This document shows positions 1-64,000 of a DNA stretch of 64,000 nt, in pieces; within the stretch, counting starts at the first letter, position 1, and every line of letters begins with the position of its first letter. Both the position numbers and the translations under genes were made by a program. The notes below the pieces were generated by a model, which saw nothing but the letters and a program-made list of their open reading frames with translations, was not told where the DNA came from and made no database searches. The DNA comes from Methylopila sp. Yamaguchi (GTDB lineage: Bacteria; Pseudomonadota; Alphaproteobacteria; Rhizobiales; Methylopilaceae). The DNA is taken from assembly GCF_002897035.1 (NCBI RefSeq), contig NZ_BAUX01000011.1:1-64000 (forward strand), read 5' to 3'.

Positions 1-342
1 CCGCCGCAGCAGCAGCCCGCGCCCCAGCCGCCGCCCGCCGCCGCGCCCTACGAGCCCAAGCTGATCCGCCTCGCCGAGACGCTCGGCGCGCTCCATCATC
101 TGCGCGCCGTCTGCAAGGCGAAAGACGCCGACGTCTGGCGCGACCGCATGTCGGCGCTGATCGCGGCGGAGGCGCCGGCGCCGGAGCGGCGCGACGCCCT
201 CGCCGGGGCCTTCAACGCCAGCTACCGTGCCTGGGCGCGGAGCTACCACGCCTGCACGCCCGCGGCCGAGGTTGCGACCGCGCGGTTTCTTCAGGAAGTC
301 TCGGCGATCGCGACCGAGGTCAACGCCCGCTACGGGCCCTGA
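1..342 (+). CDS. TIGR02301 family protein (5' end cut by window)
   Basis: The reading frame is open from base 1 and ends at TGA 340-342, so the gene starts before the window. The visible 113 residues begin with a Pro/Gln-rich linker, followed by a helical domain containing LGALHHLRAVC, the stretch WRDRMSALIAAEAP, and a second conserved half with FNASYRAW and YHACTPAA. Two cysteines (in HLRAVC and YHACTP) are spaced as in the TIGR02301 family, a group of exported proteins of unknown function found mostly in Hyphomicrobiales. The missing N-terminus probably carries the signal peptide. The family call rests on recalled conserved motifs. The function is unknown. Confidence 0.75.
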   Translation, partial: PPQQQPAPQPPPAAAPYEPKLIRLAETLGALHHLRAVCKAKDADVWRDRMSALIAAEAPAPERRDALAGAFNASYRAWARSYHACTPAAEVATARFLQEVSAIATEVNARYGP

Positions 343-454
343 CGCGGGGGAGAAGTCGTTTAAGTTTTCCCGCCGGCGTTAACCCTTTTTTCGAGAATCG
401 CTGCGTCCCGCCCGCCCTTCCGTTAGAGTCGCGGACGGACAGGGAAGGGACGCC

Positions 455-712
455 ATGGCTCATGACGATTCGGCCGCGACGGACGAAGGCGCCGTCGACG
501 ATCGCCGCGCCGCGCTCGCGTATCTCGACGAGGCGTGGGAGGAGGCCCTGCTCGACGGGATCGCCCCCGACTGCGTCGCGCACGCCGCGCTGTTCGCCGC
601 GCTGAAGGAGCTTGTGCTGTCCTTCGGCGAGGAAGCGACCGCGCGTTTCGTGGAGCGGCTGCCGGACCGGCTGCGGAAGGGCGACTACACGCTTCCGAGC
701 CTCGCGCATTAA
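455..712 (+). CDS. Small conserved hypothetical protein (85 aa)
   Basis: An ATG preceded by a good ribosome binding site (GGAAGGGA, about 6 bases upstream) opens an 85-residue acidic protein. After a charged, probably disordered start (residues 1-15), it contains a helical core with AYLDEAWEEALLDGI, HAALFAALKELV and EATARFVERLPDRLRKGDYTL. No signal peptide or membrane segment is visible. Short proteins of this pattern are common beside housekeeping genes in Hyphomicrobiales. I do not recognise a functional family. It lies 112 bases after the TIGR02301 gene and is convergent with the LysE gene. Confidence 0.7.
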   Translation: MAHDDSAATDEGAVDDRRAALAYLDEAWEEALLDGIAPDCVAHAALFAALKELVLSFGEEATARFVERLPDRLRKGDYTLPSLAH

Positions 713-738
713 CCTGCGGGTTAACCCGGCGTCGCCCT

Positions 739-1404
739 TCAGTAACCCAGCGCGACGCTGATCAGCACCGCGAATCCGAACAGCGCGAGCCCGCCGCCGG
801 ACACCGCGTTCAGGCGGCCGAGCCACTTCTCCGCGATCCGCTCCCGCAGCCGGCTCGCCCCCATCGACAGCATCAGCCACCACGCCGCGCTGCCGATCGC
901 GACGCCGATCGTCAGGAGCGCCGCGGCGCCGAAATCGCCGACCTGCTCGCCGATCCCGGCGAGGCCGCCGAAGATCGCGAAAAAACCCAAGAGCACGGCC
1001 GGATTCGTCACCGTCAGGACGAAGGACGCGAGCGCCGCGCGGAACAGCGACATGCGCGTGTCGTTGGCGGGCGCGGCGCCCTTCGAGGGCGCGTAGAGCA
1101 GCTTGACGCCGAAGGCGATCAGGATGGCGCCCCCCACCACCTTGATGACGCTGAGATGGCCTTCGATGAAGCTCGAGATCGCCGTCACGCCGAAGGCCGC
1201 GAGCCCCGCGAACAGCACGTCCGCCGCGAACGCCCCAGCTCCCGCCGCCAGAGCCGAGGCGGGGCCGTTGCGGATGGCCCGGTGGATGCACATCACGTTC
1301 ACCGGCCCGACCGGCGCATTGACGCCGACGCCGATGGCCACGCCCGTCGCGATCAGCGAAACGTCGTCGATCACGCAGGGCGTCTCCCCGGAGACTCGCG
1401 CCAA
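739..1404 (-). CDS. LysE/RhtB family amino-acid exporter
   Basis: This encodes a 221-residue inner-membrane protein with about six hydrophobic segments. It has the LysE N-terminal signature (GVAIGVGVNAPVGPVNVMCI, residues 21-40), in which the NAPVGPVNV stretch corresponds to the conserved PGPN region. The family exports basic or small neutral amino acids, or their analogues, by proton antiport. The substrate cannot be told from sequence. A GTG codon at 1374-1372 (VIDDVSLI) is an alternative start that would remove ten poorly conserved residues and fits typical LysE N-termini better. The 3' end faces the 85-aa gene. Confidence 0.85.
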   Translation of the reverse strand: MARVSGETPCVIDDVSLIATGVAIGVGVNAPVGPVNVMCIHRAIRNGPASALAAGAGAFAADVLFAGLAAFGVTAISSFIEGHLSVIKVVGGAILIAFGVKLLYAPSKGAAPANDTRMSLFRAALASFVLTVTNPAVLLGFFAIFGGLAGIGEQVGDFGAAALLTIGVAIGSAAWWLMLSMGASRLRERIAEKWLGRLNAVSGGGLALFGFAVLISVALGY

Positions 1405-1509
1405 AGCGCGGGTTGTGCACGGACGACTGCGGTCTTAGCCCGCAGTCGCTTCGCAGGGCAACATGGGGCTCGGGCCGTCTCCCGCAAGCGCCCATGATCG
1501 CCCAGCCGG

Positions 1510-2841
1510 TCAGCTCCGGAGCGTATCGATGAAGCGCACGGGCTCGCCCGTTCCCGGCGCGAGGATCTCGCTCTCCCACATCACCCGGCGTCCGCGAAGA
1601 ATGGTTCCCACCGGCCAGCCCTGCACCGACACCCCGTCGTAAGGGGTCCACTGGCTCCGTGAGCCGATCCAGCCGTTCGTGATCGTCTCCCGCCGCTTGA
1701 GGTCGACCACGGTGACGTCCGCGTCGTAGCCCACGGCGAGACGGCCCTTGGTCGCGATGCCGAAGATGCGCGCGGGCCCCGCGCTGGTGAGGTCCACGAA
1801 CCGCGCCAGGCTGAGGCGGCCGGCGGCGACGTGATCGAGCATGATCGGCACCAGCGTCTGCACGCCGGTCATGCCGGAAGGGCTGTCGGGATAGGTCTTG
1901 GCCTTCTCCTCCAGCGTGTGGGGCGCATGGTCGGAGCCCAGCACATCGACGACGCCCTGGTGCAGGCCCCACCAGATCCCGGCGCGGTGGGCGTCGTCGC
2001 GCACCGGCGGGTTCATCTGCGCGCGGGTGCCGAGCCGCGCATAGGCGTCGGAGCCCAGGGTGAGATGGTGCGGGGTGGTCTCGACCGTCGCCACGTCCTT
2101 GAAGTCGGCGAGATAGCGCATCTCCTCGGCCGTGGAGATGTGCAGCACGTGGACCTTCGCGCCGTGCTCGCGGGCGATGGTCGTCAGCCGCCTGGTGCAC
2201 TTCAGCGCCGCTTCCGCGTCGCGCCACACGGGGTGGCTGGACGGATCGCCGGCGACCCGCTCGCCCTTGCGCTCCGAGAGGCGCGGCTCGTCCTCGGAAT
2301 GGACCGAGACCCGACGGCGGGTGCGCTTCAGGATCTCGCCCACGCCCACGTCGTCCGACACCAGCAGCGAGCCGGTGGACGAGCCCATGAAGATCTTGAT
2401 GCCGGCGGCGCCGGGCAGGCGCTCCAGCTCGGCGACGTCCCTCGCATTGTCGTGGGTGCCGCCGACGAAGAAGGCGTGGTCGCAGTGCATGCGGCCCTTC
2501 GCGCGGGCGAGCTTGTCGGCCAGCGCCTCGGGGGTGACGGTGAGCGGGTTGGTGTTCGGCATCTCGAACACCGCCGTCACGCCACCGAGCACGGCTGCGC
2601 GCGAGCCCGTCTCGAGGTCCTCTTTGTGAGTCGCCCCCGGCTCGCGGAAATGCACCTGCGTGTCGATCACGCCCGGCAGCAGGTGAAGCCCCGCGCAGTC
2701 AACCACCTCGCCGGCGGAGGCCGCCCCGAGATCGCCGATCGCGGCCACGCGGCCAGCGCGTACGCCGAGATCGGCGCGGCGCTCGCCGTCCTGGTTGACC
2801 ACGGTCCCGCCTTTGAGCAGGAGGTCGAAGGTCTCGGACAT
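1510..2841 (-). CDS. pyrC: Dihydroorotase (AllB/PyrC-like amidohydrolase)
   Basis: This 443-residue enzyme closes N-carbamoyl-aspartate to dihydroorotate in pyrimidine synthesis. Amidohydrolase landmarks are clear: DTQVHFREPG (residues 60-69), the carboxylated-lysine segment GIKIFMGSSTG, metal-binding histidines in VSVHSEDE and VHVLHIST, and the catalytic aspartate in GSDHAPH. The first metal motif reads Q-V-H instead of the usual H-V-H. From memory this variant occurs in alphaproteobacterial dihydroorotases, so it may be lineage-wide rather than a defect. The start at MSETFD gives the usual family length. The open frame further upstream is antisense to ygfZ. It is transcribed divergently from ygfZ across about 90 bases. 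Confidence 0.85.
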   Translation of the reverse strand: MSETFDLLLKGGTVVNQDGERRADLGVRAGRVAAIGDLGAASAGEVVDCAGLHLLPGVIDTQVHFREPGATHKEDLETGSRAAVLGGVTAVFEMPNTNPLTVTPEALADKLARAKGRMHCDHAFFVGGTHDNARDVAELERLPGAAGIKIFMGSSTGSLLVSDDVGVGEILKRTRRRVSVHSEDEPRLSERKGERVAGDPSSHPVWRDAEAALKCTRRLTTIAREHGAKVHVLHISTAEEMRYLADFKDVATVETTPHHLTLGSDAYARLGTRAQMNPPVRDDAHRAGIWWGLHQGVVDVLGSDHAPHTLEEKAKTYPDSPSGMTGVQTLVPIMLDHVAAGRLSLARFVDLTSAGPARIFGIATKGRLAVGYDADVTVVDLKRRETITNGWIGSRSQWTPYDGVSVQGWPVGTILRGRRVMWESEILAPGTGEPVRFIDTLRS

Positions 2842-2931
2842 CGGGCGTCCTCCGGAAAAAGGTTCGGCTTGAAGGCGGGGCTCCCGGGGGCCTACCTTCG
2901 CGCGGCATCGAAGGCAACAGGAACCGAGACC

Positions 2932-3795
2932 ATGCGCGGCGCGATCCTGGACATGCGGGGAACGATCGAGGTAACCGGCCCTGAGGCTGGCCGCTTCCTC
3001 GACAATCTGCTCTCGAACGACGTCGGAGGGCTGGCTCCCGGCCGCGCCGCCTACGCCGCGCTGCTCACGCCCCAAGGCAAGATCGCCGTCGACCTGCTCG
3101 CCTCGGCGATCCCGGAGGGCGTCCGGCTCGACGCGCCGAAGTTTCTGGTGCCCGATCTCATTCGCAAGCTCGGCCTCTACAAGCTGCGCTCGAAGGTCGA
3201 CTTCCGCGACACGAGCGCCGAAACCCGCGTCGCGGTCCTGTGGGGCGACGGGCTCCTGCCGAACGGCCTGCCTTCGCTCGTCTCCGACCCGCGGCTCGCG
3301 GCCCTCGGCGCGCGCGCCTACCTGCCGGCGGACGGAAGGCTTCCCGAAGGCGTGATCGACGTCGGCCCGGAGGGCTGGCGCGCACACCGCATCACTCTTG
3401 GGGTGCCGCAGGGCGGGCTCGACTTCGTCTACGGCGACGCCTTTCCGCACGAGGCCTGTATGGAGCAGCTCAACGGCATCGACTTCAAGAAGGGCTGCTA
3501 TGTCGGCCAGGAAATCGTGAGCCGCATGGAGCACCGGGGCACCGCCCGCACGCGGGTGGCGCCGGTCAGGATCGACGGGCTTCCGCCGGAGATCGGCGCG
3601 GCGGTGACCGCCGGGGAGCGGGTCATCGGACGCATGGGCTCGGCGATCGAAGGCCGAGGCCTCGCGCTGCTGCGGCTCGACCGCGCGGAGGACGCCCTCG
3701 CCGCCGGCGTGCCGCTGATGGCGGGCGCCGCAATGCTGACGGTCGAGAAGCCGGCCTGGGCGCGGTTCGCCTTCCCCGGCGAGACGGCTGCGTGA
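2932..3795 (+). CDS. ygfZ: YgfZ/GcvT-fold folate-binding protein
   Basis: This 287-residue cytosolic protein has the GcvT fold. It carries the family's diagnostic motif KGCYVGQE, with Cys189, followed by a conserved arginine-rich stretch (SRMEHRGTARTR). YgfZ (CAF17/IBA57 relatives) binds tetrahydrofolate and supports maturation or repair of certain Fe-S enzymes, including tRNA-modifying radical-SAM proteins. The N-terminal lobe (LTPQGKIAVDLL) and the C-terminal barrel fragment are both present, so the gene is complete. Its stop codon overlaps the GTG start of tag (GTGA), so the two are translationally coupled. Confidence 0.9.
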   Translation: MRGAILDMRGTIEVTGPEAGRFLDNLLSNDVGGLAPGRAAYAALLTPQGKIAVDLLASAIPEGVRLDAPKFLVPDLIRKLGLYKLRSKVDFRDTSAETRVAVLWGDGLLPNGLPSLVSDPRLAALGARAYLPADGRLPEGVIDVGPEGWRAHRITLGVPQGGLDFVYGDAFPHEACMEQLNGIDFKKGCYVGQEIVSRMEHRGTARTRVAPVRIDGLPPEIGAAVTAGERVIGRMGSAIEGRGLALLRLDRAEDALAAGVPLMAGAAMLTVEKPAWARFAFPGETAA

Positions 3796-4382
3796 GCGAA
3801 GCCGCCCCCCGTCACGCCGACGGAAAATGCCGCTGCGCCTGGTGCGGGACCGACCCGCTCTACGTGGCCTATCACGACACCGACTGGGGGCGCCCCGAAC
3901 GGGACTCCCGCGCGCTTTACGAGAAGCTGGTGCTGGACGGCTTCCAGGCCGGCCTGGCGTGGATCACGATCCTGCGCAAGCGCGACGCCTTCCGCACGGC
4001 GTTCCAAGGGTTCGAGCCGGAGGTCGTCGCGCGCTTCGGCGAGGCCGACGTGGCGCGCCTTTTGGGCGATCCCGGCATCGTCCGGTCCCGCGCCAAGATC
4101 GAGGGCGCGGTGAAGTCCGCCCGCGCCTATCTCGCCATGCGCGACCGCGGCGAGGATTTCTCCGACTATCTCTGGGGCTTCGTCGGCGGCGCTCCGATCG
4201 TGAACCCGTGGCGCGAGCGCGGCGAGGTCCCGGTCTCGACCCCGCTGTCCGAGGCGCTGTCGAAGGACCTGAAGCGCCGCGGCTTCACCTTCTGCGGTCC
4301 GGTGATCGTCTATGCCTTCATGCAGGCCGTGGGCATGATCGACGACCACTTCGTGGGCTGCTGGCGAAAGGGCGGGGCCTGA
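3792..4382 (+). CDS. tag: DNA-3-methyladenine glycosylase I
   Basis: This 196-residue base-excision repair enzyme removes 3-methyladenine from alkylated DNA. It aligns along its length with E. coli Tag: YHDTDWG, LVLDGFQAGLAWITIL, RSRAKIEGAVKSARAYL and GFTFCGPVIVYAFMQA are all present. The structural zinc site is kept, with a cysteine near residue 15, His28, and the C-terminal HFVGC pair (His186, Cys190). The GTG start overlaps the ygfZ stop by three bases, which fixes the start and places the two genes in one operon. It is followed by a convergent toxin-antitoxin pair. Confidence 0.93.
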   Translation: MSEAAPRHADGKCRCAWCGTDPLYVAYHDTDWGRPERDSRALYEKLVLDGFQAGLAWITILRKRDAFRTAFQGFEPEVVARFGEADVARLLGDPGIVRSRAKIEGAVKSARAYLAMRDRGEDFSDYLWGFVGGAPIVNPWRERGEVPVSTPLSEALSKDLKRRGFTFCGPVIVYAFMQAVGMIDDHFVGCWRKGGA

Positions 4383-4424
4383 GCTGGGGGTCGAGGTCCG
4401 CTCTTAGGCCTCGAACCAAGCCTT

Positions 4425-4691
4425 TCAGTAGTGAAAGCGGCAAGAGAGGATCTCGACCCGCCTCTCGTCTCCCGAGCCCTCAACCCGATAGACGAACCGA
4501 TGCTCCCGGCTGATGCGTCGCGACCACCAGCCTTTGAGCTGAAGCTTCAGCGGTTCAGGCTTTCCGATCCCCTGAAACGGCGAGCGCGTCACGTCCTTGA
4601 TCAGGGCGTTGATCTTATTGGTGAGATCGGGATCGTCAGCCTGTAGCGCTACGTAATCGCTCCAGGCGTCGGAAAACCAGACGACCTTCAC
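4425..4691 (-). CDS. yoeB: YoeB-type toxin, ribosome-dependent mRNA interferase
   Basis: This 88-residue RelE-fold toxin cleaves mRNA in the ribosomal A site. The match to E. coli YoeB is strong: INALIKDVTRSPFQGIGKPEPLK, then WWSRRISREHRFVY, then the terminal CRFHY. The catalytic set Glu46, Arg65 and the C-terminal His-Tyr pair (His87, Tyr88) is intact, so the toxin should be active. Its ATG overlaps the antitoxin stop by four bases, so antitoxin is made first and coupled to toxin. Such pairs act in stress tolerance and are often horizontally exchanged, although base composition here matches the neighbours. Confidence 0.93.
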   Translation of the reverse strand: MKVVWFSDAWSDYVALQADDPDLTNKINALIKDVTRSPFQGIGKPEPLKLQLKGWWSRRISREHRFVYRVEGSGDERRVEILSCRFHY

Positions 4692-4945
4692 CGCTCGATC
4701 AGGTCGCGTTCGACGCCCTTGCCGGCGTCAAGTTCAGCGATGCCCTTCAAAAGGTGCTCTGCGTTGCGCGGGTTGCTCATGAGGTAGAGCGTCTCCTCCA
4801 TCCCGCGCCACTCCTCCTCGGAGATCACGACGACCGAGCGCCCCCCCTTCCGCGTCACCAGAAGCGGCGCGCGGCTGTCGACCACATCGTCGAGATGGGT
4901 CGCAAGGTTCTGTCGAAACTCGGTGAAACCGACATGAGACGGCAT
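4688..4945 (-). CDS. yefM: YefM/Phd family antitoxin
   Basis: This 85-residue antitoxin has the Phd/YefM N-terminal DNA-binding fold (FTEFRQNLATHLDDVV, then PLLVTRKGGRSVVVISEEEW) and a C-terminal acidic region (YLMSNPRNAEHLLKGIAEL) that wraps the toxin. The SNPRNA segment is characteristic of YefM partners of YoeB. It should neutralise YoeB and repress its own promoter, more strongly as the toxin complex. Upstream (4965-4990) are two GTAC-centred half-sites that fit a YefM operator. The start is ATG; the upstream bases on its strand include GGAGG about 6 nt away. Confidence 0.9.
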   Translation of the reverse strand: MPSHVGFTEFRQNLATHLDDVVDSRAPLLVTRKGGRSVVVISEEEWRGMEETLYLMSNPRNAEHLLKGIAELDAGKGVERDLIER

Positions 4946-4964
4946 CGCGCCCTCCTCGCTTCAA

Positions 4965-4990
4965 AACTGTACCGAAATATGTACGCATAG
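4965..4990. promoter_or_regulatory. Putative YefM-YoeB operator/promoter
   Basis: Just upstream of yefM, two copies of TGTAC (4969-4973 and 4980-4984) have GTAC palindromes centred 11 bases apart, about one helical turn. YefM-family repressors are known to bind TGTACA-type palindromes at their own promoter. The local sequence is A+T-richer than its surroundings (AAATAT), as expected for a promoter. The binding itself is inferred. Confidence 0.5.
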
Positions 4991-5006
4991 CCGCTCGGCT
5001 GCAAGG

Positions 5007-6335
<1,329 letters not shown>

Positions 6336-6499
6336 GATCGAACTCCTCCGGACGCCCTAGATCGGTGGAAGAGCTAGTTCACGGAACCGCGAGGTCGAGC
6401 GCGCTCTCGCATGACAGACCTGCTCGCCCGCTTGCGTCGCCGCGCTCGGACGCCTTCAACACTCAGATAGCGCCGCAACGTTCGAGATTCGCCTCGCCT

Positions 6500-7114
6500 A
6501 TGACGCCCGTCTCCCCTCGCCCCGCCGCCCGCGACGACGCCCCCCGCGCGTGGCAGCGCATGCTGTCCGGCCGCCGGCTGGACCTGCTCGATCCGTCGCC
6601 CTTGGACGTCGAAATCGCGGACATCGCCCACGGGCTCGCCCGCGTGGCGCGCTGGAACGGACAGACGAGCGGCGAGCACATCTTCTCGGTCGCTCAGCAT
6701 TCGGTGTTGGTGGAGGACATCGCGGCGCGCCTCTCGCCGGGCTGCGACACGCGGCTGCGCCTGACGGTGCTGCTGCACGACGCGCCGGAATACGTCATCG
6801 GCGACATGATCAGCCCCTTCAAGGCCGTGCTCGGCGGCGAGTACAAGGCGGTGGAGGATCGTCTGATGCGCGCGATTCACGTCCGGTTCGGACTGCCGGC
6901 GGAGCGCGGCGAGAGCGCGACCAAACTGCTGAAGCGCGCTGATCGCTCAGCGGCGTTCCTCGAGGCCACCCGGCTCGCGGGATTTTCGCTGGCCGACGCG
7001 CGCCGCGTCTTCGGCCGCCCCGAGGGCGCTCCGGCGGACGTCGACCTGACGCCGTGGCCGGCGGAGCTCGCCGCGCGACGCTTTCTCGCTCGGTTCGAAC
7101 AGCTCCACGGCTGA
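6500..7114 (+). CDS. HD-domain phosphohydrolase (YfbR-like)
   Basis: This 204-residue metal-dependent hydrolase has the HD signature LLHDAPEYVIGDMISPFK, with an upstream metal histidine in SVAQHSVLV and a later aspartate in LLKRADRSAAFLEA. This arrangement resembles YfbR-type 5'-nucleotidases, which dephosphorylate (deoxy)nucleoside monophosphates. The N-terminus has RAWQRMLSGRRLDLLDPSPLDVEI, seen in the alphaproteobacterial branch. Start ATG 6500 was chosen because earlier codons lack conservation. It leads a three-gene run with a phosphatase 14 bases downstream and the NAD regulator, which hints at a role in nucleotide or NAD turnover. That link is inferred from position only. Confidence 0.8.
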   Translation: MTPVSPRPAARDDAPRAWQRMLSGRRLDLLDPSPLDVEIADIAHGLARVARWNGQTSGEHIFSVAQHSVLVEDIAARLSPGCDTRLRLTVLLHDAPEYVIGDMISPFKAVLGGEYKAVEDRLMRAIHVRFGLPAERGESATKLLKRADRSAAFLEATRLAGFSLADARRVFGRPEGAPADVDLTPWPAELAARRFLARFEQLHG

Positions 7115-7128
7115 GGAGAGATGAAGGG

Positions 7129-7638
7129 ATGATCGTCGTCTGCCCCGCCTCGCAGCTCGAAGACAGCGTCGCGCGCTATGGCGTCCGGCGCGTGCTGACG
7201 CTGACCAGCGGCGGCCTGCCGACGCCGCGCCCCGCAGGCGTCGCGGCCGGGGACCACCTGACGATCGCCTTCCATGACCTGCTGGGCGCGCGGGACGGCC
7301 ACGTTGCGCCCGCCGCGGCCCACGTCGCCGAGGCGCTGGCCTTCGCGAGCCGAGACGACCGCCCGCTGCTCGTGCACTGCTACGCCGGCGTCAGCCGCTC
7401 GCCCGCCATGGCCTACGCCATCGCCTGCGCGCGGGCGCCGAACCGCGAGGAGGCGGAGATCGCGCAGGAACTGCGACGTCTGAGCCCGAGCGCGACGCCG
7501 AACGCTCTCGTCGTGGCGCTCGCGGACGACGCGCTCGGGCGCGGTGGACGGATGCGCGCGGCGATCGCCGCCATCGGCCGGGGCGAGGACGCGTTCGAGG
7601 GCGAGGTGTTCGCGCTGCCAACGGGGTTGAGACCGTGA
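7129..7638 (+). CDS. Dual-specificity/tyrosine phosphatase-like protein
   Basis: This 169-residue protein has the phosphatase P-loop HCYAGVSRSP (Cys84, Arg90; C-x5-R), which forms a phosphocysteine intermediate. A candidate general acid, Asp50, lies in the FHDLLG loop, as in compact dual-specificity phosphatases. There is no membrane or signal sequence, so it is cytosolic. The ATG is preceded by an A+G-rich stretch (GAGGAGAGATGAAGG). Its TGA overlaps the GTG of the next gene, so it is translationally coupled to the NAD regulator. The substrate is unknown. Small nucleotides are as likely as proteins. Confidence 0.75.
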   Translation: MIVVCPASQLEDSVARYGVRRVLTLTSGGLPTPRPAGVAAGDHLTIAFHDLLGARDGHVAPAAAHVAEALAFASRDDRPLLVHCYAGVSRSPAMAYAIACARAPNREEAEIAQELRRLSPSATPNALVVALADDALGRGGRMRAAIAAIGRGEDAFEGEVFALPTGLRP

Positions 7639-8609
7639 CGTCCGCGGCGACCGTCGGCGTCGGGCTGTCGGCGGCGGTGGTCGCCGTCGAGGGCGACAGG
7701 CCGCTGATCCTGGTGGCGCAGCCGCCGGGCGGCGGCAAGGCGCTCGGCCTGCCGTCGGGGTCGTTCGACCCTTTGCGCGACCGCACGCTCGAGATCGCGC
7801 TCCGCACCTCGATCGCCGAGCAGACCGCGCTCGACGTCGGCTACGTCGAGCAGCTCTACACCTTCGGCGACCGCGGCAGGGCGGCGGAGCCCGGAGATCT
7901 TGCTCCGCACATGGTCTCCATCGGGTATCTCGCGCTCACCCGCCGGCCCCGTGACGGCGCGGCTCTCGCGGCCGCGGGAGCGGCGTTCCGTCCGTGGTAC
8001 GGCTTCTTCCCCTGGGAGGACTGGCGGGAGCGCCGCCCCGAGGTCCTCGACGCCCAGATCCTGCCGGCGCTCGCGCAATGGACGGCGGAGGCGCCAGAGG
8101 CGGAAACCGGCCGCGCGTTGCCCCGTCTCGTCCGCGCCCGGCAATGTTTCGGCTTCGACGGAGCCCCCTGGGACGAGGAGAAGGTGCTCGACCGCTACGA
8201 GCTCCTCTACGAGGCCGGCCTCGTCGAAGAGGCGGCGCGCGACGGCCGGCCGGCGGCGCTCGGTCGCGCGGCCCTGCCGCAGCTCGGCGTCGCCATGCGC
8301 GACGACCACCGCCGCATCCTCGCGACCGCCATGGGGCGCATCCGGGCCAAGCTGAAGTATCGGCCGCTGGTGTTCGAACTGATGCCGCGGCAGTTCACGC
8401 TGACCGCGCTCCAACGCACCGTGGAGGCTGTCGCCGGGCGCCATCTTCACAAGCAGAACTTCCGCCGTCTGGTCGAAGCCGCAGCGCTCGTGGAGCCGAC
8501 CGGAGCGGCGGAGACCGCGACCGGAGGACGGCCCGCCCAGCTCTACCGCTTCCGCCGGGAAGCGCTGGAGGAGCGTCCCGCGCCGGGGCTGCGGTTGGGC
8601 CGGGGCTGA
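7635..8609 (+). CDS. nadQ: NadQ-type NAD biosynthesis regulator (Nudix-like domain + winged helix)
   Basis: This 324-residue protein has an N-terminal Nudix-like fold (residues about 1-200; GGGKALGLPSGSFDPL, TALDVGYVEQLYTFGDRGR) without a canonical Nudix box, so it probably senses rather than hydrolyses a nucleotide. A C-terminal winged-helix part follows (MPRQFTLTALQRTVEAVAGR, HKQNFRRLVEAAALVEPTG). This matches COG4111 proteins, predicted to repress nad genes in Alphaproteobacteria. The GTG start overlaps the previous stop (GTGA). No nad biosynthetic gene is in the window, so its targets lie elsewhere. The symbol comes from family recognition. Confidence 0.75.
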   Translation: MTSAATVGVGLSAAVVAVEGDRPLILVAQPPGGGKALGLPSGSFDPLRDRTLEIALRTSIAEQTALDVGYVEQLYTFGDRGRAAEPGDLAPHMVSIGYLALTRRPRDGAALAAAGAAFRPWYGFFPWEDWRERRPEVLDAQILPALAQWTAEAPEAETGRALPRLVRARQCFGFDGAPWDEEKVLDRYELLYEAGLVEEAARDGRPAALGRAALPQLGVAMRDDHRRILATAMGRIRAKLKYRPLVFELMPRQFTLTALQRTVEAVAGRHLHKQNFRRLVEAAALVEPTGAAETATGGRPAQLYRFRREALEERPAPGLRLGRG

Positions 8610-8681
8610 ACCGACCGAAAGGACGAGACGCGGGGCGACCCTGCCCTATAACCCCCTGCCCGCCTTCCCTCCCGGACATCG

Positions 8682-10112
8682 ATGGCCGCCGACCTCCTCA
8701 TTCCTGGCGACACCTGCTGGCGTATCGCCCATGCGAACCGCCTGTCGGTGATCGTCGACGCCGCCGAGTATTACCGCGCCGCGCGCGCCGCCATTCTGAA
8801 GGCGCAGCGCTCGGTGCTGCTGATCGGCTGGGATTTCGACAGCCGGATCGAGCTCGAGCCGGAGGGCGAAACGCTCGAGGGCCCGAACGCGCTGGGGCCG
8901 TTCCTCAGCTGGATCGCCGACCGGCGGCCGGAGGTGAGCATCCATCTGCTGAAGTGGAACCTCGGCATGATCGAGACGCTCGGCCGCGGCGAGACGCCCT
9001 TCTACATGCTGCAGTGGATGTGGAAGAAAAACATCCGGATGAAGCTCGACGGCGCTCACCCGCCGCTTGCGGCGCATCACCAGAAGATCGTCGTGGTAGA
9101 CGACGCTCTGGCGTTCTGCGGCGGCATCGACATGACGCTCGGACGCTGGGACACCCGCGCCCACAAGGACGACGACCCGGCGCGTCGCTCGCCGCGGGGC
9201 AAACCGCTGCAGCCCTGGCACGACGCGACCATCTGCGCCGACGGCGAACTCGCCGCGGCGCTCGGCGAGCTCGCCCGCGAACGGTGGCGGCGCGCGACGG
9301 GCGAAGAGCTTCCTCCCCCGTCGGTGGCGCAGGATCTGTGGCCGGACTTCCTCGAACCGACGATGACGGAGGTCGACGTCGGGATCGCTCGCACCGTCGG
9401 CGCCTACGACACGATCGAACAGGTCTGCGAGATCGAGCGGCTTTACCTCGCCGCCATCGCGAGCGCCCGGAACACGCTCTACATCGAGAGCCAGTACTTC
9501 GCCTCGCGCAAGATCGCGGAGGCGATCGTCGCGCGGCTTCAGGAGTCGGAGGGGCCAGAGATCGTCATCATCAATCCGGACGCCCAGGACGGCTGGCTGG
9601 AGGAGACGACCATGGGGTCGGCGCGCTCCAAGCTGATCGGCTTCGTCCGCCGCGAGGACCGCCATGGGCGGTTCCGGATCTATTTCCCGCAAACCGCAGC
9701 CGGCGCTGCGATCTATGTCCACGCCAAGGTGATGATCGTGGACGACCGACTGTTGAAGGTCGGCTCGTCCAACCTGAACAACCGTTCCATGGGCTTCGAC
9801 ACCGAGAGCGACCTCGCCGTGGAGGCGCGTCCCGGCGACGAAGCGCTCAGGGCGCGCATCCGCTGGGTGCGCGACGATCTGCTGGCGGAGCATCTCGGCG
9901 TGGCGGCCGAGGACGTCGCCCGCAAGATCGACGAGGCCGGCTCGCTGATCGCCGCGATCGAGGCCTTCGCCGCCGCGGGCCGCCGCCTCGCCCCGCTGGA
10001 GGCGCGGGAGGTCGGGGAGATCGAAGACGTCCTGTCCGAGAACGACCTGGTCGATCCCGAGCGACCGCCCAGCTTCTGGCGGCGGACGCGCCGGAAGCTC
10101 CGCTTGCGCTGA
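8682..10112 (+). CDS. Phospholipase D / cardiolipin synthase-like protein
   Basis: This 476-residue member of the PLD superfamily has two HKD motifs: HQKIVVVDD in the first half and HAKVMIVDD followed by GSSNLNNRSMGFDTE in the second. Both catalytic histidines and lysines are present, so it should form the usual two-motif active site, transferring or hydrolysing phosphatidyl groups. It has no N-terminal membrane helices, unlike ClsA, and the VLLIGWDFDSRIEL opening resembles soluble PLD-like enzymes. The C-terminal tail (FWRRTRRKLRLR) is strongly basic and may bind membrane. It is preceded and followed by unrelated single genes. Confidence 0.85.
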   Translation: MAADLLIPGDTCWRIAHANRLSVIVDAAEYYRAARAAILKAQRSVLLIGWDFDSRIELEPEGETLEGPNALGPFLSWIADRRPEVSIHLLKWNLGMIETLGRGETPFYMLQWMWKKNIRMKLDGAHPPLAAHHQKIVVVDDALAFCGGIDMTLGRWDTRAHKDDDPARRSPRGKPLQPWHDATICADGELAAALGELARERWRRATGEELPPPSVAQDLWPDFLEPTMTEVDVGIARTVGAYDTIEQVCEIERLYLAAIASARNTLYIESQYFASRKIAEAIVARLQESEGPEIVIINPDAQDGWLEETTMGSARSKLIGFVRREDRHGRFRIYFPQTAAGAAIYVHAKVMIVDDRLLKVGSSNLNNRSMGFDTESDLAVEARPGDEALRARIRWVRDDLLAEHLGVAAEDVARKIDEAGSLIAAIEAFAAAGRRLAPLEAREVGEIEDVLSENDLVDPERPPSFWRRTRRKLRLR

Positions 10113-10217
10113 ACCCGGCGGCGCCCAGAATCCGGGGCCGCCCATGACAGGGCGGTCCGAATAGTCTAGTCCGGCGATCGTCTTTCCTCGCCGCCTGTCG
10201 CCGACGGAGGCCCATCC

Positions 10218-11099
10218 ATGCTCGCCTGGGACGACTTTCGGCTGGTCAAGGCCGTGGCCGAACGGCGCTCGCTCGCCGGCGCCGCGACGCTTCTCAACGT
10301 CAACGCTTCCACGGTGTTTCGGCGGCTCGGCGCGCTCGAGGAGCAGCTCGGCGCGCGCTTGTTCGAGCGCGGGCGCGCCGGCTACGGCCTCACGCCCGCG
10401 GGCGAGGAGATGCTGGGCGTCGCGGACCGCATGGCCGACGACATCGTCGCCTTCGAGCGCCGCATCTCCGGACAGGACCTCGCGCCGGCCGGTGAATTGC
10501 GCGTCACCACGAACGACAGCCTGCTGATCCACCCGCTGACCTCGATCTTCGCCGGCTTCCGGCAGGCCTATCCGGACATCCTCCTCGACGTCGTCATCGG
10601 CAACGACGCGCTCAACCTGTCAAAGCGCGACGCCGACGTTGCGATCCGCGCCACCGCCAGCCCGCCCGAGACGCTCGTCGGCCGCCGGATCGCGGAGCTC
10701 GGCTGGGCGATCTACGCAAAGGCCCCGCACGCGCCGGCGGCGGACATCGCCGAGCTGCAGGACGAGGACTGGATCGGCCCCGGGGACATGCTCTCCCTGC
10801 TGCAGCGCTGGCTGCGCGAGACCATCGGCGAGCATCGCACGGTCTACCGCATCTCGACGGTGCTCGGCATGGCGGAGGCGATCGAAGCCGGCCTTGGGGT
10901 GGGTCCCCTGCCCTGCTTCATCGGCGACATGAGGCCGGGGCTCATCCGCGTGTTCGATCCGCCGCGCAAGGCCCCCGCCGAACTCTGGCTCCTGACGCAC
11001 CCCGATCTGCGATCAAGCGCGCGCGTGCGCGCCTTCATGGACCATGTCGGCCACGAACTGACGCGCCTCAGGCCCGCGTTCGAGGGCCGCCCGGCCTGA
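10218..11099 (+). CDS. LysR family transcriptional regulator
   Basis: This 293-residue regulator has the LysR N-terminal winged helix (WDDFRLVKAVAERRSLAGAATLLNVNASTVFRRLGALEEQLGARLFER), followed by a periplasmic-binding-like effector domain. The rest, ending in VGHELTRLR, fits the LTTR fold. It is immediately upstream of the FAH-like hydratase gene in the same direction, with a gap of about 80 bases, rather than divergent as is usual for LysR targets. Control of that gene is possible but unproven. The effector is unknown. Confidence 0.9.
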   Translation: MLAWDDFRLVKAVAERRSLAGAATLLNVNASTVFRRLGALEEQLGARLFERGRAGYGLTPAGEEMLGVADRMADDIVAFERRISGQDLAPAGELRVTTNDSLLIHPLTSIFAGFRQAYPDILLDVVIGNDALNLSKRDADVAIRATASPPETLVGRRIAELGWAIYAKAPHAPAADIAELQDEDWIGPGDMLSLLQRWLRETIGEHRTVYRISTVLGMAEAIEAGLGVGPLPCFIGDMRPGLIRVFDPPRKAPAELWLLTHPDLRSSARVRAFMDHVGHELTRLRPAFEGRPA

Positions 11100-11181
11100 G
11101 GCGCGGTCGCCTCCCGAGACCCCGGCGGGATGGCGCACATCGGACCCAATGCCCGCTCGTTTCCAGCTCAAGGATCGCCAC

Positions 11182-11955
11182 ATGCCCGACGCCGCGCCCG
11201 CCAAGATCGCCGCAGCCGCCCGCCTGCTGGAAGAGGCGCGCCGCAGCGGCGTCCAGCTTGCGGGCCTCCCCGCAGACCTGGCCCCGGCGGACGAGGCGGA
11301 GGCGATGGCCATGCACTACGCCGGCGTCGCCGCGATCGGCCCGATCGTCGGCTGGAAGGTCGGCGCGCCGACGCCCGAGGCCGAGCCCGGCCAGGGCGCG
11401 CTCACGGCGTCCACCCTCCACGACAGCCCCGCCGCGCTTCCCGCCTCCACTCTCAAGCTCTGGGCCGTCGAAGCCGAAATCGCCGTGCGGCTCGGCCGCG
11501 ACCTGCCGGCGCGCGAGACGCCGTACTCGCGCGAGGAGGTCCTCGCCGCCGTCGCGACCTGGCACCCGGCGATCGAAGTGCTCGACACCGCCTTCGAGCG
11601 CTGGAGCGAGCAGCCGGCGCTGTGGCGCATGGCCGACCGCCAGAGCCATGGGTTGCTCATTCTCGGACCGGCCTCGACAGAGCCGCCGCCCGGTCCGCTC
11701 GATCGCGCGCCGGTGCGGCTGGAGATCGACGGCGAGACGGTCTTCGAGCATGAGGGCGGCAACACGGGGGGCGATCCGACGCGGCTGCTGGTGGCGCTCG
11801 CGAACCGTCTGCGTGAAGGACCCAACCACCTCAAAGCCGCGGACGTCGTCACGACCGGCTCGGCGACGCCGTTCCGCCAAGCGGCCGCGGGCGAAACGGT
11901 GACCGTCGCGTTCGAGGGCTTGGGCTCCGCGACTTTGACGATCGGCGTCGACTGA
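11182..11955 (+). CDS. 2-keto-4-pentenoate hydratase-like protein (FAH superfamily)
   Basis: The 257-residue protein resembles the MhpD/hydratase branch of the fumarylacetoacetate hydrolase fold: GPIVGWKVGAPTPEAEP, AVEAEIAVRLGRDLP, HPAIEVLDTAF and ITGS-like VVTTGSATPFRQAAAGETVTVAFEGLG. The acidic residues of the E-x-E metal site are present in VEAEIA. Such enzymes hydrate 2-oxopent-4-enoates in aromatic meta-cleavage, but several members have other keto-acid substrates. A second upstream ATG at 11149 is possible. ATG 11182 is preferred because AAGGA lies 7 bases before it. No other meta-cleavage gene is adjacent. Confidence 0.75.
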   Translation: MPDAAPAKIAAAARLLEEARRSGVQLAGLPADLAPADEAEAMAMHYAGVAAIGPIVGWKVGAPTPEAEPGQGALTASTLHDSPAALPASTLKLWAVEAEIAVRLGRDLPARETPYSREEVLAAVATWHPAIEVLDTAFERWSEQPALWRMADRQSHGLLILGPASTEPPPGPLDRAPVRLEIDGETVFEHEGGNTGGDPTRLLVALANRLREGPNHLKAADVVTTGSATPFRQAAAGETVTVAFEGLGSATLTIGVD

Positions 11956-12189
11956 CCGGGAACGATTGACCGGTCGCAGCGTTAAAACCTGCCTATTCAC
12001 GCGCCGTTCATGTCGAAAGGCCTACCCAGAAGCACCAGCTGGGCTGAAGGCTCGCCCTAAGGCTATTTTCGCATCCGAATACGTCACCCAGTGGTCGTAA
12101 TCGGAGGTCATTGCTCCAAGTGACGCTTGGGGCTTATTGGCGATCGCCGCACGAAAGAGGCGGACGCCGGAAACGAAACAAGGTTGGTT

Positions 12190-14076
12190 ATGAAGACGAC
12201 ACGATATCTTCTTCTCGCCGGCGTCGCGCTGCCGTTGCTTGCCGCTTCCGCGCCAAGCATCGCCGCGTCCGGCCCGGCCCTCTCCGGCGACCGTCCGATC
12301 GTCGTCGCGCAGAGCGACGAGGACCGTGGTCGCGGCGGAGACCGTCCCGAGCGGGCGGAACGACCGGACCGCGCCGAACGGCCAGAGCGGGCGGAGCGAC
12401 CTGAGCGCGCCGAAAGGCCGGAGCGTGCTGAACGGCCCGATCGTCCGGAGCGCGCCGAGAGGCCCGACCGCGCTGAACGTCCCGAGCGCCCCGAGCGGGC
12501 GGAGAGGCCCGAGCGGGCGGAGAGGCCCGAGCGCGCCGAGCGTCCCGAGCGGCCGGAGCGGGCCGAGCGCCCGCAAAACAACGACGCCGACGAGCGTCGC
12601 CAGCAGCGCGCGCAAGAGCAGCAGGAGCGCCGCGAGCAGCGCGCGCAGGAGAAGCGCGAAGCGGCCCCTGAGAAGCGTGAGGACGCCCGAGAGGATCGCC
12701 AGAAGCCTATCCGCGAGCAGCGCCAGGATGCTCTGCAGGACGATAAGCGGAAGGACGCGCGGGAGAAGCGCGAGACTGTTCAGGACCAGCGTGAGCAGGA
12801 CCGCAAGAACGCCGCCTCGGACAAGAGCGACCCGGCTCAGGACCGGCGCGATGAGCGGCTGAAGGAGCTTCGCGAAAAGCGTCAGGACGATCGGAAGGAC
12901 GCGGTCGACGATCGCAGGGACGCCGCTCAGGACAGGAAGGACGCGGCGGAAGATCGGCGTGACGACCGTCTGAAGGAGCTTCGTGAGAAGCGCCAGGACG
13001 ACCGCAAGGACGCCGCCGAGGACCGCCGGGACGACCGTCGGGATGATCGCCAGGACGCAGCCCGCGATCGGCGCGACGATCGCCGGGAAAACGGCCGCAC
13101 CGCTGACCAGAAGCAGCGCATCGAGCGTCTCCAGGAGCGCATCCGCGACGAGCGTCGCGACGCGAGCCGCGACAGGGATCGGCAGAACGACCGCATCGAG
13201 CGCCTGCGAGATCAGCGCAAGGAGCGTCGTGACGGCGATCGGGTGGTGATCACCGAAGGCGACCGCACGATCATCCGTGAGGGCGGCCGGACGATCATCC
13301 GTCGTGACGAAGGCGCGCGCTTCCGCATCGGCGCCCGCGATTGGCGCGAGGAGCGCCGGGGCGACGAACGGGTACGCATCTCGGTGCGTCCGGACGGCTC
13401 TGAGGTCTACACCTATGTGGACGACGACGGCCGCCTGCTCCGCCGCACGCGCCGTTACCGCGGCGAGGAGTACGTCCTGATCGACAACCGCCCGCGCGGC
13501 GGCGGCGCGATCGGCGCGTTCATTGACCTCGGCCTGCCGCCGCCCCGGATCTCGATCCCGCGCGAGGAGTACATCGTCGACGCCGACACCGCCTCGTACG
13601 ACGATATCGAGACCGCCTTCGCGGCGCCGCCGGTGGAGCGGGTCGAGCGTCGCTACACGCTGGACGAGATCCGCACCAACCCGCCGCTGCGCGAACGGGT
13701 GCGGTCGGTCGACCTCGACTCGATCACCTTCGACACGGGCTCGTGGGAGGTTCGCGACGACCAGATCACGAAGCTCGAGAACGTGGGCCTCGCCATGGAG
13801 GACGCGGTCAAGAAGGATCCGAAAACGATCTTCCTGATCGAAGGCCACACCGACGCGGTCGGCTCGGACGACGACAACCTGTCGCTGTCGGACCGTCGCG
13901 CCGAGGCAGTCGCGGAGGTGCTCTCGAAGTACTTCGACGTCCCGGCCGAGAACCTGACCACGCAGGGCTACGGCGAGCAGTACTTGAAGGTGAAGACGGA
14001 CGGACCTGAGGAGCGCAACCGCCGCGTGACGGTCCGCAACATCACGCCGCTGCTGCAGACCAGCCAAGCGAACTGA
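12190..14076 (+). CDS. OmpA-family outer-membrane protein with Arg/Glu/Pro repeat domain
   Basis: This 628-residue exported protein has a signal peptide in residues 1-27 (MKTTRYLLLAGVALPLLAAS, then an AxA-type site). Residues 51-128 are near-perfect RPERAE hexapeptide repeats. Residues 130-350 are almost wholly charged (Asp, Arg, Glu, Lys, Gln), including a duplicated segment DRLKELREKRQDDRKDA. A β-rich region follows (GDRTIIREGGRTIIRR). A C-terminal OmpA/MotB peptidoglycan-binding domain starts near residue 505 (SITFDTGSWEV, IEGHTDAVGSDDDNLSLSDRRAEAV, ERNRRVTVR). The protein probably tethers outer membrane to peptidoglycan, with the charged region spanning the periplasm. ATG 12190 was chosen because it opens the signal peptide. 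Confidence 0.85.
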   Translation: MKTTRYLLLAGVALPLLAASAPSIAASGPALSGDRPIVVAQSDEDRGRGGDRPERAERPDRAERPERAERPERAERPERAERPDRPERAERPDRAERPERPERAERPERAERPERAERPERPERAERPQNNDADERRQQRAQEQQERREQRAQEKREAAPEKREDAREDRQKPIREQRQDALQDDKRKDAREKRETVQDQREQDRKNAASDKSDPAQDRRDERLKELREKRQDDRKDAVDDRRDAAQDRKDAAEDRRDDRLKELREKRQDDRKDAAEDRRDDRRDDRQDAARDRRDDRRENGRTADQKQRIERLQERIRDERRDASRDRDRQNDRIERLRDQRKERRDGDRVVITEGDRTIIREGGRTIIRRDEGARFRIGARDWREERRGDERVRISVRPDGSEVYTYVDDDGRLLRRTRRYRGEEYVLIDNRPRGGGAIGAFIDLGLPPPRISIPREEYIVDADTASYDDIETAFAAPPVERVERRYTLDEIRTNPPLRERVRSVDLDSITFDTGSWEVRDDQITKLENVGLAMEDAVKKDPKTIFLIEGHTDAVGSDDDNLSLSDRRAEAVAEVLSKYFDVPAENLTTQGYGEQYLKVKTDGPEERNRRVTVRNITPLLQTSQAN

Positions 14077-14097
14077 CGCGCGCTTCGCGCAACGACG

Positions 14098-14132
14098 AAC
14101 GCGCGGGCCCTCGGGCCCGCGCGTTTCTTTTT
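14098..14132 (+). terminator. Rho-independent terminator after the OmpA-family gene
   Basis: An 11-bp G+C stem, ACGCGCGGGCC / GGCCCGCGCGT (14099-14109 and 14114-14124), closes a CTCG loop and is followed by TTCTTTTT. It lies 22 bases after the OmpA-family stop codon and should end that transcript before the permease gene. Confidence 0.9.
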
Positions 14133-14241
14133 GCCTCTGGAGGAATTGCGGCGAAGAGGTGGCGGCGGCGGCGGAACGCTCTAGGTGCCCAACGATGGAC
14201 GGACGGCCGAACGGCCGCGAGCACGAGGGGACCTGCCGACG

Positions 14242-15642
14242 ATGAGCGCCACAGACGCAGCCGACGCCCGGACCAGAGACGGCGAACCTTCGCTCGATCG
14301 CTCCGTAACGCTCTTCCAGATCACGCTCTACGGCCTCGGCTCGATGCTCGGGGCCGGCATTTACGGGCTGATCGGCCAGGCCGCCGGCCAGCTTGGCAGC
14401 GCCGTATGGATGGCCTTTGTGGTGTCGATGATCGCCGCGATGCTGACCGGCCTGTCCTACGCCAACGTCGTCTCGCGCCATCCCAAGGCCGGCGGCGCCG
14501 CCTACGTCACCCAGCGCGCCTACGGAATTCCACTCCTGTCTTACGTCGTGGGCCTCGCGGTCGTATGCTCGGGCCTCACCTCGATTGCGACCCAGTCGAA
14601 CGTGGTCGCCGCGAGCCTCCAGAAGCTGCTGGGCCTCACCGCCGTCCCGATCTGGGTGCTGGCCTTCGGCTTCCTTCTGCTGATCGCCGGTATCCTGCTT
14701 CGCGGCATCAAGGAGAGCATGTGGTTCAACGTCATGTGCACGATCGTCGAGGCCTCCGGCCTCCTGCTCGTGATCGCCGTGAGCGTGAGCTACTGGGGCT
14801 CCAACCCGCTGATGGAGTTCCCGCCGGCAGCCAGCCACAACGGCGAAGTCGGAGCCATAGCGGTGCTCGTGATGCAGGGCGCCGTGCTGACCTTCTTTTC
14901 GTTCATCGGCTTCGAGGACATGCTGAACGTGTCGGAGGAGTGCAAGGACGCGAGCCGCAACGTGCCGCTCGCGATCGTGCTGGCGATGATCGGCGCCACC
15001 ATCATCTACATGGCGGTGGCGATCTCAGCCGTCTCGGTGATGCACTACAGCGAGCTCCCGAAGGAACTCGCGCTCGTGGAGGTGGTCAAGCGGGCTGCTC
15101 CGTGGTTCCCGCCGGTGATCCTGTCGGTCGTCACGATTTTTGCGGTGTCGAACACGGCGCTCGTGAACTGGATCATGGGCTCCCGCCTGCTCTACGGCAT
15201 GTCGAAACAGGGGCTGATGCCCCAGGCGCTCGGGAAGGTTCACCCCACCCGCCGCACCCCGCATGTGGCGATCCTGACGCTGCTCGCGATCGTCGCCGTG
15301 CTGTCGCTGCTCGGCGACATCAAGGCGCTCGCCCAGGCGACCGTGCTTCTCCTGCTGACCGTCTTCACGGCCGTGAACGTCGCGCTCGTGATCCTGAAGC
15401 GCCGGCCGGGGGAGAAGCCCGGCCAGTTCGAGGTGCCGATCATCGTGCCGATCCTCGGCGCGATTATCTGCGCTGCGCTGATCGTCGTGCGGCTGTTCCA
15501 GGAAGGCGGACTGGCGGCGCCGGCGATCGCCTTCGGGCTGATCGCGCTGATCGCGGTGCTCTACTTCGTCACCGGCGCGGGCCGGGATCAGGAGCGCCTG
15601 CGGCGTTTCATCGAGCAGGACGAGGCGGCCGCCGGGGCGTGA
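14242..15642 (+). CDS. APC family amino-acid/polyamine permease
   Basis: This 466-residue membrane transporter has about twelve hydrophobic segments. The first carries the APC signature (LYGLGSMLGAGIYGLIGQAAG) and the TM6 region reads FFSFIGFEDMLNVSEECKDASRNVPLAI, the conserved glutamate-containing stretch of amino-acid permeases. Later segments (NTALVNWIMGSRLLYGMSKQGLMP) also match the superfamily. It imports or exchanges amino acids or amines, but the substrate cannot be read from sequence. ATG 14242 (MSATDAAD) gives a normal cytosolic N-terminus. A longer frame from 14185 is unlikely. It is followed at 25 bases by the DAG-kinase-like gene. Confidence 0.85.
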   Translation: MSATDAADARTRDGEPSLDRSVTLFQITLYGLGSMLGAGIYGLIGQAAGQLGSAVWMAFVVSMIAAMLTGLSYANVVSRHPKAGGAAYVTQRAYGIPLLSYVVGLAVVCSGLTSIATQSNVVAASLQKLLGLTAVPIWVLAFGFLLLIAGILLRGIKESMWFNVMCTIVEASGLLLVIAVSVSYWGSNPLMEFPPAASHNGEVGAIAVLVMQGAVLTFFSFIGFEDMLNVSEECKDASRNVPLAIVLAMIGATIIYMAVAISAVSVMHYSELPKELALVEVVKRAAPWFPPVILSVVTIFAVSNTALVNWIMGSRLLYGMSKQGLMPQALGKVHPTRRTPHVAILTLLAIVAVLSLLGDIKALAQATVLLLLTVFTAVNVALVILKRRPGEKPGQFEVPIIVPILGAIICAALIVVRLFQEGGLAAPAIAFGLIALIAVLYFVTGAGRDQERLRRFIEQDEAAAGA

Positions 15643-15667
15643 CCGCCTCCGCTAGAGGAAGGCGGGC

Positions 15668-16609
15668 GTGAGGGTCGCACTCGTGGTCAACGGCTCGTCC
15701 GGTTCGCTGCTCGGGCGAACCGGCATGGCCGACGAGCTCGCGGAGAAGCTCGCCGCAGCCGGGCTCGAGGTTGGCTCGGTCCTCGACGGCGACGCCAGCG
15801 ACATCGCCGTCCGGCTGAAGCGGGCCTCGACGCTGCCAGTCGACGCCGTGGTGATAGCGGGCGGCGACGGAACGATCGCGACCGCCGCCCAGCTTCTGAT
15901 GGGAACGGACAAGGCGCTCGCGCCGTTGCCCTTCGGAACCATGAACCTGCTGGCGAAAGATCTCGGATTGCCGCTCGATGTGGACGCGGCGATCCAGCAG
16001 ATGGCTTCAGGGGAAATCCGCGAGATCGACGTCGGCGAGGTCAACGGCCGGGTGTTCCTGTGCAACTCCATGCTCGGCCTTCCGGCCCGGCTCGCCGAAC
16101 GGCGGGAGAAGAACCGCGAGCACATGGGCGCGCTCGGCTGGTGGCGGCTCTTCGCCGCCGGGCTTAAGGGGCTGTATCGCTACCCGCCGATGCGGATCGG
16201 GCTCGACTTGGGCCGCGGCCCGGCGGCGTTCCGGACCAAGGCGATCGTGATCGCCAACAACGGCTACGACGAGGGGTTCGGGCAAGTGCTCACGCGCTCG
16301 CGGCTCGACCGCGGCGAACTCGTCGTCTACGCGACCCGCCGCCTGAGCGTCTGGCCCCTGGTGCGCCTCTCCGTGCGCATGGCGCTCGGGACCTGGAGCA
16401 GAGACGGAGATCTCGAAACCTACCCTGCGACGCGGCTGGCGGTGACCAGCCGCCGGCGCAAGCTCCGCGTCATGAACGATGGTGAGACCATGCTGCTGAC
16501 GCCGCCCCTGCGTTACCGCTCTCGTCACAAGGCGCTGAAGGTGCTCGCGCCGCGTCCCCCCGAGGCGGCGACGACGGCGGACGCCCCGGTGCTGGAGAAC
16601 GCGACATGA
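15668..16609 (+). CDS. Diacylglycerol kinase-like lipid kinase family protein
   Basis: The 313-residue protein has the DAGK catalytic signature with the nucleotide loop GGDGTIATAAQLL, then LPFGTMNLLAKDLGLP. A C-terminal β-sandwich half follows (NNGYDEGFGQVLTRSRLDRGELVVYATRR). It resembles bacterial lipid kinases of the YegS/DgkB group, which phosphorylate diacylglycerol, sphingoid bases or phosphatidylglycerol. It starts with GTG at 15668. Its stop overlaps the ATG of the metallophosphoesterase (ATGA), so the two are coupled. Neither the membrane-bound DgkA type nor a signal peptide is present. Confidence 0.85.
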   Translation: MRVALVVNGSSGSLLGRTGMADELAEKLAAAGLEVGSVLDGDASDIAVRLKRASTLPVDAVVIAGGDGTIATAAQLLMGTDKALAPLPFGTMNLLAKDLGLPLDVDAAIQQMASGEIREIDVGEVNGRVFLCNSMLGLPARLAERREKNREHMGALGWWRLFAAGLKGLYRYPPMRIGLDLGRGPAAFRTKAIVIANNGYDEGFGQVLTRSRLDRGELVVYATRRLSVWPLVRLSVRMALGTWSRDGDLETYPATRLAVTSRRRKLRVMNDGETMLLTPPLRYRSRHKALKVLAPRPPEAATTADAPVLENAT

Positions 16610-17475
16610 CCCGCCTCGCCCACATCTCGGACCTGCATTTCGACCGCGTGGATCCTGCGATCGTCAAAGGTCTTCGCGAGGAACTGAACGACGATCGGCC
16701 CGATCTCGTGATCGTCAGCGGGGACCTGACGCAGCGGGCCTACCGGGAAGAGTACCGCTCCGCCGGCGCCTTTCTGCGCAGCCTCGAGTCCCCGGTGCTC
16801 GCGGTCCCCGGCAACCACGACATCACCTACATCCATCTCGCCCAGCGCTTCCTCGACCCCTACGCGCGCTGGCGCCGGTTCATCGCGCGCGACATCGAAC
16901 CGACCTGGACCAACGACCAGGTCGCGGTCGTGGGCCTAAACACCGCCCGGCGGATGGCCTGGGGGTTCGACTGGTCCAAAGGGCGTTTCGGCTTGCGCCA
17001 GCTGCATCGGCTGAACAAGCGGCTGGAGGCGCTGCCCGAGCACCTGTTCCGGATCATCGTCGCGCATCACCCGTTGCACCCGCCCGCGCACGCGCCCGAT
17101 CTCGACGTGGTGGGACGCGCCGACGACGCGCTCGCCTGCTTCCGGCGCAACCGCGTCGGGCTGGTGCTCGCCGGGCATCTGCACCGCGGCTACGTCCATG
17201 TCGACGAGATCGACCAAGGCGACGCGCCGCGGCTGCTCGTGGTGCAAGCCTCGACCGCCACCTCGACGCGGCTGCGGGGCGAGCCCAACGCGTACCACCG
17301 CATCACCATACGCCCGGGCGGTCGCATGCACCTCGAGGTGCGCGCCTGGGACGGAGCGCGCTGGGTCAGCGTCGCAGCGCGCGATCAGGGCGCGAAGCTC
17401 GGCGAACTGCCGTTTCACGCGCCCGTGGTGGAGGAGATCGCGGGGCGCGAAAACGCGCCCGCTGGTCTGGGATAG
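16606..17475 (+). CDS. Calcineurin-like metallophosphoesterase
   Basis: The 289-residue hydrolase shows every motif of the calcineurin-like fold in order: ISDLHFD, VSGDLTQRA, VPGNHDITY, VAHHPLHPP and AGHLHRGYVH. These form a two-metal site that can cut phosphomono- or diesters. The family includes cyclic-nucleotide and lipid (UDP-diacylglucosamine) phosphoesterases. Its four-base overlap with the lipid-kinase gene makes a lipid-related substrate plausible, though this is inferred. No signal peptide is present, so it acts in the cytoplasm. About 190 bases without recognisable signals separate it from prfC. Confidence 0.87.
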   Translation: MTRLAHISDLHFDRVDPAIVKGLREELNDDRPDLVIVSGDLTQRAYREEYRSAGAFLRSLESPVLAVPGNHDITYIHLAQRFLDPYARWRRFIARDIEPTWTNDQVAVVGLNTARRMAWGFDWSKGRFGLRQLHRLNKRLEALPEHLFRIIVAHHPLHPPAHAPDLDVVGRADDALACFRRNRVGLVLAGHLHRGYVHVDEIDQGDAPRLLVVQASTATSTRLRGEPNAYHRITIRPGGRMHLEVRAWDGARWVSVAARDQGAKLGELPFHAPVVEEIAGRENAPAGLG

Positions 17476-17668
17476 CGGCTCGGAACTTGCGCCGGGCGGC
17501 GCGCCGTGTCACGCAACCGCCTCACGATCCCTATGGACGCGCGGCCTCGCCGCATGAGCTCCGACGCCGCTGCTGAGGCTCGGGCCCATTGGCGGTTCTG
17601 TATCCCGGCTCGCGGCCGGGACATGGGCGGCGCGTTTTCAAAGCCTGACCGAAGATCCGTCCGACGCC

Positions 17669-19270
17669 ATGACCGACGCCGCCCTCGCCACGCCTGAGAC
17701 GCCCCTCGCCCGCGAAGTGAAGCGTCGCCGCACCTTCGCGATCATCTCGCACCCCGACGCCGGCAAGACCACGCTGACCGAGAAGCTGCTGATGTTCGGC
17801 GGCGCGATCCAGCTCGCGGGTCAGGTCAAGGCCAAGGGCGAACGCCGCCGCACCCGCTCCGACTGGATGGCGATCGAGCGCGACCGAGGCATCTCGGTCG
17901 TGACCTCGGTGATGACCTTCGAGTACCGCGACTGCGTGTTCAACCTGCTGGACACCCCGGGCCACGAGGACTTCTCGGAAGACACCTACCGGACGCTGAC
18001 CGCGGTCGACAGCGCCGTCATGGTGATCGACGCCGCCAAGGGCATCGAGGCGCGCACCCGCAAGCTGTTCGAGGTCTGCCGGCTCCGGGACATCCCGATC
18101 GTCACCTTCATCAACAAGATGGACCGCGAGAGCCGCGACCCGTTCGAGATCCTCGACGAGATCGAGACCACGCTCGCGCTCGACGCGACGCCCCTGACCT
18201 GGCCGATCGGCCGCGGACGCGACTTCGCCGGCACCTTCGAGCTCGGCTCCGGCCGCATCCGCCTGGTCGACGGCGGCGACGAGCCGGCGGGAACGGGGCT
18301 GGAAGCGCTGGGCGGTCTCGTCTCCGAGCATCGGCTGGCCGAGGTGACCGAGGAGTTGGAGCTGGCGCAGGGCGCGCTGAAGCCCTTCGAGCTCGCCTCG
18401 TTCCGCGAGGGCCACCTGACGCCGGTGCTGTTCGGCTCGGCGCTGCGGAACTTCGGCGTCCGCGACCTGCTGGACGCCCTCGCTGACCTCGCGCCTTCGC
18501 CGCAGGGGCTCGACAGCGACAAGCGGCCGGTCGCGGCGGAGGAGCCGCGCATGACGGCCTTCGTCTTTAAGGTCCAGGCCAACATGGACCCGAACCACCG
18601 CGACCGCATCGCCTTCGTGCGGCTCTGCTCCGGCAAGCTGACGCGCGGCATGAAGGCGTTGCAGACCCGAACCGCGAAGACCATCGGCCTGCACGCGCCG
18701 CAGTTCTTCTTCGCCCAGGACCGCGCGCTCGCCGAGGAGGCCTACGCCGGGGACGTGGTCGGCATCCCGAACCACGGGCTCCTCCGCATCGGCGACACCC
18801 TGACCGACGGCGAGAACCTGTCCTTCCTCGGCGTGCCGAGCTTCGCGCCCGAGATTCTGCGTCGCGTTCGGCTGGAGGACGCGATGAAGGCCAAGAAGCT
18901 GAAGCAGGCGTTGCAGGAGATGGCCGAGGAAGGCGTGGTGCAGGTGTTCCGTCCGGTCGACGGGTCGCCGGCGCTCGTCGGCGTCGTCGGCCCGCTGCAG
19001 CTCGACGTGATGGAAGGTCGGCTCAAGGCCGAGTACGGCCTCGAGGTCGGCTTCGAGCAGAGCCAGTATTCGCTCGCCCGCTGGGTCTCTGCGGAGAACA
19101 AGGCCGACCTCAACGAGTTCTTGAACGCCAACCGCGCCAGCACGGCGGAGGATCTGGACGGCGACCCGGTGCTGCTGACCGGCTCCGCCTTCCAGATGAA
19201 CCGCGCGCAGGAGCGCTGGAGCAAGGTCAAGTTCACGGACGTGAAGGACGTGCGGAAGGTCGCGGCGTAG
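17669..19270 (+). CDS. prfC: Peptide chain release factor 3
   Basis: This 533-residue translational GTPase recycles RF1/RF2 from the ribosome after peptide release. GTPase motifs are intact: SHPDAGKTTLTEKLL (G1), the switch-I region before DRGISVVTSVM, DTPGHEDFSEDTYRTL (G3) and NKMDRE (G4). The later domains contain the RF3-typical RDRIAFVRLCSGKL and RVRLEDAMKAKKLKQALQEMAEEG. Length and order match RF3 and exclude EF-G. It is monocistronic, with a pair of palindromic repeats immediately downstream. Confidence 0.95.
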   Translation: MTDAALATPETPLAREVKRRRTFAIISHPDAGKTTLTEKLLMFGGAIQLAGQVKAKGERRRTRSDWMAIERDRGISVVTSVMTFEYRDCVFNLLDTPGHEDFSEDTYRTLTAVDSAVMVIDAAKGIEARTRKLFEVCRLRDIPIVTFINKMDRESRDPFEILDEIETTLALDATPLTWPIGRGRDFAGTFELGSGRIRLVDGGDEPAGTGLEALGGLVSEHRLAEVTEELELAQGALKPFELASFREGHLTPVLFGSALRNFGVRDLLDALADLAPSPQGLDSDKRPVAAEEPRMTAFVFKVQANMDPNHRDRIAFVRLCSGKLTRGMKALQTRTAKTIGLHAPQFFFAQDRALAEEAYAGDVVGIPNHGLLRIGDTLTDGENLSFLGVPSFAPEILRRVRLEDAMKAKKLKQALQEMAEEGVVQVFRPVDGSPALVGVVGPLQLDVMEGRLKAEYGLEVGFEQSQYSLARWVSAENKADLNEFLNANRASTAEDLDGDPVLLTGSAFQMNRAQERWSKVKFTDVKDVRKVAA

Positions 19271-19302
19271 GGGTCGGCGGCCGGTCCCCAGCCTCCGCCG
19301 TC

Positions 19303-19390
19303 GTCCTCCGGCTTGACCGGAGGACCCACGTTGTACGTCGAGCTTCACGCCGGACGTGGATGGTCCGGTCAAGCCGGACCATCCACGTCC
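19303..19390. repeat. Twin-hairpin palindromic repeat (BIME-like)
   Basis: There are two perfect palindromes between prfC and cca. The first is a 9-bp stem GTCCTCCGG/CCGGAGGAC with loop CTTGA (19303-19325). The second is a 17-bp stem with core GGATGGTCCGG and loop TCAAG (19352-19390). The loops are reverse complements, so the unit is two related hairpins in opposite orientation. It sits after the prfC stop codon and before the convergent cca stop, where it may end or stabilise both transcripts. A related unit is at 33997-34073. Confidence 0.8.
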
Positions 19391-19414
19391 GTGTGGAACG
19401 GGGAATCACCGGCG

Positions 19415-20635
19415 CTATCTCGCCGCGGCGTCCACCAAGGCCTGGGCTTCTTCCCCGACGGGGAACCCCGCGTCGATCCAAGCCTCTTCCGCCGCCCGCA
19501 GCGCGCGTCCCAAGGCCGGTCCTGGCGCGAGGCCGCGCGCGATGAAGTCGCCGGCCGCGAACGGCGGCTTCGGGACAGGCCACCTTTCCGGGAGCGCGAC
19601 GAGGTCCGCCCACGCACCGTCGTCAGGCCCCGCGCCGGCGTCCGCCCAGGCGAGCCGCGCGCGATCCTGAAACGCTTGCCGTCCCAGCCGGTAGAGCGCG
19701 ACCTTCGCCGCCGCCTCGCCGACGCCGGGCGCCAATGGCGGCCGCGCGTCTCGAATTTCGGCGAGCCGCCGCGCCTCCGCGTTGGTCAGGCGAAGGCGTT
19801 GCTGGAGCCGCTCGCCATCTTCCGCCACCACCTGCGCCAGCGCGGCGAGGCGCAGGACAGCGTCGCCCGCGCCATCGAGTTCGACCATGCGTTCGAAGCG
19901 GCGAAGGTGCGGCGCGCCGCCGATCAAGAGGCCAAGCAGCCCCGCCTCGGCCATGGTCCGCACCGTTTCGGACGCCCGCGGCGCGACGAGCAGTTTAAGT
20001 AGTTCGGCGCGGACGCGCTCGCGCGACAGCGTGGCGAGGCCCGCCCGCTCGGCGATCGCGGCGGCGAGGCCCTCGCGGTCGAGCTCTCCCCGTCCAAAGC
20101 GCGCGTGAAATCGGAAGAAGCGCAGGATGCGGAGATAGTCCTCGCGGATGCGCTCGCGCGGATCGCCGATGAACCGCGCCCGTCCGGCCTTGAGATCGTC
20201 TAAACCTCCCACGAGATCGTGGATGCGGCCGGCGCGGTCGAGATAGAGCCCGTTCATGGTGAGGTCGCGGCGCTGCGCGTCCTCCGCCCAGTCGCGGGTG
20301 AAGGCCACGACCGCCCGGCGGCCGTCGGTCGCCACGTCCCGGCGCAGCGTCGTCACCTCGAAGGGCTGGCCCTCGGCGACGACCGTCACCGTGCCGTGGT
20401 CGACGCCCGTGGGGACCGCCTTCCAACCGGCCGCGCGGGCGCGGCGCATGGTGTCTTCCGGCAGCGCGGTCGTCGCGATGTCGACGTCGCCGCGGGGCAG
20501 GCCGAGCCAAGCGTCGCGCACCGCGCCGCCGGCGATCCGCGCCTCTTCGCCCTCGCTGTCGAGCGCGGCCAACACCTCGCGGAGCGGCGACGCCGTCAGC
20601 CAGGCGACGTCGTCGAGCCGCGCCGAGGCGGTCAT
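19415..20635 (-). CDS. cca: CCA tRNA nucleotidyltransferase
   Basis: The 406-residue class II nucleotidyltransferase adds or repairs the 3' CCA of tRNA. It shows the polymerase-β-like GGAVRDAWLGLPRGDVDIAT motif with its metal-binding aspartates. It also has the RRDLTMNGLYLDRAGRIHDLVGG motif (usually RRDFTxNAL) and the ERIREDYLRILRFFRFHARFG motif. The C-terminal helical body is Ala/Leu-rich, as in alphaproteobacterial members. ATG 20635 overlaps the stop of the DUF6111 gene by four bases, which fixes the start. It is the last gene of the leftward DUF1285-Nudix-DUF6111-cca operon. Confidence 0.92.
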   Translation of the reverse strand: MTASARLDDVAWLTASPLREVLAALDSEGEEARIAGGAVRDAWLGLPRGDVDIATTALPEDTMRRARAAGWKAVPTGVDHGTVTVVAEGQPFEVTTLRRDVATDGRRAVVAFTRDWAEDAQRRDLTMNGLYLDRAGRIHDLVGGLDDLKAGRARFIGDPRERIREDYLRILRFFRFHARFGRGELDREGLAAAIAERAGLATLSRERVRAELLKLLVAPRASETVRTMAEAGLLGLLIGGAPHLRRFERMVELDGAGDAVLRLAALAQVVAEDGERLQQRLRLTNAEARRLAEIRDARPPLAPGVGEAAAKVALYRLGRQAFQDRARLAWADAGAGPDDGAWADLVALPERWPVPKPPFAAGDFIARGLAPGPALGRALRAAEEAWIDAGFPVGEEAQALVDAAAR

Positions 20636-20907
20636 TTCGTGGCGGGCTCGATGATGCGGCCGGGCACGAAGACGCCGTTTTCCATGTGAGCGGGCGTATA
20701 GAGCGCCTTGGTCGAGCCGCCGGTGGTCAGCGCGAGCGTCGCCAGACTGCCGAGGGTCAGCGCCAGCGCGATCCCGACCAGCCAGATCAGGGGAATGCCC
20801 CGCCAGCGTTCGGGCGCGCGCCAGCCGTGACCGGCGAGATGCAGCCAGACCGCGTAGGCCACGAAGGGCGAGAGAAACAGGGCGATCTGGAAAAGGATGC
20901 GCGTCAT
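20632..20907 (-). CDS. DUF6111 family small membrane protein
   Basis: This 91-residue protein has two hydrophobic helices (ILFQIALFLSPFVAYAVWLHL and PLIWLVGIALALTLGSLATLAL) and a short C-terminal tail ending in GVFVPGRIIEPATK. This pattern, including the conserved YTPAHxENGxFVPGRI end, matches DUF6111, a family found next to cca in Hyphomicrobiales. The function is unknown. It overlaps both neighbours by four bases (Nudix stop upstream, cca start downstream), so all are coupled in translation. Confidence 0.85.
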   Translation of the reverse strand: MTRILFQIALFLSPFVAYAVWLHLAGHGWRAPERWRGIPLIWLVGIALALTLGSLATLALTTGGSTKALYTPAHMENGVFVPGRIIEPATK

Positions 20908-21569
20908 TCCGCGTAAAGCCGATCATAAAGGTTCCGCAGGACGCCCGCGGTGACCCCCCAGATATGGCGTTCCCGCCACGGCATGTGATGAACTTTTCGA
21001 AGGCCGCCGCCCCATTCGCGCATTTCGACGCTGTGGTTCTCCTCCTGCATGAGGAAACCGAGTGGAACCTCGAAGGCGTCGGCGACCTCGCCGGGCGACA
21101 GCGTGAGCGCATAGGTGGGCGCGATCTCGGCCACGACGCCGACGATCGCGAAGCCCGAGTTCGTTATGTAGAGATCGAGATAACCGAGGGGCCGCACAAG
21201 TGCGGCGTCGAGGCCGACCTCCTCCTGCGCCTCCCGCAGGGCTGTGGCGAGCGGAGACGCGTCCTCCGGATCGCGCTTGCCGCCGGGAAACGAAATCTGG
21301 CCGGCGTGCACGGGAAGGCCCGCCGCACGCTGGGTGAACAGCAGCTGCGGCTCCTCCCGCGTCACGACCCCGACCAGCACGGCCGCGGCGCGCGGCACCC
21401 GATCCGGCGGCAGCAGGTCGCGTTCGCCCACAACCACGGTCTCGGGATCGTCGGGATCGGGCGCCGTCGCGTGCAGACGCTGCGCCGCGCGGACGCGAAA
21501 GTCGTCAAGGGTGAAGGCCGTGTCGGGGGCCAGGCCTCTCGCCGCGGAGACGACGCCGTCGCCCCTCAC
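20904..21569 (-). CDS. Nudix hydrolase, CoA pyrophosphatase-like
   Basis: The 221-residue protein carries the Nudix box GGKRDPEDASPLATALREAQEEVGLD (G-x5-E-x7-REUxEExGU). Just upstream is QRAAGLPVHAGQISFPGG, typical of CoA diphosphatases (NudL/COG0494 UPF0035 group), which cleave CoA or its esters. The downstream stretch FLMQEENHSVEMREW and RHIWGVTAGVLRNL fit this branch too. The start is GTG 21569, which overlaps the DUF1285 stop. Tight coupling to cca is conserved in related bacteria, but I know of no mechanistic reason for it. Confidence 0.88.
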   Translation of the reverse strand: MRGDGVVSAARGLAPDTAFTLDDFRVRAAQRLHATAPDPDDPETVVVGERDLLPPDRVPRAAAVLVGVVTREEPQLLFTQRAAGLPVHAGQISFPGGKRDPEDASPLATALREAQEEVGLDAALVRPLGYLDLYITNSGFAIVGVVAEIAPTYALTLSPGEVADAFEVPLGFLMQEENHSVEMREWGGGLRKVHHMPWRERHIWGVTAGVLRNLYDRLYAE

Positions 21570-22177
21570 GCGCTCGCCTCGGCCATTGGAAAGAACACGC
21601 CGCCCGACCACACGCCGAGCCGTCCGTCGCGCTCGTCGGCTAGGTCGACGAGATCGTAGACCGCGGAGCGCGCGACCAGCGCCCAGAGATCGGAGCGAAC
21701 GTGGACGTAAGGCTTGAAGCCGCCGTCGGCCGCTTCCTCGAAGCGCAGGGCGTGCTCGGGCCCGACGTCCACCACCTCGTCCACATTGGTGCGGAAGCGA
21801 ATGCGGCGTTGCGGCCCTTCGCCGTCGCTCGCGAGCTCGACCGCAAGGAAGGGCGCGTCCTCGACGGTGATGTCGAGCTTCTCGGCCGGCGTCACGAGAA
21901 CGTAGCCGTCCGGATCCCGCCGCAGCACCGTGGAGAACAGCTTGACGAGCGCCGGCCGCCGGATCGCCGACCCCTCGTAGATCCAGGATCCGTCCGCCCG
22001 GATGACGAGGTTCAGCCTGCCGCAGCGCTCCGGATGCCATTTGTGCACAGGCGCGACGCCGCGGGCGCAGGCTTCACGCGCCGCCTCCGCCAAGGCGGTC
22101 ATCCGGTCCGGAGCGGGCTCCCAAGGAGCGGCGCTCGGCGTCTGGTCGGCCATCACGTTCAGTTGACGCTCCTGCAT
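21566..22177 (-). CDS. DUF1285 domain-containing protein
   Basis: This 203-residue cytosolic protein has the DUF1285 pattern: VHKWHPERCGRLNLVIRADG, WIYEGSAIRRPALVKLFSTVLRRDPDGYVLVTPAEKLDI and the C-terminal YDLVDLADERDGRLGVWSGGVFFPM. The family forms two small β-rich lobes and has no established activity. It opens the leftward operon with the Nudix, DUF6111 and cca genes. The start could be ATG 22177 or the internal ATG 22153 (MADQTPSA). The ribosome-site evidence is weak for both. The upstream gap to moxR (divergent) is about 190 bases. Confidence 0.85.
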   Translation of the reverse strand: MQERQLNVMADQTPSAAPWEPAPDRMTALAEAAREACARGVAPVHKWHPERCGRLNLVIRADGSWIYEGSAIRRPALVKLFSTVLRRDPDGYVLVTPAEKLDITVEDAPFLAVELASDGEGPQRRIRFRTNVDEVVDVGPEHALRFEEAADGGFKPYVHVRSDLWALVARSAVYDLVDLADERDGRLGVWSGGVFFPMAEASA

Positions 22178-22365
22178 CTCAAAGCGGGGCCTTGGTGTCG
22201 CCCCTTTCCTGCCCTCTGCCTAAAGGTAAGGCGGCGGACCGGCGACGGTAGCCTATCCCGCGCCCGCGCTCCCGACCTTAAGCCCACGGCGCGAGGCTTG
22301 CATTGTGGACCATACGGTCGTCCGATGCGTAACAGTCCGACGACACAGCATGCGAGGAGCGCTCC

Positions 22366-23376
22366 ATGACGCAAGCGGCGACCGACGGCGCGACCGACCT
22401 CGACGCGGCCATCGTCCGCGGCGCGGAAGCGATCGGCGGCCAGGTGGCCGGCGCCCGAGCCGCGATCGGCCAGGTCATCTTCGGCCAGGACAAGGTGGTG
22501 GATCAGGCGCTGCTCACCGTCCTCTGCGGCGGCCACGCCCTGCTTGTCGGCGTCCCCGGGCTCGCCAAGACGAAGCTGGTCGAGACGCTCGGCACGGTGC
22601 TCGGCCTCGACGCGCGGCGGGTGCAGTTCACGCCGGACCTGATGCCCTCCGACATCCTCGGCTCCGAGGTGCTGGAGGAGGACGCCCACGGGCGTCGCTC
22701 CTTCCGCTTCGTCTCCGGCCCGATCTTCGCGCAGCTGCTGATGGCCGACGAGATCAATCGCGCGAGCCCGCGCACGCAGTCCGCTCTGCTGCAGGCGATG
22801 CAGGAGTATCACGTCACCGTCGCCGGCCAGCGCTACGACCTGCCGCGCCCCTTCCACGTGCTCGCCACCCAGAACCCGCTGGAGCAGGAAGGCACCTATC
22901 CGCTGCCTGAAGCGCAGCTGGACCGCTTCCTGATGCAGATCGACGTCGACTATCCCGACCGGGACGCCGAGCGTCGCATCCTGCTCGCCACCACGGGCTC
23001 GGAGGAGGCGAAGCCGAAGGCGGCCATGACCACCGACGACCTGCTTCAGGCGCAGCGCCTTGTCCGCCGTCTGCCCGTGGGCGAATCCGTCGTCGAGGCC
23101 ATCCTCGACCTCGTGCGCTCCGCCCGTCCTGAGACGGCGGAAAAGGCGGTCGCCGACAAGATCGCCTGGGGCCCTGGCCCCCGCGCGAGCCAGTCGCTGA
23201 TGCTGGGCGTGCGCGCCCGCGCCCTGCTCGACGGCCGCCTCGCGCCCTCGATCGACGACGTGGCGGCGCTGGCCGGTCCGATCCTGAAGCACCGCATGGC
23301 GCTGACCTTCTCCGCCCGCGCCGACGGCGACACGCTTCAGGGCGTGATCGCGAAGCTCGTCGAGCGGCTCGGCTGA
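22366..23376 (+). CDS. MoxR family AAA+ ATPase
   Basis: The 336-residue ATPase has a Walker A motif in GVPGLAKTKLVETLG, Walker B in LLMADEINRASPRTQSALLQAMQE, and sensor motifs in LATQNPLEQEGTYPLPEAQLDRFLM. This sequence is diagnostic of the MoxR family, chaperone-like ATPases that activate partner proteins with VWA domains. The C-terminal lid contains GPGPRASQSLMLGVRARAL. It is followed at 5 bases by a DUF58 protein and then by BatA-like and VWA-like membrane proteins, the usual MoxR partner set. In methylotrophs the name comes from methanol dehydrogenase maturation, but this copy is not in a mox cluster. Confidence 0.93.
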   Translation: MTQAATDGATDLDAAIVRGAEAIGGQVAGARAAIGQVIFGQDKVVDQALLTVLCGGHALLVGVPGLAKTKLVETLGTVLGLDARRVQFTPDLMPSDILGSEVLEEDAHGRRSFRFVSGPIFAQLLMADEINRASPRTQSALLQAMQEYHVTVAGQRYDLPRPFHVLATQNPLEQEGTYPLPEAQLDRFLMQIDVDYPDRDAERRILLATTGSEEAKPKAAMTTDDLLQAQRLVRRLPVGESVVEAILDLVRSARPETAEKAVADKIAWGPGPRASQSLMLGVRARALLDGRLAPSIDDVAALAGPILKHRMALTFSARADGDTLQGVIAKLVERLG

Positions 23377-23381
23377 CGCGG

Positions 23382-24296
23382 ATGGCGGTGCGGGCCGGGC
23401 TGCTCGATCCCTCCGAGACCCGCGTCGCGGAGCGGCACGAGGAGGCGGCGCTCGGCCTCGCCGGCAGCCTGCCCCGGCTGGTCGTCGCGGCGCGCCGGGC
23501 TTCGGCGACCGTCGTCCACGGGCTGCACGGCCGCAGACGCTCGGGCACGGGCGAGAACTTCTGGCAGTTTCGTCGCTTCACCGCAGGCGAGCCCGCCGGC
23601 CGCATCGACTGGCGCCGCTCCGCCCGCGACGACAACGTCTATATCCGCGAGCAGGAGTGGGAGGCGGCGCACACCGTCTGGATCTGGATCGACCGCTCCC
23701 GCAGCATGGCCTTCCGCTCCAGCCTGTCCGACACCTCCAAGGTCGAGCGCGCCGTCATCCTGGGACTCGCGCTGGCCGACGTTCTCGTGCGCGGAGGGGA
23801 GCGCGTCGGTCTGCTCGGGCTGACCCGGCCGACCGCGAGCCGCAACGCGATCGAGAACCTCGCTCAGGCGTTGATCGCCGCCGGCGACGACGACGCCCAC
23901 CTGCCGCCTGCGGCGGCCCCCATCGCGCGGCTGTCGGAGGCGATCGTGATCGGCGACCTGCTGGCGCCGGAGGAGGAGATCGCGGCGACGGTCGCGAGCC
24001 TCGCCGCGCGCGGCGGACGCGGACATCTGGTGGCGGTCGTCGACCCCGTCGAGGAGACCTTCCCCTTTACCGGCCGCACCGAGTTTCTCGATCCGGACGT
24101 CGCAGGCCTCAAGCTGGTCGCCGGCCGCGCCGAGGAGTGGCGGCAGGGCTACGCCGAGCGCCTCGCCCGCCACCGCGCCGCGCTCGCAGACATCGCGCGC
24201 CGGCACGGCTGGACGCTGCACATTCACCGCACCGACCGGCCGGCGACCGAGCCGCTGCTGGCGCTGCACGCGCGACTCGCGGAGCCGGCCGCATGA
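23382..24296 (+). CDS. DUF58 domain-containing protein
   Basis: This 304-residue protein carries the DUF58 core: FRRFTAGEPAGRIDWRRSAR, then a VWA-like metal-ion motif in WIWIDRSRSMAF (DxSxS). DUF58 proteins are partners of MoxR ATPases and bind through the MIDAS-like site. No membrane segment is evident. Its TGA overlaps the ATG of the next gene (ATGA), giving translational coupling. With MoxR 5 bases upstream, the four genes at 22.4-29.4 kb form one transcription unit. Confidence 0.9.
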   Translation: MAVRAGLLDPSETRVAERHEEAALGLAGSLPRLVVAARRASATVVHGLHGRRRSGTGENFWQFRRFTAGEPAGRIDWRRSARDDNVYIREQEWEAAHTVWIWIDRSRSMAFRSSLSDTSKVERAVILGLALADVLVRGGERVGLLGLTRPTASRNAIENLAQALIAAGDDDAHLPPAAAPIARLSEAIVIGDLLAPEEEIAATVASLAARGGRGHLVAVVDPVEETFPFTGRTEFLDPDVAGLKLVAGRAEEWRQGYAERLARHRAALADIARRHGWTLHIHRTDRPATEPLLALHARLAEPAA

Positions 24297-27148
24297 GCGC
24301 GCTCCCCCTCGCCTTTCTCAGCCCCTGGCTGCTCGTCGGCCTCATCGCCCTGCCGGCGTTGTGGCTGCTGCTGCGCCTGACCCCGCCGCGTCCGCAGACG
24401 GTCGCTTTCCCCCCGATGCGCCTGCTGCTCGACGTGGTGGCCAAGCGCGAGACGCCGTCGCGCACGCCGTGGTGGCTGCTGCTGCTGCGTCTCGGACTCG
24501 CGGCGCTCATCATTTTCGCGCTCGCGCGCCCGATCTGGAACCCGCAGGCGGCCGCGACGGCGGGGTCAGGTCCGCTGCTCGTCGTGATCGACAACGGCTG
24601 GGGGGCGGCGCCCGAATGGGACGCTCGCGTCGATGCGGCGAGCGCGGCGATCGCGGCGGCCGGCGACGACGGCCGCGCCGTGGCGCTGGTGGCGACAGCC
24701 GACGGCGCCCGCCGCGAGATCGGCCTCGAGACCGCCGACGAGGCCGCGAAGCGCCTTAGGGTCCTCGCGCCGGAGCCGTTCTCGCCGGACCGCGCGCTGC
24801 TGCTGCCCGCGCTCAGCGACTGGCTGAAGGCCAACCCCTCCGCCGACGCGCTTTGGATTTCGGACGGGCTCGCCGGCGGAAACGCCCGCGCCTTCGCGGA
24901 CGGTCTCACGGCGGCGCTTCGTTCACGCTCGCTTGCGATCCGGATCGATCCCGCTCGCTCCGCCCGGGGCCTCGCCGCCGCCGACAATGCGCCCGGCGGC
25001 CTGACCGTGAAGGCGCTCCGCGCCGAGGCCTCAGGTCCCGAAACCGTGCGGGTGCGCGCCAGCGACCTGCGCGGCCGCTCGCTCGGCGAGACCGACGCGG
25101 CGTTCGGCGTCGGGGCCCGCGAGGCGACGGCGACCTTCGAGATGCCGGTCGAGCTCCGCAACGACATCGCCCGGCTTGAGATCGTGGGCGCCAAGACGGC
25201 CGGCGCCGTGCAACTGCTCGACCAGCGCTCCCGCCGCCGCACCGTCGGCGTCGTCACTGGCGCGACCTCCGACACCGCGCAGCCGCTGCTGTCGCCGACC
25301 TATTACGTCACGCAGGCGCTCAAGCCGTTCGCGGACGTACGCGAGGCGCGCGGCCAAGGCGCAAGCACCGCGGTGGAAAGCTTCGTGGAGCAGAAACTGC
25401 CCGTGATCATGCTCGCAGACGTCGGCGCCCTAACTGAAGACGCGCGCGCCCGCCTTGGCGCCTGGGTGCGGGACGGCGGCGTGCTGGTGCGCTTCGCAGG
25501 GCCTCGCCTCGCCGGCGCCGCCGACGACGGGCTGAGCCCGGTGCGTCTGCGACAGGGCGGGCGCACGCTCGGCGGCGCGCTGGCCTGGGAGACGCCGCAG
25601 GCGCTTGCGAGCTTCGCCGGCTCCGGGCCCTTCGCGCCGCTCGCCGTTCCCGGCGACGTCACCGTCACGCGGCAGGTCCTTGCGGAGCCCGACGCCGATC
25701 TGCCCGACCGGGTGTGGGCGACCCTCGCCGACGGCACGCCGCTGGTCACCGGCGCACGCGAGGCCAAGGGGATGAGCGTCCTGTTCCACGTCACCGCCGA
25801 CACCCGCTGGTCGAACCTGCCGCTGTCCGGCGCCTTCGTCGACATGCTCCGACGCATCGTCGACCTCGCCGGATCCGGTCCCGCGCCGAGGGACGCCGCG
25901 CCGGGCACACAAGGCGCGGCCGCCGCGCAGCCCCAAGGCGAGCCCGCGCAGGCCGCTGCGCCGCGCGCGACGCTGCCGCCGACCCGCACGCTCGACGGCT
26001 TCGGCGCCTTCCGCAGCCCGCCGGCGACAGCGAAGCCGGCGCCCGCCGACGGCCGCCCGGCGGCGACCCCTGACAACCCGCCCGGCTTCTATGGACCAGT
26101 CGACGCCGGGATCGCGGTCAACGCGCTGAGCCCCGACGCCTCGCTGGCGCGGATCGACCTCACGGGCCTCGACGCGGCGGTGTCCGACGTGGTGGCCGTC
26201 GAGCCCACGCCGATCGCGCCTTGGCTGTTCACCCTCGCCGCGCTGTTCGCCATCCTCGACAGCCTCGTCGTGTTCCTGCTCGGCGGCGGCATGGCGCTGC
26301 TCGCCCGTCGCGGGCCGAAGGCCGCCGCGCTCGGGCTGGCCGCCGTAGGGCTGGCGCTCGTCGCTCATCCCGCGCCCGGCTTCGCGCAGGCGCAGCCGCC
26401 GAAGGCCGCCTACGACGAGCGCTTCGCGCTGGAGGCGACGCTCGCGACCCGCCTCGCCTACGTTTCGACCGGCGATTTCGAGACGGACCGCATCGCCAAG
26501 GCGGGCCTGGAGGGGCTTACCCAGCAGATCGCCCTGCGCACGGCGCTCGAGCCCGGCGCCCCGATGGCGATCGACCCCGCGAAGGACGAGCTCGCCTTCT
26601 TCCCGCTGCTCTACTGGCCGGTCATCGAAGGCGCGCCCACGCCTTCCGCCGCCGCTCTCGCCCGCATCGACGCCTACATGAAACAGGGCGGCTCGATCCT
26701 GTTCGACACGCGCGACGCCCTGACCGGCGGACGTGGCCCTGAAGGCGAGAGTCTGAAACGCATCCTGGCGGGTCTCGACGTGCCCGCGCTCGAGCCCGTG
26801 CCGCGCGACCACGTGCTGACGAAGGCCTTCTACCTGCTGGACGAATTTCCCGGGCGTTACGCAGGGAGTCCGCTCTGGGTGGAGACCATTCCAGCCGCCG
26901 ACGAGGGCGAGGAGCGCCCGGCGCGCGCCGGCGACGGGGTCTCGCCCATCCTGATCACAGGCGCGGATCTCGCAGGCGCCTGGGCGGTCGGCTCCGACGG
27001 GCTGCCCCTGTTTCCCACCTCCAGCGACGAGCGCCAGCGCGAGATGGCGACCCGCGTCGGCATCAACATCGTGATGTACACGCTGACCGGGAACTACAAG
27101 GCGGACCAGGTGCACGTGCCGGCGCTGCTCGAAAGGCTGGGGCAGTGA
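24293..27148 (+). CDS. BatA-like membrane protein with DUF4159 domain
   Basis: This is a 951-residue protein. The N-terminus has the aerotolerance-regulator/BatA pair of helices (FLSPWLLVGLIALPALWLLL and WWLLLLRLGLAALIIFALARP). It is followed by a VWA-like domain whose metal motif is degenerate (VVIDNGWGAAPEWD instead of DxSxS). A Pro/Ala-rich linker near residues 520-600 precedes helices near 640-700 and a C-terminal DUF4159 domain (AYDERFALEATLATRLAYVSTGDF onward). Such proteins sit in the inner membrane of MoxR-DUF58 clusters. Their role is unknown, probably envelope maintenance. The start overlaps the DUF58 stop. Confidence 0.85.
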   Translation: MSALPLAFLSPWLLVGLIALPALWLLLRLTPPRPQTVAFPPMRLLLDVVAKRETPSRTPWWLLLLRLGLAALIIFALARPIWNPQAAATAGSGPLLVVIDNGWGAAPEWDARVDAASAAIAAAGDDGRAVALVATADGARREIGLETADEAAKRLRVLAPEPFSPDRALLLPALSDWLKANPSADALWISDGLAGGNARAFADGLTAALRSRSLAIRIDPARSARGLAAADNAPGGLTVKALRAEASGPETVRVRASDLRGRSLGETDAAFGVGAREATATFEMPVELRNDIARLEIVGAKTAGAVQLLDQRSRRRTVGVVTGATSDTAQPLLSPTYYVTQALKPFADVREARGQGASTAVESFVEQKLPVIMLADVGALTEDARARLGAWVRDGGVLVRFAGPRLAGAADDGLSPVRLRQGGRTLGGALAWETPQALASFAGSGPFAPLAVPGDVTVTRQVLAEPDADLPDRVWATLADGTPLVTGAREAKGMSVLFHVTADTRWSNLPLSGAFVDMLRRIVDLAGSGPAPRDAAPGTQGAAAAQPQGEPAQAAAPRATLPPTRTLDGFGAFRSPPATAKPAPADGRPAATPDNPPGFYGPVDAGIAVNALSPDASLARIDLTGLDAAVSDVVAVEPTPIAPWLFTLAALFAILDSLVVFLLGGGMALLARRGPKAAALGLAAVGLALVAHPAPGFAQAQPPKAAYDERFALEATLATRLAYVSTGDFETDRIAKAGLEGLTQQIALRTALEPGAPMAIDPAKDELAFFPLLYWPVIEGAPTPSAAALARIDAYMKQGGSILFDTRDALTGGRGPEGESLKRILAGLDVPALEPVPRDHVLTKAFYLLDEFPGRYAGSPLWVETIPAADEGEERPARAGDGVSPILITGADLAGAWAVGSDGLPLFPTSSDERQREMATRVGINIVMYTLTGNYKADQVHVPALLERLGQ

Positions 27149-27159
27149 GGCGGCGCGGT

Positions 27160-27300
27160 CATCCCTCCCCTGGGACAGGGGAGGATGGACGGCCGCAGGC
27201 CGGCCGGGTGGGGTGCGTCGACCGCCTGAGCTCCACGCCCGAGACGCCACCCGACCTCGACCTACCGGCCGAGGCCACCCTCCCCACGCCTGACGGCGCG
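27160..27300. repeat. G+C-rich inverted-repeat element inside the MoxR cluster
   Basis: The 172-base gap between the BatA-like and VWA-like genes contains CTCCCCTGGGACAGGGGAG-type dyad symmetry (27161-27186). Later come GGTGGGGTGC (27198-27207) and matching CCACCC and CACCCTCCCC stretches. Repeats of this shape are widespread between genes in Hyphomicrobiales. An SD-like GGAGGGAGAAGGAAG precedes the downstream ATG, so the downstream gene can be translated independently. Confidence 0.6.
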
Positions 27301-27320
27301 AGGAGGGAGAAGGAAGACGC

Positions 27321-29396
27321 ATGAACCTCGACGTCGCCTTCGCGCCGCTGCTGCCCCTCCCCGCGCTGATCGCTTTGGCGATCGCGGGCGCGGTCGTGGC
27401 GCTGCTGTGCGTGGTCGGGCGCACGCGAGGCGCCTGGCTGCGCGCCGGCGCCATCGCCTGCCTGCTGCTCGCGCTCGCGAACCCCACCTTCACCCGCGAG
27501 GATCGCGAGACCCTGACCAACATCCTGCCCGTGGTGGTCGACCGCTCGGGCAGCCAGACGCTGGACGGCCGGAAGGAACAGACCGACGCCGTGCGGCAGG
27601 CGGTCGAGGAGCGGCTGCGCGGGCTGCCGAACACCGAGGTTCGCTGGATCGAGGCGGGCCAGGACGGCACGGCCTCGGACGGCACCGAGCTGTTCTCGGC
27701 GCTGCGCAACGCGCTCGCCGACGTGCCGCCGGAACGTGTGGCCGGCGCGCTGTTCGTGACGGACGGGGTCGTCCACGACGTGCCGGCGGACGCGCGCGAT
27801 CTCGGATTCGCGGCGCCGCTCCACGGGCTGATCACCGGGCGGCCGGACGAGCGCGACCGCCGGGTGGCGCTGACGCTGTCGCCCCGCTTCGGCATCGTCG
27901 GCCAGACGCAGAAGGTGGGCTTCCGGATCGACGAGGTTGGTCAGGGGCTAGGCCGCCCCGTGCCGGTGGTGGTGCGCCGCGACGGCGAGGAGATCGCAAG
28001 ACTTGACGCGCTGCCGGGGCAGGTCACGACCTTTGACGCCCCCATTTCGCATGCGGGCGTGAACTTCATCGAGATCGAGGCGGAGCAGGTCCCGCAGGAG
28101 ATCACCACAGTCAACAACCGGGCGGTGCTGCCGATCGACGGCGTGCGCGAAAAGCTCCGGGTGCTGCTGGTCTCCGGCGAGCCGCACGCCGGCGAGCGCA
28201 CCTGGCGCAACCTGCTGAAGGCCGACGCCAGCGTGGATCTCGTGCACTTCACCATCCTGCGCCCGCCGGACAAGCAGGATGGGACCCCGATCAACGAGCT
28301 GTCGCTGATCGCCTTCCCCACGCGCGAGCTGTTCGCTCAGAAGATCGACGAGTTCGACCTCATCATCTTCGACCGCTACGCGCGCCAGGGCATCCTGCCG
28401 ATCATCTACTTCGACAACATCGCCCGCTACGTGCGCGACGGCGGCGCCGTGCTGGTGGCCTCCGGCCCGGACTACGCCGAGCCCGGCTCGCTGTTCGAGA
28501 CGCCCCTCGCCCAGGTGCTTCCCGCCGAGCCGATGGGCGGCGTGGTGGAGCGCGCCTTTCGGGCCCAGCTCTCCGACGTCGGCCGCAAGCACCCCGTCAC
28601 CCGCGGGCTGCCGGGATCCGAGACCAACCCGCCGACCTGGGCGCCATGGTTCCGGATGGTCGACAGCCGGTTGCGCGAGGGCGAAGCGGTGCTGAACGGC
28701 CCTGACGACCGGCCTCTGCTGGTCCTCGCCCGCGAGAACCAGGGCCGCGTCGCGCTGCTGCTCTCCGACCACGCCTGGCTCTGGGCCCGGGGCTTCGATG
28801 GCGGCGGCCCCCATGTGGACCTTCTGCGGCGGCTGTCGCACTGGCTGATGAAGGAGCCGGACCTCGACGAGGAGGCTCTGCGGTCGCGCGCGACCGGAAA
28901 GACCGTCACCTTCGAGCGACAGACGCTGAAAGACGAGGTCCAGCCAGTGACCGTCACGCTGCCCGGCGGCGCCACGCGCGAGGTCACGCTGACCGAGGCG
29001 GAGCCCGGCCTGTGGCGGGGCGTGCTGGAGACGCCGGAGCTCGGCCTGCACCGCGCGACGGACGGGACCTTCACCACCCTGGTCAACGTCGGCCCGCCGA
29101 ATCCGCGGGAGTTCACTGAGGTCGCGAGCAGCGCGAAGCGCCTTGAAGCCGTCGCCGGCGCGACCGGCGGCTCCGTCCGGCGGGTGGTGCCGGATCCGGG
29201 CGCTGACATCGAGGTCCCGCGCATCGTGCCGGTGGCCGCCGGGGCGCGGGCGTCGGGCTCCGACTGGATCGGCGTCCGCCAGGGCGACGTGTCGGTCGTG
29301 CGCGGCATCGGCATCCTGCCGGTCTTCGCGGGAGTGCTCGGGCTGCTGCTGCTGATCGGCGCCTTCGCGGCGACCTGGGCGCGCGAGAGCCGGTGA
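27321..29396 (+). CDS. Membrane-anchored VWA/glutamine-amidotransferase-like protein of the MoxR cluster
   Basis: The 691-residue protein has two N-terminal helices (residues 5-55) and a VWA-like β-strand with a good metal motif, VVVDRSGSQTLDG (DxSxS). A long C-terminal region contains a class I amidotransferase-like fold (EFDLIIFDRYARQGILPIIYFDNIARYVRDGGAVLVASGPD) without an obvious catalytic cysteine. A final helix (ILPVFAGVLGLLLLIGAFAATW) anchors the end. It therefore spans the membrane with a large external part. It probably works with the MoxR and DUF58 proteins upstream, although its biochemical role is unknown. Confidence 0.8.
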   Translation: MNLDVAFAPLLPLPALIALAIAGAVVALLCVVGRTRGAWLRAGAIACLLLALANPTFTREDRETLTNILPVVVDRSGSQTLDGRKEQTDAVRQAVEERLRGLPNTEVRWIEAGQDGTASDGTELFSALRNALADVPPERVAGALFVTDGVVHDVPADARDLGFAAPLHGLITGRPDERDRRVALTLSPRFGIVGQTQKVGFRIDEVGQGLGRPVPVVVRRDGEEIARLDALPGQVTTFDAPISHAGVNFIEIEAEQVPQEITTVNNRAVLPIDGVREKLRVLLVSGEPHAGERTWRNLLKADASVDLVHFTILRPPDKQDGTPINELSLIAFPTRELFAQKIDEFDLIIFDRYARQGILPIIYFDNIARYVRDGGAVLVASGPDYAEPGSLFETPLAQVLPAEPMGGVVERAFRAQLSDVGRKHPVTRGLPGSETNPPTWAPWFRMVDSRLREGEAVLNGPDDRPLLVLARENQGRVALLLSDHAWLWARGFDGGGPHVDLLRRLSHWLMKEPDLDEEALRSRATGKTVTFERQTLKDEVQPVTVTLPGGATREVTLTEAEPGLWRGVLETPELGLHRATDGTFTTLVNVGPPNPREFTEVASSAKRLEAVAGATGGSVRRVVPDPGADIEVPRIVPVAAGARASGSDWIGVRQGDVSVVRGIGILPVFAGVLGLLLLIGAFAATWARESR

Positions 29397-29435
29397 GCCG
29401 CCCGCGCCCGTTCCGCCCGACCTGAGCCGCCCGCG

Positions 29436-30140
29436 ATGTCGTGGGGGCTCGATCTCGTCCAGCACTTCCTGCTCGCCTTTTCGGCGCTGTTCTCGATCGT
29501 GAACCCGATGGGCGGGGCGCTGATCTTCAGCCAGGTCACGTCGAACCGCACGCATCTGGAGCGGGTCGCGCTCGCCGGCCGCATCGGCGTCTACGCCGCC
29601 ATGATCATGTTCGGCGCGCTGTGGATCGGCGTCTATGTGCTGAACTTCTTCGGCGTCACCATCGAAGCCCTGCGCATCGCCGGCGGCCTCGTGGTGGCCG
29701 CCGCGGCCTGGCAGATGCTGAACGCGCCGGAGCATCGCGAGGCGCGCAAGCAGAGCCAAGCCGACGAGGCGATGGAGGGCGCGCCCGCCGACACCGCCTT
29801 CTTCCCGCTCACCATGCCTCTCACCACCGGCCCCGGGACCATCTCAGTCGCGATCGCGCTGGGCGCGAACCGCCCGGCCGAGGGCGCGGCCTTCGTCACC
29901 TTCGCGGTCGGCGCCTCGGCGGGCGCGCTCGCGGTGGCGGGCTCCGTCTGGCTCGCCTACCGCTGGGCAGACGGCGTCGTCAGCCTCCTCGGCCCCGCCC
30001 GGGTGCAGATCGTCGCCCGGCTCGCCGCTTTCCTGCTGCTCTGCGTCGGGGTGCAGATCACGCTCAACGGCGCGATGGAGGCGCTGAAGCAGGTGCGGGC
30101 GGAGGAGGCTGCGGCGGTCGTCGCGCCGACCCGGCGATGA
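29436..30140 (+). CDS. MarC family integral membrane protein
   Basis: The 234-residue protein has six hydrophobic segments and the MarC opening (LFSIVNPMGGALIFSQVTS), in which NPxG is conserved. The internal FFPLTMPLTTGPGTISVAIALG repeat, with TGPG, is also diagnostic. MarC was named for an early link to multiple antibiotic resistance, but no transport substrate has been proved. It begins 39 bases after the MoxR cluster's last gene and could be cotranscribed with it. It is convergent with the dioxygenase gene. Confidence 0.87.
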   Translation: MSWGLDLVQHFLLAFSALFSIVNPMGGALIFSQVTSNRTHLERVALAGRIGVYAAMIMFGALWIGVYVLNFFGVTIEALRIAGGLVVAAAAWQMLNAPEHREARKQSQADEAMEGAPADTAFFPLTMPLTTGPGTISVAIALGANRPAEGAAFVTFAVGASAGALAVAGSVWLAYRWADGVVSLLGPARVQIVARLAAFLLLCVGVQITLNGAMEALKQVRAEEAAAVVAPTRR

Positions 30141-30149
30141 GGGCCCGCC

Positions 30150-31103
30150 TCACAGCGGCTTGAGGCCCGCCTCGATCTCGGCCCGCCGCGGCTCGAGGAA
30201 CGGCGGCAGCGCCAGCCGCTCGCCCAGCGTCTCCGCCGGCTCGTCGACCGCGAAGCCCGGACCGTCGGTCGCGATCTCGAACAGCACGCCGCCGGGCTCG
30301 CGGAAGTAGAGCGAGCGGAAGTAGTAGCGCTCGACCTCGCCGCTGGAGCGCAGGCCCGCCTCCGTCACCCGCTCGGTCCAGGCGGCGAGGCCCGCGCGGT
30401 CCGGCGTGCGGAAGGCCACGTGGTGGGCGCCGCCGGCGCCCTGCCCCGCGAAGCCGAGGCCCGGCTGCACGGCGACGTGCAGCTCCGTCTCGGGGCCGGC
30501 GCCCTCGCCCATCGCGAAGACATGGACGCGCCCGACGCCGTCGGGATCGGCGTGCTCGGCGACATGGCGCATGTTCATCACCTCGGTCAGCACCCGCGCG
30601 GTGCGCTCGAGCGTCGGCGCGCTGATGGTGATCGGCCCAAGCCCGCGGATCTGCCGCTCGGCCGGCACGGAGCTCGCCTCCCACGGGTGCGCTTCGCCGG
30701 CCCCGCCGTCCGCCACCAGCCGCAGCCGCTGGCCCTCCCCGTCCTCGACGTCCAGCGACGGCCGGCCCGCCCGTTCGGCGATGTCCGAGACCATGACGCC
30801 GCGGGCCGCTAGCCGCTCCCGCCACCAGGCCAGGGCCGTCTCGTCAGCGACGCGCAGGCCGGTGCGGACGATGCTGTTCGAGCCCCGGCGCTCGCGGGGC
30901 GCGGGCCAGTCGAAGAACGTCAGGTCCGTGCCCGGCGTGGCCTGTCCGTCGGCGTAGAACAGATGGTAGGCCGAGACGTCGTCCTGGTTCACGGTCTTCT
31001 TGACCAGACGCAGGCCCATGGTCTCGACGTAGAAGCGACGGTTCGCGGCGGCGTCCGCCGTGATTGCGGTCAGATGATGGACGCCGGTGAGAGCGAGCGA
31101 CAT
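30150..31103 (-). CDS. Ring-cleaving dioxygenase of the glyoxalase/VOC fold (MhqO-like)
   Basis: The 317-residue protein has two vicinal-oxygen-chelate modules. The first metal histidine is in [21 protein letters not shown] second module has [12 protein letters not shown] and the acidic ligand region [17 protein letters not shown]. These correspond to MhqO/MhqA-type hydroquinone ring-cleaving dioxygenases, which detoxify quinones. The product name is a family-level call. No MarR-type quinone regulator is adjacent. It is divergent from cutA with 123 bases between them. Confidence 0.85.
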
Positions 31104-31226
31104 GGAAGCGACCTCCTGATTGACGGGGCGTGGCCCTCCATATCGGCGTGCGTTCCCGCAAGTTAAGAGCCGGCGGCATGCGTAGGCGCCCGTCGCTTAC
31201 GCCGCCAGCGCAACCAGGAGCAAGCC

Positions 31227-31547
31227 ATGACCGAATTCGTGATCGTGACGACGACGGTGGCCGACGCCGGCGCTGCCGAGGCCATCGCTCGGACGGCCGT
31301 GGAGCGTCGGCTTGCGGCCTGCGCCGGGATCGTGGCGCGGCGGAGCGTCTACCGCTGGAAGGGAGCGTTGGAAATGGCAGACGAGCTCGCGGTGGAGCTG
31401 AAGACCCTCGCCTCGGTCGCGCCGGCCCTGGAGGCGGCGATCCGTGAGCTGCACCCTTACGAACTGCCGGAGGTCGTGGTCACGCCGATCGTCGGAGGCT
31501 CGGAGGCCTATCTGGCGTGGGTGCGGGAGGGTGTCGACGTGGGGTGA
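31227..31547 (+). CDS. cutA: Divalent-cation tolerance protein CutA
   Basis: This is a 106-residue trimeric ferredoxin-like-fold protein. It has the CutA pattern ERRLAACAGIVARRSVYRWKGALE in the first half, ELHPYELPEVVVTPI in the middle, and EAYLAWVREG at the end, close to the full family consensus. CutA is linked to copper tolerance and binds signalling proteins, but its precise role is unsettled. It is a single gene, followed by a strong dyad before the convergent tdm gene. Confidence 0.95.
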   Translation: MTEFVIVTTTVADAGAAEAIARTAVERRLAACAGIVARRSVYRWKGALEMADELAVELKTLASVAPALEAAIRELHPYELPEVVVTPIVGGSEAYLAWVREGVDVG

Positions 31548-31556
31548 CGACCTCTG

Positions 31557-31600
31557 CCAGCCCGTCATCCCACGCGTGCGTGCGGGGCGTGACGGGCTGG
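31557..31600. terminator. Dyad between convergent cutA and tdm
   Basis: An 11-bp perfect inverted repeat CCAGCCCGTCA (31557-31567) / TGACGGGCTGG (31590-31600) surrounds a 22-base G+C-rich loop, between the cutA stop and the tdm stop. It lacks a clear T-tract, so it may act as a Rho-assisted or 3'-stabilising hairpin for both genes. Confidence 0.5.
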
Positions 31601-31621
31601 TAGGTCAGGCGCCCTGGACTC

Positions 31622-33946
31622 TCACACCCGCTCGGCCGCTCCGCGGGGATCGAACGACACCGCCGGATCGATTGCGGGCGCGGTCTTGGGCTCGGCCTCG
31701 GCGCGCACCCGCGACTTCGTCGGGTCGTAGTGCGGGAAGGCGACCACCGTCGCCGGGATGCGCTTCTGCTGGCCGTCGAGCTTGCCGATCTCGACCGCCG
31801 TGCCAAGGTCGGCGTAGGTCACGTCGAGGCGGGCGAGCGCGATGGTCTTGCCGAGGATCGGCGAGCGGGTGGCGCTGGTGATTACGCCGATCTGGGCGCG
31901 GCCCACATGGACGCAGTCGCCGTGACCGATGTGCTCCGCGCCGGTGACGTCGAGGCCCACGAGCTTCTTCGACGGCGTCTCGCGGCGGCGCTTGAGCGCC
32001 TCCGCGCCGACGTAAGGGTCGGTCTTCTCCTTCGGGACGGCGAAGCCGATGCCGGCTTCGAACGGGTCGGTCTGGTCGCAGAACTCATAGCCTGCGAAGG
32101 CGAGCCCCGCCTCAATGCGCAGCATGTCGAGCGCCTTGAGGCCGAGCGGCTTCAGTCCACGCGGCTCGCCCGCCGCCATGATGGCGTCCCACACCTCCGG
32201 GGCCTTGTCCGGATGGCAGAACACCTCGTAGCCGAGTTCGCCGGTGTAGCCGGTGCGGGAGACCACGACCGGGATGCCGGAAATCTTGCCGACGGTGAAG
32301 CGGAACCACTTCAGCTCGGTCACGGTCGGCTGGTGCGCCGGCGTGACGACAAGGGTCTCGAGGATCTCGCGGGAGAGCGGGCCTTGGACGCCGACGTTGT
32401 GAAGCTGGTCGGTGGAGGTCTTCACCCAGGCCTTGAGGCCGTGCTTGGCCGCAAGCTCCCGCAGATGCACCCCGCAGTAGTCCTCGCCGCAAATCCAGCG
32501 GAAGTTGTCTTGGCCGAGACGGAACACCGTGCCGTCGTCGATCATGCCGCCGTGGTCGTAGCACATGGCGGTGTAGACGACCTGGCCCACCGCGAGCTTC
32601 TTCATGTTGCGGGTGACGGCGAGCTGCATCAGGGCTTCGGCGTCGGGGCCCAGCACCTCGAACTTCCGCAGCGGCGAAAGGTCCATGATCGCAGCGCGCT
32701 CACGGCAGGCCCAGTATTCGGCGATCGGCCCTTCGTCCGAGTAGCAGTCCGCCAGCCAGAAGCCGCGGTACTCCACGAACTTGCGGGTCAGCGCAGAGGT
32801 GCGCGGGTGGAACCCGCTTTCGCGCGTCAGGCGCGGCTCGGCGTCGGGCGTCATGCGGTGAGCGATGCCTTTGGAGAAGTTTTCGGCGGCGTCGTAGACG
32901 CGCACGTGGATGTCGGTGGGCTCCCAGGCGTTGGCGACGTCGATGTCGTCCGCGCAGGAGGAGGAGGAGCAGACGAGGTCCGTCAGAGCGCGCAGCAGCA
33001 CGTAGTCGCCGGGCCGCGACCACGGCTCGTCCATCCCGATGCTGTCGTCGGCGCCCACGAAGGTGTTGTAAAAGAAGTTGATCGCGGGCCAGCCCGCGCG
33101 CGGCTCGATGCCGTAGGGCTTCAGCACGCGGTTGAAATTGTCGGTGCAGTTGTCGTGGCCGGGATAGCCCATGTCCTCGTAGTACTTGGCCGAGCACGCC
33201 AGCAGGAAGGCGTCGTGCCGGCCGACCGTGTCGCGCACGATCTCAACCAGCGGGGTCATGCGCGCGTCGAAATACTTCGAGTGCAGGCCGGGGCCGGGAT
33301 TGGCGGTGCCCATCAGCGTGCGGGTGACGGTCGGATCGAACCCGAACTCCTTGCCGCGCTCCAGCGCTGCGGCGTCGAAGGCGAGGAAGTCGGAGCACTG
33401 CTTGCCGTCGACGTCGATGATCTGGATGTAGTCGCCGGCCTTAACGCGGTAGGCTTCGGCGGTTGCGGCCCTCACGCGCAGATCGAGCTTCGGCTCGGCC
33501 AGCGGCGGCGGCGCCACCCCGCGGTTCGGAGCGTTGGTTGCGATTTCGAGCTTGAGGTCGGTGGGCGGCGTCTGCTCGTGGGGCGCCATGGCGCCCCCCG
33601 CCGGGATCAGCGCCACGACGGAATCCGCCGAAGCTTGGAAGGCTGCGACGGCGCCGGGCGCCGTGTCCGTCGACAGCAGGCGGAAGCCGGCGAAGCGCGA
33701 GACGTCGACGCCGCGGGCGGCGAGCGCGGCCTTGGCGGCGGCCGCCGCCTCCGCGTCGTCGTCGGACACCTCGGCGAAATCGCCCGAAAGCGCGCCCTCG
33801 CTCGCGAAGATCAGGCCGGGCTGGCGCCCCTCCGGATCCACCACGCGGCAGCGGTCGCCGGCCGCGAGGTCGAACACCAGCGCCTCTCCGCCACGGGCGA
33901 CGAGCGTGGTGAGGTGGAGCGGCGCGGAGTCGGTCATGGCGTCCAT
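31622..33946 (-). CDS. tdm: Trimethylamine N-oxide demethylase (DUF1989 + GcvT-like THF domain)
   Basis: This 774-residue two-domain enzyme converts TMAO to dimethylamine and formaldehyde. The N-terminal DUF1989 domain (about residues 1-360) has Asp186, Cys251, Cys267 and Cys331. Their spacings (65, 16 and 64) equal those of the zinc ligands I recall for Methylocella silvestris Tdm (Asp198, Cys263, Cys279, Cys343). The C-terminal half (about 390-740) is GcvT-like (YRGFWLADCYSDEGPIAEYW, SRTGYTGELGYEVF) and probably passes formaldehyde to tetrahydrofolate. The first ATG follows GAGGAGA by 7 bases. It lies 228 bases downstream of tmm on the same strand. Confidence 0.92.
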   Translation of the reverse strand: MDAMTDSAPLHLTTLVARGGEALVFDLAAGDRCRVVDPEGRQPGLIFASEGALSGDFAEVSDDDAEAAAAAKAALAARGVDVSRFAGFRLLSTDTAPGAVAAFQASADSVVALIPAGGAMAPHEQTPPTDLKLEIATNAPNRGVAPPPLAEPKLDLRVRAATAEAYRVKAGDYIQIIDVDGKQCSDFLAFDAAALERGKEFGFDPTVTRTLMGTANPGPGLHSKYFDARMTPLVEIVRDTVGRHDAFLLACSAKYYEDMGYPGHDNCTDNFNRVLKPYGIEPRAGWPAINFFYNTFVGADDSIGMDEPWSRPGDYVLLRALTDLVCSSSSCADDIDVANAWEPTDIHVRVYDAAENFSKGIAHRMTPDAEPRLTRESGFHPRTSALTRKFVEYRGFWLADCYSDEGPIAEYWACRERAAIMDLSPLRKFEVLGPDAEALMQLAVTRNMKKLAVGQVVYTAMCYDHGGMIDDGTVFRLGQDNFRWICGEDYCGVHLRELAAKHGLKAWVKTSTDQLHNVGVQGPLSREILETLVVTPAHQPTVTELKWFRFTVGKISGIPVVVSRTGYTGELGYEVFCHPDKAPEVWDAIMAAGEPRGLKPLGLKALDMLRIEAGLAFAGYEFCDQTDPFEAGIGFAVPKEKTDPYVGAEALKRRRETPSKKLVGLDVTGAEHIGHGDCVHVGRAQIGVITSATRSPILGKTIALARLDVTYADLGTAVEIGKLDGQQKRIPATVVAFPHYDPTKSRVRAEAEPKTAPAIDPAVSFDPRGAAERV

Positions 33947-33996
33947 GGATACTTCTCCTCGGCCGCGGCGAAGCTGCGGCCCTGAAACGAGACGTC

Positions 33997-34073
33997 ATGG
34001 TCCGGTTAGACCGGACCATCCATTTCAAGCGTCGGGACCGACGCCGAAGATGGGACTTCGGTCTAACCGGAAG
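33997..34073. repeat. Twin-hairpin palindromic repeat between tmm and tdm
   Basis: The palindrome ATGGTCCGG-TTAGA-CCGGACCAT (33997-34019) is followed by a shorter related hairpin with loop TCTAA (34056-34073, CTTCGG/CCGGAAG). It has the same architecture as the unit at 19303-19390 but with TTAGA/TCTAA loops instead of TCAAG/CTTGA. It lies in the gap between tmm and tdm, with another weak dyad near 34124-34158. It may set differential stability of the tmm-tdm message. Confidence 0.75.
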
Positions 34074-34174
34074 ACGACGGCTGAGGGCGACCCTTTCGGC
34101 TGCGGGCGCCCCTTAGCTGCGGATCATCCCGGCCTGAAGCTCAGGCTACGCCGGCATGACGTCATGTCGCTCGG

Positions 34175-35539
34175 CTACTCCGCCGCCTGCTGCTTCGGCT
34201 GGTTGAGGAACGCCTCAAGCGAGTCGTCCATCGCTTTCATCCACGTGGTGTGGTGCACCGGGGCGAGGTTGCCGGTGATGACCGAGGGGTAGGCGCGGTC
34301 GCGGTAGGTGAGGATGCCCTCGACCTTGTGGTGCTCCCACTCCTTGAACAGCTTCGCCACCGTGTCGACGTCGAGATGCGGGTAGTCGGTCGGCTCGAGC
34401 AGCTCGCGGACGTAGTCGGTCTGGAAGTCGATCATCTGCTCGGCGTTTTCGAGCGTGCCGAGCCGCGCCACCCAGGCTTCGCTGTCGGCGTGCATCGCGT
34501 CGTAGTCCGGCAGCGCGATGCGGCCGAGCACGACGTCGCGGGCGTACCAAGCCTGCGCGTCGAACATGTTGAAGGTGTAGAACTGGTCTTGCGCGCCGAC
34601 GTGCATCAGCTTCGGGTTCTTCTCCCAGAAGATGCCCTTGTAGAGGTTCGCCGGGTACAGGCTGGTCCGCGTTTCCAGCCGGAGATCGTCCGGCAGGAAG
34701 GGATAGTGGTTGAGGTAGCCGGTGCAGAAGATGATCGCGTCGACATCTTCCGCGGTCGAGCCGTCCTTGAAGTGGCAGGTCTTGCCGACGACCTTGGTCA
34801 GCAGCGGCTTCTCCGAGAAGCTCGCGGGCCAATCGAAGCCCATCGGGCGGGTGCGGTAGCTGAAGGTGATCTGCTTCGCGCCGTACTTGTGGCACTGGGT
34901 CGCGATGTCTTCGGCGGAGTAGCTCGAGCCGATCAGCAGCACGTGCTTGCCGGCGAATTCGTCGGCGCAGCGGAAGTCATGCGCGTGCAGCACGCGGCCG
35001 AGGAACTTCTCGACGCCTTCGAAGCTCGGCACGTTCGGCGTGGAGAAGTGGCCGTTGCAGACAAAGACGTAGTCGAACTCCTCCGACACGCGCTTCTTGG
35101 CGACGAGATCGGAGACCGTGACGGTGAACTTCTGGGTCGCCTCGTCCCACTCAACGTCGCGCACCGCGTGGTTGAACTTGCAGTATTTGCGGACGCCGCT
35201 GCGCTCGACGCGGCCGGCGATGTAGTCGTGAAGCACCGCGCGCGGCGGATAGGACGGGATGGGCCGGCCGAAGTGCTCTTCGAAGGAGTAGTCCGCGAAC
35301 TCCAGACACTCCTTGGGGCCGTTCGACCACAGGTAGCGGTACATGGAGCCGTGAACCGGCTCGCCGAACTCGTCGAGCCCGGTGCGCCACGTGTAGTTCC
35401 AGAGGCCGCCCCAGTTGGACTGCTTCTCGTAGCAGACCATCTCGGGGACCTCGACGCCCGCGGCCTTTGCGGACTCGAAGGCGCGGAGCACGGCGAGCCC
35501 GCTGGGCCCGGCTCCGATGACGGCGACACGCTTGGGCAA
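34175..35539 (-). CDS. tmm: Trimethylamine monooxygenase (flavin-containing monooxygenase)
   Basis: This 454-residue FAD/NADPH enzyme oxidises trimethylamine to TMAO. It has the FAD loop VIGAGPSGLAVLRAF, the Tmm-typical GGLWNYTWRTGLDEFGEPVHG and MYRYLWSNGPKE, the FMO motif FLGRVLHAHDF, and the NADPH loop IGSSYSAEDI. Similarity to Methylocella silvestris Tmm is high along its length. The start is placed at TTG 35539 because GAGGAGGGG lies 3-5 bases upstream and the product (PKRVAVIGAG) then aligns with known Tmm N-termini. ATG 35563 would add eight residues with no clear ribosome site. A TTGACA hexamer (35657-35652) could be the -35. tdm follows. Confidence 0.93.
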   Translation of the reverse strand: MPKRVAVIGAGPSGLAVLRAFESAKAAGVEVPEMVCYEKQSNWGGLWNYTWRTGLDEFGEPVHGSMYRYLWSNGPKECLEFADYSFEEHFGRPIPSYPPRAVLHDYIAGRVERSGVRKYCKFNHAVRDVEWDEATQKFTVTVSDLVAKKRVSEEFDYVFVCNGHFSTPNVPSFEGVEKFLGRVLHAHDFRCADEFAGKHVLLIGSSYSAEDIATQCHKYGAKQITFSYRTRPMGFDWPASFSEKPLLTKVVGKTCHFKDGSTAEDVDAIIFCTGYLNHYPFLPDDLRLETRTSLYPANLYKGIFWEKNPKLMHVGAQDQFYTFNMFDAQAWYARDVVLGRIALPDYDAMHADSEAWVARLGTLENAEQMIDFQTDYVRELLEPTDYPHLDVDTVAKLFKEWEHHKVEGILTYRDRAYPSVITGNLAPVHHTTWMKAMDDSLEAFLNQPKQQAAE

Positions 35540-35799
35540 TGACCCCTCCTCGAACTCGTTCATAAGCGTCGTTCGCGGCCGGTCACGTCGCGCGCGCCGG
35601 CTTGTTCCCCTGCAATTCGACGGCCGAGACGATCCTTCATGTTTTCGTGAGTGTCAACGTTTTTGCTTTTGAGGAATTAGTGCGCGCCAAAGCCTCAAAC
35701 CGGCGAGAGCCTTTGGGCCGCCGAAAAAGGTCGCCTTCGAGAGCCGCCCCTGCTAGAGGCGCGGGCGACCCCGCAACCTGCCCGCCGACGCCAGACCCG

Positions 35800-36891
35800 A
35801 TGTCCCCGCTCGCGCCCCTTCCGCCCACCTTGCTCGACCGCTTCGAAGCCGCCGGCTTCGCGCGCGCCGAACCCCGGATCCTGCAGCCGGCGGAGCCGTT
35901 CCTCCATGTCATGGGCGAGGAGCTGCGCACCCGCATGTTCCTCACCGCCGACGCGGACGGGCGCGACCTCTGCCTTCGGCCGGACTTTACCATTCCCGTC
36001 GCGCTTCAGCACATCGCCGGCGGCGACCCCGGCCGCGCGCAGTCCTATTTCTACGCCGGCCCGATCTTCCGCCAGACGCGCTCGGGGCCGAGCGAGATCG
36101 CCCAGGCCGGCGTCGAAAGCTTCGGCCGGCCGGACGGCCTCGCCGCCGAGACCGAGATCCTTGCGCTGGCGCTCGAGGCCGCCGCGGCGCTTGGCGCGCC
36201 CGAGCCGTCGATCCAGCTCGGCGACCTCGCCCTGCTCGACGCCGCTGTCGAGGCGCTCGAAGCCCCGTCCGCGCTGCGCCGCCGCCTGAAGCGCGAGATC
36301 GCCTATGGCGAGACGCTGGACGCTCTCAACGCGCCGCCGCCGGCCCGCGCGGCGCACGCGGGCCTCTTCGGCGCGCTCGACGCCGCCGGCCCCGACGCCG
36401 CCCGGGCCGTGGTGGAGGACCTGCTTTCGCTCGCCGGCATCGCGACTGTCGGCGGACGCACGCCGGGCGAGATCGCCGAGCGCTTCATCGAGCAGAACGC
36501 AGCCCGTTCCGCCGCGCGCCTGCCGGCCGTCCAGCGCAAGGCCCTGCAGGATTTCCTCGCGGTGGACGACCTCGCCCGCGCGGCGGAGGCGCGGCTCGGC
36601 GCGCTCGCCCGCGAGGGCCTCGCAATCGGGCCCGCCGTCGAGGCGCTCGGCCGGCGGCTCGACGCCTTCGCGGACGCGGGGTTGCCGGTCGACCGCATGC
36701 GGTTCTCGACCCGCTTCGGCCGCAGGCTGGACTACTACACGGGCCTCGTGTTCGAGCTCGGCCGCCCCGGCGCCCCGGGGCCGCTTGCGGGCGGCGGTCG
36801 TTACGACGGCCTCTTGACCGCGCTCGGCGCCACGCGTCCAGCGCCCGGCGTCGGCTTCGCCCTGTGGCTCGACCGCTTCCCCGGAGCCTGA
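35800..36891 (+). CDS. hisZ: ATP phosphoribosyltransferase regulatory subunit HisZ
   Basis: The 363-residue protein is a paralogue of histidyl-tRNA synthetase without the tRNA-binding domain. It has the class II motif 2/3 region ([33 protein letters not shown]) and a late [14 protein letters not shown] and [12 protein letters not shown], as in HisZ. It binds HisG to form the first enzyme of histidine synthesis and gives feedback control. ATG 35800 fits the family N-terminus ([14 protein letters not shown]). The stop is five bases before hisG, so the genes are cotranscribed. The upstream 236 bases are divergent with tmm and relatively A+T-rich near 35640-35680. Confidence 0.93.
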
Positions 36892-36896
36892 CGCCC

Positions 36897-37901
36897 ATGT
36901 CCGGACCGCTGATCCTCGCCGTTCCCTCGAAGGGCCGCCTGCAGGAGAACGCGCACGCCTTCTTCGCGCGCGCCGGCCTCAACTTCGTGCAGCCCGGCGG
37001 CGCGCGCGACTATCGCGGCGCGATCGCGGACGTACCGAACGTGGAGATCGCCTATCTCTCCGCCTCCGACATCGCCGGCCAGCTCGCGAGCGGCGCCGTC
37101 CATCTCGGCGTCACGGGCGAGGACCTCGTCCGCGAGGAGATCCCGGACGCGGCGGCGCGGGTGAAGCTGCTGCAGCCGCTTGGCTTCGGCTACGCCAACG
37201 TGGTGGTGGCCGTGCCCAAGGCCTGGATCGACGTCTCGACCATGGCCGACCTCGACGATGTCGCAGCGGACATGCAGCGCCGCCATGGCCGGCGGCTGCG
37301 GGTCGCGACCAAGTACGTCAACCTGGTGCGCAACTTCTTCGCCTGGACGGAGCCCGGCGACCGCCGGGGGGCGCGCACCAGCGTCTCGAACTATCGGATC
37401 GTGGAGAGTCTGGGCGCGACTGAGGGGGCGCCGGCCGCAGGCGTGGCCGACATCGTGGTCGACATCACCACCACCGGCGCCACGTTGGAAGCCAACGCGC
37501 TCAAGGTGCTTGAAGACGGCGTCATGCTGCGGAGCCAGGCGCAGCTCGTCGCGAGTCTCGGCGCGGACTGGAACGACGGCGCCCGCGCCGCGGTGCGAAC
37601 CATCCTCACGCGGATCGCAGCGGAGGTCCGCGCGCGCGAGGTCCGCGAGATCCGATGCCGCTTCGATGAGGGCGTGGGCAGGACGCTGGTCGATCTCGCC
37701 GCGCGCTACGACGCGCGCGCGCCGTTCGGGCCGCCTCCGCCTGGAACGCCACTTGTGCTGCATGCCCCGAAGAAGGCCGTGTTCGCCCTGGTCGAAGCGC
37801 TCGCCGCGGCGGGCGCCGGCACGATCACCGTCGCGACGCTGGAGGACGTGTTCGAACCCAATCCGCGACTGGTCACGGACCTGTTCGGCGCGCTGGGCTG
37901 A
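36897..37901 (+). CDS. hisG: ATP phosphoribosyltransferase catalytic subunit HisG (long form)
   Basis: The 334-residue enzyme makes phosphoribosyl-ATP, the first step of histidine synthesis. The opening [19 protein letters not shown] and the PRPP region [18 protein letters not shown] are clear. It is longer than the roughly 230 residues of typical HisZ-dependent HisG proteins. The C-terminal 75 or so residues ([34 protein letters not shown]) resemble the ACT-like HisG_C regulatory domain of the long form. It is nonetheless paired with hisZ five bases upstream. The start ATG is well placed and the gene ends in a hairpin-rich stretch. Confidence 0.92.
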
Positions 37902-38008
37902 AAATAGAAAGGGCGGAACCGCTTCGGGGGTAGCGGTTCCGCCCTCAAAAGGCCTGCCGGTCGGGGGAGCCAGCGGCCAGTCGAAAAGCTCGGGGGAAGC
38001 TTTCGGGG
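37902..38008 (-). ncRNA. Candidate small RNA with three hairpins carrying CCCCCGA loops
   Basis: Read leftward, about 105 bases fold into three consecutive hairpins. The first is a stem CGAAAGCT/AGCTTTTCG with loop TCCCCCG (near 38005-37982). The second is GGCCGCTGG/CCGGCAGGCC with loop CTCCCCCGA (near 37974-37951). The last is a 14-bp stem (37945-37932 and 37923-37910) with loop ACCCCCGA, followed by TTTCTATTTT, a good terminator. A possible -10 (TACGTTAT, 38018-38011) lies just upstream. Repeated C-rich loops resemble anti-Shine-Dalgarno loops of alphaproteobacterial sRNAs. The gene is inferred from structure alone, and it could instead be the hisG or hydrolase 3' end. Confidence 0.4.
37910..37945. 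terminator. Strong hairpin terminator downstream of hisG
   Basis: This is a perfect 14-bp stem AGGGCGGAACCGCT / AGCGGTTCCGCCCT with an 8-base loop. On the minus strand it is followed by TTTCTATTTT, so it is a canonical terminator for leftward transcription. On the plus strand it follows the hisG stop by nine bases but lacks a T-run. Confidence 0.8.
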
Positions 38009-38192
38009 ACATAACGTAGGGGCCGCCCCCTGGTTCCACGGTCCACGAACTTTTTTGGATTTGTTGGAGCGCTGTCGCTCAAAACGTCATCCGTGCGCTC
38101 AACGACCCGATCGGGCCGACGGTCGAGGCCCTCCCGATCGCCGGGAACGCAGATCGCGCTTGCAAAGATCCGCCGAGCGGGGATGCCGCCCC

Positions 38193-39092
38193 CTATGTGG
38201 GCGGGACGGCCGCCCCGAGGTGGCTTTCGAGAAACGCGATCGTGCGGTCCCAGGCGAGGTTCGCGGCCTTGCGCTCGTACCGCGCGGGGTTGGCGTCGTT
38301 GTTGAAGGCGTGGTTCGCGCCCTCGTACATGTAGAGTTCGAACTCCTTTTCGTTCGCCTGCAGCGCCTTCTGGAACGCCGGCGCCCCGGCGTTGATGCGC
38401 TCGTCGAGCCCGGCGTAGTGAAGCTGCAATGCGGCCTTGACCTGCGGCACCCGATCGTCGGCCAGGGGCTGCCCGTAGTAGACGACGGCGGCCTTGAGGT
38501 CCGGCGCAACGGCGGCGAGGCGGTTCGCCATGCCGCCGCCCCAGCAGAAGCCGAGCGCGCCGACGGCGCCATTCGAATCCGGGCGCGCGGCTAGAACGGG
38601 CAGCGCCGCGGCGAGCGTGGCGGCGGTCTTGTCCAGGTCGAGCTTGCCGATCATCTCGCGCGCAGCGTCTTCGTCCGCCGGCGTCCCGCCCAGCGGCGAC
38701 AGCAGGTCGACCCCGTAGGCGAGGAAGCCCGACACCGCGAGCCGTCGCGTGACGTCCTGGATGTGCGGGTTGAGGCCACGGTTCTCGTGGATGACGATCA
38801 CCGTCGGACGCTTGGCCTCGCGCCGTCCCTTGGCGAGGAGGCCGGAGACCGGGCCGTCGGGGCCGGGAAAGGACAGGGTCTCCGTCACAATCCGCTTGTC
38901 GTCGGGGGCGACGATCTGGGCTTGGGCGTAGTCGTTCGACAAGGCGCCCAGGAGCGCCTGCGCCGCCGCCGTAGAGCCAGCAAGCAGCGCCAGCCTCTCC
39001 ATAAACCCACGACGGTCGAGATCGCCATGGGTGTAGCGATCATAGAGGGCGATGGCCTTCGGATCGGGGCGCGGGGGCATGGCGTCGCTCAC
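38193..39092 (-). CDS. Dienelactone hydrolase family protein
   Basis: The 299-residue α/β-hydrolase has an N-terminal part with DLDRRGFMERLALLAGSTAAAQ, a twin-arginine-like export signal, so it may act in the periplasm. The catalytic triad of dienelactone hydrolases is visible: Cys in GFCWGGGMANRL, an acidic residue in the GLDERIN strand, and His in YEGANHAFNN. The conserved Glu that activates the Cys is in IHENRGLNPHI. Such proteins open lactone rings in chlorocatechol degradation, but many homologues have unknown esterase substrates. It is transcribed alone. Confidence 0.85.
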   Translation of the reverse strand: MSDAMPPRPDPKAIALYDRYTHGDLDRRGFMERLALLAGSTAAAQALLGALSNDYAQAQIVAPDDKRIVTETLSFPGPDGPVSGLLAKGRREAKRPTVIVIHENRGLNPHIQDVTRRLAVSGFLAYGVDLLSPLGGTPADEDAAREMIGKLDLDKTAATLAAALPVLAARPDSNGAVGALGFCWGGGMANRLAAVAPDLKAAVVYYGQPLADDRVPQVKAALQLHYAGLDERINAGAPAFQKALQANEKEFELYMYEGANHAFNNDANPARYERKAANLAWDRTIAFLESHLGAAVPPT

Positions 39093-39176
39093 GGCTTGGA
39101 GGCCGCGAAATGCGCGGCGGACGAATCCTGCAGGACTTTAGACGAGAACCGGCCGGGTTCGTGTCTCACGTCGCCG

Positions 39177-39719
39177 TCACCGCGGCGGCTGGACCGAGCG
39201 CGCCACCGCCTCGAACTCGGCGCGGCGCGCGTCGAACGCCGCCTTGTCGGCGACGCAGACCACCGTGGTGCGCCCCTTCGGCGTATCGACCAGCACGAAA
39301 TAGGAGCGCGCGTCCGGCGCGGGCTGGCCGTCCGCGGCCTTCACGTCGCCGACGACGGCCGATCCCGCCAGCCCGCCCTGCTCGAAGGGCGCGACGCTGA
39401 TGACGTCGTAATAGAGCGCCAGCGTCGCCTTGATCAGATCGCTCCACTCCGACTTCGCGGTGAAGGCGTTGATCTCGGCCTGCGACAGGCCGGCGTTCTG
39501 AGGCGCGGCCTGGAAGCCGACCCGGCAGCCGGGCTCCGCGCCGTCGCCCTTCCTGATCGCGAACGAGGCGGCGTAGCGCGCGCCCCCGTCGATCTTCTCC
39601 GCGACGTAGCCCGCCGGCGCATCGATCGCCAGGCCGGTGGCCTCGTCACGCATGGGATCCGCCGCAGCCGCGGTCGCCGCAAGCAGGCCCCAGATCGCGA
39701 CGGCCGTTCCGAACTTCAT
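39177..39719 (-). CDS. Exported hypothetical protein (180 aa)
   Basis: This short protein has a clear signal peptide (MKFGTAVAIWGLLAATAAAA, cleavage after AxA near residue 21). A compact mature domain follows, with YVAEKIDGGARYAASFAIRKGD, GCRVGFQ, and a C-terminal GRTTVVCVADKAAFDARRAEF. Two cysteines (GCRV and VVCVAD) might form a disulfide. I do not recognise a family. It is probably a soluble periplasmic protein. ATG 39719 was chosen over the upstream 39752 because it begins the signal peptide. It is divergent from the L,D-transpeptidase gene across 161 bases. Confidence 0.7.
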   Translation of the reverse strand: MKFGTAVAIWGLLAATAAAADPMRDEATGLAIDAPAGYVAEKIDGGARYAASFAIRKGDGAEPGCRVGFQAAPQNAGLSQAEINAFTAKSEWSDLIKATLALYYDVISVAPFEQGGLAGSAVVGDVKAADGQPAPDARSYFVLVDTPKGRTTVVCVADKAAFDARRAEFEAVARSVQPPR

Positions 39720-39880
39720 GACAGGCTTCCTGCGACGCATATCCCTGCACATAGCGCGCGCGTCGGCGGGTGAGGAGGAAACGTTCGTTTTGAACGCGAG
39801 AAAAGACGCCGATTTGGGCGATGGAGCGATGCGACGGCTCGCGCGTTGTCGCTTCGCGTCGTCAGCGAAGGTCGGTTTTC

Positions 39881-41008
39881 ATGAGCGTGGTTTCAAAATG
39901 CGCGGCCGTAGCGCTCGGTCTTCTCTTGTCCTGGAGCGCCGCGGCCGCGGAGCCCCGTCCCGCGCCGCCGCCCCTCACGGAGTTGACGAGTCAGGCCGTC
40001 GACTCCGCCGATTTCGAAGGCTGGCGGGCGCGCTCGGACGCGCGCGCCAAGGCGGAAGCCGAACGCAAGACCGCCACGGAGGCCGTCGGGAAGGCGCGCA
40101 AGAAGAAGGACAAGGCCGCCGCCCGCGACCGCCTCGCAAAGCTCCCGAAGGCGGAGGACGGCGCCGACCCGTTCCTCGTCCGCGCCCAGGTGCTGCTGGA
40201 CCGCGCTCACGCCTCCCCCGGGGTGATCGACGGACGCGACGGCGACAACTTCAAGAAGGCCGTGCGCGCGTTCCGCGAGATGCGCGGGATGCCGATCGAC
40301 GGCGGCCTCGACCCGGAGGTCTGGGCCGCGCTCTCCGCCGACAAGGCCCCGGCGCTGAAGCCCTATGTCATCTATTCCGAGGACGTGAACGGCCGCTACG
40401 AGGAGAAGCTGCCGGCCGACTACGCCAAGCTCGCGAAGCTCAAGTGGCTTGGGTATCGCGATGCGGTGGAGATGTTGTCGGAACGCTTCCACATGGACCC
40501 GCCGCTGCTCCGCGCCCTCAATCCGGGCGTCGACTTCAAGACCGCGGGCGTCACGATCCAGGTGGCGGACGTCGGCGGGTTCGCGGAGGGAACGGTGCGA
40601 CGCGTCACCGTCGACAAGAAGCTTGGGGAGCTGCGCGCCTACGACGACGCCGACAAGATCCTCATGATCGCGCCGGCGACGATCGGGTCCCCCGACACGC
40701 CCTCGCCCGAGGGCAGGATGACGATCAACGGCGCCTTCCCCGATCCGCATTACATCTACGACCCCAAGAAGAACTTCCAGCAGGGCAAGAACAAGCGAAA
40801 GCTCACTCTGCCCCCCGGGCCCAACGGCCCGGTCGGCTCGATGTGGATCGACCTGTCGAAGCCGACCTACGGCATCCACGGGACGCCCGAGCCCTCGCAG
40901 ATCAGCAAGACCGCGAGCCACGGCTGCGTGCGGCTGACGAACTGGGACGCGGCGGAGCTCGCGCGGATGATCGAACCGAAGGTGACCGAGGTGGAGTTCG
41001 TCGACTGA
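39881..41008 (+). CDS. L,D-transpeptidase with peptidoglycan-binding domain
   Basis: The 375-residue exported protein has a signal peptide (VVSKCAAVALGLLLSWSAAAA), then a Lys/Ala-rich coiled region. A PG_binding_1-like domain follows (VIDGRDGDNFKKAVRAFREMRGMPIDGGLDPEVWAAL), then a LysM-like region (YRDAVEMLSERFHMDPPLLRALNPGVD) and the YkuD catalytic domain. The YkuD motif HGTPEPSQISKTASHGCVRLTNWDA contains the catalytic Cys. It crosslinks peptidoglycan by 3-3 bonds or attaches proteins to it. It is one of two L,D-transpeptidases in the window. Confidence 0.9.
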   Translation: MSVVSKCAAVALGLLLSWSAAAAEPRPAPPPLTELTSQAVDSADFEGWRARSDARAKAEAERKTATEAVGKARKKKDKAAARDRLAKLPKAEDGADPFLVRAQVLLDRAHASPGVIDGRDGDNFKKAVRAFREMRGMPIDGGLDPEVWAALSADKAPALKPYVIYSEDVNGRYEEKLPADYAKLAKLKWLGYRDAVEMLSERFHMDPPLLRALNPGVDFKTAGVTIQVADVGGFAEGTVRRVTVDKKLGELRAYDDADKILMIAPATIGSPDTPSPEGRMTINGAFPDPHYIYDPKKNFQQGKNKRKLTLPPGPNGPVGSMWIDLSKPTYGIHGTPEPSQISKTASHGCVRLTNWDAAELARMIEPKVTEVEFVD

Positions 41009-41498
41009 GGCCAAACGCCTTTGCTAGACTTCGCGCGCTTTCCAACCGGCAGGTCGCGAGCGGCCGGTTGGCTCCGATCGACCGGCGGCCGATCGGTCCG
41101 CGACGAAATCCACCGCCGCGCCGCGTTGCGGCAAAAATCACGCCGCGCGGCGCCTCGGCGGCAGACTTGCTGACCCGAGCGAGGATCCGGATCAAGCGCG
41201 CCAGAGCGCGACGGGAGACGCCAGTCGATGTCCGCACGCAATCGTGATCATGATGAGGCGACACGGGCCGCGGCGAAGCCGGAGGCGAAAAAAGGTTTGG
41301 AATAATCGGGTTAACCGGTCTCCGGACTTCGGGCGTCGGGTTTTCGCCGCCCAGCGCGAGGCTGCGCTGTCACGCAGCTTGCGCATGCGATCGCGAGGAG
41401 CAGCGTTCTGGGCACGATCCGTGCTCAGGCGGCCGTGCGGCGCGCCATGCGCCGCAAATCGCCCGCGATCTCCACGTCCTCACGCCATCGAGCCCGCC
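41009..41498. other. 490-base intergenic region with dyads and one tiny reading frame
   Basis: This stretch follows the L,D-transpeptidase. Near its start are two dyads: CAACCGGC/GCCGGTTG (41043-41050 and 41063-41070) and CCGATCG/CGATCGG (41074-41080 and 41090-41096). Neither has a T-run. A 25-codon frame at 41228-41305 is the only coding candidate. The last 150 bases probably hold the promoter of the downstream exported gene. No tRNA, repeat family or long gene was seen. Confidence 0.6.
41228..41305 (+). CDS. Possible 25-aa small protein
   Basis: ATG 41228 opens a 25-codon frame ending at TAA 41303-41305. A GGGAGA stretch lies about 11 bases upstream. The predicted peptide is very hydrophilic and charged (SARNRDHDEATRAAAKPEAKKG), with no signal or membrane helix. 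The frame could be chance in high-G+C DNA, although TAA stops are rare here. No family is recognised. Confidence 0.2.
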   Translation: MSARNRDHDEATRAAAKPEAKKGLE

Positions 41499-42350
41499 AT
41501 GATCAGACACATCGCCGCCGCCCTTGGCTTCCTCGCCGCCGCGACGGCGGCGCCCGCCGCCGAAATCGACAACTCCTCGATCGGGCAGGCGGAATTTCGA
41601 CCGCACACGGCGACCTACGGGCTCGTCTATGTCCTGCCGAAGGACGCCAACGACCGTCTCGACGCCAAGATCCGCGGCCCGCTGAAGGACAGGCTCGTCG
41701 CGCTTGGCCTCTCGGCGGAAGCCGAGCTTAAGAACATTCCCCACATCACAGTCGTGCACATACACAACGCCGACCCTGCAACGCCGGCGGCGATGCTGAA
41801 GGCGCTGCCGAAGCCGCCGGCGCCGCTCGCGATCACCATGAAGAAGTTCTACACGACCGAAGCCGCAAAGGGCGCGGGCCGTCCGTGGTGGCTCGATCTC
41901 GGCGTGGTCAAAGAGGGCAAGGGCTACGACGACATGATGGCCTACAACGTGGTCGCCACCGCGGCCTTGGCTCCCCTGCGCGACGGCCCGCTGCCGCGCG
42001 TCACCGGACCGGTCTACGCGGCCATGGGCGACGCCGGGAAAGAACTGGTGAAGACGGTCGGGGTCAGCGGCGTCAACGTCATGAAGGACGGCAAGGCGAC
42101 CACGTCCCACAACCCCCACAACACGCTTGTCTACAGCATGGAGCCCTTCGCCAAGTTCCAGGCGCCGATGGACGCGCTGGCGGCGGAGTTCAACACGGTC
42201 CTTCCCGACGGGTTTCCCGTGACGCTGAAGACGGTGTCGATCGTGGAGCTTCAGTTTTCCGGCAATGTCGTGAGGGAGATCTACCGCATCAGCCTTGAGG
42301 ACGGGTCCGTCACTGACGTCGCCACGGGCAAATCCGCCTCGGCCCGCTGA
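41499..42350 (+). CDS. Exported 2H-phosphoesterase-like protein
   Basis: This 283-residue protein has a signal peptide (MIRHIAAALGFLAAATAAPA). It contains two HxT motifs, His82-Ile-Thr (PHITVVHIHN) and His207-Asn-Thr (NPHNTLVYS), spaced 125 residues apart. This matches the tandem active-site histidines of the 2H phosphoesterase superfamily (2'-5' RNA ligase / cyclic phosphodiesterase fold). Export to the periplasm is unusual for that fold. The family call is inferred from the motifs, and no close homologue is recognised. The long upstream frame from 41244 is ignored because the signal peptide starts at 41499. It is convergent with groEL and separated from it by a strong terminator. Confidence 0.7.
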   Translation: MIRHIAAALGFLAAATAAPAAEIDNSSIGQAEFRPHTATYGLVYVLPKDANDRLDAKIRGPLKDRLVALGLSAEAELKNIPHITVVHIHNADPATPAAMLKALPKPPAPLAITMKKFYTTEAAKGAGRPWWLDLGVVKEGKGYDDMMAYNVVATAALAPLRDGPLPRVTGPVYAAMGDAGKELVKTVGVSGVNVMKDGKATTSHNPHNTLVYSMEPFAKFQAPMDALAAEFNTVLPDGFPVTLKTVSIVELQFSGNVVREIYRISLEDGSVTDVATGKSASAR

Positions 42351-42405
42351 GAAGTAAGAGGGTCGCGCAACGCGCCTGGTCGCCCCCGCAGCCACCCTTG
42401 AAACA

Positions 42406-42437
42406 AGAGAGGCCCCGGATCGCTCCGGGGCCTCTCT
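42406..42437. terminator. Bidirectional terminator between exported protein and groEL
   Basis: A 14-bp perfect stem AGAGAGGCCCCGGA / TCCGGGGCCTCTCT encloses a TCGC loop (42406-42419 and 42424-42437). It lies 30 bases beyond the groEL stop codon and 55 beyond the opposing stop. On the groEL strand TTGTTTC follows. Confidence 0.85.
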
Positions 42438-42467
42438 CAGTTCAGCGTTCAGATGGAGCGGACGTCC

Positions 42468-44177
<1,710 letters not shown>

Positions 44178-44215
44178 TCAGGCCTCGCCGGGCGGATAGA
44201 TAAAAGCCGGCAACC

Positions 44216-44503
44216 TCAGGCGATGACGCCGAGGATGTCCGACTCCTTCATGATGAGCAGGTCTTCGCCGTCGATCTTGACCTCGGTGCCCGACCATTTG
44301 CCGAACAGGATCTTGTCGCCGGACTTCACGTCGAGCGTCACCACCTTGCCGGCCTCGTCACGGGCGCCGGGGCCCACGGCGACGACTTCGCCTTCCTGCG
44401 GCTTTTCCTTGGCGGTATCCGGGATGATGATGCCGCCCTTGCTCTTCTCTTCGGCGGTCAGGCGGCGGACGACCACGCGGTCGTGCAGCGGACGAAATGC
44501 CAT
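44216..44503 (-). CDS. groS: Co-chaperonin GroES
   Basis: The 95-residue ring-forming lid of Gro[44 protein letters not shown] and [26 protein letters not shown] cover the entire family consensus, including the mobile loop (GGIIIPD). The start ATG 44503 follows a purine-rich GAGAGGATA stretch. A longer frame upstream is not coding. A CIRCE operator lies about 80 bases upstream. Confidence 0.98.
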
Positions 44504-44821
44504 GGGTGAATATCCTCTCGAGCGCGTGCGCAGACGCTTCGCGATCCATAAAAGCTGACACGGGACGCCGTGCGTTCCCGTTGTTAGCACTCTTATACGG
44601 GGAGTGCCAACGGGCTGCGAGATACGAACGGTCTCTAGGCGTGTCAAGGCCAGGACGCGCAGCCGCCATGCAAAAAATCGGGTCTCGCGCCGAGGGGTGG
44701 GCCGGCTCCGCGCCGAGCGCCTGAGCTGGGGCCGACGAGCGGCCGCGTCAGGGAGAAGCGACCGCCACCGGCGACGCGCCGACGGCTTGATTCTCCAAGG
44801 CTTTCGGATGATCCTCACGGC
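44504..44821. other. 318-base divergent control region of groES and the marR-like gene
   Basis: This gap contains the CIRCE operator (44584-44610), the groES leader (44504-44583), and the upstream region of the MarR gene. A TATAAG element overlaps the CIRCE spacer on the groES strand and may serve as its -10, with the repressor covering it. Nothing else recognisable lies between 44640 and 44821. Confidence 0.6.
44584..44610. promoter_or_regulatory. CIRCE operator (HrcA binding site) of groESL
   Basis: TTAGCACTC (44584-44592), a nine-base spacer, and GAGTGCCAA (44602-44610) match the canonical CIRCE inverted repeat TTAGCACTC-N9-GAGTGCTAA with one change in the right arm. HrcA binds this element and represses groESL without heat stress. 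It sits 81 bases upstream of the groES ATG, overlapping the probable promoter. Confidence 0.93.
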
Positions 44822-45259
44822 ATGGCGACACGCGAACAGATTCTGGATATCCACAATCTCTGCGCCTGCTCGCACACGCGCATGGCGGCGCGAGCGGTGA
44901 CGCGGTTCTACGACGACGCCTTGCGCCCCGCGGGGCTGAAGGGCACCCAGTTTGTGTTGCTCGCCGCGATCGAGGCGGATGAGGCTGGATCGATCACCGA
45001 TCTCGCCGACCGTCTGGAGATCGAGCGCACCACGCTCGTGCGAAACCTGCAGCTGCTGCGCAAGGACGGCTTCGTCGCCCCGTTGAAGGGGGCGAACGGT
45101 CGCCAGAAGCCTACGCTGACCCCGCAGGGCCGCGCCGCGCTCGACGCCGCGCTCCCGCTTTGGCGCTCCGCGCAGGACCAGATGGAATCGCGGCTCGGCT
45201 TCGGCTCCTGGCAGGTGACGCGGCGCCGACTGGGCGAGCTCCGCCGCGCCGTGAGCTGA
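44822..45259 (+). CDS. MarR family transcriptional regulator
   Basis: The 145-residue winged-helix regulator has [30 protein letters not shown], then [27 protein letters not shown] (recognition helix) and a wing with [18 protein letters not shown]. These match MarR dimers that respond to small phenolics or oxidants. Cysteines near the start ([12 protein letters not shown]) could allow redox sensing, as in OhrR-like proteins, though this is speculative. It is divergent from groES and convergent with a GNAT gene. The target is unknown. Confidence 0.9.
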
Positions 45260-45277
45260 CGGCGGGCCGCGTTCGTT

Positions 45278-45766
45278 TCAAAGCTCGGCGACGTCCCGCG
45301 CGTAGTGATGCTGAAGCGTGCCGTTGGCGTCGTGCAGTGCCCTCACGCCTGGTAGCCGCAGGAAGCCGTGGCGCTCGCAGAACGCGCGGCCTTCTTCGAA
45401 GCGGGAATCCATCCACAGGGACAGCCGCCCCCCGCCGGACGCGGCCGCGAAGGCTTCCGCCCCGGCGAGGAGCGCAGCGGCGAAGCCCTGCCCCCGCGTT
45501 TCTTTCGCGAAGTAAAGCTTGTCGATCTCGAACTCGTTCGGCCGGTGATGCGCCTCGAGCGCCAAGGCGCCGAGGATCGCCTCGCCCGACGCCATGACCC
45601 ACATCCGGCCGCCGCGCTCGGCGTAATAACTGGCCGGCCGGTCGAGCCCCGGTATCGCCTCGGCGTCGAAGGCCTTGCCCTCGAGTTCGGCGAAGACGCT
45701 CGCGATCAAATCGCCGAGCGCCGGCCCATCGGCGTCGGTCGCCTCGCGGATCAGCACGTCCGTCAT
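45278..45766 (-). CDS. GNAT family N-acetyltransferase
   Basis: The 162-residue enzyme has the GNAT fold: IREATDADGPALGDLIASVF at the start, then VMASGEAILGALALEAHHRPNEFEIDKLYFAKETRGQGFAAALLAGAEAFA, with the acetyl-CoA-binding R-G-Q-G-x-A loop. The substrate is unknown. It could be a small amine or a protein N-terminus. It is a single gene convergent with the marR-like gene and divergent from the L,D-transpeptidase gene. Nothing in context suggests a pathway. Confidence 0.87.
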   Translation of the reverse strand: MTDVLIREATDADGPALGDLIASVFAELEGKAFDAEAIPGLDRPASYYAERGGRMWVMASGEAILGALALEAHHRPNEFEIDKLYFAKETRGQGFAAALLAGAEAFAAASGGGRLSLWMDSRFEEGRAFCERHGFLRLPGVRALHDANGTLQHHYARDVAEL

Positions 45767-46051
45767 AGACCCTCGTCGTTCCCTGCGTTCGGCCGCGGAT
45801 CGACCCGCGGCCGTTCTGTCATGGGGCGTCGGCGCTCACAAGGCGAGCCGCAGGTCGGGCGCGCTCGGCGCGTATGTCTCTTCCACCGCGCACTTTTGTG
45901 CGAGGCGAACGACGCCGGGACTGGTTTCGCCATGGTTCGGCCCGAAGTCTCACGGACTCGTTCACGTCGCGTAAGGCGGTTTGTGCCTGTAATGCCCGTC
46001 GAAGGCGGGCCGGCAGAAGGCCGCCGCCATCTTTCGAGGAGTAGAAGTCCC

Positions 46052-47005
46052 GTGTTCTCCCGCACAGCAGCGTCGCTCGCCGTCGCTTTCGGGGCGCTCG
46101 GCGTGGCTCCCGCCGCCCCGGCCCTCGCCCAGTCCCGCGTGATCGAAGCCCCGGACTACGTGCCGCGGGGCGAGCGCAGCGTCGTGATCGAGCGCCGCTA
46201 CTACGACGACGAAGCCCCGCGCTACGTTCGCCCGATGGAGTCGCGCCGCAACCTCGGCGGCGGCTTCATCGAGGAGATCTTCGGGGACGACGACGCGCCG
46301 TCCTATCGCGTCCGCCGGGTGCCGACGCAGCGCGAGCGGGAGGCGGAAACGCGCCGCGGTCGGATGGCGCTCGACGGCGGCTACGACCGCTATGGCGAAC
46401 GCCGGGCGGTCCGCGCGCCCACCTACCAGCGCTACGACTACCTCGACGACGATTTCAACGATCCCTACGCGGAGGACAATCCGCGCTACGTGGCTCCGCG
46501 CCAGCGGCTCGCCGGGCCGCCTTCGGCCGCCGGCGCCGGAAGCGCGGTCCGCCGCAGCGTCGACCCGAAGTTCGCCCGCACGACGGTGCCGTTCAATGGG
46601 CCGGAGCCGGCGGGCTCAATCCTGATCGACACCAAGAGCCGCTACCTCTACCTCGTGCAGGCCGACGGCACGGCGGTCCGCTACGGCGTCGGCGTGGGCA
46701 AGGAAGGCTTCGGCTGGAGGGGCACGGAGACGATCTCGCAGAAGAAGGAATGGCCGGATTGGCGCCCGCCGGCGGAGATGCGCCAGCGTCGGCCGGAGCT
46801 CCCGGTGTTCATGGCCGGCGGACCGAACAACCCGCTGGGCGCCCGCGCGCTCTACCTCGGCTCGACGCTCTATCGCATCCACGGCTCCAACGAGCCTTGG
46901 ACGATCGGCCACGCCGTCTCCTCGGGGTGCATCCGGATGACCAACGAGGACGTGACCGACCTCTATGATCGGGTGGGTGTCGGCACCACCGTCAAGGTGA
47001 TCTGA
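46052..47005 (+). CDS. L,D-transpeptidase (YkuD domain), exported
   Basis: This 317-residue protein has a signal peptide (residues 1-28; SRTAASLAVAFGALGVAPAAPALA), then a Tyr/Arg/Asp-rich linker of about 120 residues (YYDDEAPRYVRP, YDYLDDDFNDPY). A YkuD domain follows with IHGSNEPWTIGHAVSSGCIRMTNED and its catalytic Cys. It makes 3-3 crosslinks or attaches lipoprotein to peptidoglycan. GTG 46052 was chosen because GAGGAG lies 10 bases before it and it opens the signal peptide. A much longer upstream frame is not supported. It is the second enzyme of this class in the window. Confidence 0.9.
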   Translation: MFSRTAASLAVAFGALGVAPAAPALAQSRVIEAPDYVPRGERSVVIERRYYDDEAPRYVRPMESRRNLGGGFIEEIFGDDDAPSYRVRRVPTQREREAETRRGRMALDGGYDRYGERRAVRAPTYQRYDYLDDDFNDPYAEDNPRYVAPRQRLAGPPSAAGAGSAVRRSVDPKFARTTVPFNGPEPAGSILIDTKSRYLYLVQADGTAVRYGVGVGKEGFGWRGTETISQKKEWPDWRPPAEMRQRRPELPVFMAGGPNNPLGARALYLGSTLYRIHGSNEPWTIGHAVSSGCIRMTNEDVTDLYDRVGVGTTVKVI

Positions 47006-47150
47006 CCGGGCTCAATAACCTTTAGAAAACATTAAGTTGCGGCCGATGTCGGAAAAAAACGGCATCGGCCATTTACGTTCGGTCGACCATGAAACCGAAT
47101 GGCCCGTCGCGCGTTTGGTGCGGGAGCTTTGTACCGCCGGAGTACCTGTC

Positions 47151-47513
47151 ATGGCGCCCTTTCGCGTTCTCATCCTTGAAGACGACGCTATCCTCGCCCT
47201 CGATCTCGAGACGATCGTGTGCTGCTGGACCGACGCCGAAGTGACCGCCTGCCGCTCGATTGCGCAGGCGCGCAAGGCGCTGACGGGCGGCTTCGACCTC
47301 GCGCTGCTCGACATCGACGTGGTGGACGGCAAGTCCTACGAGTTCGCGGAGAGCCTGCGCAGCAGCAAGCTGCCCTTCGCCTTCGTCTCCGGCGCGATGC
47401 AGGACGACTGTCCCGAGACGCTGCGGGACGTCGCCTTCATCCCCAAGCCCTACACGCAGCGGGCGATCGAGAGCATCGTCGCCTCCGCCGCGGGCGGCCG
47501 CCGCCACCCGTAA
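47151..47513 (+). CDS. Single-domain response regulator (receiver domain)
   Basis: The 120-residue protein is a lone CheY-like receiver: VLILEDDAILALDLE with the acidic pair, the phosphoacceptor Asp in LALLDIDVVDGKSYEF, a Ser/Thr-equivalent in FAFVSGAMQ, and Lys in IPKPYTQRAIE. It has no output domain. Such proteins act by binding partners or in a phosphorelay, and no histidine kinase is adjacent. ATG 47151 was chosen; two in-frame ATGs (47037 and 47046) would add up to 38 residues that do not look like a receiver. A strong terminator follows. Confidence 0.85.
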   Translation: MAPFRVLILEDDAILALDLETIVCCWTDAEVTACRSIAQARKALTGGFDLALLDIDVVDGKSYEFAESLRSSKLPFAFVSGAMQDDCPETLRDVAFIPKPYTQRAIESIVASAAGGRRHP

Positions 47514-47534
47514 GCGGCGCGTCCTAACGCATTC

Positions 47535-47568
47535 AAAAACCCCGCACGGTCAGCCGTGCGGGGTTTTT
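47535..47568. terminator. Bidirectional rho-independent terminator
   Basis: A 15-bp stem AAAAACCCCGCACGG / CCGTGCGGGGTTTTT encloses loop TCAG (47535-47549 and 47554-47568). The T-run follows for rightward transcripts of the receiver gene, and the A-run makes it equally good for the leftward 62-aa gene. Confidence 0.95.
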
Positions 47569-47590
47569 ATTGACGTCCGCCCGGGACTGG

Positions 47591-47779
47591 TCAGCGGCGG
47601 CCGGACGTCGGCGGAACGAACCGGTCGAGGAACGAGCCGGTTCCGGAATCCTCCACCTCGGTTTCGCCGTCGTCGAGATCGGTCTCCGGCGAGGCCGCGA
47701 CGGCGCGCTGCGGCTCGGCGCCGTCGAGGTGGGATGGCCGGATGATGGTCAGAGTGTCGAAATCACGTTCAGCGGCCAT
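47591..47779 (-). CDS. Small acidic hypothetical protein (62 aa)
   Basis: ATG 47779 is preceded by CAGGAG seven bases upstream, a strong ribosome site, which decides this start over a longer frame from 47836. The protein is hydrophilic and acidic, with FDTLTIIRPSHLDGAEPQ, an Asp/Glu-rich middle (DLDDGETEVEDSG) and the end SFLDRFVPPTSGRR. No signal or membrane segment is seen. The family is not recognised. It ends 23 bases before a shared terminator. It lies 66 bases downstream of the DUF2076 gene on the same strand and may be cotranscribed. Confidence 0.6.
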   Translation of the reverse strand: MAAERDFDTLTIIRPSHLDGAEPQRAVAASPETDLDDGETEVEDSGTGSFLDRFVPPTSGRR

Positions 47780-47845
47780 GGCTGAACTCCTGTAATGGCG
47801 ACCGGCGGCGCCGGTCGCGGTGATGCCCCTCAGCAATCGGTTGGG

Positions 47846-48565
47846 TCAGGCCCAGTCGTCGTCGGAGAAATCGTCCCCGGCGCCAGCGTCGTCCGCGCCG
47901 GTCATCCCAGAAAACCACCCCCCACCGTCGGCGTTCGAGGCGTGGTCGTCAGCGGTTGCGTCCGACGTCGGCGTCTCCGCGATCTTGGCGGGCTCCGCTG
48001 CGGCGGCCTGCGCCTCGTGGCCGCCGAACATCGACTGGATCCCTGAGAACAGCAGCGCACCGCCGGCGACGCCGGCCGCCGTCTGCAGCGCCCCGCTCAG
48101 AAAGCCGCCGCCGCGCGACGGCTGGGCCTGCTGTCCGAGACCCGGCTGAGCGTAAGGATCCCGGCCATAGCCCGGCTGGGCATAGGGCTGGCGGTCGTAA
48201 GCGGGGCGCTGGCCGTAGTTGAGCGGCTCCGACTCGCGCGCACGGTCTCCGCCGCCGAACAGGCCGCCGAAGAGGCCGCCGCCGGTGGCCGCCGCAGCGC
48301 GGGGCCCCCAAGGCGAGGGCGCGGCGCGCTCGGGCTCCGGCTGCGCCGCCTCCAGCTCGCGCTCCAGCGCCTCGATCCTGCGCTGGGCGGCTTCGAGGCC
48401 CTGGTTTTGCATCACGATGGTCTGCGCCATGGCGTAGGGCGCGTGCGGCTGACGCGCGACCTGCTCGGCGATGAAGGCTTCGGCCTCAGGATCGCGGTAG
48501 GCCGTCTCAGCGCTCCTGACCCGGTCGAACAGGTCGGCGATCAGCTTGCGTTCTTCGGCGTTCAT
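47846..48565 (-). CDS. DUF2076 domain-containing protein
   Basis: The 239-residue protein begins with the DUF2076 signature (NAEERKLIADLFDRVRSAET, then AEAFIAEQVARQPHAPYAMAQTIVMQNQGLEAAQRRIEALE). A Gly/Pro/Tyr/Gln-rich linker follows (YGQRPAYDRQPYAQPG), then one hydrophobic stretch (GGGFLSGALQTAAGVAGGALLFSGIQSMFGG) and an acidic tail ending DDFSDDDWA. The family is periplasmic or membrane-associated and of unknown function. The ATG at 48565 opens the conserved domain. Eight upstream in-frame residues (from 48589) do not look conserved. Confidence 0.88.
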   Translation of the reverse strand: MNAEERKLIADLFDRVRSAETAYRDPEAEAFIAEQVARQPHAPYAMAQTIVMQNQGLEAAQRRIEALERELEAAQPEPERAAPSPWGPRAAAATGGGLFGGLFGGGDRARESEPLNYGQRPAYDRQPYAQPGYGRDPYAQPGLGQQAQPSRGGGFLSGALQTAAGVAGGALLFSGIQSMFGGHEAQAAAAEPAKIAETPTSDATADDHASNADGGGWFSGMTGADDAGAGDDFSDDDWA

Positions 48566-48691
48566 GGCGGAACCCTCCCGAGATCCCAAACCCCAACAAC
48601 GCCGAAGCTGGTGATTGGTTGTGGCGGGTTCCAGTTTTCGTCGTGTCGATTGTTTGACGAAGCGCCGATCCTAGGCGGCGCCTTGTCGCAG

Positions 48692-48714
48692 GTCGGCCCG
48701 CGCGCGGGTCCGAC
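48692..48714. terminator. Weak hairpin after glcF
   Basis: GTCGGCCCGC / GCGGGTCCGAC (48692-48714) forms a dyad with one mismatch, about 50 bases downstream of the glcF stop on that strand. It has no T-run, so termination here is uncertain. Confidence 0.3.
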
Positions 48715-48762
48715 ACGGAAATCGAGCTCCCAATAGAACAGGACGAGCGGGCTGAGACGCGC

Positions 48763-50100
48763 CTAAGCCGCCGCCTCCGGCCGCCGCTCGAAGCCCCTGC
48801 CGTGCAGCGGCGCCGGCAGCGGACCGCCGGTCGCCCAGTCCGCGAGCTCCACCGTGTGGACGCAGGGCGTCGGCAGGCCGGAGCGGATCTGGGTGAGGCA
48901 TCCGATGTTGCCGGCGGCGATCACATCCGCGCCGGTGCGGGCGAGGTTTGCGGCTTTTCGGTCGCGCAAGCGCGTCGCGATCTCGGGCTGGAGAATGTTG
49001 TAGGTGCCAGCCGAGCCGCAGCAGAGGTGCCCCTCCGCCGGCTCCTTCACCACGAAGCCGAGCGCGCGCAGCACGTCCTTCGGCTCCTCCTTGATCTGCT
49101 GGCCATGCTGGATCGAGCAGGCCGCATGGTAGGCGACCGTCTGGCCCGTCTCGCGCACGGGCGTCAGCGGCAGCGTGGCGAGCACCTCGGAGATGTCCTT
49201 GGCGAGCGCCGACACCCGCGCGGCCTTCTCGGCGTAGGCCGGATCCTCGCGCAGCATGAAGCCGTAGTCCTTGATCGTGGTGCCGCAGCCCGAGGTGGTC
49301 ACCACGATCGCGTCGAGGCCGCCGGCCTCGATCGTCTTCGTCCAGGCGTCGACGTTGCGCCGCGCGCTCACGAGGCTCTCCTCTTCGCGGCCCATGTGGT
49401 GGACCAGCGAGCCGCAGCACCCCTCGCCTTCGACGTGCACCACCTCGACGCCGAAGCGGGTGAGCAGGCGGATCGTCGCGTCGTTGATCGAGGGCTCCAG
49501 CACCTGCTGGGCGCAGCCCTGCAGCAGGACGACGCGCGCCTTTCGCTCGCCCGCCGCCGGAAACACGCCGGGCCCCTCATAGGCCGACCGCGGCTCGGAC
49601 GTCGCCGGCGCAAGCGCCAGCATCGCGCTGACGCTTTTCAGGCCGGGAACGCGCGCAAGCAGCGCCGCAAAGGGCTTGGCGAAGACGGCGCCTGCGAGCG
49701 CCAGCCGGAACCGGCCGGGATAGGGCAGCACGGCCGCCAGCACCGCGCGCAGGACGCGGTCGGGCAAGGGGCGCCGGTAGGTCTTCTCGATGTGCGCGCG
49801 GGCGTGGTCGACGAGATGCATGTAGTTCACGCCGGACGGGCACGTCGTCATGCAAGAGAGGCAGGAAAGACAGCGGTCCACATGGCGCACGACCTCCTCG
49901 GTCGCCGGCTTGTCCGCCTCCAGCATCTCCTTGATCAGGTAGATCCGGCCGCGCGGGGAATCGAGCTCGTCCCCCAGCAGCACGTAGGTGGGGCAGGTCG
50001 CGGTGCAGAACCCGCAGTGCACGCAGGTGCGCAGGATCTTCTCGGACGAGGCGAGCTGCGGATCCGCGCTCAGGCGCTCGGGGGCGAAGGAGGTTTGCAT
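48763..50100 (-). CDS. glcF: Glycolate oxidase iron-sulfur subunit
   Basis: The 445-residue subunit carries electrons from the flavin subunits to the respiratory chain. It has two [4Fe-4S] motifs, CVHCGFCTATCPTY and CLSCLSCMTTCPSG, and two CCG domains (EGEGCCGSLVHHMG and GHLCCGSAGTYN), as in GlcF. It starts at ATG 50100 (TSFAPERLSADPQLA) because the longer frame runs into the DUF2585 gene. It is the last gene of the leftward glcD-glcE-DUF2585-glcF operon and is separated from the DUF2585 stop by 11 bases. Confidence 0.95.
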   Translation of the reverse strand: MQTSFAPERLSADPQLASSEKILRTCVHCGFCTATCPTYVLLGDELDSPRGRIYLIKEMLEADKPATEEVVRHVDRCLSCLSCMTTCPSGVNYMHLVDHARAHIEKTYRRPLPDRVLRAVLAAVLPYPGRFRLALAGAVFAKPFAALLARVPGLKSVSAMLALAPATSEPRSAYEGPGVFPAAGERKARVVLLQGCAQQVLEPSINDATIRLLTRFGVEVVHVEGEGCCGSLVHHMGREEESLVSARRNVDAWTKTIEAGGLDAIVVTTSGCGTTIKDYGFMLREDPAYAEKAARVSALAKDISEVLATLPLTPVRETGQTVAYHAACSIQHGQQIKEEPKDVLRALGFVVKEPAEGHLCCGSAGTYNILQPEIATRLRDRKAANLARTGADVIAAGNIGCLTQIRSGLPTPCVHTVELADWATGGPLPAPLHGRGFERRPEAAA

Positions 50101-50111
50101 GCGTGTAGGCC

Positions 50112-50720
50112 TTAACCGCGCATCGCCTGCCAATCCCGGATCGCGTCGATCGGGTGCAGGATCATGATGACGTTGAGGGTGAGGTTGTCGCGGATCACAT
50201 AGAGCGCGATCAGCTCCATCGCGAGGGCGGCGACGACGATCGTCCAGGTAGGCGCGAGCCGCGCGATCGTGAAGCCGAGCGCCATGAAGCCGATGTCTGC
50301 GATCGAGTTCAGCACGCTGTCGCCGGCGAAGGCGTCGGAGACGGTCCCCTCGCGGTAGCGCTCGATGATGATCGGCGAGTTCTCCAGCAGCTCCCAAAGC
50401 CCCTCGACCGCGACGGCCGCGACGAGCGCCGTCATGAGGGCGAGCGGCCGTCCGCGCAGGCGGCCGACAAGAACGGCCAGCCCGTAGAACAGGAAGCCGT
50501 GGATCACGTGGCTGAGCGAGTACCAGTCCGCGACGTGCTGGGAGGTGCCGGCGTCGTTCGCCGCGCCGTGCCAGAGTTCGACCGTCCCGCAGGGGCAGAT
50601 CGCCGGCCGGCCCATGGCGAGCAGCGTCGCCGCAAACCCCGCGACCAGCGCGATCGCGACGCCGGCCCGAACGGCGCTGAAGCCTGCCGCTCGCGTCGGG
50701 ACGCTCGCTTCAGCGGGCAT
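50112..50720 (-). CDS. DUF2585 (UPF0314) family membrane protein
   Basis: This 202-residue membrane protein has four or five hydrophobic segments. Conserved DUF2585 stretches are CPCGTVELWHGAANDAGTSQHVADWYSLSHVIHGFLFYG, VEGLWELLENSPIIIERYREGTVSDAFAGDSVLNS and NLTLNVIMILHPIDAIRDWQ. The function is unknown. Its location is notable, lying inside the glycolate oxidase operon between glcE and glcF, with its ATG overlapping the end of glcE by 11 bases. It may contribute to membrane attachment or to a related step. That is inferred from position only. Confidence 0.88.
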   Translation of the reverse strand: MPAEASVPTRAAGFSAVRAGVAIALVAGFAATLLAMGRPAICPCGTVELWHGAANDAGTSQHVADWYSLSHVIHGFLFYGLAVLVGRLRGRPLALMTALVAAVAVEGLWELLENSPIIIERYREGTVSDAFAGDSVLNSIADIGFMALGFTIARLAPTWTIVVAALAMELIALYVIRDNLTLNVIMILHPIDAIRDWQAMRG

Positions 50721-51891
50721 GCATCCGCCCCGGATTCAGCACGCCGGCGGGATCGAAGCTCGCCCTGAGGCCGGCGGTGAGGCGCGCCAGCGCGGGCGCC
50801 TCAGGCTCGAACACGTCGACGGCGGCCCGCACCGCCTCCGGGGCGCGCACCAGCGTCGCGTGACCGCGCGCCTCGCGCACGATCGGGCGGAGCGTCGACG
50901 CGCCGGCGTCGCCCGCCGCCGAGGTCGCGACCCAGATCAGCCCGCCGCTCCAGTCATAGACATGAGCTTCGGCGAGCGGTCCCAGCCTCGCGACGACGGC
51001 AGGCCCCCGCGTCGGCGCGACCGAGATGCGCCATACCGCCCGCTCAGGTGATCCGAGCAGCGACGCGGCCGCGCCGATCTCGCGCCAGAGCGCGCGCGAC
51101 GCATCGGCGTCGAGCCGGGACGCCGTCCCAAAACTTTTGAGCCGGCTGGCAAGCTGTCCGGCGCGATAGGCCACCTGGCTCTCGAAGTTCTCGAGCCTCA
51201 GGCAGGTGCGCGACGGCGCGCCGTTCAGCGCCGGCAGATGCGCCGCGCCGGACACCTCGAACGGCGTCCCCATCGCCGCGCAGAGCGCCGCCACGCCATG
51301 GGCGTCGTCGAGCCCTTCGAGCACCAGCGTCGCCTCGGTCTCGGCGATCGGCAGCGTCTTGAAGGTCGCTTCGGTGACGACGCCGAGCACGCCGTGGGAG
51401 CCGCAGGCGAACTTCACGAGGTCGTAGCCCGTAACGTTCTTCATGACCCGGCCGCCGGAGCGGATGGTCTCGGCGCGGCCCGTCGTCAGCCGCACGCCGA
51501 TGAGCGCGTCGCGCGCCGCGCCGGCGATGACGCGCCGCGGGCCCGACGCGTTGGTCGCGACAAGCCCGCCGATCGTGGGCTCCGACGCCGTTCCATAGAG
51601 CGCCCGGTGGTCCAGAGGCTCGAACGCCAACCGCTGGCCCACGCGGGCGAGCTCCGCCTCGACCTCCGCAACCGGGGTGCCGGCCTTGGCCGAGACCACA
51701 AGTTCCGACGGCTCCAGCAGCGTGACGCCGGTGAGGCGCTCGGTGGAGAGCGTGATCCCTGCCTGCACCGGCCGCCCCAGCCCCGAACGGCTGCCGGCGC
51801 CGCGGATGAGGATGGGCGTCTTGGCGTCGACGGCCTCGCGGATGGTCGCCTCGATGCCGGCTTCGTCGAAGGGAGAGACGGTCTCGCTCAC
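50710..51891 (-). CDS. glcE: Glycolate oxidase subunit GlcE (FAD-binding)
   Basis: The 393-residue subunit has the vanillyl-alcohol-oxidase-type FAD domain: KTPILIRGAGSRSGLGRPVQAGITLS, GLVATNASGPRRVIAGAARDALIGVRLTTG and NVTGYDLVKFACGSHGVLGVVTEATFK. The C-terminal half is shorter than in GlcD, as is usual for GlcE. It is needed with GlcD and GlcF to oxidise glycolate to glyoxylate. The start ATG overlaps the glcD stop by four bases. The end overlaps the DUF2585 start. Confidence 0.92.
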   Translation of the reverse strand: MSETVSPFDEAGIEATIREAVDAKTPILIRGAGSRSGLGRPVQAGITLSTERLTGVTLLEPSELVVSAKAGTPVAEVEAELARVGQRLAFEPLDHRALYGTASEPTIGGLVATNASGPRRVIAGAARDALIGVRLTTGRAETIRSGGRVMKNVTGYDLVKFACGSHGVLGVVTEATFKTLPIAETEATLVLEGLDDAHGVAALCAAMGTPFEVSGAAHLPALNGAPSRTCLRLENFESQVAYRAGQLASRLKSFGTASRLDADASRALWREIGAAASLLGSPERAVWRISVAPTRGPAVVARLGPLAEAHVYDWSGGLIWVATSAAGDAGASTLRPIVREARGHATLVRAPEAVRAAVDVFEPEAPALARLTAGLRASFDPAGVLNPGRMHAR

Positions 51892-53333
51892 GCCGCCGCC
51901 TTCGCGATGCGGTTCTCCAGCGGGAACACCTTGGCGGGGTTAAGCAGCCAGGCGGGATCGAAGACCGACTTCACGCGCATCTGCTGCATCAGCTCGATGC
52001 GGGTGAACTGCGCCGTCATCAGGTCGCGCTTCTCGATGCCGACGCCGTGCTCGCCGGTGAGGCACCCGCCGGCCTCCACGCAGGCGAGGAGGATGTCCTC
52101 GCCTGCCTTTTCGGCCTTTGAGAGCGAAACAGGGTCGTTCATGTCGTAGAGCACCAGCGGATGCAGGTTGCCGTCGCCGGCGTGGAAGATGTTGGCGACC
52201 TTGAGCCCCTGGGCCTCGCAGATCTCGCCGATGCGGGTGAGCACCTCGGGCAGCTTTCCAGTCGGGATGGTGCCGTCCATGCAGATGTAGTCCGACACGC
52301 GGCCCATGGCGCCGAAGGCGGACTTGCGGCCTTTCCAGATCGCGGCGGCTTCGGCCGGCGTCTTGGCCTGCCGCGCGTAGGTCGCGCCGTGCGTCTCGGC
52401 GATCGCGCCGATGCGGGCGAGCTGCTCGTCGATCTCGGCGGCGGAGCCCTCGACCTCAACAATCAGCATGGCGCCGACGTCGCGCGGGTAGCCCGCCTTG
52501 GCGAAGTCCTCGCAGATGTCGATCGCGAGCTTGTCCATGTACTCGATCGCGACCGGCACGATGCCGGCGCCCAGCACCGCCGCGACGCAGGCGCCGGCGG
52601 CTTCGGGCGAGGGAAAGCCGAACAGGATGGGCCGCGCGCCCTCGGCCAGCGGCAGGATGCGGAGCGTCGCCTCGGTGACGACGCCGAACTGCCCCTCGGA
52701 GCCGCAGATCAGGCCCAGCATGTCGAGGCCGGGCGCGTCGAGCGCGTCGCCGCCGATCTCGACGATCTCGCCTTGAAGCGTGACGAAGGTGACGCCGAGG
52801 AGGTTGTTGGTGGTCACGCCGTACTTCAGGCAGTGCGCGCCGCCTGAGTTCATCGCGACGTTGCCGGCGATCGTGCAGGCGAGCTGCGAGGACGGGTCCG
52901 GGGCGTAGAAGAAGCCCTCATGCGCGATGGCGGCGGAGACGCCGAGGTTGGTGACGCCGGTCTGCACGCGCACGGTGCGGTTGGCGAGATCGACGTCGAG
53001 CACCTTCGACATCTTGGCGACGCCGAGCACGACGGCGTCCTCCTGCGGCAGCGCGCCGCCGGCGAGCGAGGTGCCGGCGCCCCGGGGGATCACCGGCACG
53101 CCCTCGCGGCTGCAGAAGGCCAGCACCTCGGCCACCTGTTTCGTGGTCGACGGCAGCACGACCACCATGGGCACGCGGCGGTAGGCGGTAAGCGCGTCGC
53201 TTTCGAAGGCCCGACGCTCGTCCTCCGAGACGATGACGCCCTCGCCCGGCACGATCGCCCGCAGTCCGGCGACGATGGCGTCGCGCCGGGCGAGGATCGC
53301 AGGATCTGGGGCGAGCAATGCGATGCCGCTCAT
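51888..53333 (-). CDS. glcD: Glycolate oxidase subunit GlcD (FAD-linked)
   Basis: The 481-residue catalytic flavoprotein oxidises glycolate (and possibly D-lactate) to glyoxylate. It has the FAD domain GVPVIPRGAGTSLAGGALPQEDAVVLGVAKMS and the AGNVAMNSGGAHCLKYGVTTNNLLG motif. The FAD-oxidase C domain has GDGNLHPLVLYDMNDP and GGCLTGEHGVGIEKRDLM. Length and motifs match GlcD. The start ATG is 53333; upstream residues of a longer frame (KKARSAAAA) are not conserved. It is the first gene of the operon, divergent from lutA, with about 210 bases between. Confidence 0.94.
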   Translation of the reverse strand: MSGIALLAPDPAILARRDAIVAGLRAIVPGEGVIVSEDERRAFESDALTAYRRVPMVVVLPSTTKQVAEVLAFCSREGVPVIPRGAGTSLAGGALPQEDAVVLGVAKMSKVLDVDLANRTVRVQTGVTNLGVSAAIAHEGFFYAPDPSSQLACTIAGNVAMNSGGAHCLKYGVTTNNLLGVTFVTLQGEIVEIGGDALDAPGLDMLGLICGSEGQFGVVTEATLRILPLAEGARPILFGFPSPEAAGACVAAVLGAGIVPVAIEYMDKLAIDICEDFAKAGYPRDVGAMLIVEVEGSAAEIDEQLARIGAIAETHGATYARQAKTPAEAAAIWKGRKSAFGAMGRVSDYICMDGTIPTGKLPEVLTRIGEICEAQGLKVANIFHAGDGNLHPLVLYDMNDPVSLSKAEKAGEDILLACVEAGGCLTGEHGVGIEKRDLMTAQFTRIELMQQMRVKSVFDPAWLLNPAKVFPLENRIAKAAA

Positions 53334-53543
53334 GGACGTTCGGTCTCCCTCGCCGCTGTTCTTCGTCGACGCGCCGGCCGCGGCCGCCGAACGCGCTTTC
53401 TTCATATGCGCCCATAAGGCGGATTGGGTCGTTCGACTTTCGGAGGCCCGCCATGCGCCCTTGCGCCAGCCGCCGCCGATGGCCCATGGTCGCCATCCGG
53501 TTCGTCCGCTTTACATTTGTTCGCGTCCCTGGAGTCGTTTCAA
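53334..53543. promoter_or_regulatory. Shared divergent promoter region of glcD and lutA
   Basis: This 210-base gap lies between two divergent hydroxy-acid oxidation operons. It includes A+T-richer islands near 53400-53415 (TTTCTTCATATG) and 53507-53520 (CTTTACATTTG), which could hold -10 elements. No classic operator was recognised. The close head-to-head arrangement suggests one regulator for both operons, probably a GntR/LysR-type regulator encoded elsewhere. Confidence 0.4.
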
Positions 53544-54323
53544 GTGGCGACGATGTTTGATACGAAGCCCCGCGTCGGCCTGTTCGCGACCTGTCTCGTC
53601 GATCTCATTCGTCCCTCCGTGGGCTTCGCCGCGGCGAAGCTGATCGAGGACGCCGGCTGCGAGGTCGTGGTCCCGTCGCAGACCTGCTGCGGCCAGCCGG
53701 CGTTCAACTCCGGCGACCGTGCGACCTCGCGGGCGCTCGCGCTTCAGGTCATGGACGCCTTCCAGGGCGTCGACTATGTGGTCGCGCCCTCCGGCTCCTG
53801 CGCTGGCATGTTGAAGAAGCACGTGCCTGAGCTGTTCGAGGGCGAGCCCGACCTCGCCCGGCGGGCCGCGGCGTTCTCCGCGAAGGTGCACGAGCTGGTC
53901 TCGTTCCTTGTGGACGTGCGCGGCGTGACCTCGGTCGAGGCTCGGTTCGACGGCTCCGTCACCTATCACGACAGCTGCTCCGGCCTGCGCGAGCTCGGGG
54001 TGAAGACCCAGCCGCGAAAGCTGCTGGAGAGCGTCGACGGCCTTTCCATCTCCGAGATGCGCGATCCCGACGTGTGCTGCGGTTTCGGCGGCACCTTCGC
54101 GGTGAAGTACGGCGAGATCTCCGACGCGATCGTCGCCAAGAAGGCCGAGAACGTCTGGGCCTCCGAGGCCGGCACCCTGCTCGCGGGCGACCTCGGCTGC
54201 CTGATGAACATGGCCGGCAAGCTCCAACGCCAGGGGCGAGAGGTGAAGGCCCGCCACGTCGCCGAGGTGCTCGCCGGCATGACCGACGAGCCCGCGATCG
54301 GCGAGCCGGCGGAGAAGGTGTGA
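53544..54323 (+). CDS. lutA: LutA-type (Fe-S) lactate utilisation subunit
   Basis: The 259-residue protein consists of two CCG domains: SQTCCGQPAFNSGDR and RDPDVCCGFGGTFAVKYGEISDAI. LutA works with LutB and LutC to oxidise L-lactate to pyruvate. GTG 53544 is chosen because GGAG lies nine bases upstream. ATG 53553 (MFDTKPRVG) is the alternative and would drop three residues. lutB starts four bases after the stop, so the operon is tight. The arrangement is divergent from the glycolate oxidase operon. Confidence 0.9.
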   Translation: MATMFDTKPRVGLFATCLVDLIRPSVGFAAAKLIEDAGCEVVVPSQTCCGQPAFNSGDRATSRALALQVMDAFQGVDYVVAPSGSCAGMLKKHVPELFEGEPDLARRAAAFSAKVHELVSFLVDVRGVTSVEARFDGSVTYHDSCSGLRELGVKTQPRKLLESVDGLSISEMRDPDVCCGFGGTFAVKYGEISDAIVAKKAENVWASEAGTLLAGDLGCLMNMAGKLQRQGREVKARHVAEVLAGMTDEPAIGEPAEKV

Positions 54324-54327
54324 TCCT

Positions 54328-55758
54328 ATGACCCTCCATGTCACCTCCCCCGCCTTCAAGGCCAACGCGCACGAGGCGCTCTCCGACGAGGCGCTGCAGC
54401 GCGCGCTGACCAACGTCGAGAAGGGCTTCATCGGCAAGCGCAAGAAGGTCGCCGACAAGCTGCCGGAGTTCGAGGCGCTGCGGGACTCGGCGCGCGACAT
54501 CAAGAACCACACGCTCGCCCACCTCGACCTCTACCTCGAGGCCTATGAGGCCAGGGTCGCCGCCGCCGGCGGCCAGGTGCATTTCGCGCCCACCGCAGCC
54601 GACGCCTCGAAGATCGTGCTCGACATCTGCCGCCGGGTCGGCGCGAAGGTCGTGACCAAGGGCAAGTCGATGATCTCCGAGGAGATCGACCTGAACACCC
54701 ATCTGGAGGCCGCCGGCATGGCCGCGGTCGAGACCGACCTCGGCGAGTACATCATCCAGCTGCGCGGCGAGACGCCCAGCCACATCATCGCGCCCGCCGT
54801 CCATCTCAACCGCGACCAGGTCGAGGCCGATTTCCGCCGCGTCCACACCGACCTGCCGGACGATCGCGACCTCCAGGCGCCGGAATCGCTGCTGGCCGAG
54901 GCGCGCGGCGTGCTGCGCAAGCGCTTCCTGGCGGCCGACGTCGGGATCACCGGCGCGAACTTCCTGGTGGCGGAGACCGGCACCTCGATCATCGTGACCA
55001 ACGAGGGAAACGGCGATCTCACGCAGACCTTGCCGAAGGTCCACATCGTGCTGGCCTCGCTCGAAAAGCTGGTGCCGACGCTCGACGACGTCAGCCAGAT
55101 GCTGCGGGTGCTGGCGCGCTCCGCCACAGGCCAAGAGATGTCGGTCTACACCACCTTCTCCACCGGCCCGCGCCGGCCGGACGACGTCGACGGCCCAGGC
55201 GAGTACCACGTGGTGCTGCTCGACAACGGCCGCTCCTCGATGCTCGGCGGCGAGTTCCAGGAGATGCTCCGCTGCATCCGCTGCGGCGCCTGCATGAACC
55301 ACTGCCCGGTCTATCATGCGGTCGGCGGCCACGCGTACGGGTGGGTCTATCCCGGTCCCATGGGCGCCGTGCTGTCGCCCTCGCTGATCGGCGTGGACAA
55401 GGCCGGCCACCTCCCCAACGCCTCCACCTTCTGCGGCCGCTGCGAGAGCGTGTGCCCGGTGCGCATCCCGTTGCCGAAGCTGATGCGGCACTGGCGGGAG
55501 CGCGAGTTCGAGCGGAACCTCTCCCCCGCCCCTGTGCGCTACGGCCTGAAGGCCTGGGGCTTCTTCGCGCGGCGGCCGGCGCTCTACCGGCTCGCGACCC
55601 GCGCGGCGATGACGACGCTGTCGCTGCTCGGCCGGAACAAGGGCCGCTTCGCCAAACTTCCCCTCGCCGGAGGCTGGACCGCCTACCGCGACTTCCCCGC
55701 GCCGGAGGGCAAGACGTTTCAGGCTCGCTGGAAGGCGCAGCAGGACAAGCGCGCATGA
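54328..55758 (+). CDS. lutB: LutB-type iron-sulfur lactate utilisation subunit
   Basis: The 476-residue subunit combines an N-terminal LUD domain (residues 1-290; HFAPTAADASKIVLDIC, MISEEIDLNTHLEAAGM, FLVAETGTSIIVTNEGNG) with a ferredoxin-like part. The ferredoxin part has two [4Fe-4S] motifs: MLRCIRCGACMNHCPVYHAVGGHAYGWVYPGPMGAVLSP, then FCGRCESVCPVRIPLPKLM. These match LutB/YkgF. It passes electrons from lactate oxidation to the quinone pool with LutA and LutC. The start follows lutA by four bases and the end overlaps the lutC ATG. Confidence 0.94.
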   Translation: MTLHVTSPAFKANAHEALSDEALQRALTNVEKGFIGKRKKVADKLPEFEALRDSARDIKNHTLAHLDLYLEAYEARVAAAGGQVHFAPTAADASKIVLDICRRVGAKVVTKGKSMISEEIDLNTHLEAAGMAAVETDLGEYIIQLRGETPSHIIAPAVHLNRDQVEADFRRVHTDLPDDRDLQAPESLLAEARGVLRKRFLAADVGITGANFLVAETGTSIIVTNEGNGDLTQTLPKVHIVLASLEKLVPTLDDVSQMLRVLARSATGQEMSVYTTFSTGPRRPDDVDGPGEYHVVLLDNGRSSMLGGEFQEMLRCIRCGACMNHCPVYHAVGGHAYGWVYPGPMGAVLSPSLIGVDKAGHLPNASTFCGRCESVCPVRIPLPKLMRHWREREFERNLSPAPVRYGLKAWGFFARRPALYRLATRAAMTTLSLLGRNKGRFAKLPLAGGWTAYRDFPAPEGKTFQARWKAQQDKRA

Positions 55759-56708
55759 CCGAGACCCCGTCCCTGAGCGCCCGCGAGCAGGTTCTCGCCA
55801 CCATCCGCCGCTCGCTCGGCGTCACCGGCCAGGAGGCGCCGCGGCGCTTCGCGGTGGCGGAGCGGCTGAAGGTCCATCCCTCCGGCGTGCTGCCGGCGCG
55901 GGCGACGTCGAAGTCGCCTGCCGAGCGCGTCCGGCTGTTCGTGGAGATGGCTGAGGCTTCGGCCGCCACGGTCTCGACGGTCTCCTCGGCCGCCCAGGCG
56001 CCGGCCGCGATCGCGGCCTTCCTCCGCGCCCACAACCTGGCGCCGGAGATCCGGCGCGGCGCGGACCCTCGCCTCGCCGAGCTGCCTTGGGGCCAGACGA
56101 CGTTGACGGTGACGGAGGGCCGGTCCTTCGGCGACGACGCCGCCGGCGTGAGCGCCGCCTTCGCCGGCGTCGCGGAAACCGGCACTCTGATCATGGCCTC
56201 CGGTCCCGAAAACCCGACCACGCTGAACTTCCTGCCGGACAACCACATCGTGGTGCTCGAGGCCGCCGACGTGGCCGCGACCTACGAGGACGTCTGGGGA
56301 CAGGTGCGCGAGCGCTACGGCGCGGGCGTCATGCCCCGCACCGTGAACTGGATCACAGGTCCGTCCCGCTCAGCGGACATCGAGCAGATTCTTCTCATGG
56401 GCGCGCACGGTCCGCGGCGGCTGCACATCGTGTTGATCGACCCGGCGCACGTCGCCGACGACGCTAAGCTCGACGCCGAGCCCGTCCCGGCCGGCTCTAC
56501 GCCCGCCGAGCCGCGGGTCGGCGACACGCTCGCGCTCGATCCGCAAGCCCCGGAGAGCGGCGCGCCGACGCCGCCCGAGCCGAAGCCCGCGCATCCGGCT
56601 GAACTGGTCCGGCCGGACCCGAAGCCCGACGACGCCGAGGACAAGCTCGACGAGGCGCTGGACGAAAGTTTTCCCGCAAGCGACCCGCCCTCGCAGACGC
56701 AGCCCTGA
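55755..56708 (+). CDS. lutC: LutC-type lactate utilisation protein with C-terminal FPASDPP extension
   Basis: The first 240 residues are LutC/LUD: SAREQVLATIRRSLGV, VAETGTLIMASGPENPTTLNFLPDNHIVVLEA and RTVNWITGPSRSADIEQILLMGAHGPRRLHIVLID. Typical LutC proteins end there. The following roughly 78 residues form a Pro/Glu/Asp-rich, probably disordered tail that ends in LDEALDESFPASDPPS, a motif otherwise familiar as a short stand-alone alphaproteobacterial peptide. The frame runs cleanly to TGA, so this is a fused tail rather than a frameshift. The start ATG overlaps the lutB stop by four bases. The tail's function is unknown. Confidence 0.9.
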   Translation: MTETPSLSAREQVLATIRRSLGVTGQEAPRRFAVAERLKVHPSGVLPARATSKSPAERVRLFVEMAEASAATVSTVSSAAQAPAAIAAFLRAHNLAPEIRRGADPRLAELPWGQTTLTVTEGRSFGDDAAGVSAAFAGVAETGTLIMASGPENPTTLNFLPDNHIVVLEAADVAATYEDVWGQVRERYGAGVMPRTVNWITGPSRSADIEQILLMGAHGPRRLHIVLIDPAHVADDAKLDAEPVPAGSTPAEPRVGDTLALDPQAPESGAPTPPEPKPAHPAELVRPDPKPDDAEDKLDEALDESFPASDPPSQTQP

Positions 56709-56789
56709 CGGTCGACGCTCTCCGCCGACGTGCGTGCTTCCAGAGCGCCTGCGGCGCTCCTCATCATGAGGAGGTGGGGGGTGAATGAG

Positions 56790-56885
56790 GAGGCGGGGTG
56801 AGGCGCCTTGAGGCGAATCGAAAGACCTCCTCATGCTGGGGAGCCTCGCGCAAGCGAGGCCTCTCGAAGAACGAACTTCGCCTGA
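56790..56885. repeat. CTCATGCTGGGGAG-type interspersed repeat
   Basis: The 253-base gap after lutC contains two related copies of CTCCTCATCATGAGGAGG-type dyads (56757-56775). It then has CCTCCTCATGCTGGGGAGCCTCGCGCAAGCGAGGCCTCTCGAAG (56827-56870), with a hairpin CCTCGCGCAAGCGAGG. This matches a repeat very common between genes in Hyphomicrobiales chromosomes. No gene is seen in the gap. It precedes the Pat-like acetyltransferase start. Confidence 0.7.
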
Positions 56886-56961
56886 GCCGCATCGCGCTCC
56901 TTAACGAGCGCAGCCTATCGTGCTTGCGGACAGCGCCGGATCGGGCTTCAACCGGAACGTC

Positions 56962-59682
56962 ATGTCGACCCGCAACCTCGACGCCGTGTTCGCGCCCCGC
57001 TCCGTCGTCCTCGTCGGCGGAAGCCCGCGGCCGGGCAGCGTCGGGCGGGCGGTGCTGCAGAACCTGCGGAACGGCGGCTTCAAGGGCCCGCTGCGGCTGG
57101 TCAATCCAGATTACGCAGAGCTCGACGGCGTCCAGGCCTCGCCCGATTTCGCAAGCCTTCCCGAACCGCCGGACCTGATCGTCGTCACCACGCCGCCGCC
57201 CACCATCGCGGGCGTGATCGACGCCGCGGGCGCCGCCGGGGCGCGGGCGGCGGCCGTGATCACCAAGGGCCTCGGCCGAGGGCCGGGCTCGCTCAGGGAT
57301 CACGCCGAACAGGCGGCGCGCAGGCACGGCATGCGGCTGATCGGGCCGGGTTGCCTCGGCGTGCTCAGCCCGCACGTGAAGCTCAACGCCAGCTTCGCGC
57401 CGCAGGCGCTCGCCGGCGACCTCGCGCTGCTCTCCCAGTCCGGCGGGTTCGTCTCCTCCACCATCGAGTGGGCGACCGCCCGCGAGATCGGCTTCTCGGG
57501 GATCGTGTCGTTCGGGGACATGGCGGACGTCGATGTCGACGACCTGCTCGACCATTTCGCGATCGATCGCCGCACGCGGGCGATCGTGATGTATCTGAAC
57601 GCGGTGTCGGACGCGCCGCGCTTCCTCTCGGCCGCCCGCGCCGCCGCCCGCGCCAAGCCGGTTGTCGTCATCAAGGGCGGCCGGCACGCGGCCGGCGCCC
57701 GCGCCGCGGCGACCCACAGCGGGGCGCTCGCGACCTCCGACGCGGTCTACGACGCCGCCTTCCGCCGCGCCGGCCTGCTGCGCGTCGCCGACCTCGCGGA
57801 TCTGTTCGCGGCGATCGAAACCCTCGCGCATGTCGCCCCGACATCGGGCAAGAGGATCGCGATCGTCACCAACGGCGGCGGCCTTGGCGTGCTCGCGGTC
57901 GACCGGCTGATCGATCTGGGCGGCAGACCGGCCCAACTGTCCGACGCGACTATCGACGCGCTCGACGCGGCGCTGCCGCCCGACTGGTCGCGCGCCAATC
58001 CGATCGACCTCGCGGGCGACGCGACGCCTGAGCGCTACGAGGCCGCGGTGGCTGCGGCGCTGGCCGACGCCCAGGTCGACGCGGTGGTCGCCATCCACGC
58101 GCCGACCATGCTGTCGGAGGCCGCGCCTTGCGCCCACGCCATCGCCGCGGCCTCGGGCCGCGCCCGGGGGCGCACCTACCCGCCGAAGCCGGTGTTCGCC
58201 GCCTTCATGGGCTCTGAGACCGCGCCGCGGCGGATTCTGGAAGCGGCGCACGTGCCGTTCTTCCGCACCCCGGAAAGCGCGCTCGCCGGCCTGATGCACC
58301 TCGTCCGCCACGTCGAGGCGCAGGCGGCGCTGGTGGAGACCCCGCCCTCCGCCCCAGAGAGCTTCACGCCCGACCCTGCCCGCGCCCGCGCCGCGATGGA
58401 CGACGCGCTCAACACGGCGCGCGAGTGGCTGTCGCCCACCGACGTCGCGGAGGTGCTGCGGGCCTACGAGATCCCTGTGCTGCCGCATGCCGTGGTGGAC
58501 ACGCCCGAGGCCGCGGCGGAGGTCGCGCGCGGTTTCATCCGCGCGGGAAGCGCCGCGGTGATCAAGATCGTCTCGCCGGACCTCTCGCACAAATCGGCCG
58601 TGGGCGGCGTCAGGCTCGCGCTCGACACGGCGGAGGCCGTCGAGGAGGCGGCCAGGGCCATGCTCTCCCGCGTCGCCGCGCGCGCGCCGCAAGCGCGCAT
58701 CGAGGGGCTTCTGGTGCAGCCCCACGTGCGGCCCGACGACGGCGTCGAGACCTTCGCGGGCCTGTTCGACGATCCGACCTTCGGCCCCGTCGTGGCCTTC
58801 GGCGCGGGCGGAGGCGCGGTGGAGATCGTCCGTGACGTCGCCCTCGCCCTGCCTCCGCTGCACCATGGACTCGCCCGCGAACTCATCGGCCGCACCCGTG
58901 TCGGGACCGTGCTCGCGGGTTACGACGGCGCGCCGGCCGCGAACGTCGACGCGGTGGCGCAGACGCTGGTGAAGCTCGCGCAGCTCGCCGCCGACATGCC
59001 GGAGATCGCCGAGCTCGACGTCAACCCGCTGATGGTGACGCCGCAGGGCGCGGTCGCGCTCGACGCCCGTATCCGCGTCCGCCTCGCGCCCCGCAACCGC
59101 CGCGCGGGGCCGGCGAACCTGCGCCTCGCCATTCGGCCCTACCCCAAGGAGTTCGAGACCGGTCTGACCCTTGCGGACGGCTCAGAGGTGCTGGTGCGTC
59201 CCGTGCGGCCGGAAGACGAGCCCCAGGTCGCGGCCTTCTTCCGGGCGGTCGCGCCGGACGATCTCCGCCAGCGCTTCTTCACGCCGGTGAAGGAGGTGCC
59301 CCGGCCCTTCATCGCCCGCCTGACGCAGATCGACTACGCGCGGACCATGGTGCTGCTCGCGATCGACCAGCGGCAGCGCATCCTCGGCCTCGCCCAGATC
59401 CACGCGGACGCCGACGGCGTCGAGGGCGAGTACGCGATCCTGCTGCGCTCCGACCTTAAGGGCCGCGGTCTCGGCTGGCGGTTGATGCGCACGCTGATCC
59501 GCCTTGCGGAGACCGAACGGCTGCGGCGGATCACCGGACAGGTGCTGGCGGAGAACTCGACCATGCTGTCGATGTGCCGCGCGCTGGGGTTCACGGTGAA
59601 GGTCGATCCCGACGACGTCGGGGTACGGCTCGTGACGCTGGAGCTGGGACGCGGCGAGAACGTGAGGGCGGTCGCGGAGTAA
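56962..59682 (+). CDS. Pat-like protein lysine acetyltransferase (NDP-forming acyl-CoA synthetase-like + GNAT)
   Basis: The 906-residue protein has an N-terminal CoA-binding and ligase-like region (FAPRSVVLVGGSPRPGSVGRAVL; residues 1-460). This includes the conserved histidine His252 in AATHSGALATSD that is phosphorylated in true ADP-forming synthetases. An ATP-grasp domain follows (residues about 480-700; VIKIVSPDLSHKSAVGGVRLAL), then a C-terminal GNAT domain (about 720-895; EGEYAILLRSDLKGRGLGWRLMRTLI). This matches Pat/Pka-type enzymes that acetylate metabolic enzymes such as acetyl-CoA synthetase. ATG 56962 (STRNLDAVF) gives the standard N-terminus. GTG 56920 is also possible. Confidence 0.88.
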   Translation: MSTRNLDAVFAPRSVVLVGGSPRPGSVGRAVLQNLRNGGFKGPLRLVNPDYAELDGVQASPDFASLPEPPDLIVVTTPPPTIAGVIDAAGAAGARAAAVITKGLGRGPGSLRDHAEQAARRHGMRLIGPGCLGVLSPHVKLNASFAPQALAGDLALLSQSGGFVSSTIEWATAREIGFSGIVSFGDMADVDVDDLLDHFAIDRRTRAIVMYLNAVSDAPRFLSAARAAARAKPVVVIKGGRHAAGARAAATHSGALATSDAVYDAAFRRAGLLRVADLADLFAAIETLAHVAPTSGKRIAIVTNGGGLGVLAVDRLIDLGGRPAQLSDATIDALDAALPPDWSRANPIDLAGDATPERYEAAVAAALADAQVDAVVAIHAPTMLSEAAPCAHAIAAASGRARGRTYPPKPVFAAFMGSETAPRRILEAAHVPFFRTPESALAGLMHLVRHVEAQAALVETPPSAPESFTPDPARARAAMDDALNTAREWLSPTDVAEVLRAYEIPVLPHAVVDTPEAAAEVARGFIRAGSAAVIKIVSPDLSHKSAVGGVRLALDTAEAVEEAARAMLSRVAARAPQARIEGLLVQPHVRPDDGVETFAGLFDDPTFGPVVAFGAGGGAVEIVRDVALALPPLHHGLARELIGRTRVGTVLAGYDGAPAANVDAVAQTLVKLAQLAADMPEIAELDVNPLMVTPQGAVALDARIRVRLAPRNRRAGPANLRLAIRPYPKEFETGLTLADGSEVLVRPVRPEDEPQVAAFFRAVAPDDLRQRFFTPVKEVPRPFIARLTQIDYARTMVLLAIDQRQRILGLAQIHADADGVEGEYAILLRSDLKGRGLGWRLMRTLIRLAETERLRRITGQVLAENSTMLSMCRALGFTVKVDPDDVGVRLVTLELGRGENVRAVAE

Positions 59683-59716
59683 TCAAAAATAGGACAGGTC
59701 CTCGCGCTCCGCGGTC

Positions 59717-59806
59717 GCCCCGGGCTTGTCCCGGGGCCCATCAGCCCGCCGTTCGCGCAGACAAATGAGCCGGCGGGGTGATGGATTCCGGCACTTCGGC
59801 CGGAAT
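59717..59806. repeat. Palindromic intergenic repeats after the Pat-like gene
   Basis: There are three dyads in a row: GCCCCGGG-CTTGT-CCCGGGGC (59717-59737), a CCCGCCG/CGGCGGG pair around 59745-59777, and ATTCCGGC-ACTTCG-GCCGGAAT (59785-59806). Such clusters are typical interspersed repeats of Hyphomicrobiales. They lie between convergent genes, where they could stabilise or terminate the ends of both messages. Confidence 0.75.
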
Positions 59807-59869
59807 GACGGCGTGGTTCATTGCGTCAGAGCAGGCCGACACGCGCTCGCCGCCGGTATCCCCCGCTGC

Positions 59870-60106
59870 TCAAAACGCCTTGAACGTGATCAGCGTGTGG
59901 GTGTCGCGCACGCCCGGCGCGGTCTGCACATGCGCGCCGACGAAGTGGCCGACGTCGACGCCGTCGTCGACGTGGTACTTCACGATCAGGTCGTAGTCGC
60001 CCGCGGTCGAGTAGATCTCGGAATGCAGCTCGAGATCGGCCAGATGCTCCGCGGTCTCGTAAGTGCGGCCAAGCTCGCATTTGATCTGCACGTAGAAGGT
60101 CTGCAT
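59870..60106 (-). CDS. Lrp/AsnC-type effector-binding (RAM) domain protein
   Basis: The 78-residue protein is only the C-terminal ligand-binding domain of the Lrp/AsnC family: FYVQIKCELGRTYETAEHLADLELHSEIYSTAGDYDLIVKYHVDDGVDVGHF, then TAPGVRDTHTLITFKAF. The stand-alone RAM/SAM domain lacks a DNA-binding helix-turn-helix. It may bind amino acids and form octamers, or modulate a full-length Lrp protein. The start ATG 60106 is at the family N-terminus. It is divergent from the sugar kinase gene. Similar proteins are widespread in Hyphomicrobiales. Confidence 0.88.
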   Translation of the reverse strand: MQTFYVQIKCELGRTYETAEHLADLELHSEIYSTAGDYDLIVKYHVDDGVDVGHFVGAHVQTAPGVRDTHTLITFKAF

Positions 60107-60236
60107 CCGCCTCACGCTCCGTCGCCGCCGGGGGCCGGACCATACGGCGCGAGCGGTCGGATCGGCAACGGATGGCGCGCGCCGCCTTTCGCTTGCTATG
60201 ACGGCGGACCCTGATCGCCTCGACCGAGGTCCGCGC

Positions 60237-61178
60237 ATGCCCGCTCTCGACATCCTCTGCCTCGGCGAACCCTTGGCGGAACTAAACGAAACCGAGCCCG
60301 GACGTTTCACCCTCGGGTGCGGCGGCGACGTCTCGAACGTCGCGATCGCCGCCGCGCGGCTCGGCGCGCGGTCTGGCGTCCTCGGCGCGATCGGCGACGA
60401 CGCCTTCGGCGAGGCCCTGACCGCGCTGTGGGACGCGGAGGGCGTAGACCGCACTTACATGAGCCGCGACCGCGACGCGCCGACCGGCATCTATTTCGTG
60501 ACGCACGGGCCCGACGGCCACCGCTTCAGCTATCGCCGCGCCGGCTCGGCCGCGAGCCTCGTCGGGCCGGACCGCATCGCGGCGGAGGCGATCGCGGCGA
60601 CACGGATCCTGCACGCCTCCGGGATCAGCCAGGCGATCTCGACCACCGCCGCCGACGGCGTGTTCGCGGCGCTGGCGAAGGCGCGCGACGCGGGCGTGGT
60701 CGTCTCCTACGACACCAATCTCAGGCTGAAGCTCTGGCCGCTCGCTCGGGCGCGCGCGACGATCCGCGAGGCGCTGACGCTGACGGACCTCGCGCTGCCG
60801 GGCCTCGACGACGCCGCGCTGCTGTTCGGCGTCGAGGACCCCGACGCGATCTGCGACGCCATCCTCGCGCTCGGCCCCAAGGTGGTGGCGCTGACGCTCG
60901 GCGCCCACGGTTGCCTGGTCGCGACGCCGGAGCGGCGCGAGCGGATTGCGGCTCACCCGGTGCAGGCGGTGGACGCGACCGGAGCCGGCGACGCCTTCGA
61001 CGGCGCGTTCCTGACGAGCTACCTCGACGGGCGCGACCCTTTCGCGGCGGCGCGGCGCGCGAACGTCTCCGCCGCGCTGTCGACCCGCGGCTACGGCGCC
61101 ATCCCCCCGCTGCCGCGGCGGGCGGAACTCGACGCTGAAATCACGCGCGAAGGGGCTTCACAGTTAACCGCCGGTTAG
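60237..61178 (+). CDS. kdgK: PfkB family sugar kinase, probably 2-keto-3-deoxygluconate kinase
   Basis: This 313-residue ribokinase-fold kinase has the N-terminal PfkB stretch GGDVSNVAIAAARLGARSGVLGAIGDDAFGEAL and the C-terminal signature AVDATGAGDAFDGAFLTSY with its catalytic Asp. The middle region (YRRAGSAASLVGPD, HASGISQAIS, SYDTNLRLKLWPL) resembles KdgK, which phosphorylates 2-keto-3-deoxygluconate for the Entner-Doudoroff route. The exact sugar is a family-level guess. ATG 60237 is preferred because GAGG is seven bases upstream. ATG 60198 lacks a ribosome site. It is followed by a convergent MCP-like gene. Confidence 0.78.
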   Translation: MPALDILCLGEPLAELNETEPGRFTLGCGGDVSNVAIAAARLGARSGVLGAIGDDAFGEALTALWDAEGVDRTYMSRDRDAPTGIYFVTHGPDGHRFSYRRAGSAASLVGPDRIAAEAIAATRILHASGISQAISTTAADGVFAALAKARDAGVVVSYDTNLRLKLWPLARARATIREALTLTDLALPGLDDAALLFGVEDPDAICDAILALGPKVVALTLGAHGCLVATPERRERIAAHPVQAVDATGAGDAFDGAFLTSYLDGRDPFAAARRANVSAALSTRGYGAIPPLPRRAELDAEITREGASQLTAG

Positions 61179-61215
61179 CCCAGAGCGGCGTCCGGCGGGG
61201 ATGTTGAGCGTCGGT

Positions 61216-62322
61216 TCAGACCACGGCGGCCGACGCCGGACCCCACGCCCGTTCGGGGCGGGAAGGCGCAGGAGCCGACGCGCGCGCGGCGACCGGCGCA
61301 TATTCGATGACGCCGAACCACCCCATCCCGCGGTAGGTCTCGTAGCCCGGCGTCTTGTGGAAGGCGATCAGACGCCCGGAATTGTCCGCGTAGAGGCCGG
61401 AGTCGCGCCCGCCGGTCGCGAGCGGAAACGCCTCTCCGAGAGCCGCGCCTCGGGTGCCGGCGATCACGCGATGACCGGCGTCGAGCAGCAATACGCGGCT
61501 CTGCGCGGCCTCTTCGGCGGTGAGCCTTACGCCTTCCACGATGGAACGCGCTTGCGGCTCCCAGTCGAAGTGAATCGCGAGGAAGCCCAGCGGCTTGCCG
61601 TGCGGCGCGCCGTCCTCGCGCACCGAGGCGACGTAGGTCGCGACCTGCGCGCCTCCGAGCTCCGCGCAGCGGTCGATCTCGGCGACCGCGAAATCGTCGC
61701 CCGAGGCGAGGCTCTTCGCCTTGGCGAACCAGCGCGTCCGGCTCGCGTCCGCGCCGCGCGCCGTGAAGCGCTGCGGCCGACCGTTCGCGATGACCCGGCC
61801 GTTCAGGTCGCAGAGCCAGAGGTCCAGATAAACCGTGTAAGCCGACAGGATCACCCCGAGGCGGCGCTCGGCGTGCGCGACGGCCTCTGGCCGCGGCGCC
61901 GCGGCGCAGTCCACCACGGCGCTGTCGGTGGCCCACCACCGCACGTCGCAGGTGCGCTCGTAAAGATTGCGATCGATGATCTCCACGGCGTTCAATGCGA
62001 GGTCGACGAAGCGGTCGCCCCGCGCGGCGGAGGCGAGACCGGCGACCGCGTTGCGAAGATCGTCGACGCGGGCGCCGACGTCGCCGCCGAGGCCCGCCGC
62101 AAGCGTCTCGATCTCCCGCGCGACCCCCTTCACCTCCTCCGCGACCACCGCAAATCCGGTTTGGCCGGCATGGGCCGCCTCGATCTGGGCATTCAGCGCC
62201 AGCAGCCGCATCCGCCGGGTGATGTTCTGGATCGCCGCGATGTTGGAGCGGGCGGCCTCCTTCAAGCTTTCCGCCGCCTGATCCACCACGATTCCCAAGG
62301 ATTGCCCCGCCTGCGTAGCCAT
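61216..62322 (-). CDS. Soluble MCP-like sensor: short N-terminal signalling tip + C-terminal Cache-like domain
   Basis: The 368-residue protein has the highly conserved chemoreceptor hairpin tip only at its N-terminus (ITRRMRLLALNAQIEAAHAGQTGFAVVAEEVKGVAREI, residues 34-71). A roughly 270-residue C-terminal region has LYERTCDVRWWATDSAVV, YTVYLDLWLCDLNGRVIANG, RTRWFAKAKSLASGDDFAV and YRGMGWFGVIEYAP, which looks like a Cache-type sensor. No transmembrane helix is present, and an in-frame TAG at 62343-62341 shows the gene cannot extend upstream. The order sensor-after-signal is the reverse of normal MCPs. It may be a cytoplasmic receptor or an adaptor. Confidence 0.82.
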   Translation of the reverse strand: MATQAGQSLGIVVDQAAESLKEAARSNIAAIQNITRRMRLLALNAQIEAAHAGQTGFAVVAEEVKGVAREIETLAAGLGGDVGARVDDLRNAVAGLASAARGDRFVDLALNAVEIIDRNLYERTCDVRWWATDSAVVDCAAAPRPEAVAHAERRLGVILSAYTVYLDLWLCDLNGRVIANGRPQRFTARGADASRTRWFAKAKSLASGDDFAVAEIDRCAELGGAQVATYVASVREDGAPHGKPLGFLAIHFDWEPQARSIVEGVRLTAEEAAQSRVLLLDAGHRVIAGTRGAALGEAFPLATGGRDSGLYADNSGRLIAFHKTPGYETYRGMGWFGVIEYAPVAARASAPAPSRPERAWGPASAAVV

Positions 62323-62512
62323 AGCGCCAAGCTTCCCCGACTAAGTACAAACACTGAGCCGAATGAGGGGATTGCGGGGGTTAGCTGGGAGTTAATTGCG
62401 CCGAGGCCTCGTGCGGCGACACCTGCGGCAAAAACGACCCTGAATTAATTTTAGGCAGATTCGCTGGTCCGACGTGAGCGCCGCTCCGTCCAACCTGCGC
62501 CGCCCCTGTTCC

Positions 62513-63442
62513 TTACGCCGTGAACCAGTAACGCGTGAGGTGGAAGAACATCGGCGCGGCGAAGATGATCGAATCCACGCGGTCCAGCACGCCGCCATGG
62601 CCGGCGATGACGTAGCCCCAGTCCTTGGCGCCGAGGTCGCGCTTCACAGCGGACAGGACGAAGCCGCCGAAGAAGCCGGCGACAACGATGACGAGGCTCA
62701 TCCCAGCGGCCTGCAGCGGCGAAAACGGGGTGAGTCCGTGGAGCGCAACACCGATCAGGACCGCCGTCACCCAGCCGCCGAGCAGGCCTTCGACCGTCTT
62801 CGACGGGCTGACGTTGGGCGAGAACCGTGTGCGGCCCATCAGCTTGCCGAAAACGTACTGGGCGACGTCGGAGAGCTGGGCCACCACGACGAGGTAGAGC
62901 ACCAGCATCGCCGGGTCGGTCCCGGTGTCGAGCATCATCAGCGCCGGGGCGTGGCTGAGCATGTAGACGGTGAGCATCAGCCCCCACTGCACCTTGGCCT
63001 GCCGCGCGAGGAAGTCGGTGACGTCGCCCGCGAGGGTCGATATCGCGGGCAGGATCAGGAAGGCGTAGACCGGGATGAACACGGCGAAGAGGCCGTACCA
63101 GCCGGTCCCGAGCAGCAGGTAGTGGATCGGCAACGCCACGAAGAACGACAGGAACAGCGCGCGGTGGTCGCCGGCGCGCGACGGCGCGAGCGACCAGAAC
63201 TCCCGCAGCGCCATGAACGACAGGCCGGCGAACAGCAGCGTGGTCGCGGCAGGTCCGAGCGCCAGCGCGCCGCCGAAGACGATCGCCATCACCCACCACG
63301 AGCGGGTGCGGGCGTTGAGGTTCTGGATGGTGGCGCGGCCCTCCGGCGTCGTCGCCCGCCGCTCCAGCGCGCGGCCGACGATGGTGGCGGCGGCGAGGAT
63401 CGCGATCACGCCGACGAGCACCCAGCCGAAGGCCGCGCTCAC
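62513..63442 (-). CDS. cdsA: Phosphatidate cytidylyltransferase
   Basis: The 309-residue inner-membrane enzyme makes CDP-diacylglycerol from phosphatidate and CTP. Its many hydrophobic segments end with the CDP-DAG synthase signature SAVKRDLGAKDWGYVIAGHGGVLDRVDS, which includes the conserved K-R, K-D and D-R-x-D residues. The SPNVSPSKTVEG motif precedes it. GTG 63442 starts the gene and overlaps the stop of the acyltransferase by four bases. The longer frame upstream overlaps plsC. This pairs two consecutive steps of phospholipid synthesis. Confidence 0.92.
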   Translation of the reverse strand: MSAAFGWVLVGVIAILAAATIVGRALERRATTPEGRATIQNLNARTRSWWVMAIVFGGALALGPAATTLLFAGLSFMALREFWSLAPSRAGDHRALFLSFFVALPIHYLLLGTGWYGLFAVFIPVYAFLILPAISTLAGDVTDFLARQAKVQWGLMLTVYMLSHAPALMMLDTGTDPAMLVLYLVVVAQLSDVAQYVFGKLMGRTRFSPNVSPSKTVEGLLGGWVTAVLIGVALHGLTPFSPLQAAGMSLVIVVAGFFGGFVLSAVKRDLGAKDWGYVIAGHGGVLDRVDSIIFAAPMFFHLTRYWFTA

Positions 63443-64000
63443 GCGGGAGCTCCCTTGCGGCGCGGCGCAAGGCTTTCGACCGCCGCGCGGGCGCGGGCGA
63501 GAAACTCGGCCTTGGGCTCGCCCGGCACGGCTGTCAGCGGCGGACCGAACCGGGCGGTGCAGGTGAGCGGCACGATCAGGAATGAGCCCTTCGGCATGAC
63601 GCGGGCCAGATTGTCGAGATGCACGGGGATCAGCTCGGCCTCCGGATGCCGCTCCGCCAGGCGATGCAGCCCGCTCTTGAACGCCGCGACCTCCTCGCCG
63701 GCGCCGCGCGTGCCCTCGGGGAAGATCAGCACCGACTCCCGACGGGCGAGCGCCTCGTCCACAGGGGCGAGCGGATCGCCCTCGCCGCGGCCGTCGCGGT
63801 CGATGAGCACGGCGCGCAGGCACTTTTCGGCGATGAAGCGCTTGAGCGCCGAGCCGCCCCAGTAGTCGCGCGCCGCCACCGGCCGGGTCCGCCGGCGCAG
63901 CTCCGGCGGCAGCGCGGAGATGACCGCGAGCGTGTCGAAGTGGCTCGTGTGGTTGGCGAAATAGATCCGCGAGCGGGGCTCGGGCGCCGTGCCCACCCAT
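63439..64000 (-). CDS. 1-acyl-sn-glycerol-3-phosphate acyltransferase (PlsC-like), 5' end outside window
   Basis: About 187 residues are visible. They include the catalytic HX4D motif (NHTSHFDT), the substrate-binding FPEGTRG, and further acyltransferase blocks (RDYWGGSALKRFIAEKCLRAVLIDRDG, IPVHLDN). This family makes phosphatidate from lysophosphatidate, and the product is the substrate of the coupled CDP-DAG synthase downstream. The frame remains open to the window edge (a TGG codon precedes GTG 63996), so the real start is beyond base 64000 and the protein is N-terminally truncated here. Confidence 0.9.
   Translation of the reverse strand, partial: WVGTAPEPRSRIYFANHTSHFDTLAVISALPPELRRRTRPVAARDYWGGSALKRFIAEKCLRAVLIDRDGRGEGDPLAPVDEALARRESVLIFPEGTRGAGEEVAAFKSGLHRLAERHPEAELIPVHLDNLARVMPKGSFLIVPLTCTARFGPPLTAVPGEPKAEFLARARAAVESLAPRRKGAPA

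Follow-up and report, generated by a model that had tools for sequence, protein, structure and literature searches.

A conserved predicted small RNA gene with an EcfG-type promoter and repeated C-rich loops between hisG and a dienelactone hydrolase gene in Methylopila and its close relatives

As far as the accessible parts of the literature go, few small RNAs have been tied directly to the general stress response (GSR) of the Alphaproteobacteria, GsrN and ReC64 being the examples. GsrN of Caulobacter crescentus is driven by SigT and uses a C-rich loop to pair with G-rich mRNA; it is stabilised by Hfq and processed to a 5' form of 51 to 54 nt (PMC5869019). According to the available sections of that report, BLASTn found GsrN in the Caulobacteraceae only, and outside that family it was sought by its proximity to ecfG-nepR-phyR, to which C. 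crescentus is itself an exception (PMC5869019). The SigT promoter search of Tien et al. asked for GGAAC and CGTT spaced 15 to 17 bases, as given in the same excerpts (PMC5869019), and the EcfG consensus appears in the accessible part of another source as GAAC-N16,17-C/GGTT (PMC4814048). Another design is that of NfeR1, which the available text describes as blocking translation through three redundant anti-Shine-Dalgarno loops (PMC10746234).

We analyzed a 64,000-nt stretch of the genome of Methylopila sp. Yamaguchi, referred to here as the window. Between hisG and a dienelactone hydrolase gene it contains a conserved gene for a predicted non-coding small RNA, which is real by the sequence tests available (Table 1). 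A sequence-only reading of this DNA had described three hairpins, read leftward, with CCCCCGA loops and a terminator with its tail, and that sequence is indeed on the minus strand, with CCCCCGA at 37990-37996, 37961-37967, and 37924-37930. Three same-strand copies within 80 nt, as here within 73 nt, occurred in 0 of 200 simulated windows; the whole window holds 11 copies on both strands, where first-order Markov simulations give 21.6 on average. The region 38012-37900 folds with -56.3 kcal/mol, whereas shuffles average -34.2 (z, -6.7) and none of 200 did as well. The placement of CCCCCGA in all three loops needs some correction, since in the minimum-energy fold the unpaired part of hairpin 1 is CCCCC only and the C run of hairpin 2 is partly, if weakly, paired. 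For the terminator, the 14 bp of that reading agree with the 13-genome consensus; the minimum-energy fold extends the stem to 15 bp. Among 937 perfect Watson-Crick hairpins in 375 kb of DNA from the same genome (stem of at least 7, loop of 4 to 10, so that the imperfect hairpins 1 and 2 are not counted), a CCCCC loop is present in one, the terminator of this RNA. Judging from the promoter position, the 5' end probably lies near 38005-38008. An RNA reaching to 38018, as first proposed, would begin with promoter sequence, the -10 box CGTT occupying 38016-38013. The earlier view that no coding frame explains the region is supported, in that the 13 sequences, taken between the same cut points, are 112 to 118 nt long and differ by insertions and deletions that are not multiples of three.

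Table 1. Features of the predicted small RNA gene and its surroundings (positions in the window)
Feature	Position	Strand	Basis or remark
Predicted small RNA, ~105 nt	37902..38007	-	start placed from the promoter
Hairpin 1, loop CCCCC	37984..38004	-	fold and 13-genome alignment
Hairpin 2, carries CUCCCCCGAC	37951..37978	-	13-genome alignment
Hairpin 3, intrinsic terminator, loop ACCCCCGA	37909..37946	-	fold and alignment
U-rich tail UUUCUAUUUU	37901..37910	-	last base overlaps the hisG stop codon (other strand)
hisG, convergent neighbor	36864..37901	+	HisG found in 10 of 13 3-kb loci
Dienelactone hydrolase family gene, upstream neighbor	38193..39092	-	match in 12 of 13 loci
-35 box GGAAC, EcfG/SigT-type	38033..38037	-	GGAACC in 13 of 13 genomes
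-10 box CGTT	38013..38016	-	16 nt after GGAAC
A/T tract upstream of the -35 box	38044..38062	-	run of at least 5 A or T in 13 of 13 genomes

The RNA gene was present in all 13 examined genomes of its genus group (Methylopila/Hansschlegelia/Chenggangzhangella), with both promoter boxes intact in each. BLASTN gave matches in 13 of 101 genomes, 12 from the genus group and, outside it, G018, whose match is 27 nt long and lacks the promoter. A covariance model, R1, recovered 13 of 13 genus genomes at E values of 3.6e-20 or better, including the one that BLASTN had missed (G006). Over the 397 genomes searched with R1, Infernal's stricter filters lose weak matches, such that distant relatives may be missed; the 384 other genomes of the order yielded eight borderline matches (E, 1e-4 to 1e-2), and no EcfG-type promoter stands ahead of the RNA at any of those eight loci. 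Five other genomes of the family gave no match with either BLASTN or the model. The exact terminator pattern retrieved 10 records from a named genome collection (84,980 species), all 10 with the promoter: Methylopila capsulata, M. jiangsuensis, M. turkensis, an uncultured Methylopila, Hansschlegelia beijingensis, H. quercus, H. zhihuaiae, H. plantiphila, Chenggangzhangella methanolivorans, and a record named Chelatococcus sambhunathii S14. All are among the 13 genus genomes already counted. The Chelatococcus record (L023) groups with Methylopila/Hansschlegelia, and its species name may be wrong. The HisG of the Yamaguchi strain is 99% identical to that of M. capsulata (G010), and the dienelactone hydrolase match in the M. 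jiangsuensis locus is only 43% identical. The inspection of weak matches covered all eight from outside and two second ones inside the genus group. Genome G012 also has a hairpin (L051 1501-1594, minus strand) with a CCCCCCGA loop, a GC-rich stem, and no EcfG-type promoter in the locus. In a sister-genus genome (G015, L105), the convergent hisG and hydrolase genes come within about 30 bases of each other, measured from matched end to matched end, which leaves no room for the RNA. Both a gain in the Methylopila/Hansschlegelia/Chenggangzhangella genus and a loss in the sister genus are compatible with this distribution.

One of the borderline matches lies in a genome from another family of the order (L046 1501-1600, plus strand, genome G125; E, 0.0033). 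It shows a plain hairpin, then one with CCCCCGAC, and then a terminator with the loop CUCCCCCGA, on stems unrelated to those of the window RNA. The locus has 46% GC and no EcfG-type promoter, and an open frame of 110 codons immediately precedes the match; in a genome of this kind, a pair of CCCCCGA copies on one strand within 60 nt would be expected about 0.28 times. L046 could be a relative, a convergent design, or chance over 384 genomes. Another of the eight, L044 (genome G346, 1515-1640, plus strand), was rejected as a relative, its EcfG-type motif lying inside the model match and before two other C-loop hairpins. At that locus, the motif is followed by two C-rich-loop hairpins and a T run (fold z, -6.6), and the stretch was matched in only 1 of 60 genomes of its family, namely, itself.

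A search of the window against Rfam 15, which the sequence-only reading had proposed, assigned no family, with 0 matches at the curated threshold. When E values up to 10 were admitted for 37880-38060, 15 matches appeared, all below threshold, the best being mir-3180 at 21.9 bits (threshold 99), followed by others such as SR6 at 21.8 (55), Pxr at 19.6 (80), and BjrC80 at 17.4 (80). The open-access literature gave no small RNA report naming Methylopila or Hansschlegelia. On this sequence evidence, the predicted small RNA gene is absent from Rfam 15 and so far unlisted.

Conservation and stem covariation in relatives had been set beforehand as a check on the three-hairpin structure; both were found, and the attempted refutation failed. 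The alignment comprises one sequence from each of the 13 genomes, with none dropped, and 97.3% of its cells pair. Eight of the 31 stem pairs changed on both sides, a number reached by 1 of 500 shuffles, and the covariation score of 0.233 exceeded that of the shuffles (0.161; 0 of 500 as high) and of all six slid versions, with the caveat that relatedness alone can beat shuffles. Further pair types, at 20 versus 18.7, were not above the shuffles (118 of 500 as high). The version slid by +3 also had seven both-sided pairs, but with 49% of cells paired versus 97%. Most of the covariation signal comes from hairpin 2, where five of nine stem pairs changed on both sides. Its CCCCCGAC is invariant in 13 of 13 genomes, as is the CCCCCGA of hairpin 3. 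The idea of selection on all three loops thus holds for hairpins 2 and 3 but does not extend to hairpin 1, whose C loop is found only in the Yamaguchi strain, M. capsulata, and G007 (3 of 13). Six of the other 10 genomes have GCAA there, and the loop columns have a mean identity of 0.49. Three C loops are therefore a trait of one subclade and two a trait of the family.

The promoter was not among the points of the earlier reading. Column identity over the 13 genomes is 1.00 for both boxes, 0.57 for the spacer, and 0.52 for the 60 nt upstream, and exactly one GGAACC-N15-CGTT precedes the RNA in each genome. A single GGAAC-N-CGTT match means little, because the window has four matches to GGAAC-N15..18-CGTT versus 1.7 expected, and 9 of 100 shuffles had as many. 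In the genome as a whole the motif is over-represented, GGAAC-N16/17-CGTT giving 80 matches versus 30 for the reversed pattern, and it also precedes the first nepR (nepR-ecfG). The Yamaguchi strain has two separate PhyR/NepR/ECF-sigma sets, at L028 4979-7873 (contig C5) and L029 6789-9144 (contig C16); both NepR proteins exceed the Pfam cut-off and fall below the NCBIfam cut-off, and the sigma factors are labeled EcfG by their position beside nepR. The A/T tract upstream of the -35 box is a possible UP element. The RNA is apparently switched on by the general-stress sigma factor EcfG/SigT.

We propose, with good though not complete confidence, that the RNA is a trans-acting antisense small RNA of the general stress response, driven by EcfG and binding UCGGGGG near ribosome-binding sites. 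Under stress, PhyR would free EcfG from NepR, and EcfG would transcribe the RNA from its own GGAAC-N16-CGTT promoter until transcription stops at the third hairpin. The C-rich seeds would then be exposed: the CCCCCGAC of hairpin 2, the CCCCCGA of the terminator loop, and, in one subclade, a third in hairpin 1. We infer that these seeds would pair with UCGGGGG stretches of mRNAs, most likely at ribosome-binding regions, and that the pairing would repress or, for some targets, activate translation.

The Yamaguchi genome has UCGGGGG 3 to 13 bases before an ATG at 67 places versus 12 for the reversed string, which is no proof of enrichment. The loci analyzed contained 71 distinct spacings between site and start, 36 of them with an open frame of at least 70 codons, and 25 rows passed the GC3 filter; about a dozen of the matches look like true starts. 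Target conservation was judged from the matches listed (without G005, G001, and part of G007), 21 stretches of relatives, and the loci of these matches. Among the matches listed, several sites are kept in M. capsulata or G007, two genomes too closely related for this to be informative. In the Yamaguchi strain, M. capsulata, and the more distant H. quercus (G003), UCGGGGGA precedes the ATG of a PEGA-domain lipoprotein gene; the H. quercus protein is 68% identical, and the PEGA match is marginal, at 21.4 bits versus a cut-off of 20.8. In the leader UCGGGGGAA, the G run ends 11 bases before ATG in the Yamaguchi strain and 7 in H. quercus, the leaders being otherwise diverged, and the M. capsulata leader has UCGGGGGAU at 11 bases before ATG. 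With about a dozen sites per genome, the chance of one shared orthologue is estimated at a few percent, and the lipoprotein gene is therefore a candidate target, a lead and not proof. Genes for a protoglobin chemoreceptor and a solute-binding protein are other candidates. The duplex energy of a candidate leader, calculated with internal structure ignored, showed no separation from shuffles (-53.2 versus a mean of -52.4). katG was rejected as a target, UCGGGGG being found in 0 of 10 katG upstream regions (300 nt). The gene is absent from 3 of the 13 genus genomes; the Yamaguchi katG has GGGGGG without UC at -143, and the other nine have no such G run upstream.

The same promoter boxes, the similar length, and the C-rich loop would also suit a true GsrN orthologue that has diverged beyond recognition, with one ancestral EcfG-driven C-loop RNA across the Alphaproteobacteria. 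Indeed, the accessible part of the GsrN report shows at least three partner sites containing GUCGGGGG, the complement of the hairpin 2 loop core of the window RNA (PMC5869019). Against it, the RNA lies away from the GSR loci, on a different contig, and it lacks a katG site; the five other family genomes gave no match and the order gave borderline ones only; and, in the available text, the BLASTn matches of GsrN are restricted to the Caulobacteraceae (PMC5869019). The combination of promoter and CCCCCGAC occurs in 7 of 385 class genomes, the Yamaguchi strain included, versus 16 for a reversed control; with the control higher, the six other genomes were taken as chance. One finding that does favor orthology is a GsrN-like candidate with CUCCCCCGC in another family, 1.3 kb from nepR (L128 2931, minus strand, genome G131). 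Of 290 class genomes, 59 yielded NepR, and among 30 NepR loci scanned, those of the Yamaguchi strain included, only L128 had an EcfG-type motif followed by at least five C within 75 nt. In L128 the motif is followed by sequence containing CUCCCCCGCAUUCCCC and by a GC-rich hairpin with a T run after it. On balance, we consider orthology with GsrN unlikely.

Less probable still is that the hairpins are nothing more than the terminator stretch where hisG and the hydrolase gene converge, with no regulatory role. A conserved promoter of the RNA's own behind the hydrolase gene argues against this, as do the invariant loop cores on changing stems, the lack of a plus-strand U tract following the hairpin, and the retention of the structure in the 3 of 13 genomes where HisG is absent from the 3-kb locus. 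The location between convergent genes is as expected of such a region, the third hairpin is a minus-strand terminator, and the L046 loops, which closely follow a small open frame and have no EcfG-type promoter, resemble an mRNA 3' end. CsrB and RsmY are protein-titrating RNAs with GGA loops, and such RNAs, too, typically carry one short loop motif several times on separate stems. The C-rich loops might thus act as a sponge for a protein or a G-rich small RNA without any mRNA pairing. We regard this as the least probable of the readings; both experimentally studied analogues, GsrN and NfeR1, act by pairing according to the accessible parts of their descriptions. Antisense action within the stress response is the reading that we prefer.

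On the origin of the gene we are more tentative. It may represent a new small-RNA family that originated in a single genus, in the interval separating hisG from the hydrolase gene, joining GsrN's switch, the general-stress sigma factor, to the multi-loop seeds of the "cuckoo" RNAs discussed below, with the third seed loop a recent addition in one subclade. Because L046 stays unexplained, we lowered our estimate for an origin within one genus from an even chance to slightly less. If that reading is true, the locus would show redundant seeds in the course of accumulating. The gene has a promoter that can be tested, a simple seed, and an alignment of 13 relatives. The presence of one seed loop in only 3 of 13 genomes makes the value of seed redundancy testable on natural variants, and the sister-genus genome in which the flanking genes almost touch, without the RNA, makes the origin of the gene approachable.

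The RNA is filed as neither GsrN nor alpha-r14, because the alpha-r14 motif is absent, the gene does not sit at the stress locus, and UCGGGGG is missing from all 10 katG leaders. Compared by the published description of GsrN, in its accessible part, the two RNAs share a GGAAC...CGTT promoter, a length of about 100 nt, and a 3' terminator; a C-rich loop, exposed in GsrN, is predicted to be so here too. All 13 genomes have GGAAC followed by CGTT at 16 nt. A single C-rich loop, with six C, lies in the 5' part of GsrN, whereas the window RNA has two conserved ones, one of them the terminator loop, and no katG site. In the 5' part, CCCCCGAC (about nt 41 to 48) is invariant, and the 5'-most hairpin has its C loop in 3 of 13 genomes. 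The RNA is on contig C11, and the nepR genes are on C5 and C16. ReC64 of Rhizobium etli, likened here by description, is a non-coding RNA under direct EcfG control, the kind of control predicted for the window RNA; unlike the window RNA, it lies in the ecfG1-phyR region (PMC3892343, available part). The likeness to anti-Shine-Dalgarno small RNAs that the first reading drew stands as a shared design and not as membership, CCUCCUCCC being absent from the RNA (one copy in the window, at 537-545) and Rfam giving no match. The accessible descriptions of NfeR1/alpha-r14 and of the "cuckoo" RNAs SmelA075/SmelA099 show a comparable plan of three (or four) hairpins with one C-rich motif on differing stems, linked to stress, but the loop is CCUCCUCCC in each hairpin versus CCCCCGA(C) here, and NfeR1 is reported under LsrB and NtrC, in contrast to the EcfG-type promoter of the window RNA (PMC10746234, PMC3927594). 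In the Yamaguchi strain all three hairpins have the C-rich motif; in 10 of the 13 genomes two of them do. By analogy with these systems, the predicted RNA combines GsrN's kind of promoter with NfeR1's design.
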